Origin: Heloderma charlesbogerti
Taxonomy: Eukaryota > Chordata > Lepidosauria > Squamata > Helodermatidae
Direction: 5' to 3'
Length of the DNA: 64,000 bases
Assembly: GCA_026122225.1 (NCBI GenBank)
Contig: JANEZZ010000987.1
Span: 248,001-312,000, forward strand
Made by a program: the position numbers and the translations under genes. Below are positions 1-64,000 of this stretch, piece after piece (positions within the stretch are counted from its first letter, which is position 1; each line of letters begins with the position of its first letter). The notes beneath the pieces are model-generated. The model made no database searches. It had not been told where the DNA came from and worked only from the letters and a program-made list of their open reading frames with translations.

Positions 1-61
1 TTTCATTACCTCTAAACATCAGTATTTGTTATGGATCTTTGCTTGAAATTTTTAAGATGTA

Positions 62-286
62 CAGTCAGGGCCAGAAATACTGGAACAAGGATAATTGTTT
101 TGGCAGTTGGCCTCTGTACACCACCACATTGAAGTTGAAAGGAAACACACCCAGATGGGAGCGAAGTCAGGACTTTCAGCTGTAATTCAAGGAGTTTGAC
201 AAAAGTGGGGCACTAACCATTCAGAAAGGACAGCCAGTGGCACACACACACACACCCATCATTTGTGGCTCATAAGTAATGGAACA
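62..286. repeat. Left terminal inverted repeat of the Tc1 element
   Basis: This repeat matches the reverse complement of 1478-1699 over about 225 bp with scattered single-base differences. It contains a short (CA)n run at 241-255 that is slightly longer than in the right copy. Confidence 0.92.
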
Positions 287-318
287 AACCAACATAACTG
301 CAAACTTAAGGATTGCCT

Positions 319-1339
319 TTAATACCGGGATGAAAATCCTTTGCAGTCAATGACTGCCTGAAGTCTGGAACCCATGGACATGACCAAATGCTGAGTTTCC
401 TCCCTTGAGATGCTTTGCCAGGCCTTTATTGCAGCTGCCTTCAGCTGCTGCTTGTTTGTGGGTCTTTCTGCCTTCAGTCTTGTCTTCAGTAAGTGAAAAG
501 CATACTCTATTGGGTTCAGATCAGGTGACTGACTTGGTCATTGAAGAACATCCCATTCCTTTGCCTGGAGAAACTCTTGGGTAGCTTTTGCTGTATGTTT
601 TGGGTCATTATCCATCTGCAATACGAAGTGGCGTCCTATCCATTTGGCAGCATTCGGCTGAATCTGAGCAGAAAGTATAGCCCTACACACTTCAGAATTC
701 CTGCTGCGTCTATCAGCAGTCAGGTCATCAATAAACACCAGTGACCCGGTTCCATTGGCAGCCATACATGCCCATGCCATAACACTGCCTCCACCATGTT
801 TGACAGATGATATGGTATGCTTTGATTCATGAGCTGTTCCTTTCCTTCTCCATACTTTTCCCTTCCCATCATTCTGGTACAAGTTAATCTTGGTTTCATC
901 AGTCCAAAGAACCTTATTCCAGAACTGGACAGGCTTTTTTAGGTGTTTGCTGGCAAAGGCTAATCTGGCCTTTCTGTTCTTGACTGTTACCAATGGTTTG
1001 CACCTTGTTGTGAAGCCTCTGTATTTACATTCATAAAGCCGTCTCTTGACTGTAGATGTTGACGACATGCCTACCTCCGCAAGAGCATTCTTGACCTGGC
1101 TGGATGTTGTGAAAGGGTTCCTCTTCACCATGAGCAGAATTCTACAGTCATCCACTTTAGTGGTCTTCCAGGCCTTTTGCTGTTGCTGAGCTTGCCAGTT
1201 AATTACTTCTTTTTCAGGATGTTCCAAACTGTTGTATTGGCCACTCCCACTGTTTTTGCTATCTCTCTGATGGGTTTATTTTGTTTCCTCACCTAATGAT
1301 GGCCTCCTTCACTCGCATGGACACCTCTTTGGGCTTCAT
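319..1339 (-). pseudogene. Tc1 transposase pseudogene (DD34E type)
   Basis: The frame encodes a Tc1-family cut-and-paste transposase. The first two catalytic aspartates are seen in LWTDETK and QMDNDPKH. The glutamate lies in NPIEYAF, 34 residues after the second aspartate, which is the DD34E spacing of Tc1. A TGA at 538-540 interrupts the frame where the family has tryptophan; beyond it the same frame runs 72 more codons to a natural TAA at 319-321. The N-terminal DNA-binding region from the likely ATG at 1337-1339 is broken by a stop and frameshifts near 1220-1300. The longest open stretch (538-1227) has no ATG at its upstream end, so it is not an intact gene. Confidence 0.93.
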
Positions 1340-1477
1340 ATTGGGAGTTTCAGTGAACAGCTGCCAAATGCAAATGTAACACTCAGAACCACCTCCAGGC
1401 CTTTTCTCTGCTGGATTGGTCATGGGGTACCCAGGAAACAGGCCACACCTGGCCATGCAGCTGCTTGTCAGCCATTC

Positions 1478-1699
1478 GTTCCATTACTTATGAGCCACCA
1501 ACGATGGGTGTGTGTGTATGCCACTGGCTGTCCTTCCTGAATAGTTGATGCCCCACTTTTGTCAAACCCCTTGCATTACAGCTGAAAGTCCTGACTTCGC
1601 TCCCATCTGGGTGTGTTTCCTTTCAACTTCAATGTGGTGATGTACAGAGGCCAACTGCCAAAACAGTTATCCTTGTTCCAATATTTCTGGCCCTGACTG
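1478..1699. repeat. Right terminal inverted repeat of the Tc1 element
   Basis: This is the reverse-complement partner of 62-286. The match stops just inside a shared ATAAGTAATGGAAC motif, which marks the inner boundary of both repeats. Confidence 0.92.
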
Positions 1700-1701
1700 T
1701 A

Positions 1702-2689
1702 TTTCTTCTTGAAGGCAGGTTATATATTATTATTTCACTTCCTGACTCCTAAGTCAGGACAAGCAGAATGGTATCCCACTTTTCCCTCAACAGATCATTT
1801 ATTCCAGAAACACTTACCAACATCGTTTGATTGTAATACTTCATATAATTTACACTGAATAGATTACCCAATGAAAACTAACATTCCATTAATGCTAAGT
1901 GTTTTATATGGAACAGAAAAATGAGTTCTATTTCTACTTTACAAAATCCTCCAATAAGAATAAGGAAAACATTATAGTGCTTTCATTTTCTTCCAGCATT
2001 TGTATACCAAAAATGTAATACAGAGGACATGGCTCTCATTAGCTAATTCACAATCAAAAGGTTTCATTCATATTAGCACACATTTGGACCACATTTTAAT
2101 CTGACAAAAATGAGCTCTGGATAATTTTATCTTAATCATGGCAAGTCAGCAAATGCCAAGCACTTAATAGTGTATATGGGAGAAATAAAATGTATCTGAA
2201 GCATTCTGGAAATAGAACTTTAAGGTTTTAACAACAGAGCTAAAAACTTAAAATTGGCGGAAAGCTGCATTTAAACATATTTGCCCCAATCCAGAGAAGA
2301 TTAGTTGTGCTTAAATCTCATTGATTTTAAAGAGACTTAAGTGTGACTAATGTTACCTAGATCTGGACCACTATCCCATGTTATAACCAGTGATAGGTTT
2401 TGGTTTGTTTGTTTGTTATTTTAATAATAAATGGATAGTATTTAACTTTTTCTGTCTGTCTCAATGAGTCTTTAGAAATATTTGATTGAGTAGTTATTTT
2501 CAGTTTTGCAGCTAGTGCACTCACCTTACTTGTACTGCTATTTCCATCTCAAAGCACAGATGAATACCCATCCAAGGAACACACAGTTCCTATTCACTTG
2601 TCTCAGATAAGTGGTAAAGGTGGCCTAGTGAAAGCAAACCTACTTCTTTCCCTCTGGTTTAAGTGCTGGTAGAAAGAAAACATGAAGAC
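1702..2689. other. No gene seen; A+T-rich unique-looking sequence
   Basis: I see no open frame, repeat family or RNA gene that I can support here. The sequence is A+T-rich with short homopolymer runs. Confidence 0.6.
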
Positions 2690-2965
2690 CCAGTTTGCAC
2701 ATAACAAAAATTCATGGGTTGTTTAACCCATGAATTGTTGGGACTGCACATGAGCGAGTGTGCTGCCTCCCACCTGTTAGCCACTTCCACTTTGGGAAAC
2801 AACCCAGAATACCCTGTTCCTAGGTTGTTAGTCATGATGTCCAAACCTGGCACTTTTGGTTGTTGAGAGTTAAACAATCCAGAGTTTTAACCCATGGTTT
2901 GTTTTTGGGTTAAAACTCTGAGTTGTTTAACCTTCAGCAACCCAGAGTGCTGGGTTCGGATGAAT
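2690..2965. repeat. Non-autonomous hairpin MITE, family 'hp', copy 1
   Basis: Two hairpins flank the body: one at 2711-2734 (TTCATGGGTT, short loop, AACCCATGAA) and one at about 2882-2921 (AGAGTTTTAACCCA paired with TGGGTTAAAACTCT). The start GTTTGCACATAA and internal blocks around CTTCCACTTT and ATGTCCAAACC recur at 54750-54942. No coding capacity is present. Exact ends and target duplication are not resolved, so the superfamily is unknown. Confidence 0.6.
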
Positions 2966-2993
2966 TACATCATTTTAAAACACCCAAAATGTT

Positions 2994-3110
2994 GTTGTTC
3001 AGTCGTGTCCGACTCTTTGTGACCCCATGGACCATAGCACGCCAAGCCTTCTTGTCCTGCGCTCTCGCCCGGAGCGTGCTCAAGTCCATATTCATTGCAT
3101 CAGTGACCCA
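2994..3110 (-). mobile_element. RTE-BovB LINE, 3' terminal fragment
   Basis: The segment begins with GTTGTTGTTCAGTCGTGTCC, which is the reverse complement of the BovB 3' end with its short AAC-type tail, and continues through the conserved block ending near GCATCAGTGA. It matches the ends at 34665 and 63797. It is a severely 5'-truncated insertion of about 115 bp. Confidence 0.9.
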
Positions 3111-4140
3111 AAATGTAAAGTCTGCCAAATTCTCTTCAAAAAGATTAAGCCCCTTGGTACATAAAAATTTGATTTTAGCTGACTTTGCTTAAGATTCCAT
3201 TGAGTGCTCCTGCAATCAATTTGAAAGGAATTTTAAATAATTTCTTCATAATTGGTTAAGTATAATGTCACAGCATCTGGGCTTCCTGGGTTTCCATATC
3301 AGTAAGAGTCCCACTGTAAAGAGCACCTACTCCGTTTTAAACACCTTTGTCTTATGACTCCGAACTATACCTTTCTTAAAGACCCTTGGCTATGTGGAAC
3401 TAGATTTGTTGCCACTTGTTCCTGTTCTGTTTCAGCCAAGCTTCCTAACTGGGATACTGTTGCAGCAGTCTTTGTTCCTGCAGTCTTTGGTCTGCTCCTG
3501 AACCCAGGTGGCAGTGGCATCAGCACTGTGTTGCCACTCATGTCACTTCTTAGATCTGTGCATCCCTTCTTCCATTACTCAGCCTCCTGCTCCCTCTTGG
3601 TGTCTTCCTTCTCTGCTCATCCTTCTTCCTCCCTCTGTCTTGCCCCTTCCCTTATATGTTGTATCCACTGGCTCCTTCCTCATCCAGACTTCTCTCTGTA
3701 TTTAGCAACTTCCTAGGTGCTTTGTGGGTCATGGCTGTGCCCATCTTAGGCCCATTACTGCTGCCACAACTTCCTCTGCTGTCTCCTGCATTGCCAATAG
3801 GCCCCTCCTCTGACTGACTCCCTTACCTCACTGTCTGCACATACATAGGAGATTATTAGATTAGCAGCAAAGGAATTTGATTAAATTAGTCTATATTTCA
3901 GCTAAGTAACAATATGGGAAAATTCTAAAGATGTGAATTACTCTGATTTTTCTTGTACCTTGGACAACTATTTCTTGGACAACTATTTTCTGATAATTTT
4001 AGTTCCTTATCAGTAATTATATAACAAATGACATAAGATCTGGAAACAATTAAGGTTGGTCCTTTAGGTTGAATGGGCACTGCCCCTCCTCACAACCATT
4101 CCCTGCCTGCCTGCCTGCCAGCCCAGGGTGAAAACAATAG
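3111..4140. other. No gene seen; pyrimidine-rich stretches
   Basis: Open frames at 3354-3716 and 3508-3705 overlap in two frames and reflect a low-complexity C/T-rich stretch. Neither shows a recognisable domain. Confidence 0.55.
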
Positions 4141-4144
4141 CTGC

Positions 4145-4620
4145 CAGCCTCCTCTTTATTGTATTTATTTATTTATTTATTTAATTTCTATACCACCCAA
4201 TAGCCGAAGCTCTCTGGGCGGTTCACAAAAATTAAAAACAAAAAGTACACAATAAAACAATACAAAAATATAAAAGCATGAAAACCACAATTTAACAATG
4301 CAACCAGAATAAAACCAGAATAAAACCTAGCAGCAATGCAGCGATTTAAAATACAGATTTAAAACAGCAAAGCTAAAAGACTAGAAACCTAAAAGACTAA
4401 AATGCCTGGAAGAATAAAAAGGTCTTCACCTGGCGCTGGAAGGAATACAACGTAGGTGCCAGGTGAACCTCACTAGGGAGCTCATCCCACAGCCAGGGTG
4501 CCACAGCAGAAAAGGCCCTCTTCCTAGTAGCCACCCACCTCACTTCTTTTGGCAGAAGTTCACGGAGAAGGACCGCTGAGGATGATCTTAAGTTCTGGGC
4601 AGGCACATATGGGAGGAGAT
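4145..4620 (-). mobile_element. CR1/L2-type LINE, 3' end with last codons of ORF2
   Basis: On the minus strand a frame (4397-4606) carries RAFSAVAPWLWDELP, the conserved C-terminal block of CR1/L2 reverse transcriptases. It is followed by an A/T-rich 3' region containing GAACCGCCCAGAGAGCTTCG and an ATTT-type tandem tail (4157-4183 on the plus strand). Near-identical tails occur at 21546-21612 and 34515-34610, so this family is multicopy here. Which CR1/L2 subclade it belongs to is not decided. Confidence 0.85.
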
Positions 4621-5331
4621 GATCCTTCAGATAACTCTTTAATTAGTCTCTATGTTGTCCTCATGGAACTCAGCAGGCAAGTCCCTCCCTTACAAAGACT
4701 CACAGGCACACCACATTTTTTCTTACTGGTACAGGAGGGTCTTCATGGGCAGAAGTCATCTCATCCCATGAAGAAGTAAGGGGAGAAGGAGCAGCAATGG
4801 TGGGGGGAAGGAAAGATTGTCAGGCCTGGAGTCCATTGATCAAACAAGGATTAAGCAGCGGAGCAGGGGGGAAGCAACATGGACTTTGTTTTATTTTTCT
4901 GTGAGGTTCAGAGCTTCAGGCAGATGGAAAGCTGCCTTGAGCAGAAAATCCTCATTTAAATGTTTTAAGGAAAGAGGAAAAACATTCTGAATACTTGGTG
5001 GAGGTTGTTTTGCTTTGATTTTTCATGAGAGAGACTGCGTTATTATGAACAATAAACCCATGAGTTGGGGGACAGTGTTTAATTTCTAAAAAGAGCAGTT
5101 CAGCATATGTTGGGGAAGGCTTGCCTGACACCTACATTGTGTGTGTTTTTGGTTTCAGGCAAAGACCTTTCCTTTTTGCCAGGCATTTTAGAGCCTTAGC
5201 TTTTAGATTTTTATCACTGTTGTTGTGCTGTTCATCATTTTGTATGCTATTTTATTTAACAGTTTATAATCCATCTATTACATTAATTTGTGGGAAATTA
5301 TGCAATTTATTTTGCATATATGTCCTTTCTA
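4621..5331. other. No gene seen
   Basis: I see no supported gene or repeat in this stretch. Short open frames at 4549-4779 and 5121-5378 have no recognisable domain. Confidence 0.55.
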
Positions 5332-5332
5332 T

Positions 5333-5369
5333 CCCCTTCATGGATCACTGCCTTGTTGTGGCGAAGGGG
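5333..5369 (+). other. 5' terminal stem-loop of BovB
   Basis: CCCCTTC pairs with GAAGGGG across a roughly 23-base loop. The same potential stem is present at the 5' end of copy 2 (37142-37178, minus strand). A conserved 5' hairpin could mark the RNA start, but this is inference from two copies. Confidence 0.5.
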
Positions 5370-5397
5370 CTCGCGTAACTCAGTGAAGCCATAAGCT

Positions 5398-6430
5398 ATG
5401 CCGTGCAGAGCCAACCAAGATGGACAGGCGGAGAGTTCTGACAAAATGTGGTCCACTGGAGAAGGAAATGGCAACCCACTCCAGTATTCTTGCCAAGAAA
5501 ACCCCATAGAACGTATCACAAGGCTAAAAGAGATGACGCCGGATGATGAGCCCCTCAGGTCGAAAGGTGTCCAATATGCTACTGGGGAAGAGCAGAGGGA
5601 ATTTCCAAGTAGTGCCAGAAAGAGTGAAGCGGCTGGGCCAAAGCTGAAAGGACACTCAGCTGTGGATGTGTCTGGTGGTGAAAAGAAACTCCGATGCTGT
5701 AAAGAACAATATTGTTTAGGAACCTGGAATGTCAGATCAATGAATCAAGGTAAGCTGGAGGTAGTCAAACATGAGCTGGCAAGATTGAACATCGACATCT
5801 TGGGAAACAGCAAACTAAAATGGACAAGCATGGGCGAATTTAATTCAGGGGACCATCATATCTACTACTGTGGGCAAGAATCCCTTAGAAGAAATGGAGT
5901 AGCACTCATAGTCAATAAAAGGGTGGGAAAAGCAGTACTGGGGTACAATCTCAAAAACGATAGAATGATCTCAGTTCGAATCCAAGGCAAACCATTCAAC
6001 ATCACAGTAATTCAAGTCTATGCCCCACTGAGGCCGAAGAAGCTGAGGTCGATCGGTTCTATGAAGACCTACAACACCTTCTAGAACTAACACCAAAAAA
6101 AGATGTCCTTTTCATCATAGGGGATTGGAATGCTATAGTAGGAAGTCAAGAAATCACTGGGAGAACAGGCAAGCATAGCCTTGGTGTACAAAATGAAGCA
6201 GGACAAAGGCTAATAGAGTTTTGCCAAGAGAACACGCTGATCATAGCAAACACTCTTTTCCAACAGCACAAGAGGCGACTCTACACATGGACATCACCAG
6301 ATGGTCAATATCGAAATCAGATTGATTATGTCCTTTGCAGCCAAAGATGGAGAAGCTCTATACAGTCAGTCAAAACAAGACCTGGAGCTGACTGTGGCTC
6401 AGATCATGAGCTGCTTCTTGCAAAATTTCG
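5398..6430 (+). pseudogene. BovB endonuclease domain, decayed
   Basis: The frame 5398-6084 carries the AP-endonuclease-like N-terminal half, including LGTWNVRSMNQG and VALIVNKRVGKAV. The glutamate of the SELKW motif, part of the metal-binding active site, is replaced by lysine (SKLKW). A frameshift near 6035 moves the rest to another frame, where the GDWNA motif is still readable around 6122. The segment continues to QIDYVLC and SDHELLLAKF at 6319-6430. Nicking activity is not expected from this copy. Confidence 0.85.
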
Positions 6431-6437
6431 GCTTAAA

Positions 6438-8111
6438 TTGAAGAACGTAGGGAAAACCTCTAAACCATTCAGGTATGACCTAAATCATATCCCTTATGAA
6501 TATACAGTGGAGGTAAGGAATAGATTTAAGGGATTAGACTTGATAGACAGAGTGCCTGAGGAACGATGGACGGAGGTCTGTAACATTGTTCAGGAGGTAG
6601 CAACTCAATCCATCCTAAAGAAAAAGAAATGCAAGAAAGCCAAGTGGCTGTCTCATGAGGCTTTACAAGTAGCTGAGGAAAGAAGGGATGCGAAAAGCAA
6701 GGGAGAAAGGGGAAGATATACCCAACTGAATGCAGAGTTTCAGTAGAATAGCAAGGAGAGACAAGAAGGCCTTCTTAAATGAACAATGCAAAGAAATTGA
6801 GGAAAACAATAGAATGGGAAAGACTAGAGATCTTTTCAAGAAAATCGGAGATCTCAAGGGAACATTTTGTGCAAAGACGGGCATGATAAAGGACAAAGAA
6901 GGCAGGGACCTAACAGAAGCAGATGAGATTAAGAAGAGGTGGCAAGAATACACAGAAGAACTATACAGGAAAGATCTGACTGTCCCTGATAGCCATGATA
7001 GTGTGGTCACTGAACTTGAGCCGGACATCCTCGAGAGTGAAGTCAAGTGGGCCTTAGGAAGCATTACTAACAACAAAGCTAGCGGAGATGACAGTATTCC
7101 AGCTGAGCTATTTAAAATCCTAAAAGATGCTGCTGTTAAAGTGCTGCACTCAATATGCCAACACATTTGGAACACTCAACAGTGGCCACAAGACTGGAAA
7201 AGGTCAGTTTACATTCCAATCCCAAAGAAGGGCAATGCCAAAGAGTGTTCAAACTACTGTACAATTGCGCTCATTTCACATGCCAGCAAGGTGATGCTCA
7301 AAATCCTACAAGCTAGGCTTCAGCAGCATGTGAACCGAGAACTACCGGAAGTACAAGCTGGGTTTCGAAGAGGCAGAGGAACTAGAGATCAAATCACCAA
7401 CATTCGCTGGATCATGGAGAAAACAAGAGAATTCCAGAAAAACGTCTATTTCTGCTTCATTGACTATGCTAAAGCCTTTGATTGTGTGGATGACAACAAA
7501 CTGTGGCAGATTCTTAAAGAGATGGGAGTACCAGACCACCTTACCTATCTCCTGAGAAACCTGTATGAGGGTCAAGAAGCAACAGTAAGAACTGGACATG
7601 GGACAACTTCATATTGTCGCCCTGCTTATTTAACTTATATGCAGAGTACATCATGAGAAACGCCGGGTTGGATGAATCACAGGTCGGAATTAAGATTGCC
7701 AGGAGAATTATCCACAACCTCAGATACGCAGATGATACCACGCTAATGGCAGAAAGTGAGAAGAATCTAAAGAGCTTCTTGTTGAGGGTGAAAGTGGAGA
7801 GTGCAAAAGCTGGTTTGAAACTCAACATTTAAAAAACTAAGATCATGGCATCTGGCCCCATCATTTCCTGGCATATAGAAGGGGAAGAAATGGAAGCAGT
7901 GCAGATTTTATTTTCTTGGGCTCCAAGATCACCGCAGATGGTGACTGTAGCCATGAAATTAAAAGACGCTTGCTTTATGGGAGGAAAGCTATGGCAAACC
8001 TAGACAGCATAGTAAGAAGCAGAGACATCACCTTGCCGACAAAGATTCGTATAATCAAAGCTATGGTTTTCCCAGTAGTAATGTATGGCTGTGAGAGCTG
8101 GACTATAAGGA
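6438..8111 (+). pseudogene. BovB reverse transcriptase domain, decayed
   Basis: The open parts are 6438-6746, 6730-7656 and 7614-7832. They carry the RTE reverse transcriptase blocks YIPIPKKG, EVQAGFRRGRGTRDQI, FCFIDYAKAFDCVD and, in the last part, RYADDTTLM, the catalytic YADD box. A deletion near 7600 removes the block that normally joins the GQEATVR and SPCLFNLYAE segments and shifts the frame. A TAA at 7830-7832 follows. The last recognisable motif is YGCESWTIR at 8086-8108, after which the sequence is not BovB. Confidence 0.9.
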
Positions 8112-8263
8112 ATAATGAAAACAGCATAATATCAGCCTAGACCAATAAAGGAATTCTGGTAGGGGAGTAGGACACAATGGCATAGAGGGTTGAAGCCAGG
8201 TTGTTAAGAAGTACACTAAAAAGTAGAGGGCAAATATTGGGTTTGAGATCTCCCTGAGGGATG
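8112..8263 (-). repeat. Left arm of a 152-bp inverted duplication
   Basis: This is the reverse complement of 8638-8789 with one visible mismatch (8250/8651 region) and no indels. It starts exactly where BovB copy 1 ends. Its sequence is an inverted copy of the RT region of the older LINE lying to the right. Confidence 0.95.
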
Positions 8264-8585
8264 ATGATACAACACAGATGATGTCATACTACTAAGGAGA
8301 GCAGACAGAATAAAGCTGAGAGACTGGGGCAAAATGAGATCTCCTAGCTGTTAGTAGCTACAGAAAGCTTCCCATTCTCCTTGTGTAGATTATCTGTATC
8401 CTTGTATATAGACTAATAGAGATTATTGTGTCAAATAAAACTATTAGCACTACTACTGACATTAAGTTTCTATGAGAAATTGACGCCATACTCATTGGCA
8501 GATACTGATCCTGGAAATGTCTGTTGCTGGTATTTGTATGTTAATACTCTCTTTCTAGTTTCCTGTTTCAATAAAAAACCCTTAA
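8264..8585. other. Spacer between inverted arms, unrecognised
   Basis: The sequence is A+T-rich and shows no coding or repeat signature that I can name. Confidence 0.5.
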
Positions 8586-8640
8586 GGGCACAATCCTATG
8601 CATGTTCAGACAGAAAAAAAAGTCCTATTACTCCCAGCAT
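8586..8640. mobile_element. Harbinger-like MITE, left half only
   Basis: The start GGGCACAATCCTATGCATG follows TAA at 8583-8585 and is closely similar to the complete 115-bp element at 33265-33379. The right half is missing and the sequence changes to LINE at 8641. Confidence 0.7.
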
Positions 8641-8789
8641 CCCTCAGGCAGATCTCAAACCCAATATTTGCCCTCTACTTTTTAGTGTACTTCTTAACAA
8701 CCTGGCTTCAACCCTCTATGCCATTGTGTCCTACTCCCCTACCAGAATTCCTTTATTGGTCTAGGCTGATATTATGCTGTTTTCATTAT
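8638..8789 (+). repeat. Right arm of the 152-bp inverted duplication
   Basis: This arm is in its natural context, continuous with the downstream LINE. Together with the left arm and a 374-bp spacer it could fold as a large stem-loop or cruciform. Confidence 0.95.
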
Positions 8790-10470
8790 CCAGAACAGGC
8801 CTAAATAATTTGCTACCTGCTTTGGGGCCTAAGAGCAACTTAATTATAAATGATAATAAGTCTAAGGTCTTAGTGTTTACTAACCATTATAAAAACACTA
8901 AGGGTGCAATCCTATTGAGATAGTCGGCAGCCTCCGAAGCTGGAGGCTGCTGAGTATCCAATGCAGGGCACCCATAGCCCATAGGTGATCCTTGCCTCCA
9001 TGCTTTGACTGCCCTGCATTTTTGGCTAGCTAGGCGATTTTGACTGTCTAGCTCTGGCTTCAGGGAGGGAAGGAGGCCACATGGCACATAGGAAGCTACA
9101 TAATGCGGCTTCCGCAGTTGCCTCCCCTCCCCCAGGGCCCCTTCTCCACGGTCCGTTTCATAGCATGGAGATGTAGCTGGCATGGGGAGAACCACGCTGT
9201 CGATGGGGTGGGAAGCACGGTGGGGGAGGAGGTGGGAAACACGGTTTCTGAGAACCACGTTCAGAGCCAGTTCCTGGACACCGGAAAATCCTATGGCCCT
9301 TTTGACAGTGTCTAGTGACCATAGGATTGTTCCGTAAGTCTACTAACCACTAAAATAGAACAACTTACCCATATAAAATATTAAGGTACTCAAATGCAAA
9401 ATACAGTTTCCTGGTCTGAACAACGAAAGCAGGTCATTGATTCTGCTAATGGTGGTCAAGAGACAATCTCAAGGATTTTGTTGTTGTTTCACACAAGGTG
9501 GCCATATTATATTTTCAGTTATTCCACCCAGATAGTTTCTAGAAAAGTCTTCTATTTATGACTTTTATGACCCTGCTGCAAAAATGGAATTCTATGAGGG
9601 GTCCAGACAACATAGTTTTGTCTGTAACTGTTCTGTGTTTTCCCATAGCTTCTTCCATCTTTTTTCTTATCAGAGAAAATCCATTAATGAAGGATAGAAG
9701 AGCTGCACAATTTTAACTGGTAGTGCTAGGAGCACTATCTGAAAGCACTGCAGTTCTATGGCTCAACTTACTTTTGGCATTACCATATGAATTTCTGGCT
9801 TCAACTCTAAACTGGAAAGGGCCCAATTTAGTTTCCATAGAAAACATTTGGGTTTACCACCCTGTGTAGGAAATGGAACTATATATAAGGAAGTGGGCAT
9901 ATGATCAATTGAATATAAAGCTTGGTTAAAGCTTGGTGGTTACATTTGCATTTTCCCACTATTTCCTTTAGTTACATTCTGATTCTTTTGTCAGTCAATG
10001 GATATGGGTTATAAAAAAGAAGATTCTTTTGCTGGGTTTTCAGACATCAACTATTTATAACTATAGGAGAGCATTTATGGTTGCTCACTTTAATGTGCTT
10101 CCCCCAGCTTTTCTAACTGACCACTTTGCTAACAAGATTCCACTTAATGAGCAACTTTGTCCTTGTGGAATCTGAAAAGTAGAATCTGTTGGCTATGTTC
10201 TTTCATATTACAGTTTGTACAGGGAGCTGAGAGAGTGGTTGATTCTCCATGTATAAAAACTCTCCTCAGAAGAGCCACTGAACCTCTGATATCATTCTGT
10301 TTAAGGGATGGCTCTATCCATATTACTAAAAATGTAGCTAAATTCTTTTTATCCTCAATACAAATTAGGATGACCGGCCTTTTGGTGCCTCTGTGATTTT
10401 GTTTTTTTATTCTGTATTAACTTTGTTGTATTAATGTTTATTGATCTGTGACCACAATAAACTATTATTC
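8641..10470 (+). mobile_element. Degenerate non-LTR retrotransposon, unidentified clade (family 'X')
   Basis: Translation of 8641-8900 gives a decayed reverse transcriptase region with LLFSVLLNNLAS, a degenerate remnant at the YADD position, and SKSKVLVFTN-like residues. After the MITE at 8902-9334 the chain continues with YLGT and WSEQ-like residues. Near 10158-10230 a CPCG followed by a decayed His/Cys pattern resembles the C-terminal zinc-knuckle of LINEs. The 3' end at 10430-10470 (TGTGACCACAATAAA) resembles the family copy at 63071-63760. Many stops make it an old insertion. I cannot assign it to a named clade with confidence. Confidence 0.65.
8902..9334. mobile_element. Harbinger-like MITE, 433 bp (family H, copy 1)
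   Basis: The ends are GGGTGCAATCC and GGATTGTTCCG, flanked on both sides by TAA (8899-8901 and 9335-9337), the 3-bp target duplication typical of PIF/Harbinger. Just inside the left end a hairpin (GCAGCCTCCGAAGCTGGAGGCTGC) is conserved in position with the copies at 14377-14492 and 56241-56639. It interrupts the older LINE. It has no transposase. Confidence 0.8.
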
Positions 10471-10479
10471 CTTTCAAAA

Positions 10480-10568
10480 GCAACATGCAGATGGGATGAT
10501 TCAGTAGATAGTATATACTTGTACTTACAAAAAGCATTCATCAAAATCCTTCATCAAAGACTCCTGAG
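10480..10568 (+). mobile_element. CR1 LINE, upstream part of a split copy
   Basis: The frame here reads a decayed YLYLQKAFIKILHQRLLS, matching the conserved CR1 reverse transcriptase block with LDFSKAFDKVPH-type residues. The copy continues at 11458 after an inserted hAT element; the last 8 bases (CTCCTGAG) are repeated there. Confidence 0.85.
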
Positions 10569-10802
10569 TAGGGATGTCAGAGAATTCCGCCACGGATCTC
10601 GGGGAGGCCGAATGCCAGCGCATTCCGCCCCCCGAAATCGGTGGCGGAACGGTCTGCCACCCCCCCCACCCCCCAGTGACAGGACTTACCTTGGGCGGAT
10701 CTTCCTGGTGGCGGCAGCTCCGGCGGAGGCTCCGGCGGCGGCGGCAGCCGGTCTTCCGACCAGCTGCCGCCGCCGCCATTTCCAGTTTAAAAAAAAAAAA
10801 AA

Positions 10803-11183
10803 GTGATAGGCTACATAAATGTTTACGTAGCCTATCACGGCTGATTTAAAAGAAAAAGAAAAAACGCGCGTACGCAAATGGCGGCGCCCATGGGCGCCGC
10901 CATTTGCATTCCTTATTTTGGCACGTCTTAGTCTACGTAAACATTTACGTAGACCAAGACGGCGAAAATAAGGGGAACACAAATAGCGTAGACGCTACGC
11001 TATTTGCATTCCCCTTATTTTCGCCGTCTTAGTCTACGTAAATGTTTACATAGACTAAGACGTGCCAAAATAAGGAATGCAAATGGCGGCGCCCATGGGC
11101 GCCTCCATTTGCGTACGCGCGTGTGTTTTTTTCCTTTTAAATCAGCCGTGATAGGCTACGTAAACATTTACGTAGCCTATCAC
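10803..11183. repeat. 381-bp palindrome built of seven smaller palindromes
   Basis: The centre is base 10993. Hairpins are A 10803-10838, B 10876-10905, C 10925-10960, D 10981-11005, C' 11026-11061, B' 11081-11110 and A' 11148-11183. Each start and its partner's end sum to 21986, so the arms are aligned with no net indel. A has GTGATAGGCTAC arms, B has AAATGGCGGCGCCC arms (perfect over 34 bp from 10874 to 10907), C has GTCTACGTAAA arms and D has AAATAGCGTA arms around a 5-base loop. Mismatches between arms are few and often C/T. Confidence 0.97.
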
Positions 11184-11191
11184 GGCTGACT

Positions 11192-11241
11192 GCAGGGACG
11201 CAAACAGCAGCGGCTATGGCCACCGCCATTTGCGTCCCTGC
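11192..11241. repeat. Additional hairpin right of the main palindrome
   Basis: GCAGGGACGCAAA pairs with TTTGCGTCCCTGC around a 24-base loop. It has no mirror partner on the left side, so the element is not fully symmetric outside 10803-11183. Confidence 0.85.
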
Positions 11242-11457
11242 TAGCCAGCGGCCAGATGTCCGGCCGGTGGCAGAGCCGGCCGGCCAGCGGCTCTGCAGAA
11301 TCCCTGCGGAGCGGAGCCAGCCGGCCAGGATTCCGGGGGGGGGGGAGGAATGGAGCGCCTCCCCCCCCGGCGAGGATTCCGGGCGGAGGGACGGAATGCC
11401 TCCCCCCCCAACCATTAGCATAATCCCCGAAAGGTAAGTGATTTTTGTACATCCCTA

Positions 11458-12193
11458 CTCCTGAGTCAACTGATCAGTCATGGGATAAGACATTAGGTCT
11501 GGCTATGGTTAAAGCAGCATAGGGTAAGAATAAATGGAAAGTTTTCACAATGGAGGAAAGTAAACCGTGTCGTCGTCCCCCATTCTGTGTTGGGACAAGT
11601 GCTATTTGGTTTATTTATAAACAGTGAGGAAGCCATGTTTGCAGATACCACCAAATTATTCAAGATGCTTAAAATGGAAGCAGACTGTGAAGAACTCCCA
11701 AAGGATCTTGCCAAACTAGGTAAAACAAGCAATAAAATGGCAAATGCATTTCAGTGTAAGTAAACATAAAGTGATGCACACTGAGGCAAAAATAATATCC
11801 TAACTACACTGATACATTGACAACGTCTGCTCTGCCCTGACCAGCCAGGAAAAAGATCTGGAGGTCTTGGTGGACCACTTAGTGAAAACATCAACTCAGT
11901 CTGCAGCAGCAGCAGTGAAATAAGGCAAATTCCATTTTAGGGACAAAACAGGGAGGGATTGAAAATAATAGTTTTGATAACATTATCACAGTCATTATGC
12001 CTTTATACAAATCTGTTGTTCAGCTGCATTTGGAATACCGCAAATAGTTCTGGCAGCATTCACCATGTCAAGATGAATCTTGTAGAACCAAAAAAGGCAC
12101 AGAAAAGGGCAATCAAATTGATCAAGATGTTGGAGGCCATGCCTGGAAAGAAAGGCTAAAGTGTCTGAGACTTTTCAGTTTAGCTAAGGGCGA
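11458..12193 (+). mobile_element. CR1 LINE, downstream part of the split copy
   Basis: The chain continues the CR1 reverse transcriptase with decayed blocks: FADTTKLFKML-like residues near 11640 (the catalytic FADDTKLF region), a HKVMH block near 11765, a QLHLEYR-like block near 12025 and a KKAQKRAIKLIKMLE block near 12095. It is cut at 12193 by the Gypsy LTR, just where CR1 would read SLAKGD. Several frameshifts show it is old. Confidence 0.85.
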
Positions 12194-12685
12194 TGTCAGG
12201 GTGGAAACTGAGCTGACAGAACCGCAGAGCAGTTCTGATTCTGAGGAGGATCAGCAATCCGTGGGAGAGGAGCCAGCTCATCCCACACAGGCACAGCAGC
12301 TGGCAGAGATTCCTCCCGCCAGCATTCCTGAGATAGATAGTGACCCTGGCAGTGAGAGAGCGCTGGAGGCAGGCTTGCTGGATGCTCGACGCAGACGCAA
12401 GGAGCGATGACAGCTGGAGGACGCGGAAAGGAGGCGTAGCACTCCGTTTGGCGCGCAAGCAACGGCTGCCTCCCGTGGACCCAAGGGAAAGAGGGAGGAA
12501 CTCTCCCTAGCCCATAAGTTCAGGGTCTTCCAGTGACTCTCCTTCCAACGGGTATCAACTGCCTACCTGGAGCATATGCTACTCTGCTGTTCCTTGCTTA
12601 GTCGCTGGTGATGAGCATCCTTTCGTCTGTGTCTTGAGTTGGCTATTGGAGTCTACTGAAAGAGGCCGCCAGAGCGCTCCTGACA
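12194..12685 (+). repeat. 5' LTR of Gypsy copy 1
   Basis: The LTR starts TGTCAGGGTGG and ends CTCCTGACA (TG...CA ends). At 492 bp it lacks about 46 bp present in the copy 2 LTR after GATCAGCATCTG. Confidence 0.9.
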
Positions 12686-12889
12686 GCTTGATCCCCATTC
12701 CCTTTTTTTTTTCTCTCTCTCTCTCTTCTCCTACTGTCGAATGGAGGGTACCAGGGACCCGGCAGTGCAAGCTCTGGTGAAAGAACCAGATTCTCCGTGA
12801 TCAAGTGGCTCAAATGACGACTGCTGTACAGAATCTACAAGCTGCTGTTCAACCCCCACCACCTCTGATTCCCCCCCCCCCGCGATGGA

Positions 12890-14376
12890 TCCTGCAAAGG
12901 TCCAGGCTGTCCTCTCCAGGCAGGCACCATCCACCAAGAAGGACTTGCAACGTTTTCTGGGGTTTGCTAATTTCTATAGAAAGTTCTGCCCAGCTTTGCT
13001 CAGCTGACATCTCCTCTCACAGACCTCCTTAAGGGCAAGAAATCTCCTTTTCATTGGACGGCATCTGCCCAACAGGCTTTCGAGGAACTTACGAAGCTTT
13101 TTAGTTTTGAGCCGATCCTGTTACATCCCGACCCGAGGAAGCCTTTTGTAGTGCAAACTGATGCCTCTGACTTTGCGGTGAGGGAGGAGCTTTTTCAGCC
13201 AGATCAGGCAGGTGGCGGGTTGCAACCCTGCACCTACCACTCCAGGAAGCTGAACATGTCTGAGAGGACTTATACCATCTGGGAGAAGGAACTGTTGGCC
13301 ATCAAGTCCGCTTTGGAGACCTGGCGTCATTTACTGGAGGGGGCACAGCACCCAGTTTAAGTTAGAACCGACCATCGCAACCTGGAACATCTTCAGACAG
13401 CCCATGCCTTAAACCAGCGGCAGATGAGGTGGTCGCTTTTTTCCCCCTAGTTCCACCTTAAGATTTGCCATGTGAAGGCCTCCGACAACCTACAAGCAGA
13501 TGCTCTTTCTCGTAAGCCGGACCTCCAGCCAGGGGGTGAGGGAAATCCCCCCCCTCGGATTCTCCCCCTCCCAGAGCCTGGCGGCAGCTGCGGTGCCTCA
13601 CTCTTGGGAGGAGCTCCTTCACTCTGCACAGGCTCAGGATGCTTTTGTTCGCACAAAAGTGGAGGAATTGGGGCTAGCCTCTGCCCCCCCCCACTCTATC
13701 CCCTTCTCTTTGCAGAGTGGCCTACTTTACCATTCTGGTCGGGTCTATGTTCCTTCTAGACCCCTCCGTGAGAACGTCCTCCATCAGTGCCACGACTCCC
13801 CCACCACTGGGCATTTTGGCTTCACCAAGACCCGACATGGAGTGACGCAGGATTTTTGGTGGCCTCGTGTGTGTCAGGACGTCAAGACCTATGTCGCCTC
13901 CTGCCCAACCTGCCAGCGGGCGAAGGCCCCCTCAGGCAAGCCCACAGGCTTGCTTCACGCCCTGCCTACCCCCTCAGGATCTTGGAAACTGCTCTCCCTT
14001 GACTTCATCACTGACTTCATCACTGACTTGCCTCCCTCACATGGTAAGACCATTATTCTGGTGGTGGTGGATTTGTTTTCTAAGATGGCCCATTTCATCC
14101 CCAGCTCTGGGTTGCCCACAGCTAGGGAGACGGCAGAGCTGTTTTTGGCGCATGTTTTCCAGCTCCACGGATGGCCCGAGGGTCTCATTTTGGATAGGGG
14201 GGCCCAATTCACTGCCCATTTCTGGAGGGAGCTACTTGGGCTTCTCCATGTGGTGCTCCGTCTTTCCTCTGCCCACCATCCACAGACGGATGGTCAGACC
14301 AAGCGCACCAATGCGACTCTGGAGCAATATTTCAACTATGTCAATTACCAGCAAGATGACTGGTTTTCCTTGCTGC
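12890..14376 (+). pseudogene. Gypsy pol remnant: RT end, RNase H, integrase (copy 1)
   Basis: Recognisable parts in order are the RT connection ([14 protein letters not shown], frameshifted), RNase H with QTDASDFA, the integrase zinc-finger with H...H and C-P-T-C (13780-13920), and the integrase core with LVVVDLFSKMAHF and LDRGAQF. In-frame stops lie at 13358-13360 (TAA) and 13448-13450 (TAG); both are also present in copy 2. A 15-bp tandem duplication (TTCATCACTGACTTC region, about 14003-14032) is private to this copy. Not functional. Confidence 0.9.
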
Positions 14377-14492
14377 CTCAAGCAGGGCAGGAGAAGAGGG
14401 AAAGTTCCCTTCCATGCTTTTCCTGCCCTGCTTTGGATAGGTGGTCGCCTCCAAGTTCAGAGGCGGCCGCCTATCTAGATAGGATTGCTCCC
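14377..14492. mobile_element. Harbinger-like MITE, family H, partial and inverted
   Basis: The right end GGATTGCTCCC is followed by TTA. Its reverse complement matches the left end of the element at 56241 closely, including the subterminal hairpin (TAGGCGGCCGCCTCTGAAC region). The other end is missing, so it marks the breakpoint of Gypsy copy 1. Confidence 0.78.
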
Positions 14493-14504
14493 TTAACTAC
14501 CTTG

Positions 14505-14640
14505 GACCCAAGCCACTGAAGGACGTTATAGTCAATAGCCAGCACTTAAAATTGCATTTGGAAATGTATCAGTAACCAGTACTGCTGTTCTAAAATGGAC
14601 ACAATATGCTTTAGGCTATTGGTGATTCTAAAGTATTAAA
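14505..14640 (-). mobile_element. L2-like LINE fragment, old
   Basis: The sequence around CTTATAGTCAATAGCCAGCAC parallels the antisense L2 segment at 62950-63005. It is short and very diverged. Confidence 0.4.
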
Positions 14641-17600
14641 ACTAGAACGAATAGCTCAAGTATTAACAAGGTGACAGCTTTCATATACATGCTCCACAAT
14701 TGTAAACCAAAGTTTCTAAAAGACCATGCTTTTCACTGTCAAGGTAATAATCAATCATTATTACTTTGCACTTATAAACAGTTTAATCATTCAAAGTATC
14801 TCTTTGTATAAATATCACCAATTAGCAAAATAAGTGGGATGAATTGTTGATAGTGCTTGTCTGAACCTCATTTTAATGAACTGTTTTACTAATTTGTTTT
14901 AATATCTTTATGGTCTTATGTTTTATATTGTTATAACCTATAGATATATAAACACCTATCTACCTGTACAGCTTTAGTATTCAGTGGTGCAGGTAGGAGT
15001 GTACCTTGGGGTGCAGAAGGAAGTTCAATTTTATTTCTGTAGTCATGATGATACTATGATTTCAGTGAGTTTATCATGCAAAATTGCACAGCCTCAGAGT
15101 TTGGTGTGTTTTTTAAATCAGGGATGGCTAATACATTTGTTGTTCTAATATATCGGGAAAGTAGAAGCAGTTTTAAAGCATGGGATGGCAGTTGGAGTGA
15201 GTGGGGGAGATAAATGTTAGTTGTGTGCTTCACAACTGAAGTAATACACACAGCCATCTAAAGAGCCCCCCACCACTCCCACCCAAGACCATTAAGTCCA
15301 GGGTCTAACATTACCTAGCTGTGCCACAGTTAGTATTCTGGAGGAGGGCATGGCTGGCTGGCACCATAAACAGGAGCACTCCTGTTAGAGGTTATGACAT
15401 GCTGCTACAGTTTATTACAGGTCTAACTTTTACTTTCCAATTCCATTATTCTAGCATACCTACTCATAGCCCAAACTGCAACTTCTCACTCGTCAGCAGA
15501 TCTCAATATATGTCTCCACCCATCTTGGTTATCCCAGTCTCATTCAGTCCTTGAGAAACTGAGGCAGGGTGGGGGTGGGGTGGAAGATATTACCAGAAAA
15601 AACCTAGCTACAAATATTTTAATCCATTTTTGCCTTGTCAGAGAAATTGCACAGAAATTGTGTGCTGACTCCTATTTCTTCTCATCCATCAACGGAATTA
15701 TTTCATTCAGGGACTGCAATGCTATCTAATTATACCAGTGGGGTTTTACAGGTGTCATTTGCCCTAACTGTATAAATGCCATACTGACTCCAGGGTTGCT
15801 AATTAGGAGGGAGATGTGGGAGGGATTTTAAATATATATATAATTCAGGCAATGATACAAAGTTAATTGAGATACAGTAACATTTGGAACCCCACCAGGC
15901 CATATTAAAGAGCAGAAATAAAGCTTTCCTTTTCCATTTGGATTCCTAATTCTTACTTTCAACCAGCATAAAATACATTATATCCATGGGGATCAATGCT
16001 ATGTTGTCTCAGTGCAACCAAAGACTTTTCTTGGGATCTATGAACAGGCATCTCGCCCTTCCAGCATTATAGATGTACTAAAAAAAAAAGTGTGTTGCAT
16101 TAGAATCCTGAGATGCAGAATTCTGTAGAATGATGGAATTCAGTTTATGACCTTCAGTCCCATCATAATTGAAAATTGTAGCCTTTAAATATGAAAGAAA
16201 GTATTAGTTAAATGTGGAAAAAAGATTACTGCTCGATCCAAAGAACTGCAAGCTGAGTTCTACCACCAAATGGCTTTCTCCCGCTGCAGTCTCTGTGCCC
16301 CCCTCCTCAGCTGGAAAGCCTCCCTTGAGAATGGCATGTGATATGATGTTCGGGGGCTGACGTTGCATGCTTGGGAGGGATTGGCAGAAATCCGAGAAAC
16401 CCAGCCCATGTGAGCAGAAGTGCCTCTGAAGTGTGTTCTGCTTGCACAACTCTTTTGATCCAAAATCACATTTTTGTGTGTCAAAATCTGACATGCTTAT
16501 GTACTCATCCTTTTCATGCTAATCAGTTTCCATGTATTTTTTAAACTATTCAAGTAGAAACTGTTGTTTATGAAATAAAACTTGGCACATGAACTTGGAA
16601 TAAGGCTGAAATTGCAAAGACTTCATGAAACTATTTATTTAAAAAAGCTGCCCCCAAAAGCAGGATTGTAGATATGTAAGGCATTTCCCCTAGTAGTTTG
16701 AAAAAGTGATTGCTTTTCTCATCGTTAAGTTTGCCAGCTTCTCTACAGAAATAAAATACCTCCATTCATATTCCATTCCTCTTTCCTTATTTTATCCAGT
16801 TATTCTAGGTACTGTCAGATGAGTGATTATAAGTCTACAGAGAGCCGGGCAGTATTATCCACATTTCAGCTTAATTGGGTGTGGTAAGTAAGGATTGTCA
16901 TTGCTACTGTCTCACCTCCAGCTTTATCCAGCATTCTCTTGCTTTATAAATAAAAGCCTGGTTTCTAAAGTAGAAGTAAAAAAATGTATTTTCTGTATAG
17001 AAATATAGGTAAAATCTTACTCTTCTGTTTGAAAGTAGTTTATTTTTTGTTTTTTTGTTTCAAATACCTGTTAAGAAAACATACCTAATTAGATGGAATC
17101 TACAAGCTTGGAACTTGAACATTTTTTAAAAAATGCAAATTGTCCTGCAATCCCAAAATCTCATAAATACTTGTGTGAAGAATCTTCTGTAAATGACATA
17201 AAACTGACTTGCCAAGATGTAGCTTTAAAATGTCACGTCTTGAACTTAATGTTTTTAATTTGTTTTCCATGTTATGATACTTTAGCAATTATGTGTCATG
17301 CTATCAATAATTGAGGCTATTTTTAATTAAGCCTGGTATATCCAGCACAAGCAGCTGCACTAAACTGTCTACAGTGATACATGTCACCTCCAGGCTAACC
17401 AGCTCATTTTTGGACTGAACATACATGACACAAAAAGAGGATTTAGGAAAATGACTTAGCTAAAGAGGAAAAGAAAGGGAGAGAGGGAAAGAGAATGTGA
17501 GAGAAAAGGAACCTAATGTTAAGTGATATAGTGAACTGTGTTGCGTTCTTCTTCCTTGAGGATTTGGCCTATTGTAATGCTTGCTCAAAGACATATCCAT

Positions 17601-20600
17601 TATTGAAACACTACAAGTCACCGTATGACTAAATTTTTCAATCCTTCTCAAACAGGTGGTAAGATGCAGTATAAAAACTAATCAGTAATGAAAATACAGC
17701 CTACTCGTTGGAGGTACTACATTCTTAAGCATTACATTGTATTTGTTACAGAAGATTAAACCTGACCCATTATAATCAGAAGTGTTTTAATGAATAAGCA
17801 TATTTAACTCTCAAAACTGATGCCAGAGATCCAGGCAAAGATTTACTGAAAAACACCTCCCACAGACCTAGCAAGACTTCACCATTCTTCCTCTACCACT
17901 GCTATTGAACTACTCCCATGGCAACAAAGGCAAATGAAGTAACAGTTGCAGGTCAAGTAGAAGACCTCAGAGTTTAGAGAAGAATGGTAAGGAGACCTGA
18001 AAATAGTAGTGGTACAATCTGCAGATGATTGAGAAGGAGTTAGTTTTCATAACCAACTATTTCCTCTCTTCTTCTGGCTGTACTGGGATGTTAATTATGG
18101 TGGCAATACATCAGCATTACAGCTGAGAATCTTAATATTCTCTTAGGAGGTAAGAGGGCTTGTGAGTTACCTGAATATAGGATTGCTGTGGACCTAGTTG
18201 AAGTAGAAAATTTTATTTTAGTGATATTAATATACATAACTATGCTCACTCTCTCTAATAGCGAACTCAGCTGGTGAGAGCTGACAAAAATGGAGCCAAA
18301 GGAGGCACACTGAGAAACGAGAGAGATATCAGCATGGTCAGTGGAACCCTGAGGTTTGCAGAAACTTTCCACACACACCCCAAATGTTTTTTTTAAAATC
18401 CTAAGGGTCAAAAAGAGAAGCAGCTCAACAGATCATGCTCAACAGAAATAGAATGCTGAGTGCCTATTCAGAGAGAAAATTGGAAAACCGGGGAGAGGGA
18501 AGGAATGGTCTGCTGGAGGCCAGCATGGCTGGCTGGAATCCTGAACAGGCATGTTCCTGGTAGGAAGTAGGGATAGACTGCAATATTTTGCTGCATTTCT
18601 CACTTGTGTATTATAATAATCTCACTGATGTCAAAACAGGATACAAAGGGTAATCTGTTTTATTAAAACCATTGGATTTTATACAAGCTGAATCCATCAC
18701 TTTACAGAACGAGGAAAATATTTTGCAATTTAGTACTGTAAAGGTTTGCTGCTCACAAAAACACTGGCATTTTTGCTGCATTTCATAAGTATTATGGTAA
18801 AGATTCAAAGTACAAGATAAATTTATGCAATTAAGTTTTTGTTTAGATTACTAGACCAAGTCATAATTGATTGCTCATATCCCTAACTACATTAATGACT
18901 CCCTAATTAGCAAGACTTATCAGTATCTGTGGCTGGAGGGTTAATGCCTAGTGATAAAAATACAGGTGTGAAATAACTCAATTTACAATATCAGACGATG
19001 TTAATGATCTCACACAAAGAAGCAAGGTCCCATGAAAATAATCTGAATTCCTATTACTACCTACTGACAATCACAGCTTTACATCATGCAGAAATTACTA
19101 TACTTATCTTCTCATTAGCAACTAATCTCACTCATTCTTCTTGCCAAGCCAATTATAAGAAATTTTCTAGGCTGAAATGAATTAATAGGACACTTGGACC
19201 TCACTCATTTTTCTCATGATTTAATAATTGATAACTACCTGTACATAAAACCAACATTGTTGTGTTATCTAATCACTAAAACTAAGGACAATAAAAGCTA
19301 TAATGTACCAAAATTAATATATACTCTAACACTCTATAATGAAATAGCCATAACATTTTTCTAGAATACAAGTATGTTATATTATTGATCTCACAGTAAA
19401 ATTAATGCTGGAATATTGCTAAAAGCCTAAAACCAATGTTTTAATGAACAATGTAAAATTATAGGCCAAAATAAAATAAATGAGAGACTGTGTGAAACAA
19501 TAAAAAAAATGTGTCTGGGGATGTGAAATCAGTTTTGGGTACAACAATTGGAAAAAATGCCATTGGAACATCAGTTTTTTAATTCACAATTGAGTTGGAA
19601 AAAGTAGAAGGTTCTGAAAAGAAGTAATGACTGACCTGCAATTAGAAACCTTCAGGATTTGGAGCAAGTTGGACAGCAGGATTCACGTAACAATAATACT
19701 GGCAAAGTCTGACTTTCAGTTTTACACATGTAATTGCCTCTTTGTTTAAATTATTTTAATGGGAATTTTTGTACAAGAACAAATTGTACAAATTCATCCA
19801 CTTTGAAATTTGTTTTATTTTACCTATAATTGTTTTACCTATGGTCACAAAATAACTTTCTACTACTACTCTATTACCACCCTTCTGCATTTCATGAGTT
19901 TTTGGCCCACTGTTTACAAATGTCTGTTACCTCTTCTTGAGTGCATGTCTGTGTATGTATTAGTATCTGCCAACTGTTGGCACTTCAGCCATCTAACAAA
20001 GGGTGTCTACAAAAGCTTATACCACAATAAGGGCCAAAGTACATTTGACATGGGTCTTCAACATTCACATCAAGAATAGGGTGGCATGCAGTTTAAAGCA
20101 AAATGAAGTGCCAAAAAATCATCCAGAGGTGCTGAAACCTCCACATGCCCCAAAAGGAGATATTTATGACTGGACAAAAATGGTCTGGGTCCAGGCAAGG
20201 CTTCTTCAAGGGCAGTCGTATAGCCATCTCCCTTCCAGATGGCAGGGACCACTCAGTGCCACCAGTGAGTGAAGAATTAACTCTTCCTTGGACCCCTCTG
20301 AACACTCTCACACAAGCTAGATGTAATTTGCCAGCCCCCACCTGTCAACATCCAGAGGCTGCAATAACTGCAATCCATTCAAGCATAAGCAACAGGACCA
20401 ATCCTCAGAAACATCCTGGGTTTGAACTGCAAATAGAGTGATATTCAACCAGAGCCAAGTTAGATGGTTTTATCTGCAAAAATGCCTTGCAAATAAGTCA
20501 CAGAAGGTTCAGAATATATATCTTGAGAGGTCATGTGGAAAAGTCACCTCACCACACAGAACACCTCCGCTGGATGGCATTGTTCACAATGGTAGTGGTG

Positions 20601-21479
20601 AAGCTGTGCCACCGTCACCACCGAAACATGGATTAAAATGTGCCATAGCCTGTGTCCAGTTGTGCTCACTTCAAGATCTCCTACATTTGCATTCAAGCCC
20701 AACTTTTCCATTGCCCTCAGCCTCCTGGTAAACCAGGGAGTTGATCAAACTCTATCCTGTGGGAGAGGGCATCTAGGATCAATTGTGTCAACTGTCAGAG
20801 TCATTTTTGTGTTCCGGTACTCTGTATTTCTTTTTTAGGGCTGGGCCAAATTTCCAAAAGGCTAAAAGTTTGGCCTGAATTTGGGGAGGGGATTCAGTGG
20901 CAAAAGAAGGGATAAAACTGCCCCTCTCTTTTGTGTTTTCATAGTTGGTATGTAATTTTGGCAAAAATTGGGAGGCATTAACCCAGCTTTAATTTTTGTG
21001 CACTGAAATTTGAAAATAATATTTCGTTCATGTATGTCTTCATGTCTGTACAGTATCTGGCAAAAACATGCTTTCAGTATTAAATGCAACTTCACAATCA
21101 CTATTATATTTTGCCTGTTGGAGCTTAAAACAATATACAAGCTGTTAATCATAACTAGCTATATGAAAACACCCTTTTTTGATATCTGATCTTTTTAAGG
21201 GAAAGAGACCTGAATTGAAATCTTAGAGCTTCCAATTTCAATAGAAAATAATTGCCAACTAGCTTTCTTTTTAAAGTTCTTGTAGTTAATATTTTCAGAA
21301 GATCAAAGAGCCCTCAGATACATTTCCATGCCAATGGCTAGAAGAAAAAACAGCTTTCAAGCAACCTGCTCATTGAATCCGTAAGTTATCATACAGCAAA
21401 AAAGAGAATACAAAATCTACAAAAAGGTCAAAAAGATCATTCACTAAACCCTTTAATTAGAAAACTAATTTGATATTGT
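14641..21479. other. Long stretch without a gene; A+T-rich
   Basis: I see no supported gene, RNA or full repeat in about 6.8 kb. Small open frames are scattered without domains. Two roughly 75-bp segments at 15334-15410 and 18511-18590 share GGCATGGCTGGCTGG-like cores and an ACAGG..CTCCTGT block, a possible unnamed dispersed repeat. The stretch may contain conserved non-coding sequence, which cannot be judged without an alignment. Confidence 0.6.
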
Positions 21480-21612
21480 GGTTGTATTGTTATATTGTGG
21501 TTTTAATGTTCTATATATTTTAAATTGTTGTGTGTTGTTTGGTTTTAGTTTTTGTGAACCGCCCAGAGAGCTTCGGCTATTGGGCGGTATAGAAATGAAA
21601 TAAATAAATAAA
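21480..21612 (+). mobile_element. CR1/L2-type LINE 3' tail
   Basis: The block GTGAACCGCCCAGAGAGC followed by GGGCGGTATAGAAATG and AAAT repeats is the plus-strand form of the tail seen at 4145-4220. Confidence 0.85.
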
Positions 21613-22124
21613 GCTAGTAACTGTACTGGGCATGGGTGCTACTGACCAGACAAGTTATTGAAAAAAATTAAGTATCTCAGGATGGAAGAAAAGCAGACCA
21701 GGTGAATCACAAGCTCAACTGTATGTATATATGTTCAGAGCACATGCTATTTATAACCAGAGCAGTGTCAAGGCCCATCTGCCGAGGGCCTACACCCCAG
21801 CATGGACCCACTGACAAGAGCCCCCTGGATTTGCTGCTCCTCTTCACCATTGCAATCTGCTTCTTCACAGTGGAGGTGGTGGGAAGGAGAAGCAAGGAGG
21901 CAGTGGCATCTACTGTGCTAGTGAGCAAGGAGGCAATGCTTCTCCTTCCCAAGCAAGAAAGTGGTACTAATGCTGAGAAAGTGGATGAGGAGCAATAGCA
22001 GCTGGTGACAATGGCAGTGAGAAGGCAGACCCACTGAGGGCGGGGGCCTACTGAGGGTGTCTTGCCCAAAGGGCCCTCAAAAACCTGGAGACAGCACTGG
22101 TAATATCCTTATCCTGACATTCCT

Positions 22125-22305
22125 CCAAGCAACTCAAGGGAGCATACGTCGTTCCTCCCTCATCATTTTATCCTCACCAAAACCCTGTGAAATAATGACT
22201 AGCCCAAGGTCCCCCAGCAAGCTTCATGGCTGAGCAGGGAATTAACTGAACCCAGCTCTCAGCCCTAGTCCAGCACTCTAACTAGTTCACCACACTTCCA
22301 ACGTA
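22125..22305 (-). mobile_element. tRNA-derived SINE, degenerate
   Basis: On the minus strand the segment starts with TGGTGAACTAGTTAGAGTGC and a box-B-like GGTTCAGTTAATTCC at tRNA-like spacing. It is followed by CAGCCATGAAGCTTGCTGGG and ACCTTGGGCTAGTCA, the body of a common amniote tRNA-type SINE. The promoter boxes are mutated, so it is not expected to be transcribed. Confidence 0.7.
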
Positions 22306-25017
22306 TGGTGTGGGTGCATGGTAACTTGACACCTGGAAAACTGGAATCACATGTCAGCTCCTAGGTTATACCTTATAATACCACTCAGGTGTTTTATGCC
22401 AGAACCTAAAGGATAGGAATATATCAAGGGTGGGCAGCAGCATGCTATCCCTACAACTTCCCAGTATGGCCCCTGCCACCCCCTGAAATTTGAGGGTTCC
22501 CCCCCAAACTAAAAAAATGATATATATTTTTGCAAACAAAATGATGTCCAGAACTGCTACGGTACATCAAAAAGGTCAACATTAGCTTGTTTGTAGCTGC
22601 TACAGAGTCCGCAAAGGGTAAAAATTAACTTGCAAACAAGCTAATTTTAACGCTTTGGCACTCGGTTGCAGCTCAGGATGCCACTTTATTTTTTATTTTT
22701 TAATCCCCCCTCTCCTGTTTTCTGCACCCATGTGTGCGGGGGGTGAAGCCTGTGGAAGGGTCCAAGGGGGCAAAAATGGTTCATGGACCTCCGGAAGTTG
22801 CCCATATATTCAACCTGAGAAAAAAATAATGGGGGTGGGCAGGGGGAATAGTCCCAGGCCTCTTACATTTTGCAATACCACCCTTTTTAGAAGGCTACAG
22901 AAGAGCCGCAATTTGGCCAACTTTGATTAAAATTGGGGCAGATCTTATAAATTTCAAAGTCTCCACTACTTCTCCCCCCCATAAGTGGATGACTGTAAAT
23001 AAAGTTTGTGTATTTTAACCAAGAAGCAGTTAAAGTTCATGTTTTTCAAAGGGAAACTTTAGGAGAGTATCCCATTGGAAACTGTCCTTTTAAAATTCAC
23101 AACCTCCACTTGTATCTGAAACTTCCCATTTTGCATACAGAGAGAATAAGAGAAAGAAGGTATCCTATTAAACATGGTCAACATTTCAAGAAACCTTGCT
23201 CAGTTTTGCTGCACACACTTTTTATGACGTTAAGAAAGCCCAACTAGAGAAAAATGGTAGCACACGGTTACTTGATGGAGTCCCTGTATATGAGACTCAC
23301 TGAAGAACACTATATATTCCATGAATGCACATATGCTCTTTGGAGACATAAAAATGTGATTTAAACAACTACCTCACATCTTCACATAATTAAAATATTA
23401 GATGGCCAAGTGGATATTACACTCAGAGCATGACTTTATAGCTTCATTCTAGTCTTTAAATCAGACACTGATCAGATGGCTTATTATCTTTATATCACAG
23501 ATTACATCATTAAATTTTAAAATCTATTTTTCTGGAAACAGTTACTCCAGTCCTACAAATTCACTGGTTTATTCATATGGATTTAAGTATGTATGCCAAA
23601 ACAAAAATGAGAGTGAAGTAGGACAACAGACTTATTTAGCCATTCAGCACAAGGGTTAATTTAAATCCTGATAAAGCCTTCAATCAAGCAGTACTCAAAT
23701 TTTACAAAAATTCAGCTGTAATGTCATTTTCTCAGACTAACCTGTCAGTCAGTAAGGCTAAAGAATAATAAAACTGCCATCCTCATTGTGTGTAAGTGTG
23801 TGTGTATATGGCTTGATTAAATCTTTTACTGGAAGACATCCATCTTTTGTTCAATCTCCAATGAGCATTTGTGTATTGATTATACTCTGGATGAAAGAAC
23901 AAAACAAAAACTATTGGCTAGTCACAAAATATTAATGTAAAAGAATGAATGATAAATGGTTAAAATACAGTCAGGATTTTCTATACAACTGCAACATATC
24001 CACTCAAGGGATGCTCAATGATTCTTCTTTTGAGTCAATAACATTATAGTCTATCACCACATTGACCAGCGTCACTGACCCTGAAGCACTCATTAATTCT
24101 ATCCTTCCATGGATGGACTTTAAAGCAATACACCCAAAATAGCATTGCAAGGTAATTGCTGTCATCCTCTCAGCACCCCTCTCTAGAAAGCTAGGTGCTC
24201 CATTTTAGTGAATATGGATGCAAATGTACACTCACAAATGACCACTCAAGGCTTGTGCTCAAGTCATCCAGCACTAAAACATTGTTCTCTAGTAACCATT
24301 CCATGCTCCCTGACACACAATTTCTGTCCACATCTGAGGCTAGGTGGGCAGCATTGATCAGTCAAATTGATCAGTCACTGGACACAGGCATGATTAGCAA
24401 GAATCTGAACATTTCATGTTGCCATTTTAACAGCTGTTCTATATGAATGCCTATTTTACCTATTAAGAAAAGTAGAGTCTGTAGAAACCTATACTGTGCT
24501 TCAACATGAAGGCTGACAAAACAGGCTGATAACAGTGGAAGTGAAAGGAGGATATTACTGTAAATACCTTGTGGCAACCTTTTGCGAAGAATGTCAAAGC
24601 TGCTGGGAGTAACAGTCTCACCATGAGCATTATTCTCACATGCCAAAGCAGACTTTCTTGAGGCAGATTCCTAAAAATGGCTTGTACCTATTTTAGTCTG
24701 TAGGTCTGCTGTAGGTATTACACAATGAATAATATAAATAATTAAGCATTCAAACTATCTTGTATGTCATATTATGTTTTAATGACTTGATATGATTGAT
24801 ATATTCTAAACAGAACTAGCATAAATTGCACATACTAGTCAAGCATGTGTGTGTCTGCATGTGTATCACAATAATGGTATTGGATTTGATATCACAAGGT
24901 GTATTGTTCAATCTTTGACTTCATATGATTAAACAATCTTGCTCATGAATCTCAAAGTACATTAGAAACATTACTATAAAATGAAAATGTAGCAAGAAAC
25001 CTGGGAAACTTGGGTTA
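22306..25017. other. No gene seen
   Basis: The sequence is A+T-rich and has no supported feature apart from short runs such as the (GT)n at about 23790-23805. The open frames present are short and lack domains. Confidence 0.55.
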
Positions 25018-25020
25018 GCA

Positions 25021-25080
<60 letters not shown>

Positions 25081-25083
25081 AAA
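25018..25083. repeat. (AAAG)n microsatellite
   Basis: About sixteen units of AAAG run directly into the first base of the Gypsy 5' LTR at 25084. Confidence 0.97.
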
Positions 25084-25621
25084 TGTCAGGGTGGAAACTG
25101 AGCCGATAGAACCCCATGGCAGTTCTGATTCTGAGAAGGAACAGCAATCGGTGGGAGAGGAGTGCAATCATCTCTCACAGGCACAGCAGCTGGCAGAGAT
25201 TCCTCCTGCCAGCATTCCTGAGATAGATAGTGACCCTGGCAGTGAGAAAGTGCGAGAGGGGGCTTGCTGGATGCTCAACGCCGACGCCAGGAGCGATGAC
25301 AGCTGGAGGACGTGGAAAGGAGGTGTAGCACTCATTTGGCGTGCAAGCAACGGTCGCATCCCGAGGACCCAAGGGAAAGAGGGAGGAACTCTCCCTAGCC
25401 CATAAGTTCAGGGTCTTCCCGTGATTCTCCTTCCAACGGGGACCAACTGCCTAACCTGGAGCATAGGCTACTCTGCTGTTCCTTGCTTAGTCGCTGGTGA
25501 TCAGCATCTGAAAGAGTCATTAAGTTGTAAAAGGATTAAAGCCTTGAAAAGAATCCTTTTGTCTGTGTCTTGAGTTAGCTATTGGAGTAGACTGAAAGAG
25601 GCCGCCAGGGCACTCCTGACA
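25084..25621 (+). repeat. 5' LTR of Gypsy copy 2
   Basis: This 538-bp LTR runs from TGTCAGGGTGG to CTCCTGACA. It contains GGATTAAAGCC near 25534, a possible polyadenylation signal variant. Just after it, TTGGTCCCCATTCC (from 25624) has the TGG start expected of a primer-binding site; the tRNA was not identified. Confidence 0.93.
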
Positions 25622-25670
25622 GCTTGGTCCCCATTCCTCTTTTTTCTCTCTCTCTCTTTTCCTACTGCCG

Positions 25671-25904
25671 ATGGAGGATGCCAGGGACCTGGCGGTGCAA
25701 GCTCTGGCACAAGAGAACCAGGCTCTTCATGATCAAGTGGTTCAATTGGCGACTGCCGTACAGAACCTGCAAGTTGCGGTTCAACCCCCACCACCTCTGA
25801 TTCCCCTCCCCGCTGCAAGTGTCCGGTGGCTCTGCCAGAGACGTTTTCTGGTGAGAAAGGACTTCTTCAGATTTTCCGGGCCCAATCGGCGCTGTACGAC
25901 CTGA
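25671..25904 (+). pseudogene. Gypsy gag N-terminal stub
   Basis: The frame starts at ATGGAGGATGCC, 50 bases after the LTR. It encodes a helical, glutamine-rich N-terminus (LAQENQALHDQVVQLATAVQ) followed by a proline run. The homologous opening in copy 1 at 12740 shows this is the genuine gag start. After about residue 50 the sequence jumps to unrelated frame and then to the protease region; capsid and zinc-knuckle parts are absent. Confidence 0.75.
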
Positions 25905-25925
25905 GGATTTCCTGACAGAACAGGT

Positions 25926-27690
25926 TTGTGTGGGCGTCCTCTTTCTTCAGGCACGGTGACTTGGATTACAGCTCCACTCACTCTGCGCGCCCAGTCCCAC
26001 GTTGAGCAGATTCAGTTTCACTTGGCCAAGGTTCCCCAATACCCAATCGTGCTGGGTGTTTCCTGGCTCTCTAAGCATAATCCTCAGATTTCTTGGGGGC
26101 TTCAGCAAGTGGAGTTTGCGTCTCCCTACTGCCGGGAACATTGCCTCCCAACCGAGGTGCCAGTCCCACCCCAGGCCTTAACGCTTTCCTCCCCCTCCTC
26201 GTCTGCTTCTGGCAGTTCTTCAGCTACTGTGATCCTCCCAGAGAAATATGCGGCTTTTCTGGATATTTTCAACAAGAAGGAGGCTGACCAGCTCCCCCCT
26301 CACCGCCCTTTTGATTGTGCCGTTAACCTCATTCCTGAGGCGACCATCCCCACTGGCCGGCTATATTCGATGTCGGAGCCGGAACTTTGAGCTCTACGGG
26401 AGTTTTTGGACAAAAACCTCAGACATGGCTTCATTCGCCCCTCCTCCTCCTCCGCTGCGCCCCTACCATCTTTGTGACTAAAAAATTGGGAGAACTCCAC
26501 CCGGTGCACGATTACAGAGCTTTGAATTCGGTCTCGATCCCCAACAAGTACCCCCTCCCCCGCATACCTGAGATGCTGGAGTGCTTGGGGCGAGCCAAGA
26601 TTTTCACAAAGTTGGACCTGCGTGGCACCTACAATCTGATTCGCATCCAGGAGGGGGATGAGTGGAAGACCTGTTTCAGCACCTGGTACGGATGCCATTT
26701 GTATGAATACAAATGTATGAATGTATGAATACCTAGTGATGCCATTTGGGCTCGCCTGCGCCCCCCCACACACACACACATTTTCGCGTTTTATGAATGC
26801 CATCTTCTGGGACTATTTGGACACTTTCCTCACTGTGTATCTCGATGATTTACTTATATTTTCTGAGGACCCCCATGCCCATCAGCACCACGTCTCCACC
26901 ATCCTCCAGCGCCTCTGCAAGCACCATCTGTATGCCAAGCTGGAGAAATGTGCGTTTGACCTAACCTCTTTGGACTATCTTGGCTACATTATCTCAGCTG
27001 ACGGTATCAGGATGGATCCTGCAAAGGTCCAGGCTGTCCTCTCCGGGCAGGCTCCATCCACCAAGAAGGACTTGCAACGTTTTCTGGGGTTTGCTAATTT
27101 CTGCAGAAAGTTCCTGCCCAGCTTTGCTCAGCTGACATCTCCTCTCACAGACCTCCTTAAGGGCAGGAAATCTCCTTTTCATTGGACGGCATCTGCCCAA
27201 CAGGCTTTTGAGGAACTTAAGAAGCTTTTTAGTTCTGAGCCAATCCTGTTACATCCCGACCTGAGGAAGCCTTTTGTAGTGCAAACTGATGCCTCTGACT
27301 TTGCAGAGGGAGTGGTGCTTTTTCAGCCAGATCGGGCAGGTGGCGGGTTGCAACCCTGCACCTACCACTCCAGGAAGCTGAACATGTCTGAGAGGACTTA
27401 TACCATCTGGGAGAAGGAACTGTTGGCCATCAAGTCCGCTTTGGAGACCTGGCGTCATTTACTGGAGGGGGCACAGCACCCAGTTTAAGTTAGAACCGAC
27501 CATCGCAACCTGGAACATCTTCAGACAGCCCATGCCTTAAACCAGCGGCAGATGAGGTGGTCGCTTTTTTCCCCCTAGTTCCACCTTAAGATTTGCCATG
27601 TGAAGGCCTCCGACAACCTACAAGCAGATGCTCTTTCTCGTAAGCCGGACCTCCAGCCAGGGGGTGAGGGAAATCCCCCCCTCTGATTCT
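25926..27690 (+). pseudogene. Gypsy protease end, reverse transcriptase and RNase H
   Basis: The frame 25926-26390 covers the protease C-terminal half (VLGVSWLSKHNPQISW) and the linker to the reverse transcriptase; the protease active site itself is missing. RT blocks follow in several frames: [46 protein letters not shown] and the catalytic YLDD at 26838-26849. A small tandem insertion of GAATGTAT-like units at about 26695-26740 breaks the RT frame, and a CA run follows near 26768. RNase H is seen from QTDASDFA at about 27280. Stops at 27486-27488 and 27576-27578 are shared with copy 1. Confidence 0.92.
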
Positions 27691-27879
27691 CCCCCCTGCC
27701 CAGAGCCTGGCGGCAGCTGCGATGCCTCACTCTTGGGAGGAGCTCCTTCACTCTGCACAGGCTCAGGATGCTTTTGTTCACACAAAAGTGGAGGAATTGG
27801 GGCTAGCCTCTGCCCCTTCAACTCTACCCCCTTCTCTTTGCAGAGTGGCCAGCTTTACCATTCCGGTCAGGTCTATGTG

Positions 27880-28500
27880 CCGTCTAGAGCCCTCTGTGAG
27901 AAGGTCCTCCATCAGTGCCACGACTCCCCCACCGCTAGGCATTTTGGCTTTGCCAAGACCCTGCACAGAGTGACGCGGGATTTTTGGTGGCCTCGTGTGT
28001 GTCGGGACGTCAAGACCTATGTCGCCTCCTGCCCAACCTGCCAGCGGGTGAAGGCCCCCTCAGGCAAGCCCACAGGCTTGCTTCAACCCTGCCTACCCCT
28101 CAGGACCTTGGAAACTGCTCTCCCTTGACTTCATCACTGACTTGCCTCGCTCACACGTAAGACCACTATTCTGGTGGTGGTGGATTTGTTTTCTAAGATG
28201 GCCCATTTCATCCCCGGCTCTGGGTTGCCCACAGCCAGGGAGACGGTGGAGCTGTTTTTGGCACATGTTTTCCAGCTCCACGGATGGCCCGAGGGTCTCA
28301 TTTTGGATAGGGGGGCCCAATTCACTGCCCATTTCTGGAGGGAGCTACTTGGGCTTCTCCATGTGACGCTCCATCTTTCCTCCGCCCACCACCCACAGAC
28401 GGACGGTCAGACCGAGTGCACCAATGCGACTCTGGAGCAATATCTGCGCTGTTATGTCAATTACCAGCAAGATGACTGGTGTTCCTTGCTACAATTCTAG
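27880..28500 (+). pseudogene. Gypsy integrase, zinc-finger and catalytic core
   Basis: The HHCC zinc-binding domain is readable (HQCHDS, ARHFGF, CPTC) within the frame 27628-28128. After a frameshift near 28090 the core follows, with LVVVDLFSKMAHF (first Asp), LILDRGAQFTA (second Asp) and the HHPQTDGQTE region (Glu). These are the DDE residues that join cDNA to host DNA. A local rearrangement near 28490-28520 with repeated AATTCTA units separates this from the C-terminal part. Confidence 0.9.
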
Positions 28501-28627
28501 AATTCTACAAATTCTCGTAGAATTTGCTTATAACAATGCCTGCCATGCTTCCACCTGACAAACTCCATTTTTTGCCAATTTTGGTTACCACCCCAAGGCT
28601 TTCCCGTCCACCCTAGCTTCCTCTTCG

Positions 28628-29239
28628 GTGCCAGCGGCCCATGACTTTTTAGAGGAGTTGCGAGCAGAACACCACCTCTTATGGGGCTCCCTCGAGCATG
28701 CCAAGTCAGCCTACAAGGCCTCTGCAGACCGGCGGCGCCAGCCGAGTCCATCTCTGCAACTGGGGGACTGGGTTTGGTTGTCCACCCAATACCTCCCCTC
28801 TCACTCGCCCACAAGGAAGCTCGCACGTTGCCGCACGGGGCCTTTCCAGATTACGGCCCAGATTAACCCTGTTGCTTTTTGCCTGGCTCTCTCCCGCTCC
28901 ATGAAGATCCATCCTGTTTTTCATCAGTCCTTGCTGTCCCCCCTGGTTTCTGGCCACCCTCATCGCTTGGCCGGCTCCTCCCCGCCGCCAGTGCTGGTGG
29001 AGGGGGAGAAGGAGTTTGTGGTCATGGAGGTTCTGGACTCCTGCCTTTCTCGTGGCCGCCTGCAATATCTAGTGGACTGGAAGGGGTACGGGCCAGATGA
29101 GCGGTCCTGGGAACCCGCAAAAAATGTGCATGCTCTGTTGCTGCTGAGGCGTTTCCACCAGTTGTACCCCACAAACCCAGGGCCCCAGGGGAAGAGCATG
29201 AGGGGGGACCTCATGGGAGCGGGGATGATGTCAGGGTAG
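28628..29239 (+). pseudogene. Gypsy integrase C-terminus with GPY/F module and chromodomain
   Basis: This 203-codon frame covers the integrase C-terminal region. Residues 43-105 form the GPY/F module (LGDWVWL, TGPFQI, HPVFHQS). Residues 129-182 are a chromodomain with YLVDWKGYGPDERSWEP, which keeps the tryptophans of the methyl-lysine binding fold; the first aromatic position appears as Phe. The chromodomain of chromoviruses directs integration to modified histones. The frame is open and ends at a TAG inside the first bases of the 3' LTR. Confidence 0.93.
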
Positions 29240-30294
29240 AAACTGAGCTGATAGAACCCCAGAGCAGTTCTGATTCTGAGGAGGAACAGCAGTCGGTGGG
29301 AGAGGAGCGTGCTCATCTTTCACAGGCACAGCAGCTGGCAGAGATTCCTCCTGCTGTCAAGGGCTCCTTGGAGGCCTCTCTCAGTCTAATCCAGTACCCA
29401 GTTCCAGACACAGACAAAGGGATTCTTTTCAAAGCTTTATTCTTCTTTTACAACTTAACAACTCTACTGTTAGCAACTAGATATGAGCAGCAGAATACCT
29501 ATGCCTTAAGTTGGAAGAGTTGGTCCCCGTTTGAAGGAGAATCACTGGCAGACCCTGAACTTATGGGCTAAGGAGAGTCCCTCCCCTTTTCCCTTGGATT
29601 CTCTGGGCGCAACCGTTGTTTGTGCACCAACCAGGCACTATGCCTCCTTTCCACGCCCTCCATTTGGCGCCACTCCCTGCGTCGGCGTTGCGCATCCAGC
29701 AAGTCTGCTTCCCACGCTCTCTCACTCCTGTGACTGCTATCTATGCTAGGAATGCCGGTGGGAGGAATCCCTGCCAGCTGTTGGCCCTGGGAAGGATGAG
29801 CGCGCTCCCCTCCCAGGAACGGCTGCTCTTCCTCAGAATCAGAACTACTCTGGGATTCTATGGGCTTAGTGTCCACCCTGACACCTGCCAGCATTCCTCG
29901 GATAGATAGTGACCCTGGCAGCGAGAGAGTGCAGGAGGGGGGCTCGCTGGACGCTCAACGCCGAGAGCAACGACAGCTGGAGGGCGTGGAAAGGAGGCGT
30001 AGCACTCGTTTGGCACGCAAGCAACAGTCGCGTCCCAAGGACCCAAGGGAAAGAGGGAGGAACTCTCCCTACCCCATAAGTTCAGGGTCTTCCCGTGATT
30101 CTCCTTCCAACGGGGACCAACTGCCTAACCTGGAGCTTAAGCTACTCTGCTGTTCCTTGCTTAGTCACTGGTGATCAGCATCTGAAAGAGCCATTAAGTT
30201 GTACAAGGATTAAAGCCTTGAAAAGAATCCTTTTGTCTGTGTCTTGAGTTAGCTATTGGAGTAGACTGAAAGAGGCCACCGGGGCGCTCCTGAC
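29229..30294 (+). repeat. 3' LTR of Gypsy copy 2, interrupted
   Basis: The outer parts (29229-29354 and 29884-30294) match the 5' LTR. The total of 1066 bp is explained by a 529-bp insertion plus a 5-bp duplication. A purine-rich tract at about 29188-29228 (GGGGAAGAGCATGAGGGGGG) precedes it and is the candidate polypurine tract. Confidence 0.93.
29355..29883 (-). mobile_element. Solo LTR inserted in reverse inside the 3' LTR
   Basis: On the minus strand it starts TGTCAGGGTGG and ends CCTTGACA, and it is a diverged relative of the host LTR. The host sequence CCTGC is duplicated at 29350-29354 and 29884-29888, proving insertion by integrase. Internal retroelement sequence is absent, so the two LTRs recombined after insertion. 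Confidence 0.93.
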
Positions 30295-30519
30295 AGTGTC
30301 CTGCTCTGAATATCCACATGTTCAGATAGGAGCATGGGGGGGGAGGTCATGCCGGATATCTATTTTTATGCTTAAAGTGTCCCCAAAACTAAAAGTCCAT
30401 GACAATAGAAGAGAAAAGGTTCATCTTTTTTTCATCTGTATTCAGGAATAATATTTATATATACTTCGAGCTCAAGCTCTGAGTAACTTGTTTATCCAAC
30501 TATGCTGGTGGTTGTGCAT

Positions 30520-30543
30520 GTTGTTGTTGCTGTTGTTGTTGTT
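30520..30543. repeat. (GTT)n microsatellite
   Basis: GTTGTTGTT units with one GCT variant lie just before the A+T-rich MITE target. Confidence 0.85.
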
Positions 30544-30561
30544 CCAATTATTATTATATAA

Positions 30562-30649
30562 CAGTGCAATCCTATGCACATCTATGCAGAAGTAAGTCCT
30601 AGAGTTTAATGAGACTTATTCCCAAGTAAGAGTGTGTAGGATTGCAGCC
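30562..30649. mobile_element. Small Harbinger-like MITE, 88 bp
   Basis: The ends CAGTGCAATCC and GGATTGCAGCC are inverted repeats. TAA flanks both sides (30559-30561 and 30650-30652). Confidence 0.75.
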
Positions 30650-32137
30650 TAAGTTCCTAATTACTGGCTAGGATGAGATATCTGAGAAAGAATGTAATAC
30701 CACTCCCACAAAATCAGCCATATAGCAAATACATGAAACCATAAGAAAAATGGTTTATATGTTTTCAGTTGATTATCTTTCTCCCCATACCCTACTCTTT
30801 TCCAAGAAAGAAACTAATGAAACTCAGAGTAGTTTCCATATGGTTCCCAGGTAGTCTAGTATTCAGGCAATTTAAAGGGCTAAACCTGCTTTATTTTGGC
30901 AGAAGAACTGTGTCATGTGCCTTGAGGCATGTTCTCTGAGTCAAGACATTTTGCTGACCGATGTGAAGCAGCAAATGCACACACACACACACACACACAC
31001 AAGTCAAGGGGCATAGTATCCAAGACTGGCCAACTTATTTTGGCACCTGAGGCAGAAAATCTACCAGGGTAGAGTTTTTCTCAAATTTGCATGATAGAAG
31101 TGTGGGAGACTGCATATGATCAACACCAACTAGGCCTCTTCTTTTCAGTGCTACAGAACAGCTTATCCCTGTACCCTTTCAGGCTGTGGGTTTTGATGAT
31201 GTTCTGAGATGTAGCTTGTGTCGGAAGATTCTGCTATTTATCAGATCTTGAGCAGGGGTCAGGTTAGGGTGGGTTTCTCATGATGCAAGACAGAAAGAGA
31301 TCAGCACCATGGAAAGCTCCAAGTGGTGCTGAGGCTGGAAAGTAGAGAGGGTTGTCTGTATGTAGCTCTAAGGAACAGAGCAAGACTGAGACTTGAATAG
31401 AAATGTAGACACCTTTAGGCTGCTTGGCCCCACTGCCATATTGAGGCTTAGTTTCTTAAAGGGGCCTGGCCTGTTTTAGCAGTCTCAGGCTTCAATGATG
31501 TGGGAGTGGCTGGGGTATGTTAGTGTCCTCATGGCCTGAGTCTTCAGAGTCTGAGGACAGCATGCAATCTCCTCTGGATACAGGAGAGCAGACTCCTAGG
31601 GTCTTTCTTGTAAACTGGGTCCTAGGGAGGTAGAAGCCTTGTGGTCAAGTCATCTCCCTGAACCACATTAATTCTAGAGCCTCCTCTGAGGACAAGGGGC
31701 CTGGATACAGCGAGGATGAAAGTTCAGGGTCCTGGTCCATGACAATCCCCTTTCCTAGGTCTAAGTATGAACAATTCCCATTTTTAATTGTGTATTACAG
31801 ACTAATTATACTTACTGACATTTTGGCTAAGTTGTATGGAAGGGTTTCGCTAAGTAAACTCCTGCAGACTGAAGATAAGAAGCTGATGTTGGTTGGTTTT
31901 GTGAAGAACATGCTGCTGCTTTACATTTTCCTGAAATAATCAATAAATATGTAAAGATCCACAGATTACAAAACCTATACTGAGTTCATTGACTTTGACC
32001 ACCCTCTTGATGTGTTTAGGGGAGTCTTATTAGCCGATCAGTGTTTGGAGTAGATACTGATGTGCCTAATTTCTTTTAAAAGGATCATATACTATTCAGC
32101 TACCTAAGGGTCAAACTGCACATTACTTCCAAGATGT
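30650..32137. other. No gene seen; includes a (CA)n run
   Basis: A (CA)n microsatellite lies at about 30978-31002. Otherwise I see no feature that I can support. Confidence 0.55.
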
Positions 32138-32443
32138 AGCCAGCAGCTATGCCTTCTTTTCCAAAAAAGTAAGCATGTGAGACCTGATCCAGATTGGCAC
32201 CCTTTAACCCTTTGCCCCTTGCTGAGGTCCTAATCTGGATCAGTGATCCCCATGCTTGTAATTTACATTGCCAAAAAGTAATCTTTTAACACAAATGGAT
32301 CACTTTTGGGAAATGTAAATTACAGGCATGGGGGCAATCTGGATCAGGACTGTTGTAAAGATCAAATGGTTCCAACCTGGATCAAGTTCTTTGTGCTTAC
32401 TTCCTAGTAAAAAAGAAATAAAAAAAGACATAGCTGCTAACTA
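32138..32443. repeat. Foldback MITE-like element with two nested stems
   Basis: An outer stem pairs 32141-32205 (AGCTATG, AAGTAAGCA, CTGATCCAGATTGG) with 32370-32438 (CCAACCTGGATCA, TGCTTACTT, CATAGCT). An inner stem pairs 32246-32272 (CCCCATGCTTGTAATTTACA) with 32317-32345. No coding capacity or clear target duplication is seen. Confidence 0.7.
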
Positions 32444-33261
32444 TGTCTTTAGCTCTCACAGGTCAGTGTCTGAAATAGAGGTACTACAGGTCAGCTGTCT
32501 GGCATCTTTTTTTGGTGTGTGGGGGGGTAAGATTTCAATGAGACCATATCTTACTTTCTGTTTAATTTAAATTTTATTGCAGCTCAGAGCTAATTTAAGG
32601 CAAATGTTATGTCTGTTTCACCTGTCCAGTCTGCTTTATAATGCACAATGCCCAAGAGTAATTTGTTCAGTGCAGACTGCCATAAACATTGCCATGTTAG
32701 TTTTATAAAATAGGAAATACAAAATAAGTTGTTGGACACTGTTCCTGCTACATGACATGATGTTTTGAGCTATATAGAAGGAAATTAATCAGATCTCACT
32801 GTAGTTTAGAAACATTTACCAGTATTTCTTAAATAAAATTGCTTCATATAAAGAGCACAAACTTCAGGAGCTTGCAACAAGAAATTCATAACCATATGGA
32901 CTGAGAATCTCTCCCCTTTTTTCACGTCACATCACCCATAAAATGTCAGCCCTTCAAAAATGACTATCCTCATTTCACATAATTGATCCCTTTTGCTACC
33001 TGCTGCTTAATGACTGACTTGTTCACTGGATAAAAGAATATAACTAATCGCAGAACTGCACAAATGCAGTAATTGGACAATCAAGTATTTTATCTGTAAG
33101 ATTAATATAGAAGGGCTAACATAAAAACTCCTCCATTCAATAAAAGGCAGAAAAATACATCACTTAGGGTTCTATCATCTCTTTCCAGCGCAGACACTCA
33201 CTGCTGCTCACCATATAAATAGCAAGTAAATAGGCTTTTACTTTTAGTATATTAGGGCTCT
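32444..33261. other. No gene seen
   Basis: The sequence is A+T-rich with no supported feature. Confidence 0.5.
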
Positions 33262-33264
33262 TTA

Positions 33265-33379
33265 GGGCATAATCCTATGCATATTTAGACAGAAAAAAGT
33301 CCTAGAACTCCCAGAATGCCCCAGCCATGTTAGGAGTTCTAGGCCTTCTTTCTCTCTAATCATACATAGGATTGCACCT
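33265..33379. mobile_element. Small Harbinger-like MITE, 115 bp
   Basis: The ends GGGCATAATCC and GGATTGCACCT are flanked by TTA (33262-33264 and 33380-33382). The left half matches the broken copy at 8586-8640. Confidence 0.78.
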
Positions 33380-33384
33380 TTATT

Positions 33385-33650
33385 TATTTAAAATATTTCT
33401 AGGCTGCTGTTCAGGATAGGAGCCCTCCCAAGGTGGCTTAAAACAATAAAACTGACCAATACAGTAATAAAACTGCAAATTTCATAAAAACAAATACTAC
33501 AAATAAAAAATATCTGGCCTAGACAGTATTAAAAACCTATCAGAAAACATAATCAGGGGAAAGTCAGAGAAAGTCAGGAGAAAGTCCTTCCTAAAACCCT
33601 GCAATGATGGGGTCTGATGGATCCTGGATGGCAACCCATTCCAGATATTT
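33385..33650 (-). mobile_element. LINE 3' region, CR1/L2-type, degenerate
   Basis: TATTTATTTAAAATATTTC followed by GGCTGCTGTTCAGG and AAGGTGGCTTAAAACA has the layout of an antisense L2-like tail. The family is not certain. Confidence 0.5.
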
Positions 33651-33839
33651 CCTTTGCTGCTCTTAAAATACAAGTTTACAGATACTGGGATAATTTTCTG
33701 TACAAATTTATTTTTGGAAATAACTGAACATCTTAAATAAAAATTGGCTGGACAATATGACCTCCTTCTTTAGCAGCACCAGAATAATTTGTAATGAACA
33801 CATCTTAGTAGATATTACCCACAACTCTGATTTAAGATG

Positions 33840-33896
33840 CAAAACTTTGGGGGTTGGACTGGGGGTTGGACTATTCTATGATTCTATGAACTTGGG
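33840..33896 (+). mobile_element. CR1 LINE 3' tip
   Basis: The short stretch GGGGGTTGGACT followed by ATTCTATGATTCTATG is the typical CR1 3' end with its ATTCTATG octamer repeat. It matches 55815-55868. Confidence 0.8.
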
Positions 33897-34214
33897 ATTA
33901 TCAAAGAGGTAGTTTAATGGAAATGACTTTGTCCAATCTGTTAAATTCCAAGGGTAAAATATGAATATTAAATATAGCTTGGGGATTTCTCAAAAAGTCC
34001 CATTCCTCACCCACTCAGGCTTCAAGTTGGTGAGGTGATCCCTAGCTTCCTATTTAAAACAGGTTATTCCTTGATCAATGGAAAAGTGGTGTATTCCTCC
34101 ATTTGTAACTACAACAGTCTAGCCACTTTTCCAACCCAGCACTCTACACACAATAACCCATGAGCTTCAGCTCTCATATCAAATAAATACCTTGTCATTG
34201 GTTAGAGTTTTGGT

Positions 34215-34253
34215 CTTTCTTTCTTTCTTTCTTCTTTCTTTCTTTCTTTCTTT
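34215..34253. repeat. (TTTC)n microsatellite
   Basis: About nine TTTC units with one phase shift are visible. Confidence 0.9.
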
Positions 34254-34514
34254 TAGAGTTGGGCAACAATCCAAACAAATCCAGAGATGGGCAACAACAG
34301 CATATCTTTTGAGGGGGGAAGAGAGAATATTGCTCCTCCTCCCCCAGCAGATGACATGTACTGTGGCCTATAGCTGAATCCTATATTGCACTATGGGCCA
34401 CTCGGCATTATCCTACCAGATTCCAATTCCATTTCTCAGAATATTGACACATAGTCTTTAAACACATACACACATATATATACACACACGCATGCGCGTG
34501 TGCGCACAAAAAGA

Positions 34515-34610
34515 CTTCATTTAATTCATTATATTTCTATACTGCCCCATAGGCGAAGTTCTCTGGGTGGTTCACAAAAATTAAAAAATCCATTAAAATA
34601 ATTATATAAA
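34515..34610 (-). mobile_element. CR1/L2-type LINE 3' tail fragment
   Basis: ATTTCTATACTGCCCCATAGG and GGTGGTTCACAAAAATT are the antisense form of the tail at 21546-21600. A (CA)n/(GA)n microsatellite lies beside it. Confidence 0.8.
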
Positions 34611-34626
34611 GTATAAACACACACAA

Positions 34627-34628
<2 letters not shown>

Positions 34629-34658
<30 letters not shown>

Positions 34659-34660
34659 CC
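34629..34660. repeat. (GA)n microsatellite
   Basis: A pure GA run ends next to the BovB tail at 34665. Confidence 0.92.
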
Positions 34661-34936
34661 ATTGTTGTTCAGTTGTTCAGTCGTGTCCGACTCTTCATGA
34701 CCACATGGACCATAGCACGCCAGTCCTTCCTGTCCTCTACTCTCTCCCAGAGTGTGCTCAAGTCCATATTCATTGCATCGGTGATGGTATCTAGCCATCT
34801 CATCCTCTGCCGTCCCCTTCTCCTTTTGCCTTCAATCTTTCCCAGCATCAGGGTCTTTTCCAGGGAGTTTTCTCTTCGCATTAGGTGGCCAAAATATTTG
34901 AGCTTCAGCTTCAGTATCTGTCCTTCCAATGAACAC

Positions 34937-36140
34937 TCAGGGTTGATTTCCTTTAGGATGGACTGATTGGACCTCCTTGCAGTCCACGGGACTTACTGTT
35001 GCTTCTTGACCCTCATACAGGTTTCTCAGGAGACAGGTAAGGTGGTCTGATACTCCCATCTCTTTAAGAATTTGCCACAGTTTGTTGTGATCCACACAGT
35101 CAAAGGCTTTAGCGTAGTCAATGAAGCAGAAATAGATGTTTTTCTGGAATTCTCTTGCTTTCTCCATGATCCAGCGAATGTTGGCGATTTGATCTCTAGT
35201 TCCTCCGCCTCTTCAAAACCCAGCTTGTACTTCCAGTAGTTCTCGGGTCACATATTGCTGAAGCCTAGCTTGTAGGATTTTGAGCATAATCTTGCTGGCA
35301 TGTGAAATGAGCACAATTGTACGGTAGTTTGAACACTCTTTGGCGTTGCCCTTCTTTGGAATTGGAATGTAAACTGACCTTTTCCATTCTTGTGGCCACT
35401 GTTGAGTGTTCCACATTTGTTGACATATTGAGTGCAGCACTTTAGTAGCAGCATCTTTTAGGATCTTAAATAGCTCAGCTGGAAAACTGTCATCTCCGCT
35501 AGCTTTGTTGTTAGTCATGCTTCCTAAGGCCCACTTGACTTCACTCTTGAGGATGTCCGGCTCAAGTTCAATGACCGCACTATCATGGCTATCAGGGACA
35601 TTCAGATCTTTCCTGTATAGTTCTTCTGTGTATTCTTGCCACCTCTTCTTAATCTCATCTGCTTCTGTTAGGTCCCTGCCTTCTTTGTCCTTTATCATGT
35701 CCATCTTGGCACAAAACATTCCCTTGAGATCTCCAGTTTTCTTGAAGAGATCTCTAGTCTTTCCCATTCTATTGTTTTCCTCGATTTCTTTGCATTGTTC
35801 ATTTAAGAAGGCCTTTTTTGTCTCTTCTTGCTATTCTCTGGAACTCTGCATTCAGTTGGGTATATCTTCCCCTTTCTCCCTTGCTTTTCGCTTCCCTTAT
35901 TTCCTCAGCTACTTGTAAAGCCTCATCAGACAGCCACTTGGCTTTCTTGCATTTCTTTTTCTTTGGGATGGATTGAGTTGCTGCCTCCTGAACAATGTTA
36001 CAGACCTCCGTCCATAGTTCCTCAGGCACTCTGTCTATCAAGTCTAATCCCTTAAATCTATTCCTCACCTCCACTGTATATTCATAAGGGATATGATTTA
36101 GGTCATACCTGAATGGTTTAGAGGTTTTCCCTACATTCTT
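34937..36140 (-). pseudogene. BovB reverse transcriptase remnant (copy 2)
   Basis: Frames 35799-36200, 35213-35767 and 34937-35167 carry the RT blocks NNKASGDDSFPAELFK, YIPIPKKG, EVQAGF and FCFIDYAKAFDCVD. A frameshift separates the first two at about 35770-35830, and a further one lies near 35213. The YADD box is deleted, so no polymerase activity is possible. Confidence 0.9.
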
Positions 36141-36144
36141 CAAT

Positions 36145-37113
36145 TTAAGCCAAAATTTGGCTGCAAAGGACATAATCAATCTGATTTCGATACTGACCAC
36201 CTGGTGATGTCCATGTGTAGAGTCGCCTCTTGTGCTGTTGGAAAAGAGTGTTTGCTATGATCAGCATGTTCTCTTGGCAAAACTCTATTAGCCTTTGTCC
36301 TGCTTCATTTTGTACACCAAGGCCATGCTTGCCTGTTCTCCCGGTGTTTTCTTGACTTCCTACTTTAGCTTTCCAATCCTCTATAATGAAGAGGACAACT
36401 TTTTTTGGTGTTAGTTCTAGAAGGTGTTGTAGGTCTTCATAGAACTGATCAACCTCAGCTTCTTTGGCCTCAGTGGTTGGGGCATAGACTTGAATTACCG
36501 TGATGTTGAATGGTTTGCCTTGGATTTGTACTGAGATCATTCTATCATTTTTGAGATTGTACCCCAGTACTGCTTTTCCCACCCTTTTGTTGACTATGAG
36601 TGCTACTCTGTTTCTTCTAAGGGATTCTTGCCCATAGTAGTAGATATGATGGTCACCTGAATTAAATTTGCCCATGCCCATCCATTTTAGTTCGCTGATT
36701 CCCAAGATGTCGATGTTCAATCTTGCCAGCTCATGTTTGACCACCTCCAGCTTACCTTGATTCATTGATCTGACATTCCAGGTTCCTATACAATATTGTA
36801 TGTTACAGCATCGGAGTTTCTTTTCACCACCAGACACATCCACAGCTGAGTGTCCTTTCGGCTTTGGCCCAGCCGCTTCACTCTTTCTGGCACTACTTGG
36901 AAATTCCCTCTGCTCTTCCCCAGTAGTATACTGGATACCTTCCGACCTGAGGGGCTCATCTTCCGGCATCATCTCATTTAGCCTTGTGATATGTTCCATG
37001 GGGTTTTCTTGGCAAGAATACTGGAGTGGGTTGCCATTTCCTTCTCCGGTGGACCACATTTTGTCAGAATTCTCCGCCATGACCTGTCCGTCTTGGGTGG
37101 CCCTGCACGGCAT
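36145..37113 (-). pseudogene. BovB endonuclease domain (copy 2)
   Basis: The 322-codon frame holds the best-kept endonuclease in the window, with GTWNVRSMNQGKLEVV, ISELKWMGMG (catalytic Glu kept) and QIDYVLCS near the end. The GDWNA motif is altered to EDWKA, so a conserved active-site block is damaged. The SDH motif has been removed by the 84-bp deletion. It is the complement of copy 1, which lost the Glu but kept GDWNA. Confidence 0.9.
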
Positions 37114-37299
37114 AGCTTATGGCTTCACTGAGTTACTCAAGCCCCTTCGCCACAACAAGGCAGTGATCCATGAAGGGGAGAGAGACCATTATTGCAGTGT
37201 TATTCCATGCGCTGTGGATACAGTTAGTGAACAGGAGGCGGTCTGTGGCACACCGGTTGTGTGGGATCGGTTCCAGCTTCTTCCTTCAGAGGAAGTGGA

Positions 37300-39286
37300 C
37301 AAGGTGCTTTCATCTGTAAGGCCGACCACCTGCTTACTTGATCCTTGCCCATCTTGGCTCATTATGAGCTGCAGAGAGAGGCTGGGTGAGGGGATCAAGG
37401 CAGTGGTGAACGCCTCCCTTGAGGAGGGAGTGATGCCATCAGCCCTCAAGGAGGCAGTGATAAGACCACTTTAAAAAAAAGCCCTCCTTGGATCCCCAAG
37501 TTCTGAACAACTTTCGCCCAGTCTCGAATTTGGCATTTTGGGGCAAGGTGATTGAGCGGGTGGTGGCAATGTAGTTGAAGGCACACTTGGAAGAAACCGA
37601 TTATCTGGATCCATTTCAGTCAGGCTTCAGGCTTGGGCATGGGACAGAAACAGCCTTGGTCGCCTTGGTGGATGTTATGAGGAGGGCTCTGAATAGGGGC
37701 GAATGCTCCTTCCTTGTTCTCCTCGACCTCTCAGCAGCTTTTGATACCATTGACCACGGTATCCGCCTGGACCGCCTGGAGGGATTAGGCATTGGAGACA
37801 CTGTATTACAGTGGTTCTGGTCCTTCCTCTCCGGCAGGTACCAGAGAGTAGCACTGGGAGAGGAGGTTTCGGACCTGTGGCCGCTCACTTGTAGGGTGCC
37901 ACAGGGTTCCATCCTCTCCCCAATGCTATTTAACATCTATGTGAAGCTGCTGGAGGCTATCATCAGGAGGTTTCAGATGCGGTGTCATCAGTATGCGGAT
38001 AACACGCAGCTCTGCCTCTCGTTCAAATCTTCACCAAGGTTGTGTCAAGGGCTCCTTGGAGGGCTCTCAGTCTAATCCAGTAGCCAAGTCCAGACACAGA
38101 CAAAGGGATTCTTTTCAAAGCTTTATTCTTCTTTTACAACTTGACAGCTCTACAGGTAGCTATTAGATCTGAGCAGCAGCATCCCTATGCCCTAAGTTAG
38201 AACAGTTGGTCCCCGTTTGAAAAGCAATTACTGGCAGACCCCTGAATATAAGGACTAGGGAGAATCCCTCCCCTTTTCCCTTGGATCCTCTGGGCGCAAC
38301 CATTCTTTGAGCGCCAACCGGGCACTACGCCTCCTTTCCACGCTCTCCATTTGGCGCCGCTCTCTGCGTCTACGCCGCGCATCCAACCAGTCTGCTATCG
38401 GGGCAGGACTGGACTGCTTTCTAATCTAGGAATGTGGGTGGGAGGAAACTCTGTCAGCTGCAGGCCCTGGGAAAAAGGGGCGTGCTCCTCTCCCAAGAGC
38501 GACTGCTCTTCCTCCGAATCAGAACTACTCTGGGATTCTATGGGCTCAGTGTCCACCCTGACAGGCTGGCCGTAGAATCCCTGTCCAAATGTCTGGATAC
38601 GGTGAGTGGCTGGATGGGGAGGAACAAGCTGAAGCTGAACCCTGACATGACCGAGGTACTTTTGGTGGGAGACAAGAGGAGGTTGGGGGATGTTGAATGG
38701 GGTACAGTTACCCTTGAAAGACCAGGTCCACAGCCTGGGGGTCATCTTAGACTTCCAGCTGTCCATGGAGGCTCAGGTGTCAGCTGTGAGCCAGATAGTG
38801 CTGTACCAACCCCATCTGTTACGGCGGCTGCGCCCCTACCTTCCTGACCATCTGCTCCCATCGGTAGTACATGCCCTAGTCTCCTCTCGTTTAGACTACT
38901 GTAATGCGCTCTATGTGGGGTTACCCTTGAAGACGATTCGGAAGCTGCAGCTCGTACAGAATGCGGCGGCTCACCTGATTACAGGTAGCCGCTGGCAAGA
39001 TCACATCATTCCAGTGCTGAAGGAGTTGCACTGGCTACCGGTTGTTTTCCGGACCAAATTCAAGGTGTTGGTTTTGACCTTTAAAACCCTATATGGTTCT
39101 GGCCCAGCCTATCTCAAGGAGCACCTCCAGCAACACCAGATAGGCCGCTCAACAAGATCAGCCTCGGATGGCCTTCTCTCTCTCCCATTAGCCAGGACAG
39201 CTAGGCTGGTGAGGACGAGGGAGAGGGCCTTTTCTGTGGTGGCCCCCACTCCCTCCCTAGGGAACTCCACCATGCCCTCTCTTTAA
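37300..39286 (+). pseudogene. L2 reverse transcriptase pseudogene
   Basis: The frame 37575-38075 shows DPFQSGFRLGHGTETAL, LLDLSAAFDTIDH (first catalytic Asp), PQGSILSPMLFNIY and QYADNTQL, where the second Asp of YADD is Asn. After the LTR, SGWMGRNKLKLNPDMTEVLL resumes the thumb region. The frame 38690-39286 has LDYCNALYVGLP, LQLVQNAAAHLI, ELHWLPV and RAFSVVAP, all typical of L2. This copy is inactive. Confidence 0.9.
38043..38563 (-). mobile_element. Gypsy solo LTR inside the L2 LINE
   Basis: On the minus strand it runs TGTCAGGGTGG to CCTTGACA, like the LTR at 29355-29883. The flanks GGTTG (38038-38042) and GGCTG (38564-38568) are a 5-bp target duplication with one change. The L2 frame resumes directly after it. 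Confidence 0.92.
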
Positions 39287-39477
39287 TGAGCTTCCGCCAT
39301 GAATTAAAAACATGGTTGTTCAGGCAGGCATTTGGGGTGGTCTACGTTATTTTAGAAATGTGATGTTTTTAATGTTGAATTTTATTATATGAACTGTTTT
39401 TATTGTTGTACATCGCCCAGAGTGGCTGGGTGACCAGCCAGATGGGTGATTAATAAATCTAATTAATTAATTAATTC

Positions 39478-41289
39478 TGTGTCTTCTTGAATCCATTTTT
39501 AAATAAATCACTTATTAGGACTTAGACTAACTAGAGCCACCATTTCCTAGATAAATGTAACCTAAGCAAAATAACATGAACAATTCTTTTTCATGAAACC
39601 CCTCCCCCCCAAGAATGAGGCTGCCCTGTTAAATGAAATCCAGAATAAATACTTTGCCATAGATTAGAATTTCCAATTTAAATGGTAATTTTAAAGACAT
39701 AGCCCAATATTTTAGCACTAGGATCTCTGGAACCTTTCGGAATGATCTGTATTATATAAGCTTTTTGCTATTTTTTCATCTGATACTTTGGGTAATATAT
39801 AAAACAGGTAAGTCAACTTAGAGCAGAGCTGATGCCTTTCATTGTCTTCAACAGTTTCACACTGCATCATTTTTAACAGAGCATCAGACTCGCTTAGACT
39901 TAGAAGACATTACAAAAAAAAATCTAGTTTCATTTGAAAATATTGCCATATTGAGAGCACTTCAGCTATTGGATGGGATAGAAATGTAACAAATAAATAA
40001 ATACAAGTATTTGAAAAAGATTAAATATCCACCCAAACCAGTTTTCCACTTAACCTCCCACCCCCACCCCCGCACTTTCATAACTTTTTTGTGTATCACA
40101 ATTGATACATTCCTGTTCTATTGATGGTGGTAGAAACTCTTAAGGCCCAGCACTGGGTTCCGCAGTAATGCTACAAGGGCTCTGTTGTGATTTTGGTATT
40201 CCTTCACAGTCAGCTGAATCCTGTCTTTATTATGCCACTGATGTAAGGAAGCCATTTCCCTTATATAGCATCCTATGGATTTGTAGGCCCACAGAAGCCA
40301 TGAAGGCAAACATAAACGTGTGCTGGCCATTTTAAAAAGATGAGTGTTGCAGTTTCTTACAGGACCAAAGTATCCAATTCTCTTTGTGCCACTGCAGCCA
40401 GTTCTCTTTTCCATGGATCAGGACTCCTATTAGCCAAGTGATCAGATTTTCTCTCTCATATATCATTGCTATTTATATAAACAGCCTTTAACCAAGTACA
40501 TTGCTTTGTCCTCAGGCAGACATAATGGAATATCACTATTCTGAAAAAGTACAAGAGAGATGGACAGTAAAATACTGAAGTGCAAAAGATGTAACTAGCT
40601 CATAAGGAGGATTTCTCCAGGATTTGCTCCCACCTGTCCTTCCCAGAAAAATCACTGCTCATTAAAAGTTTATATTTGAATAAGTGTACTTATATGTATA
40701 GCTCAGTGGTTTCCCACAAAGTTCAAAACAAGCCCTCATCTGGGACAATCAAAGCGACCCGAAATACCTACATATAATATACCCATTCCTCCATGTCCAA
40801 CAAAATTCTTAAAACCATAAAGCAATCTGTAAGGGTATGTAAGCATTTTCTGGATGTTGTCTCAGCTTGTTGCGGGCATTTTTTTTTTTAGCATATAGAA
40901 AATAAGAACATCAGATAAGATTCATTTCAAATATCTTAGGAGATCAGTTTCAAACAAACATTGCCTGCTCATGCCAAGTAAGAAACCATCACCAGGAAAC
41001 TTCACTGTCCTCCCTATAGAAGGTACCCTGCAACAATGGTGTCTAAAAATAGCCAGAAAATCTTGTTGCCAATTTCATTTTTGAAGGGAACTGGTGGAAT
41101 AGAAGGTCCCAATATTATTCAGGATGCTTCTACAAATGTACTAAAACATAAGAATCCTCAAGCTTATTATGGTAGATATGATCTAGAATGTCGAAATCAG
41201 CCAATAGGATTTCTGGGTCTTTAAATGTATGGTCATGGCTCTTGATGTAGAAAAGCCACTAGGATTTCATAAGATGCTATTATGTTAAG
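39478..41289. other. No gene seen
   Basis: A short L2-like tail (TTCAGCTATTGG, GATAGAAATG, AAATA units) may lie at 39955-40005. Nothing else is supported; frames at 40118-40414 and 41036-41224 lack domains. Confidence 0.5.
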
Positions 41290-41784
41290 AACTTTAATAA
41301 GTAAATCTAGCAGAAGCGATGAGAAAACTATCTGGGCCCCAAAGTTCTTGAGTATCCTTCCCAAAGCTTCAAAGTCTGACGTGATTTCTTCATAGCTGCA
41401 CTTGGCGGTATCATTTGTTCCCACATGGATGAGAAGAAAAGGATACCTGTCAGTGGGCTTTATGAGTGCAGACAACCTTTCAGTCACATCTCTAATCCGT
41501 CCTCCCAGGAGACAACATACCTGGCGAGTCCACGGGTCTTCGTGACATACTTGGGTCTCGATCCCATGCAGCAAGGAGTCTCCCACTACTACCACTCTTC
41601 TCTTCTTCTTGTTGTAGGCCTGGGTTTCATCGCCTCTGCTTGGCTGACCTTCAGCCTCTTGCTCACTCACATGTAAGTTCCCCTGTGATTCTTCCTCTGC
41701 AGGCTGTCCTCCAGTCTCATCTTCAAGTACCTGGAATCGATTCCACAGCTCCACTGCTTCCACTGGTGGAATCATATTTCTCAA
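41290..41784 (-). pseudogene. CR1 LINE ORF1 fragment with SGNH esterase domain
   Basis: The minus-strand frame begins with an acidic, Glu/Gln-rich stretch and then reads KRRVVVVGDSLLHG (residues about 61-74) and LLIHVGTNDT (about 118-127). GDS and GTND are blocks I and III of SGNH hydrolases, a domain known from ORF1 of CR1 LINEs. RIRDVTERLSALI between them also fits CR1. The frame is open but 5' and 3' parts of the LINE are absent, and the final catalytic His block is not seen. The last residues, beyond FSSLLL, are probably flanking sequence. Confidence 0.88.
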
Positions 41785-41789
41785 ATGAT

Positions 41790-42955
41790 TAATTTTCAGA
41801 GCAAAAAGGAATATTTGTATTCGGTTCTCTTGGTGTATTCAATAGAGTACAAGACCCTTTAGTACCATTCGAATTCTGCTCAAGAGGCATACTTTTCCTT
41901 TAAAAACTGTGCTTTTCAAGTCTTTCACAGCATTATTGGCATTTAAACATCCTTATTAACAATAGTGGGTTCTTCACCTGCTAAATTGGTTTACCCCTCA
42001 GATTGGGAAATTTAATTTTGCTAGTTCGAAGAGAGCAAAAGAAAAATTTGTGTGTATTTGCCACCTACTGATCTATTCCTAACTTTGAAACCACAGGTCG
42101 CAGTCAAGGTTCCTCTTGAAAATTACATCAAAGAAAGAGCCAGAGCTTTGTCAATTTTCAAAAGCCTGAGCTGCACAAAGTTAAAATGGTAACTTTAAAG
42201 TCAGGAGTGTTATTAAGTCTGTCACTTGTTGTCACCACAGGAGCTATCTTCACTTATAACAAACACTTATGATGGTCAGAATTCTTTCATCTGGGAAAAA
42301 TGAGCACACCTTTTTTTCCAACAGAAAGTAATATTTCTAAGACAAAACCAATTTCCCCCCTACACAGTTACATAAAGTAATATTAGATCACTTTATTGGG
42401 TAATAAATGTGGGTTCTGAAGTTAAGAAGAATTGAGACAAAAATGTTCAGACCTGTTCATTGTATTCATACCCTGAACCGATGTATTCCAATTTAGGTAC
42501 CAATACACAAATTGATATATGAAAATCCCCAAGCTCTGAAGATTTTATTTAGCATTCTGTAAAACTGGATATTTACAAGCAGTAACAATAAGCTGAGAAT
42601 TTGCAGACTGCAGAAGTATGAACAGTGAAATGCTTTACTAGAAAAGTAATAGAATGCCATCTACTTCCATTATAATTTGCAATGAATGGTGGAATTTCTT
42701 TTGGAGTGAGGAATTAGAATTTTTCTTTTTATACTACCAGCAATATAAAGTGCTATGAACACAACAATATAGAACTCTGCATCTGTTATAAAAGCTAATA
42801 TGCCAAATTATAATTAAAAACAGCTAAAAATCTAGGCTCAGCAGATTGCTTACCATTAAAACCATCTCATGTATACTGGAGGAAATTTAACTTAGAAGAC
42901 CACACATTATAATATATTGTTCCATTTTCCATGCTGCCCCAGAGGACCATGCACC
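41790..42955. other. No gene seen
   Basis: The sequence is A+T-rich and unique-looking, with no supported feature. Confidence 0.5.
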
Positions 42956-42959
42956 CAAA

Positions 42960-45118
42960 GCTTTGTTGTTGTTTATTCGGTCAGTCGCTTCCGACTCTTC
43001 GTGACCTCATGGACCAGCCCACGCCAGAGCTTCCTGTCGGCCGTTGCCACCCCCCAGCTCCCCCAAGGTCGAGTCCGTCACCTCCAGAATATCATCCATC
43101 CATCTTGCCCTTGGTCAGCCCCTCTTCCTTTTGCCTTCCACTTTCCCTAGCATCAGCATCTTCTCCAGGGTATCCTGTCTTCTCATGATGAGGCCAAAGT
43201 ACTTCAGTTTTGCCTTTAAGATCATTCCCTCAAGTGAGCAGTCTGGCTTTATTTCCTGGAGTATGGACTGGTTTGATCTTCTGGCAGTCCGAGGCACCCT
43301 CAGAATTTTCCTCCAGCACCACAGTTCAAAAGCATCTATCTTCCTTCGCTCAGCCTTCCTTATGGTCCAGCTCTCGCAGCCATAGGTTACTATGGGGAAT
43401 ACCATTACTTTAACTATGTGGACCTTTGTTGTCAGTGTGATGTCTCTGCTCTTCACTATTTTATCAAGATTTATCATTGCTCTCCTCCCAAGAAGTAAAC
43501 GTCTTCTGATTTCCTGGCTGCAGTCAGCGTCTGCAGTCATCTTTGCGCCTAGAAAGACAAAGTCTGTCACTGCCTCCACGTTTTCTCCCTCTATTTGCCA
43601 GTTATCAAGCTAGCTGGTTGCCATAATCTTGGTTTTTCTGAGGTTTAACTGCAACCCAGCTTTTGCACTTTCTTCTTTCACCTTCGTCATGAGGTTCCTC
43701 AGCTCCTCCTCACTTTCAGCCATCAAAGTGGTATCATCTGCATATCAGAGATTGTTAATGTTTCTTCCAGTGATTTTAACTCCAGCCTTGGCTTCATCAA
43801 GCCCAGCAAGTCGCATGATGTGTTCTGCGTACAGGTTGAATAGGTAGGGTGAGAGTATACAACCCTGCCGTACTCCTTTCCCAATCTTAAACCAGTCCAT
43901 TGTTCTGTGATCTGTGCTTACCGTTGCTACTTGGTTGTTATACAGATTCCTCAGGAGGCAGACAAGATGACTTGGTATCCCCATACCACCAAGAACTTGC
44001 CACAATTTGTGATGATCCACACAGTCCAAGGCTTTAGAATAGTCAATAAAACAGAAATAGATGTTTTTCTGAAACTCCCTGGCTTTCTCCATTCTCCGGC
44101 GGATATTGGCAATTTGGTCTCTAGTTCCTCTGCCTTTTCTAAACCCAGCTTGTACATCTGGCAATTCTTGTTCCATGAATTGCTGGAGTCTACCTTGCAA
44201 GATCTTGAGCATTACCTTACTGGCATGTGAAATAAGTGCCACTGTTCGATAGTTTGAACATTCTTTGGTGCTTCCCTTTTTTGGTATGGGGATATAAGTT
44301 GATTTTTTCCAATCTGGTGGCCATTCTTGTGTTTTCCAAATTTGCTGGCATGTGGCATGCATCACCTTGACAGCATCATCTTGCAAGAGTTTAAACAGTT
44401 CAGCTGGGATACCGTCGTCTCCTGCTGCCTTGTTATCAGCAACGCTTCTTAAGGACCATTCAACCTCACTCTTCAGGATGTCTGGCTCTAGCTCACTGAC
44501 CACACCGTCAAATCTATCCCCCATATTATTATTCTTCCTATACAGATCTTCCGTATATTCTTGCCACCTTTTCTTGATCTCTTCTGCTTCTGTTAGGTCC
44601 TTGCCATCTTTGTTTTTGATCATACCCATTTTTGCCTGCAATTTACCTCCAATGTTTCTAATTTTCTGGAAGAGGTCTCTTGTCCTTCCTATTCTATTAT
44701 CTTCTTCCGCTTCCACACATTGCTTGTTTAAAAATAATTCCTTATCTCTCCTGGCTAACCTCTGGAATTTTACATTTAATTGGGCATATCTCCCCCTATC
44801 ACTATTGCCTTTTGCTTTCCTTCTTTCTTGGGCTGCTTCCAGTGTCTCGACAGACAGCCATCTTGCCTTCTTGGTTTTCTTTTTCTTTGGGACGTTTTTT
44901 GTTGCCGCCTCCTGAACAAGGTTGCGAACTTCTGTCCATAGTTCTTCCGGGACCCTATCTACTAAATCTAGTCTCTTAAATCTATTCTTCACCTCCCCTG
45001 CATATTCATTAAGAATATTAGTGCGCTCATATCTAACTGATGTGTGGGTCTTCTCTATTCTCTTTAGTCTGATTCTAAATTGTGCAATAAACCCAAAGCT
45101 TAGCTTTATATTAATCAC
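42960..45118 (-). mobile_element. RTE-BovB-related LINE, copy 3, diverged subfamily, 5'-truncated
   Basis: The 3' end (TTGTTGTTGTTTATTCGGTC on the plus strand) and protein differ clearly from copies 1 and 2, for example CTTCCGACTCTTCGTGACC in place of GTGTCCGACTCTTTGTGACC. The endonuclease half is missing. The RT is the best preserved of the three copies. Confidence 0.9.
43115..45118 (-). pseudogene. RTE reverse transcriptase, 457-codon open part plus C-terminus
   Basis: The frame 43745-45118 is open for 457 codons. It carries NNKAAGDDGIPAELFK-like residues (DNKAAGDDG), YIPIPKKG, DVQAGFRKGRGTRDQI, FCFIDYSKALDCVDHHK and GVRQGCILSPYLFNLYAEH. A TGA where the family has Arg stops it one codon before YADDTTLM, which is intact just downstream in the same frame. 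The rest is seen at 43115-43579 (FLGAKMTADADCSQEI, YGCESWTIRKAERR, RVPRTARRSNQSIL). The catalytic Asp residues are all still encoded. It begins near 45118, where BovB copies have the endonuclease-RT linker. Confidence 0.9.
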
Positions 45119-46059
45119 AAATCTCTATTTCCTTACTTCAACCAAATGGCTTATACTGTCCATCATCATTTCAATTATTTGTAAGGGGTTTCTTCACATC
45201 ATCTATCACACAAACAAGCAGTTTGCACCGATACGTTTATAAGATGGGAGCAGAGTATGTGGTTCTACAAAAAGAAAAGGTTGTGGCATGATCCCTATGA
45301 GCCACAGTCCAAAGAACCAACTAGCTCCATATACCTGACAACTTTGAACTGCATTTCTCAAACTCCACACCTACTCTGCAATCAAACCACTTTTGAAACT
45401 GAAAGGAATTTCAAAAGTAATGTAGCACTGGAGAAGTGGGTGGGAGATAAAAATCCAACTAGATGCAGTATTTATTTATTTATTTATTTATTTATATTAC
45501 ATTTCTAGACTGGCCAATAGAGGAACTCACAGTATTCTGACTGTGGTATACTACATTTGTTAATACTCTGCTTTTCTCCTATTTGTTCCACAACTCCAAG
45601 AAGACCAAAGAGATAAAGGAGACCCTGGTCACAGACCTTTCCTATCATCCAAGGAGGGGGAAAAAAAGGTACTTTGAACTAGGCCAAGAAAAAAATAAAC
45701 CCTAGAAACCCACACAGATCTTTCTCAAGAGGAGTGATGGAAGCTCTATGTTCACTGTGCATTAATGCCCTATCTCTTTTTAAAGATAATTACCACAGGG
45801 CACAACAAAATGTTAGTTTATATCTGTCTTCCACCATGTCTGCATGTGCTATGACTCCAAGCTGCACTTGCCCCTGAAATCAGTACCAGTCAATAAATTC
45901 ACACAGAAGCATTATAGTTCTGGTTGGTTGGTTGGTTGGTTGGTCTAAATGTGCATCTTTAGTTTGCACTAATGTTTGAATATATCAGATCTGTCCATAG
46001 GATTTTTCCTCCCAAAGGAGGTTCATAATTCATGCCTCCTTTTAACCAAACTAGTCTTG
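45119..46059. other. No gene seen; simple repeats and a LINE-tail remnant
   Basis: A (TTTA)n run at 45468-45494 followed by TATTACATTTCTAGACTGGCC is probably an antisense LINE tail. A (TTGG)n tract lies at 45923-45944. Confidence 0.55.
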
Positions 46060-46235
46060 CTACATTAATTTCTTTAGTATATTTATATACCACCTTTTTC
46101 CATCATGAAACTCAAGGCAGTGTATATAGGTTTCCCAGACAGTATCCCATCCAGGCTCTGATCAGCCCCAGATCTGCTTAGCTTCAGCAAGTTGTTTGTA
46201 TCAGACCAAGCCCAGGGAGTGGTAACACTAAAAAC
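46060..46235 (-). mobile_element. 5S-rRNA-like SINE with LINE-type tail, degenerate
   Basis: The block TCCCATCCAGG followed by CTGCTTAGCTTC matches the reverse complement of the internal promoter region of vertebrate 5S rRNA. On its 3' side (lower coordinates) TATATACCACCTTTTTCC and AACTCAAGGCAGTG resemble an L2-type tail. The arrangement fits a 5S-derived SINE. It is too diverged to be a 5S gene. Confidence 0.65.
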
Positions 46236-46639
46236 AAAGCACATATCCTAGCTGGGACTAGATATATACAAAATAAAAAGTTACGGAACTCAACTGCCTC
46301 TTCGGTAGGAGCTGTAATGAGCCTGAATCAGTCATTCATCCCTATAGCTTAAGGGTGTACCACATTAGTGGGTACAAAGCCAACTTTGCTACTAAGTGTA
46401 CATTTAAAAGCCACACCCAATCCCAGTTTTCATCAGAGTGCACATATATGTCTGCAAGCACATCATTGTGGCACTCACATTTTTAGGTGTATCCTTAAAA
46501 CTTCTTATGTATAGACTTAAAACCATAAAGTGAACCTCAGACACAACTGAAAAAGATGTTTGAGAAACAGCCATTATCAATTATGACTGGGAATGCCAAA
46601 TAGCACCACACTTCTGCTTTCAAGTTATCTATTATTAAC

Positions 46640-46787
46640 AACAAAGACTCTTGTGGAGCCTTACAGACTAACACATTTATTAAGGCATAAGCTTTCATGG
46701 ACACGTCATCAGATGGAGTGGGCAGTGTCCATGAAAGCTTATAGCATAATAAATGTTAGCTTTAAGGTGCCACAAGACTCTTTGCTG
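46640..46787. repeat. Inverted-repeat element (148 bp)
   Basis: Arms 46640-46702 and 46724-46787 pair as AACAAAGACTCTTGTGG with CCACAAGACTCTTTGCTG, then AAGCTTTCATGGACA with TGTCCATGAAAGCTT. The spacer is about 21 bp. It is probably a fragment of a dispersed amniote repeat, but I cannot name the family. Confidence 0.75.
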
Positions 46788-46799
46788 TTTTTGACCAAC

Positions 46800-49700
46800 A
46801 TGACTACCTTTCTGGATATTAACACAGTAGACTACTAATATTCACAACAGAATTACATTTTCCTAATATTAATTTTAAAAAATCTTACTATTTTCAACTG
46901 ACCTTCTGGCTATCAGATAGATGTTAAATCATTACATAATCTACACCCCCTCCAAGATATAAAACTAACCATCTAATCTGTCTCATGAATTCACTCTTGG
47001 GAAAGAGTTTCCCTCATTGGTGAACATTCTGGGGTCACTGGCCATCTTTTCAGAGTCCAGTGTTGAGAAGTGTGATGCCAGTAAAAACATTCTGTTTATT
47101 TTTGGGTTGACTTAGGTTTCTAAATTTAGCTACCCATATAGAGGAATCTTAAATATTATATAACAACAGAAATATTAATTCATTTAGATGCTGAATTACT
47201 TCCAGAAATATTATACAGATGGTGTTTTTAAGAATCTTTTGCATTTAAAAAAAATGTAAATCACAATTGCTATGTTATGTGGCTTTGGATAATAAACTTC
47301 CCTTCTAGGGTGCCAGTGAAAACAGATTCCCATTTGAAAAATAAACATCCTATGTCCCTTAAACGTAGCACCTCAAAACACACTCACTTCATCAATAAAA
47401 CTGAAGTTGTTTAGTTCCTGTTGAATCAGCACAATTAAAATATACCGACTCTGCTATTACTGCCTCAAGCTAGAGCCTGCGGGCACAGCATTTTTGCCTT
47501 TTTAAATGTTTACAGGAGGACCTGCAGCTGCTGATGTGGGTTTTTTCACACAACATCTACAGGGATTCACTCATAAGAAAGTAGAGAAACACATTTATTG
47601 GGTGCAATATTGCTCAAAGACCATCGGGGGCATCAAGATTGGAAAAAATGCCTGTGATGTTTTACCTTTCAGGAATGACCTGTATAAAGAGGAAACAACT
47701 GTTGACCCATTAGTCTCCAATTTGTCCTACAAGAGTGTAATGCTAGGATTTAAATGTAATGGCAGGGAGTAATGTCAGGATCATTATTTAATCTTAGGAA
47801 ATAAATACATCCCTACTGTCCAAACACCATTACTCTCATAGGCCACAATCCAGAGATTTGTGCAACAAATTCCATGCAACCAGGCAAAGCTTTTGATTCT
47901 CTCTTTATCCATCAAACAGTATTCTCATACACTATGTATCAAGTCACTTTCGAAACTCAAAGGAGTTCATAAGGAATTCAAAGGAGGTGGAGTCAAAAGT
48001 ATGCTGTACTTGACAAGACATGATTTTTCACTGTCTTTAGAACTAAAAAAGAATGTACTGTTTTTTAATTGGCTGTTTTAATGTATTTATCACTTTTGAG
48101 TAACACCCAGATCACTGAGAACATAATTATTCCCAAAGTTAGAAGAGTAGGGTTGTTGCAGCAGGTGATGCAGGAGAATTACAATAAGAATGAAGTTTTT
48201 ATATTACTCTTGCAACTTAGTTTCGTAGATCAGCACTTTATCAAGATGACTTGTCTTCTAGTCTTTACTCCCAGTGTGTGAGCCCAGTCCAGAGATTTTG
48301 CTAGCAATTATCAGCAACGAGAAGAGAGCTGTTGCAATTCAAAGTATATGTTTTGACAACAATGGTATGGAAAGGGAGCATAGCCACTGCAACCCTCAGT
48401 TCTTCCAACTCAATATATCTAGGGCTGATTCAGAGCTGGGTTGTCAAAGTCATGATGGCGCCTCTTTTCAAAGGACAAGCCAGTCTTTCTCTCATTCTCC
48501 AACTGATGAGGTTTGTTTGTTTATATAAATGTATTTATTACATATTTATATTCACAATAGCTGAGGTAACTAGAAAGAAGCAAGTTGATTAGGCAAGAAA
48601 AAGAACTCCACTAGAGCCACAGTCCTTGATAGCTTGTACGTTAAGCGTAGCAACAAACACTTGGAGCTGAGCATGTGCCAAATCTTCTCCTTCACCCAGA
48701 CTTTTGTATGTTGCATTGAATGGATGCTGAACAGAATACTGAGTTTAGATTCTGTTCCACTATTCAAATTTGTAGCTGGCTAACACAGATTTTTGCTCAG
48801 AAGATCCCATGTCCTGAAATTCTTGTTACTAGGACATCCTTTTGCATGTCAATTGCTAGGATTTTGCTTATACCATATGCAGTTATAGGAAAGGTTTGAC
48901 AGACTGCAGTGTCTGGAAACCAGGGCCGTATCTATATGGCACTGATTTCATTGTTTGCTCAGTAAGAGCTGTGCAGTATTAGCTCTGCAAATGATGGGAG
49001 TGTTAATGCAGACTTCCCAAGCTGGGAAGAGCAGAGAGCACAGAGCTGGGGAGGAGGGTGCACGACTAGCATGTAGGACTTGCTTGCGACTAGATGTTCA
49101 TAACAAACCCCGCATACACATTTCTGACGTGGGCAGGCAAGCAGGCAGCCACTGCCTCTGGAGATTGAGCCCACACTGAGAGCAGAGAGTGCGGAGCTGG
49201 AGAGGAGGAGAGAGCGAGTAGCACTTAGTCTATTAACTGCCCAATCAACAGTCGTCTCCCCCCCACCCCCGCACAACCACAGGCTCAATGAAGTGCTTCT
49301 GAGTACATGTTTATGGAAATCATCTGCCCTGCCACCCAGCCTTTCTCAACTGCACAGCTTTGAATCCACAGGCATCCAGCGTTGCTCAGCTGTGTTCCTT
49401 TGTAGCTGAATGTCTCCACTCTCAGGCTCGATACTTAAAGTGAGAGAGGCAGTGACATGGAACTGAAGGCAATGAGCTACTTCCCGGTAGACCTGTTTGC
49501 CCCTTTGCTCTCCCCCAGCTTCTGCCCCAGGCTAATTTCCCTTCCACCCATCAGCATGGCTTCCACCAGCCCACTTCTTCATCCCTCTGTAACTGTGGAG
49601 CTGTGAAGGAGGAATGGGAACGGGCATCACTAAGACCCTGCAATTTCAATCCGAGGGAGGGACAGACAGCTCAACCCCCTGCAGTGAACCCGAAGCAAGT

Positions 49701-51705
49701 GAAAACCTCGCAGCAAATGGACTCTGAGAAAACCCAGATTTCTCCGTGAAAACTATGACTGGACTGCGAAGCGACAACTGCGTCAGCTGTTGCAAAGATC
49801 TTCCCTTCAAAGCAGCATGGGGGCAAATGGCTCATGTAAATGGGACCCAAGGAAATGGGCTCTTAGGAGCATTTGGAAACTGGCCTGAAGGGCATCGGTG
49901 CCATCAGAGAATCCCTTCAGATATTGTCGGTGTTTGACAAGAAGGTCAACTGAAAGAAAAGGTGAGGTATCTGAGGCCATGTACAGACAATCTTTCTATT
50001 TTCTAGAAATGTGGGTACTGCTGCAACTCTTTGATTGCAAGGGCTACAGGCAACTGCCCTCCAGGTCATGTTTCCATTAACTTTTTATTAGCATCCAGAG
50101 ACAGACTGGAAGTTGCTGGTTAACTTTAAACTGCCCTACCCCTCCAATTAACACATACAGACAGTGTCCATAACATCAGTGACAGGAAGCCACCACCACC
50201 CTTCTGCCTCAGTCATGATTTTTGGCAAGTGTTGGTTTCTCCAAGGATTTTTTTTTTCCCTAGAGTGAGCCATTTTCACAATGCAGCCAATGCAAGCATG
50301 TCACATTTTAAATGCACTGAACAACATAAGCACACTTTCCATAGCAACATTGTCTCACCAAGAATCAACTTTTAATACTTTTACATCTAGTCAATTTCAC
50401 TCCCCAGAAAAAGATACTTTTCTTCCTTAGGAGTGAAATTGATTGGGCATACATGGGAAGGCTATAAAGAAAAGGAGAGGAGACCTCCCACAATGAGCTT
50501 CTCTCCCATTCATCAAAGTTCTCATCACTTTCTCTTAATGTGTAAAATTGGCATCCAGGAGATGCTGGATCAGTGCCTGAGCAATAGGAGTGCTGGGTTG
50601 GGGTGAGTACTTCCAGTTCTCCTTTAAAGTAGTATCTACAACCACCTGAGTGACTAGCAGCTGTACTGGTCTCAGTGGAGAATCTACCATGATGAAATTC
50701 CACCGTCATAGTGTTGATATTGAAGGATGAGAAGAGGTTAATATTGAAGGATCTGAACTAATAGCCTAAGGGACTGCTTAGAAGAGAATGGGATCACTAC
50801 AGTGGGAGGCACTGATTTAGTGAACCAGCTTAGCTTGATATCTTAAATGCATTTCTGAGCACTCACAGGTTCCAAAGGACCTTTTCCATGGGAATTTATC
50901 TATATTTAACTTCTTGGCCAGAATTAATTTGTCTCTGTGTCAAAAGAAAGAAAAAAAAAAGCAGTATCTTGTTCAACTTGGAACTCAAGAGGTTTAAGGA
51001 GGCTGCACTAAGGTTGCTCTTATTTTTCCTTCATCACATGCCAATTCAAAGGTGCCTAGTCTATGTCAGGGACTTTTTTGCCTGATAGATACAGGAATTG
51101 AACTGGATTCTCTGGTTCCTGTAATCCTACTGCAGAACATTCTGCAAGTGAAAATTGATACTGGGGCAAAGGCAGCACCAAGGAAACCTGTCAGTCATCT
51201 CTGAAGCAAAGTTTGCTCCATGAGGCTTAGCTAAAGCTAGAGGATCTTGTGGTCATATCAGATGAGCTTTAGGAAGCCTGTCCTCATAATGAGTCTGTAA
51301 TATACTTTTGATCTGCTGTGGACACTTTATTAAAAGTTATCTCCGTGCACCAAGTTCCATTTGTTATGGCACATGCTGAAGCACATTCAGTACTAGGCCC
51401 CCTCTTTATGAAGACCTCTACCTAGTGAACTTCACTTTACTACGAATCTGCAAGTTTCTGAAAGAATTTTAAGAATTTGTGAAGAATGTTAAAGCTTAGA
51501 TTTGCTGATTTACACTTTTTTCACCTGTGTACTGACTGTGTGTTATTGTAATGGAGAATTTAGTGTGTGAGATAACTGATTATATGTTATTTCTATTGGT
51601 CTTGCTGTATTTTTATTATTTATTTTACTTCAAGACCCGGAAAAAGTGAGATATGAATGTAAACAATTATATGAGTTTTCAGAAGTTGAGGTTCAGTATT
51701 AAGGT
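46800..51705. other. Long stretch without a supported gene
   Basis: I see no coding gene that I can name. The part at about 48955-49300 and 49440-49990 is richer in G+C than the surroundings and contains sites resembling a splice acceptor (CTCTCCCCCAG ending near 49517) and donor (AAGGTGAGG near 49968). No long frame connects them; a 63-codon frame at 49746-49937 has no recognised domain. It may be a 5'-UTR exon, a regulatory element or neither. Confidence 0.5.
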
Positions 51706-51840
51706 CAGTAGGAAAGGAAAGGTTCCTCTTGTGCAAGTACCAAGTCATTACTGACCCCTAGAGGGGCGCCGTTTTTCTTTGGCGTTTTCCTGGCAGACTG
51801 TATAGTTGGGTGGTTTGCCATAGGGAATGCCAAAAGAATG
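51706..51840 (+). repeat. Degenerate dispersed repeat fragment
   Basis: AGGTTCCTCTTGTGCAAG, CATTACTGACCC, and CTGGCAGACTGTAT..GGTGGTTTGCCAT follow the order of a common reptile SINE-like repeat. The family name is not certain. Confidence 0.5.
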
Positions 51841-52082
51841 CTAAAATCTTATGTTTGTGTTAGCAGGAACTGAGGGCTACCAGGCCCACAAACTTTTTAA
51901 TTAATTAATCATATCCTCTCTGGCACAAGGTATGCAAACATTCTCCACAGAGGCCTCTCCTTCTTGATGACCTTTAGCAAACCTCTAGACATAGTGTAGA
52001 ATCTGCAGATGGTAATAACTTCTACAGTAAGTATCATGAGGAAATGTTCTCAAGAGGAGTAACCTACCTAGTCACAGTTAAT

Positions 52083-52325
52083 AATCCAGCTTGTATAATC
52101 ATGGCAGCCCACCATGGCTTGTTTAGAACAGGCCATGGGTTATGAGAGGATTATTTAATTCTCACACAACCCCTGCCACCTGGGTTCAGAAGGCACGACA
52201 AGCCGTGGCTGCAGCTTGAATATTCCTAATGGCTGCCCGCACGTGCCGGCACATGCTGCAGCCCACTGTGGCTTATTTGATTGTGCGAACTGTGAGCCAT
52301 CTTGTGCATTTTTATGGAACAGCAG
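52083..52325. repeat. Hairpin MITE, possible family 'hp' copy 2
   Basis: A hairpin at 52113-52140 (CCATGGCTTG paired with CAGGCCATGG) resembles the subterminal hairpins at 2711 and 54766. A second GTGGCTTATTTG block lies near 52268. The relationship to the other two copies is weaker than between those two. Confidence 0.45.
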
Positions 52326-52369
52326 GATAGAAATATTTCAGAATAAATACTCATGTCTTAGTCACAGCC

Positions 52370-52985
52370 AGATCTAACTACTACAATACATTTTACCTGA
52401 GGGTCCTTTAAAGAGTTCTCAAAAACTACAGCTGGTACACAATACAACCAGCCTGTTGACTAGAGCAGACACAGAGAGCACTGGACTCCAATTCTGAAAC
52501 AATCACACTTGATCCCACTATATTTCAGGCCCAATTAAAGCACTGGTTATTTTCCATAAAGCTCAAGACAGCCTGGATCGCAGAGTATTTGAAGGAGCTC
52601 CCTTTCCCTATGCATTCATTAAGATCTACTTCACGTTCCATGGTTGTTTGAGGAATGACAGATTAGCCAGTATACCACATTTTCCACAGTAGTGCCAAAG
52701 CTTTGGAATGCCCTTCTGGGAGAAATATAATCTGCTCCCTCACTGCTTGCCTTCCAGCAGCAAGTAAACATTTTTATTTCAGAGGGCATCGGGGGCTGCT
52801 GCTTTAAAGTTTATGTTTTTCCACTACAAGGTTGTATTTGTTATTTTTACTTCTTTTCTGTTTTATTGTTGTTTGATTAATGTATGTTTTTAATATTATT
52901 ATTATTGTTATTTGGCTGTAAGCCATCTTAAGCTCATGGTGTTTGGGCACAAGATGGCAGGGTATAAATGATTTAAATAATACTG
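52370..52985 (+). mobile_element. L2-clade LINE 3' end, old
   Basis: Decayed L2 C-terminal blocks are readable (AGTGCCAAAGCTTTGGAATG, equivalent to the LWNALP block). They are followed by a 3' region with GGCTGTAAGCCATCTTAAG and a GGTATAAATGATTTAAAT tail. Confidence 0.75.
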
Positions 52986-54749
52986 ATGGAAAAAAACAGT
53001 TTCATTCCCAAATAGAACATAGTTCAATATTTGCATTTACTTAATAAATGACATTTACTTAATTAATTAGTACATACTGGCCAATTTCCTGACAGTCATG
53101 CTGCTAAATTTTAGATGAGAATGGCAGTTGTTGAGGAAGAACTACAAAATCCATGCATCACATCACATACACAATATTCAAAGCATTTTGAAGAAAACAC
53201 TTGCCGGGATTAGTTCACTTCCCATCACTTCTGAAATGTCAAGAATGTTATTTATTAACTTTAGGGTATAGTAACAGCAACATTTTTAAAAGAACATTCT
53301 CACTCCCCTTGCAGAAATGTAGATGTGTCTAACTTGGCAGATAATTCAATCTAGTGCTAGAAGGCTTTACCTCTGGAAAAAGCAATCCCAATTACAATGC
53401 AGCTCAAGGAGCTCCAGTCAGTTTGCAGCAAAAGCATTGACAAACTGGTTAAACTCCAGAAACAAGAAGCTAATAACATTCTCCTGAGATAGATTCACCT
53501 CTCTCAACATATATCATATTGCATGAACACCTTCACGGTGAGAACTTGCTCATGCATTTTCTGTATTTTGAGTTTATCAAACTAAGAAGCAAAGGACAGC
53601 TCCTTTTTATACTTAAAGAGAAGTATAAAAGACCAAACTCTCACAAAAGTAGAAGTGAATAAATGAGGGTCACCAAAAAGGGTCTACCCGTTAACAATCT
53701 ATGCAGGGAGAACATTTAGAAGATCCTCACCATGTGCCTGGAGAATGAATGCACACCTAACTTGTATATTTCAACCAGAGACTTGTAAGCACTTTTCATC
53801 GACCTCCACATGAGCAGTAGGGTAGGGGATTCACATTAAATTAACTCTATGTTTCCTCTGCACACTGCTCAGTCTAATACAAGCTGCTCAGCAAGCTGAG
53901 TTTTAAAACTATCACTGAATAATGCCGGAGAGATGGCAAGCTGGCAAGACATCTATTTCTGTAAGTCTGTGTAAAAGTTCCATATGTAAAAGTTCATTAT
54001 GATGCCACTTTGAACACATGCAGCTGTGGTGCCTCTCCTCTCTCCCTGCCCACTCAATTCTTGGTTGTTTTGGTGGCTCTTTCCCCAACCTTTTCAGAGC
54101 TACTATTCCCCTATCTATCGTTTTGTTTACTCTAGGATTACCCTGTTGGTTTATTAAATTCATGTGAGGGGTTGCAACTTCCACCACCTTGTTGGGGACT
54201 TCTAAACTGGATTTTTCATCAGTAAGCTTTCACCCTTCTGTCCAATCACATCTCTTCTGCTTCCATTCTAAGACGTCCTCCTGGATTTCCTAACAATCCT
54301 TCAACTTGCATGTGGAAATGAATGTTCTGATATTTCAAGCACACTTCACAGATTTCTCCTTCTTTGTCCAAGATATTGTCAAAGTGACTCCTTTAAAAGC
54401 TTGCAATTTTGAGTCATCTTCAATTTTGCACTCTCCCCGTCACTCCACAGGGTAGATAACATTGATTTTGGTACACAACAGATATCCCAGCACTTGGTGC
54501 CTCTCCCTCAGCTTATTTGCAGGTGGGCTTTCCACCCATTATAAGGGTCAGAGCTGTAAGTCATGTGCCTGAAGTCACAAGCCCCACCATTTTTTTCTGA
54601 CACATCTGCATATAGCAATGGTCATTGCAGCACTATGGAAAATTCCAAGTGAATTCCAAGCCTTGAGATGAAGGCTGGAGGTGAATTGAGGTCTTTGAAG
54701 TCCCTAAGCGCCACCCTCCTGCCTTAAGAATGTGAATCTTTAAAGGGGC
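52986..54749. other. No gene seen
   Basis: There is no supported gene or named repeat. The frame 53912-54187 on the minus strand has no domain I recognise. Confidence 0.5.
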
Positions 54750-54942
54750 TGTTTGCACATAATGACAACCCATCAGTTTAAAAACTGCTGGGTTGTTGGG
54801 AACAAGTGGGAAAGAGTGCACCCACCTCTTCCACTTTTACTCAGCAACCCACAATCGACTCCAACTAAGTGTGACATCCAAACCCAACAGTTAACCTAAC
54901 AAGAAACCATGAGTTAGTTACTGGGTTAGCTTGTTGTACCAT
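54750..54942. repeat. Hairpin MITE, family 'hp', copy 3
   Basis: It starts GTTTGCACATAATGACAACC and has a hairpin at 54766-54799 (ACAACCCATCAGTTT paired with AAACTGCTGGGTTGT). Internal blocks (CTTCCACTTT, GTGACATCCAAACC) match copy 1 at 2690-2965. It is directly followed by a CR1 LINE. Confidence 0.6.
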
Positions 54943-54977
54943 TGGGCAGGTGTGGTGATGCAGGAAATACTTCACTC

Positions 54978-55868
54978 CTTAGGCTTATTAAATTTGCAGA
55001 TGACACAAAATTGGGCGGGATAGCTAATACCCTGGAAGACAGAAACAAAATTCAAAGTGATCTTGATAGGCTGGAGCACTGGGCAGAAAACAACAGAATG
55101 AAATTGAATAGGGATAAATGCCACGTTCTGCACCTAGGAAAAAGAAACCAAATGCAGTTACAAGATGGGTGATACTTGGCTCAACAATACTACAAGCAAG
55201 AAGGATCTTAGAATTGTTGTCAATCACAAGCTGAATATCACCCAACAATGTGATGTGGCTGCAAAAAAAGGCAAATGCTATTTGGGGCTGCATTAATAGA
55301 AGTATAGCTTCCAAATCCTAGGAAGTACTAGTTCCCCTCTACTCAGCACTGGTTAGGCCTCAATTGGAGTATTGTGTCCTGTTTGGGGCATCACACATTA
55401 AGAAGGATGCAGACAAATTGGAGAGGGTTCAGAGTAGGGCAATAAAGATGATCAGGGGACTGGAAACAAAGCCCTATGAAGAGAGACTGAAAGAACTGGG
55501 CATGTTTAGCCTTGAGAAGAGAAGACTGAGGGGAGATATGAGAGCGCTCTTCAAGTACTCGAAAGGTTGTCACAGACAGGAAGGCCAGGATCTCTTCTCA
55601 ATTATCCCAGAATGCAGGACAGGGAATCATGGGCTCAAGTGACAGGAAGCCAGATTCCGTCTGAACATCAGGAAAAACTTCCCGACTGTTAGAGCAATAC
55701 GACAATGGAACCAATTACCTACGGAAGTAGTGGGCTCTCCCACACTGGAGGCATTCAAGAAGAAGCTGGACAGCCACTTGTCAGGGATGCATTGACTTGG
55801 ATTCCTGCATTAAGCAGGGGGTTGGACTCAATGGTCGTGTAGGCCCCTTCCATGTTTCTATGATTCTA
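54978..55868 (+). mobile_element. CR1 LINE, 3' part with complete tail
   Basis: This 5'-truncated CR1 starts inside the reverse transcriptase (LLRLIKFADDTKLGG, the catalytic FADD box), continues through [35 protein letters not shown] and [14 protein letters not shown], and ends with GGGGGTTGGACTC and TTCTATGATTCTATG at 55853-55868. Frames 54942-55172 and 55364-55642 carry most of it; a frameshift near 55165 and a TGA at about 55640 break the protein. It is better preserved than the CR1 at 10480-12193. Confidence 0.93.
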
Positions 55869-56237
55869 TGCGAATAGGGCTCAGGGAAAAGCAGACATAA
55901 GAGTCTTGGCTTGGGTTCTGCAGGCTCCTGATCACCAGCTCAGGCTCGGCATCAGGAACCCAGTCTAGCCCTTCAGCATGTGGTACAGTAGTGCTGGATG
56001 TGGCCTGTTCATCCTCATCTGACACTTGAGTTCAAAGACATGAGACATGTGGCAATTGTTTGAACTAATTATCAAAAGTATATTTTTAAATATTATGGTT
56101 ATAGAAAAAAATCCTAAACTGTGGTTGAGTCACAAAAGTAGTTAATAATATACACCAACAGTTGTTTTTAATAGGTCTCATTCAAGCCAATCCATTAATA
56201 TCAGCTTCATACCAAAAGACATCATAAGAACATCAAC
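55869..56237. other. No gene seen
   Basis: I see no supported feature. Confidence 0.5.
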
Positions 56238-56240
56238 TTA

Positions 56241-56639
56241 GGGAGCAATCCTATTGGATAGGCAGCCACCTCTGAACTCGGAGGTCACCGCCTATCCAAT
56301 GCATGGCGGGAGGAGCACAGAGGGAATCCTCTCCTCTGTGCTCCAGGCACCCTGCATTCACAGCTAGACATCCAGTTTTGGCTGTCTAGCCACACGACGT
56401 CAGAGCATGAGGTGGGGAGGCCAGACAACACGTAGGAAATGTCATACCGGCATTTCCACACTCCCCATCCCCAGGAACACCCCATTTTGCCCCACCCATG
56501 CTGCTCTTATGAGCATGGAGCTTGGGGATGTTCCATGCTGCCTACAAGGCGGCGGGGGAGGAGGTGGGGAGGTGGTTCTCAGAAACCGACCAATCCTATG
56601 GCCATCTAGCCACTGTCTAGTGGCCATAAGATTGTTCCC
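56241..56639. mobile_element. Harbinger-like MITE, family H, copy 2 (399 bp)
   Basis: The ends are GGGAGCAATCC and AGATTGTTCCC, with TTA before and TAA after; the flanks are not an exact direct repeat here. The subterminal hairpin GATAGGCAGCC..GGTCACCGCCTATC is conserved with the copies at 8902 and 14377, and the right halves of this copy and of the one at 8902 share GTCTAGTGGCCATA-type sequence. Confidence 0.8.
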
Positions 56640-56737
56640 TAATTTTATTTGGGGACCAAAGGAAAAAATGTTAAAGGAAAACAGAAGCAACAACAAATAC
56701 TTAAAACAAGCAGGCCTACTGTTCTGTTAGGTGTATG

Positions 56738-56741
56738 TGCA

Positions 56742-56778
<37 letters not shown>

Positions 56779-56779
56779 C
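56738..56779. repeat. (AC)n microsatellite
   Basis: A GCGC-interrupted start (GCACGCATGCGCGCAC) leads into an uninterrupted AC run. Confidence 0.93.
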
Positions 56780-58559
56780 CCTACTTCACATTCTCCAGGC
56801 CCAACACATAGGAAGCTATCCCTTAAAGATACAGCAACACTATACAACTATTCCATACACCATGCAGTCAAGACTAGGTATTTCAGCTACAACCCGAAAT
56901 AATTCCTTAACCATTTGCCACTGCAGTTCCCGTGACTGGCAATTCGCTAAAGTGAACAATGAATCCCACTTGCAGCTGTGGCATTCGTCAGCACATGAGT
57001 GGAGCTGAAGTAGGCAGAGGACGTAAGCATGCACATAAGCCTGGCCTCCATGAACCTGCCCACCTCCCAGATCTTTGCACATTAAGCACGAAGATCTGCA
57101 AAGGGTTCTGTAGGTGCATTTGGCTGAATCAAGAACGATCTAGATTCAGCAATCTAGAACCTCCACACACATCTGCTCCCCACTTTAGCTCTACTCATGT
57201 GCAGGGAAATGCCTGGATAGGGCTTATGCAGCAATCAAAACTAAAAGCAAAGCCCCAGTTACATGGACAGTTATGGAAAAGGTGTAACCCCCACCAGTTT
57301 TGTCTTGTTTCTTCATGCATACAAGCACTGTTCATACAGTACAAGTTTTATAACCATTCTTTATAATAGCAACATTCTCTAAAAGAAAGAATCCAATATA
57401 TTTTAAGCAGCATAGTGTCAAACTACCATTACAAAAGTTGTGCTTTGCATATGTTACGTGTCATGCTGGACAGAAAAGGCAAAATCACTGAGGAGCAAAT
57501 GGAGAGTATGAAAAAATACCAATATTATCCAAACCTATGTAACTCCATACAGACTAGGGGCTTCAGCAACAATAAACAGCACTTAAGGGTTTTTGAGAAG
57601 ACTCTTGTTATAAAAGTGATGAACATAACAGAGAGATAAATTGGAATATCACCAGAGAAATTAAAAGGAACTGTAGGCTTCAAATTAAACATTGGTTGAA
57701 CTATTCTCATTAAAAGACACGCATTAATGAATATTCATTCCATAAATCATGAGTGTTTGGCTTATAGTTTGTCAGCTGTTTGCACATCCTACACAATTAC
57801 TTTAAGAGTTTTATGGATTCAGTTCCATCTGGTGCAAAGAATTTCACTTGTGCCTCATATTTTGAATTCAGAAGAGTACATTACGATCTGTTTCCCAGCA
57901 TTTTAGCATAACATTTATCTTTTTAAGCACACAGCTTATCTCTAAAAAAAAAAAAAAGACATTGACAGCAACTATGTTTTCAAATGTAGTGTATCCTCTT
58001 GGCTTCTATAGAGTTGTTTAAGTGGTCCATTTTTCTGCCTTTTGATAAGCATTGAACTATTTGTTAACCTCAATCTACATCATTTTAGACCAGATTAGAA
58101 AATGAGTGAAAACTCACTTTATGAAGGTAACAGTCCAACTCTTTGCATGCTTATTCAGAAATTTTGCAGAGCTCGATGAAACTCGCTCCCAAAAGTGTAC
58201 ACAGGTTGACCAGCCCAAGATTGCCAAGCTGACAAAAAAGTGTTATCACTCTCTGAATACTCTAAGATTCTTCTGGGACACAGGAAAACAGAGAAAAGTG
58301 GTCTAAGGAGAGCATGGTTTTATTACAACAACTTTAGTATCAAACAAATACTTAAACTGAGGCCTATCAGAATCTTTCACGGCTGCCTGGCCACATCTAG
58401 CTTGTATAGAAGAAACAAGAGCCACCAAGTGCTATTCAAGCAAGAAAACCAGCAACGTAAGATCAGCTTGGCCCCAAGTGCATTTAAATACCCAACTGTA
58501 GCCCTGGCCTTGGAAAACTGATCTTCCTTCTCTTCTTTTCCCCTTCGCTCCCCTTCCCT
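56780..58559. other. No gene seen
   Basis: The frames 56959-57366, 58106-58306 and 58240-58521 lack recognisable domains. A poly-A run lies at 57946-57957. Confidence 0.5.
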
Positions 58560-58692
58560 TGTGTGTCTTGTCTTTTTAGTTTGTAAGCCTGATGGCAGGG
58601 CCCCTATCTCTCTTTTCTATTGATGTGAGCAGCTTTGGGAGACAATAATTGTCTGAAAAGTGGGATAAAAATATAGTAAATAAATAAATAGA
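58560..58692 (+). mobile_element. SINE/LINE 3' tail fragment
   Basis: TTTGTAAGCCTGATGGCAGGG and GTGGGATAAAAATA followed by TAAATAAATA resemble the tail of CORE-SINE or L2-type repeats. No head is present. Confidence 0.5.
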
Positions 58693-59569
58693 AAGAGAGC
58701 TTTAGTCCTAAAATAAAAGCAGGGTTAGAACTGATAGGAAAACATGGAATGGACTTCTAAACTTAACAAATAGCAAAATATATTATTTTGATTTCTAGTG
58801 TTTAATCCCAAAAACGTCAGGGCAGGCAACAAATATTAAATGATATAGGAAACATCATTTTTTTAAAGATACAGGAAAATACAGTTTTGAAGTTGTATAT
58901 TATAAAGACTGAAGTAAACAAATAAAATGGTGCATCCCAGACATTCATTCTAGCCACCTAGCCAAGTTAGAAAATAATAATCTTACAATGTTTCCAGAAA
59001 ATGAGACAGCTCTGGTGGGTAAACAGAGAAGTTTGTTTACAAACAAAAGAGATGCAAAAGGAAAGATCCAGAACTAGGATATCCAGCAGTTTTTGTTTGA
59101 CTAATTAACAGCTCCATGGAGAAGATTGGAGAAGTAGCTGCCTGGGAGAGGGTGTTTAACCCTGTCCTCCCATGCCCTTTCCCCAGTTGAAATCCTCTTT
59201 AAGCTACTTTTGCTCCAAAGGGGAATAAGTACAAACTCAACTCCTTGTTCTTCCTGTCTCTGCAAGAATTGGCTCAGGCAGGTTGACTGCTTTAATGTTG
59301 GAGGCTGGGTGGACTTGCTTCTCTCCTCTCCCTGCTCAACACTTGCCTTGACTATCACAGGTGTAGGAGAGAGACTTAAACTCTGGTCTTCCAGAGATGG
59401 GGTTCTGGGAGCCCGATTATGCATTAAAATAAGGCACACACTTCCCACACACCTTGTTTTAAAGTGAAAATGCACCCTTTTTTGCTGATGCCAAATTTAA
59501 ACAGCGGCAAGTGGGTGCACCCCACTGTGGGTCCAGGAAATTGGTCCCTGAACCAATTAATGTGACTCA
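58693..59569. other. No gene seen
   Basis: There is no supported feature; the overlapping frames at 59101-59475 (both strands) have no recognised domain. Confidence 0.5.
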
Positions 59570-59660
59570 TTTACTATTGCATTTATATCTGGCCTTTTTT
59601 CCTCTTGCAAGGAACCCAAGGAAGCTTACATTGCCATCTTCCTCTCCATGTTATCATTAG
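59570..59660 (-). mobile_element. SINE tail fragment
   Basis: ATTTATATCTGGCC, AAGGAACCCAAGGAAGC and CTCTCCATGTTATCAT follow the antisense tail order of the tRNA-derived SINE at 22125-22305. Confidence 0.45.
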
Positions 59661-59989
59661 GCATTGCTCTTCAGTTCAGGCTCAAAATGTCTATGCACTG
59701 GGAGAGTCTGTGTTTGGGGGGCTGGGTTAGCTATCCTCTGTCCTCTTCCCACCATGAAAATAACTAATCAATCACAAAAATACTGAGGCATTATAGAAAA
59801 CCCTGGAATTAATTACAGCAATTTAAACAGGTATGTTGAGCGTCTGTCACTCCAGTCATGATCCTAGTTCCCCTATTTCTGTAATTCAGTCCCAAACAGG
59901 AGAAGACACTTCAGTATTTTTCATTTATATTCAGAAGATGGTACAAGTTCAACTAGAGGGTCCTTTTGTTTGGATATGATAACTTTGAG

Positions 59990-60235
59990 AGCTGGTGTAT
60001 CATAGTGGCAAAGAGCTATTATTCAGGAAGTCCCCTAGTTTGAATCTTGCCTCTGCCGTGGGCTCACTAGGTGGGCTTAGCCAAGTCACTCTCTTTCTCA
60101 GCTTCAGTCCCCCACATCTGTCATGTGGGGGATAATAATACCGACAACTTAAAATAATTGTTATAAGGATTACAATTAGTTGATGCACTTTGAACATTTG
60201 AAAGCACTATACAAATTCCAGTTACACATATATGG
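59990..60235 (+). mobile_element. MIR-type SINE (tRNA-derived CORE-SINE)
   Basis: From GCTGGTGTATCATAGTGGC the sequence follows the MIR layout: a tRNA-like box A, a box B reading TAGTTTGAATCTTGC, then TCTGCCGTGGGCTCACT, AGCCAAGTCACTC, CATCTGTCATGTGGGGGATAA and TTGTTATAAGGATTACAATT, with a 3' GCACTATACAAATTCC. It is almost full-length but diverged, as expected for this ancient family. Confidence 0.88.
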
Positions 60236-60239
60236 CATG

Positions 60240-61369
60240 CTACTTAGATATAACCAAAGACTATGGGTATATATTGGAAGAATAATGTCAGTGATACTAT
60301 GATATATACTTGTATCATGATATTAAAAATTGTAATAATTAATTTAATTAGTTATCTCACATTTCTCTTGTAAAAGCAATCAAACATGGCTAATGGAATC
60401 AAAAGTCAATAAAATATACAAGAAACGTATTTACCCTAGAGGAAAACCACACATTTCTTACTATATGAATGACTAATGGCTGAAATCCAGACTTCATTTA
60501 CACATCTACAGGGTCCATATTTTAATAGGGTATAAGTATGTATAAATAATTGTGGGATGCATAGACTCCATTGAGTCTTCTACATTTCTATGCCCTCCAG
60601 AACACTAGTTAATATTCTGTTGACTGAAGTGTTAATATTAAATCACTAGCTCTGAGCATTTTTTCCAAAGTCCATTAGTTCAAAGATAATCTGACTGAAC
60701 GAAGACAACCCAGAATAAGAGTCTAAGGACACTTGTCTTTTATATATTTTCAATTACAACAGATACACAAAGATGGAATGAATAAGAATGTACAAAAAAA
60801 AAAAAGATATAACTTTTCCAAAGGAATTCTCTAGTCACACTATTAAATAAAAACAAGGTATAAATACTGAATTGCCTTCAGTAAGTATTTTCAACAGGGC
60901 TATATTAAATTATTTTTAAAGTCCCTTAATACCCACCTTAAAGGATTTCCTCCTACCAATTGTACATTTTCAAATATACTGAAGCAGGTTCGGTGTTGCC
61001 AATATCCAGCTAAGAGCCTGAGGCAAAAGAAGTGCAATTATTAATTCAAATGAAGGATTAAAAGATCCAGTATCACAGATAGCTAGTTTAGAAGTCTGAA
61101 CTTTCAAATGGCGGATCTAGAATATCAACAGTTATATTAATGGCTACAAACTACTCAACTACTGAATATTTACTTGATTTAAAAATTATTAAAGATAAAA
61201 TTAGTATCCCTGTAGAGATTAGTTCCTTTTGCTCCTACATTATTGCTCCTACATTAGTCATAACTTAAATGCATCTTTCTTCACATCTGCAGAATGTTGT
61301 GATGGCCTTACAAAAAATTAAAATTCCACTAGACATTATGGAGGGGAGAGCTACAGCCAACTGCTGTTT
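60240..61369. other. No gene seen
   Basis: The sequence is A+T-rich with no supported feature; a poly-A run lies at 60796-60807. Confidence 0.5.
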
Positions 61370-62042
61370 TTGTCAGCATGTGGGGCTGTTCTTGAAGACA
61401 GTTTGGAAACTGCAGCTGTTACAAAACCTGGCAGTGAAGCTGTTAATTGGGGCCAGGCTTTCTTGCCTGCACTGGCTTCTCATTAATTTCTAGGCCCAGT
61501 TCAAAGTGCTGGTTTTGATTTCTAACACCCTACATAGTTTGGGAGTTGAGTACCCAAAGGAATGCCTCTTCCCACTTGATACCTACCCATGCCCCAAGAT
61601 CATCAGCGGAAGCCCTTGTCTGAGTGCTTTCCTTAAGCTGAAGTCCAGAAAGTGGCCATGAGGGAGAAGGCCTTTTCGTTCACAGCCCTTTTATGAAATG
61701 TTCTTCTGACAGAGACACACGTGGCGCCTACTCTAATGCCCTTTCAGCACCAAGCTAAAACAGTTTCATTCTCGCAGGCCTTTTTCATACCATGTTAACA
61801 TCATTTTATTGAAGTCTCTACTGATGATGGTTATTGGTTGGTTTTCACTTTTGGCAAGTTGGGTTAGTTCTTTTATGTGATTGACTTTTATTGGTCCTGT
61901 CATTTGTTTTATGCTTTTATGCTGGATTGGATTTTGTCAATTGTTGTATTTTTATTGTTTTAATCTGGTTTATATTGTGACTCTCTTAGAGTATTGTAAT
62001 TTATAAAGTGACTAATCAATATAACAGAAAAACAAATAAATA
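61370..62042 (+). mobile_element. L2/CR1-clade LINE 3' end, old
   Basis: Blocks VWKLQLLQNLAVKLL, LHWLLINF and the nucleotide equivalent of the FKVLVL and AFSFTALL regions are those of L2-like C-termini. They are followed by an A/T-rich 3' region and an (AAAT)n tail at 62030-62042. Confidence 0.78.
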
Positions 62043-62779
62043 AATATACTCTGATGGACAACCAAGTGGGAAAAAGCAGGATATAATGTAATAATAAATA
62101 ATAATAAATAAAATAAATAAACCTTCCTGGAAGCAGGACTTATCTGGAAGGCTGATGCTGGCAGCAGGCCGCCAAAGGGGTGATACCAAAAGGAGTAGTC
62201 CCTGTGAGGCATCCCTACAGGGTGAGGCAAAGGTCAAATATTTTTCTGCCATGATACGAGAGTTATACTTGGCTGACCAGGTATTAGGAAAGAGTTTCTC
62301 CCCAGTGAAACAGGACAGGCAGATGCTCTATAAGGTCTGCTGTAAGAATCTGCTTCATGCCTGTTATTGGGTTAATATGTTTTGAGGGGAGGAATCCAGA
62401 GGTAAGGGGGACACCATATAAGTAGTTGAGGGCAGATGATGCTAAGTTGGGGGGGGCATCAGATGAGGGCAAAGTGAGCGAGACATCTTTGTGATGTTTC
62501 TAATTTTGACCTGCCATCTGAACTGAGTCATTCTGGTGGCTCAACTGCAATTGTTTACCCCACCCCGCCCTGCCCCCAAGTCTGAAGGTGCTGCTAACAA
62601 ATGCCAGGTAGGTTAATTGGAAAGTGGTTGTTATTAACCATTTCATTTTGGAAGAACATGCCAGCCTCATTTCCGACTGAATGGAAGAGATGTAAACCTC
62701 TCCTAAATGTGTCCACCAGAGTACTGAGTGCAGCACCAGGGTTACCCATTTGTTGAGGTACCCTATTTCACAGTCTGCC
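62043..62779. other. No gene seen; AT-rich repeat and unrecognised sequence
   Basis: An (AATA)n-type tract occupies 62085-62130. The rest is unrecognised. Confidence 0.5.
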
Positions 62780-63010
62780 AGTTTCGAGTGCCTCTACCTG
62801 GTGTTGGAAAAATGAGGCAGGATGGAGACTCTGCTGGTGTACCATCCACCCTACTGCCCAACAGTCCACTGTCCAAGCTGACAGATGTGGTCTTGATTGT
62901 GGTACTGAGATCCTCAGAGCTTATGGTGATGGTCCTTCAAGTAACCTGATGCCAAACCATTTAGGGTTTTATGGGCCAAAACCAACACTTTGAGCTGAGT
63001 CCAGAAACAC
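62780..63010 (-). mobile_element. L2-like LINE fragment
   Basis: The minus-strand frame LKVLVLAHKTLNGLASGYLKDH is the conserved FKVLVL..LNGL..YL block of L2. Surrounding sequence is degenerate. Confidence 0.7.
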
Positions 63011-63044
63011 ATCGTGTTGACCCTCCTGGATGTCTCCAGTGAAT

Positions 63045-63070
63045 GAATGCATGCATGCATGCATGCATGA
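63045..63070. repeat. (ATGC)n microsatellite
   Basis: About six tandem ATGC units, self-complementary, sit at the tail of the adjacent LINE fragment. Confidence 0.95.
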
Positions 63071-63760
63071 ATCAATAAAATGTTATTGTTACAACCACTG
63101 GTTACAAGAAGAAGAAAAAACAATAAAAATACATCAATAACAAAAGTTCATAATCAGTAAAATTTACTTCTCACTACTTGTAGAGAGTAAAAAAAATGGC
63201 TTGAAATTTAGTTGCTATAAGAGCAAAGTCCACCACTGCCAATAAGATTGCCTTATTATGAGATGTAAACAATTTTATCCAAATCAGAAATGATAGAATC
63301 TAAAAACTTTATTTGAACTGTAGAGGAAACAGGGCAGTTAAACAAATAATGAAGGAAGTCTTTCACTGACCCACTGCCACATGGGTACAATCTGGAATCC
63401 TCTGGGATTCTGTTAAAACACCCTTCTAAAATGGTGGTTAACATCTGTTGTATCCTGAGTCTGGTTATGGCATTTCTGAGGGTAGAACTGGAGATAAGCT
63501 TTAATTTAAATCAAATTTGGATTTAAATTTTGCATTCCAGGGAGCTACCTTGCAAGGTGTGATAGTACTGAGGTTGGATTGAATGGAAACACTGTGGACC
63601 TATTCTCCAAAAAAAACCCAACCCTGTTTACAATGAGTAAAGTTCGAAATGGAAAAATATCCAAAGAAAAGCCGTAATGATGGATTTGGTGGACTAGTCT
63701 TTGGATCCAGGTTGATCTGCAAGACAAAACTTGGGTAAATGGGAACTTGAAAAAGAAAGT
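63071..63760 (-). mobile_element. Non-LTR retrotransposon, family 'X', 3' end
   Basis: On the minus strand the frame 63256-63444 carries YPCGSG..DFLHYLFNCPV, a C-P/G-C-G..H..C zinc-knuckle-like motif near the LINE C-terminus, and ends in a TAACAATAACATTTTATTG-type 3' region. The layout matches the degenerate LINE at 8641-10470. The clade is not identified. Confidence 0.65.
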
Positions 63761-63796
63761 GCATAGACAATTGATTTATGTTCCTTTCTAATCATC

Positions 63797-63831
<35 letters not shown>

Positions 63832-64000
63832 CAGTCATTCAGTCGTGTCCGACTCTTTGTGACCCCATAGACCATAGCACGCTAGGCCTTCCTGTCCTCC
63901 GCTCTCTCCCGGAGTGTGCTCAAGTCCATATTCATTGCATCGGTGATGCTATCTAGCCATCTCGTCCTCTGCCGTCCCCTTCTCCTTTTGCCTTCAGTCT
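63797..64000 (-). mobile_element. RTE-BovB LINE, 3' end, continues past window
   Basis: A (GTT)n run of about 11 units at 63797-63830 is the complement of the AAC-type tail, followed by CAGTCGTGTCCGACTCTTTG and the conserved 3' block. The match continues to the last base, so the element extends beyond the window. Confidence 0.93.

Follow-up and report, generated by a model that had tools for sequence, protein, structure and literature searches.

A hAT-ended non-coding element family of Heloderma charlesbogerti whose palindromic core is probably kept perfect, and inverted, by copying between its arms

How does a palindrome that is itself composed of smaller palindromes come to be carried by a mobile element, and what keeps its two halves alike? 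The question is raised by an 889-bp element at positions 10569-11457 of the window, by which we mean the whole stretch of 64,000 nucleotides of Heloderma charlesbogerti DNA that was analysed. The element has 9-bp inverted ends (TAGGGATGT and ACATCCCTA) and carries the same 8 bp, CTCCTGAG, on either side; both features, which a preliminary description of the locus had claimed, are present at 10561-11465. The short terminal inverted repeats follow the pattern TAGGG.TG, which we take to be of the Ac type. The long terminal inverted repeats of foldback elements are absent, the termini being 9 bp long and the 189-nt arms internal. No stop-to-stop frame of at least 110 aa lies within 10569-11457 alone, and the single frame of this size overlapping the element (123 aa, 10435-10806) begins outside it. 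The element is a non-autonomous hAT-superfamily MITE, ordinary in its ends and insertion and unusual in its core. Its parts, with the strand where one applies, are:

10561..10568, left 8-bp target-site duplication CTCCTGAG
10569..10577 (+), left terminal inverted repeat TAGGGATGT
10571..10663, left subterminal hairpin, arms 10571-10604 and 10630-10663, 79% complementary
10684..10692 (-), outward-facing AAGGTAAGT, left copy; candidate splice-donor-like or subterminal inverted motif
10734..10777, GC-rich hairpin, to the left of the core
10803..10991 (+), left arm of the core palindrome
10803..10838, hairpin A (X type, X1)
10874..10907, hairpin B (Y type, Y1)
10924..10961, hairpin C (X type, X2)
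10992..10994, 3-nt spacer ACG, centre of hairpin D (Y2); read against the ends, other copies carry either ACG or CGT
10995..11183 (+), right arm of the core palindrome
11025..11062, hairpin C' (X3)
11079..11112, hairpin B' (Y3)
11148..11183, hairpin A' (X4), inside the inverted repeat 11142-11189
11192..11241, further Y-type hairpin Y4, beyond the mirrored core
11338..11409, right subterminal hairpin, arms 11338-11366 and 11381-11409, 76% complementary
11431..11439 (+), outward-facing AAGGTAAGT, right copy; counterpart of 10684-10692
11449..11457 (-), right terminal inverted repeat (ACATCCCTA on the plus strand)
11458..11465, right 8-bp target-site duplication CTCCTGAG

A third TAGGGATGT lies in the window at 47807-47815 (-), and AAGGTAAGT, a candidate splice donor or subterminal transposase motif, is also found in related families (L015, L053).

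The core arms, 189 nt each, are 95% complementary and indel-free, with 10 differences, and are separated by the 3-nt spacer ACG. The order A-B-C-D-C'-B'-A' described earlier is exact: the pairs A/A', B/B' and C/C' mirror about base 10993, with start-plus-end sums of 21986. The hairpin design, previously labelled A to D, kept its mirrored order and could be refined, as there are just two hairpin types, X (CTACGTAAAYRTTTACGTAG) alternating with Y (GCAAATGGCG..CGCCATTTGC), in a ladder that continues outside the mirrored core with the Y hairpin at 11192-11241 and, in fuller copies, an additional X0. With up to three mismatches, the X pattern was found at four places in the window, every one inside this element. 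The ten arm differences and the unlike sequence on either side speak against the locus being an assembly fold. The predicted RNA fold of the core had an energy of -324.8 kcal/mol, compared with a shuffled mean of -100.07, and the minimum-energy structure was a single long stem; of the two folds proposed before, the long stem was thus obtained and the chain of stems was not.

The ratio of observed to expected CpG was 1.65 in the core (10803-11183), 1.35 in the family consensus and 0.27 in the window. This richness would suit a core that serves as a two-way regulatory array, with putative palindromic protein-binding sites in a CpG-rich block and outward splice donors at both ends, as would the outward-facing AAGGTAAGT or AGGTAAG that lies close to each end of this element, of L015 and of L053. 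However, the outward motif may be a subterminal transposase site and the high CpG may merely reflect the founder. We consider such an array unlikely, though compatible with the explanation that we favour below.

Genome searches were made with the core (at least 102 matching stretches; best 40 of 3629 candidates scored), the left end (best 40 of 872 candidates scored) and the right end (best 40 of 3953). The 103 loci examined included 95 with BLAST-defined ends and 92 with both ends and flanks. In 92 of the 95 copies, some of which were recruited by similarity to an end, both ends were within one mismatch of TAGGGATG and CATCCCTA and the flanks were in hand. hAT MITEs make 8-bp target duplications, and the 8-bp duplication seen in the window recurred elsewhere, matching at 7 or more of 8 bases in 79 of the 92 copies (58 exactly), compared with 12 of 8372 pairs in which the two flanks came from separate loci. 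In the 2.3-Gb genome, the X hairpin with at most two mismatches gave 91,439 forward and 91,129 reverse matches, and a reversed-pattern control gave none; since the pattern is almost identical to its reverse complement, the two counts describe about 91,000 places. At no more than three such hairpins per element, this suggests some 30,000 elements or more, other hairpin arrangements being possible. The element is multi-copy, a point on which the preliminary description had let its reading depend, and the many copies, the 8-bp duplications and the occurrence of the same terminal sequences beside hAT transposase genes, on different gene copies, support the assignment to hAT-type mobile elements.

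The copies were 537-1580 bp long (median 917), and the span of the longest (1580 bp) may be composite. At least 90% of the core was kept in 13 of 28 left-end-seeded copies (27 delimited) and in 22 of 37 right-end-seeded loci (31 delimited). Among the core gaps of at least 40 bp in end-seeded copies, 5 of 17 matched the spacing of like modules, and repeat collapse therefore accounts for just part of the losses. Module number varies among short copies (L061, L064, L068 and others), and in some copies, L068 among them, a palindrome is centred on X rather than Y2. Family elements were also seen nested in a similar-ended element and in hAT transposase copies (L066; L077:603-1161; L078 and L123 joined, 4989-5769). 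Flanks repeated in opposite orientation with 99.7-100% identity were found for L035/L036 and L031/L032 on the same contig and for L048/L049 and L116/L119 on different contigs, and these copies are likely assembly or haplotype duplication artefacts; at such identity they were uninformative on alleles and were set aside as an allele test of orientation. Viral contigs and phages, searched for the element with a low prior, gave no match.

The core palindrome was then compared across copies. At least 90% of the core was present in 71 copies, and dropping the low-identity L070 and L088 left 69. In the consensus of these 69 cores, the 191-bp arms are mirror images apart from the central spacer pair, and an earlier consensus from 53 elements had 0 mirror mismatches. 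Of the 53 elements, 52 differ from that consensus by 5.0-12.1%; the remaining one, L022, stood at 27% while set in the wrong orientation and was later re-oriented by its outer sequence. Judged from sequence, perfect consensus arms combined with diverged copies indicate that the source palindrome was perfect and that the copies have decayed since. Outside the poly-A spacer, the non-CpG allele sites private to a copy numbered 65 in the left arm and 78 in the right, three of them being mirrored within the copy that carries them, which indicates little correction once a copy has inserted.

Substitutions at mirrored positions of both arms were far commoner than expected by chance. In the 69 copies, with the identical pair L116 and L119 retained here and in the spacer counts, 29 same-copy mirrored changes were found at non-CpG sites outside the poly-A spacer, compared with 4.0 under permutation (500 permutations, sd 2.2, maximum 12). 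The corresponding cells were 66 vs 15.9 expected for all non-CpG sites and 136 vs 75.4 expected when CpG sites were included. As a control, mirror partners were slid in 40 copies analysed earlier: the true mirror (191 pairs) gave 85 same-change cells, and slides of 1, 2, 5 and 10 columns (178 pairs) gave 8, 11, 5 and 6. Among 16 allele rows present in three or more copies, two of which are supplied by the spacer pair itself, five were clearly mirrored (446/548, 443/551, 425/569, 398/596 and 391/603), three were partial and eight were confined to one arm. Six of the eight one-arm rows are transitions, each in at most five copies, and may be recurrent mutation. This does not account for 306 C>A (5 left, 0 right) or the spacer row 496 A>T (1, 7), nor does it apply to 326 G>C, a partial row with 7 on the left, 2 on the right and 1 in both arms. 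Site 425/569 was also counted genome-wide in 3330 cores with exact 11-base seeds on both arms: 228 carried the change in both arms, 123 in one and 2979 in neither, where independence predicts 25 and 529 for both arms and one arm. The 123 one-arm places correspond to 1.85% per arm, and later mutation could supply all of them. Three copies (L054, L057 and L067) have common mirrored transversions and a centre that could not be scored as ACG or CGT, and are possibly a separate subfamily.

Paired mutations selected to preserve a hairpin structure, whether of RNA or of DNA, would also keep the arms complementary and could leave a similar pattern. The core fold is very stable, one paired X-stem change separates the families described here (GTAA/TTAC to GTGA/TCAC), and the flanking Y hairpins of the 40 copies held 3 and 4 mirrored non-CpG changes where 0.3 and 0.4 were expected. 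In the same copies, however, each of the five X hairpins, like the central Y, had 0 or 1 mirrored non-CpG change, whereas the mirror across the whole core was strong. Copies L061 and L064 lack most of the core and yet have exact target-site duplications, although the loss may have followed insertion.

A second family, with ends TAGGGATGGCGG and CACCCCTA, is built to the same plan (best 40 of 5930 candidates scored) and bears directly on this point. Its arms, compared through a consensus of four copies, differ from each other at 14 of 243 columns, the figure for the main family being 0 of 190, and differences between the families amount to 22-26 of 169. At 29 columns that differ between the families, 18 were altered in both arms of the second family and 11 in one. 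The Y hairpins of the second family contain an internal mismatch that is itself mirrored between the arms; it is therefore the large mirror, not the local hairpin, that is kept, and the mirror persists where the local hairpin is broken. The centre reads AAATA in one of the four copies and TATTT in three. We regard selection on structure as improbable, and a selected RNA structure, one of the reasons for the core put forward previously, is not needed to explain the data.

The spacer of the main family is likewise found in both directions. Relative to the asymmetric ends, it was ACG-type in 41 of the 69 copies, CGT-type in 23 and unscorable in 5, the ACG class including the CpG-decay forms ATG and ACA and the CGT class CAT and TGT. 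Exact spacer patterns tied to the right outer sequence gave 1199 ACG-type and 894 CGT-type matches genome-wide and 0 for controls, the intact CpGs of these seeds restricting the sample to copies with less decay. When mapped on the outer-sequence tree, spacer orientation required 17 changes, compared with about 19 after shuffling (109 and 95 of 500 shuffles were as low), and a single clade for orientation was rejected (p-AU 2.4e-40). The outer tree is weak, with 4 of 60 inner branches well supported, and those branches force 4 changes; cores may also have been exchanged between copies, blurring the count of independent flips on it. The arm tree, with 0 well-supported branches, gave 19 changes vs about 19 shuffled. 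Mirrored 425A clusters on the outer tree (5 changes vs 7.7, with 2 or 3 of 500 shuffles as low), and the eight mirrored 425A copies with a scorable spacer are divided into four per orientation.

These orientations bear on a further alternative, in which one half served repeatedly as the source for rebuilding the palindrome, giving each subfamily a fresh mirror without continuing exchange between the arms. Rebuilding also yields mirrored subfamily changes and near-identical arms inside a family, and the additional partial core carried by copy L018 would fit it. It would, however, have to recur while preserving module order, arm length and ends, and by itself it leaves the tree-scattered spacer orientations unexplained. 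We think it quite unlikely.

The explanation that we favour, with a probability of roughly 0.7, is that of a hAT-ended non-coding element whose palindromic core is kept perfect, and repeatedly inverted, by arm-to-arm copying in an active source lineage. A replication or repair polymerase would switch across the centre from one arm to the other, and a single switch could both copy a variant of one arm into the other and invert the spacer. The copying, whether by template switching or by arm-to-arm conversion, would mainly precede the settling of a copy. Homogenised arms are seen in the mirrored changes, the family comparison and site 425/569, and spacer inversion is seen in the main family and in the second. 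The combination of the two leads to a reading as template switching between inverted repeats, which is reported in yeast to homogenise arms and invert the spacer in a reversible manner, with arms of about 7-16 bp and including a flip with 11-bp arms (PMC8604942). Changes that extend identity in quasi-palindrome arms are generally credited to template switching (PMC3820800). Among the reasons for the core listed in the preliminary description, a replication intermediate fits best, because homogenisation of the whole mirror in the source lineage and inversion of the spacer fit arm copying; no serial hairpin capture was seen. What these data establish is the product; they point to a timing mostly before a copy settled, but not to an enzyme.

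Homologous gene conversion and crossing-over between the 191-bp arms, in place of template switching, would give the same product. The arms of sex-chromosome palindromes undergo gene conversion. Only the centre between the 191-bp arms occurs freely in both orientations (23 of 64 scorable copies were CGT-type); in the 17-19-bp X hairpins, 3 of 340 loops, each of 2 nt, were flipped, and flipping is therefore tied to long arms. Because these short hairpins almost never flip, unlike the short arms in yeast, conversion that needs longer homology stands as an equal rival. Against it, arms of 191 bp fall on the short side for homologous recombination to be efficient in vertebrates. As a choice within arm-to-arm copying, we hold it to be a real possibility at somewhat less than even odds.

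A more far-reaching form of arm-to-arm copying would have each jump reset the arms to perfection and re-toss the orientation of the centre, with settled copies decaying. During excision, gap repair or replication of the moving copy, one arm could then template the other, and the two-level design, a mirror of palindromic tandem modules, would let arms, modules and the whole core pair in many registers. We offer this tentatively and consider it rather doubtful.

Among known elements, the fish hAT-related Angel and Tol2 have a palindromic internal repeat. The hAT MITEs of the Drosophila mar type resemble the present family in their short ends, non-coding nature and high copy number, whereas here the long inverted repeat is internal and two-level, the arms co-evolve and the centre occurs both ways (PMC3517528). 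Yeast template switching is alike in its homogenised arms and reversible spacer inversion, but concerns arms of about 7-16 bp in genes, in contrast to 191-bp arms in a mobile element with thousands of copies (PMC8604942). The coding palindromes of Nematomorpha mitochondria, the longest of which is 284 bp, share perfect inverted repeats, paired substitutions in both arms and overlapping repeats, and differ in being mitochondrial, coding and non-mobile (PMC6649704). The Foldback-type elements Galileo and Tetris also have long inverted repeats, and homogenisation has been suggested for the internal tandem repeats of Tetris; their long repeats are terminal, whereas the present element has short ends and an internal palindrome (PMC2775673, PMC4079207). 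Coral CMITEs are MITEs with an internal region unusually conserved between families, but are piggyBac-related, and their abstract makes no mention of a nested palindrome (PMC2872659). No report of a self-homogenising palindromic MITE was found among the top matches listed from an open-access library, which lacks most subscription papers. The perfect-source core, the mirrored arm substitutions and the spacer in both orientations are what the present analysis adds.

Animal genomes usually have few long palindromes that are near perfect, and a review gives 718 palindromes of more than 200 bp for the human genome (PMC7999016). In H. charlesbogerti, one mobile family has spread a long palindrome, now partly decayed, to thousands of places. 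Every copy logs the state of its arms and the orientation of its spacer, and the family is therefore a natural assay, with thousands of replicates, of the frequency with which inverted repeats undergo self-copying and flipping in a vertebrate germline.

The transposase is probably supplied by the Ac-like hAT genes of the genome. Matches to the hAT dimerisation domain (best 150 of 871 candidates) had frames of up to 908 aa. Five hAT copies were read as one group (L077-L081), with PF05699 (Pfam) in the two that were scanned, and we take this group to be Ac-like. One copy of the group has an apparent left end, TAGGGATGTCAGAGAA (L122:990), and two others have apparent right ends, TTCGTACATCCCTG and TTCGTACATCCCTA (L124 near 168, L125 near 1085), all of them resembling the family consensus; both ends and a duplication in one transposase copy were not found among the hAT copies read. 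One hAT right end also bears X/Y modules, possibly native to it and possibly brought in by an insertion. A search of L077-L081 for transposase ends by exact duplication and inverted ends gave no credible element, and an internal ACATCCCTA in L080 that resembled an end was rejected, as it sits in sequence common to the copies. For copy C, the left end with the expected duplication was found at two exact places, neither on the contig of that copy, and none of the one-mismatch places listed was on that contig. At L120:1-1696, upstream of a hAT gene, there is a tandem array of 95-bp units, given as two rows of 6.4 and 11 copies; it is far shorter in another hAT copy.

The window also contains frames of other mobile elements. 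Frame 35213-35830 (-) matched no family in a Pfam scan and is presumably BovB-like, and the BovB-like frames of the window would agree with a squamate host. Frames 538-1275 (-) and 26721-27488 (+) matched a Tc3-type transposase and a reverse transcriptase with RNase H, respectively (Pfam).
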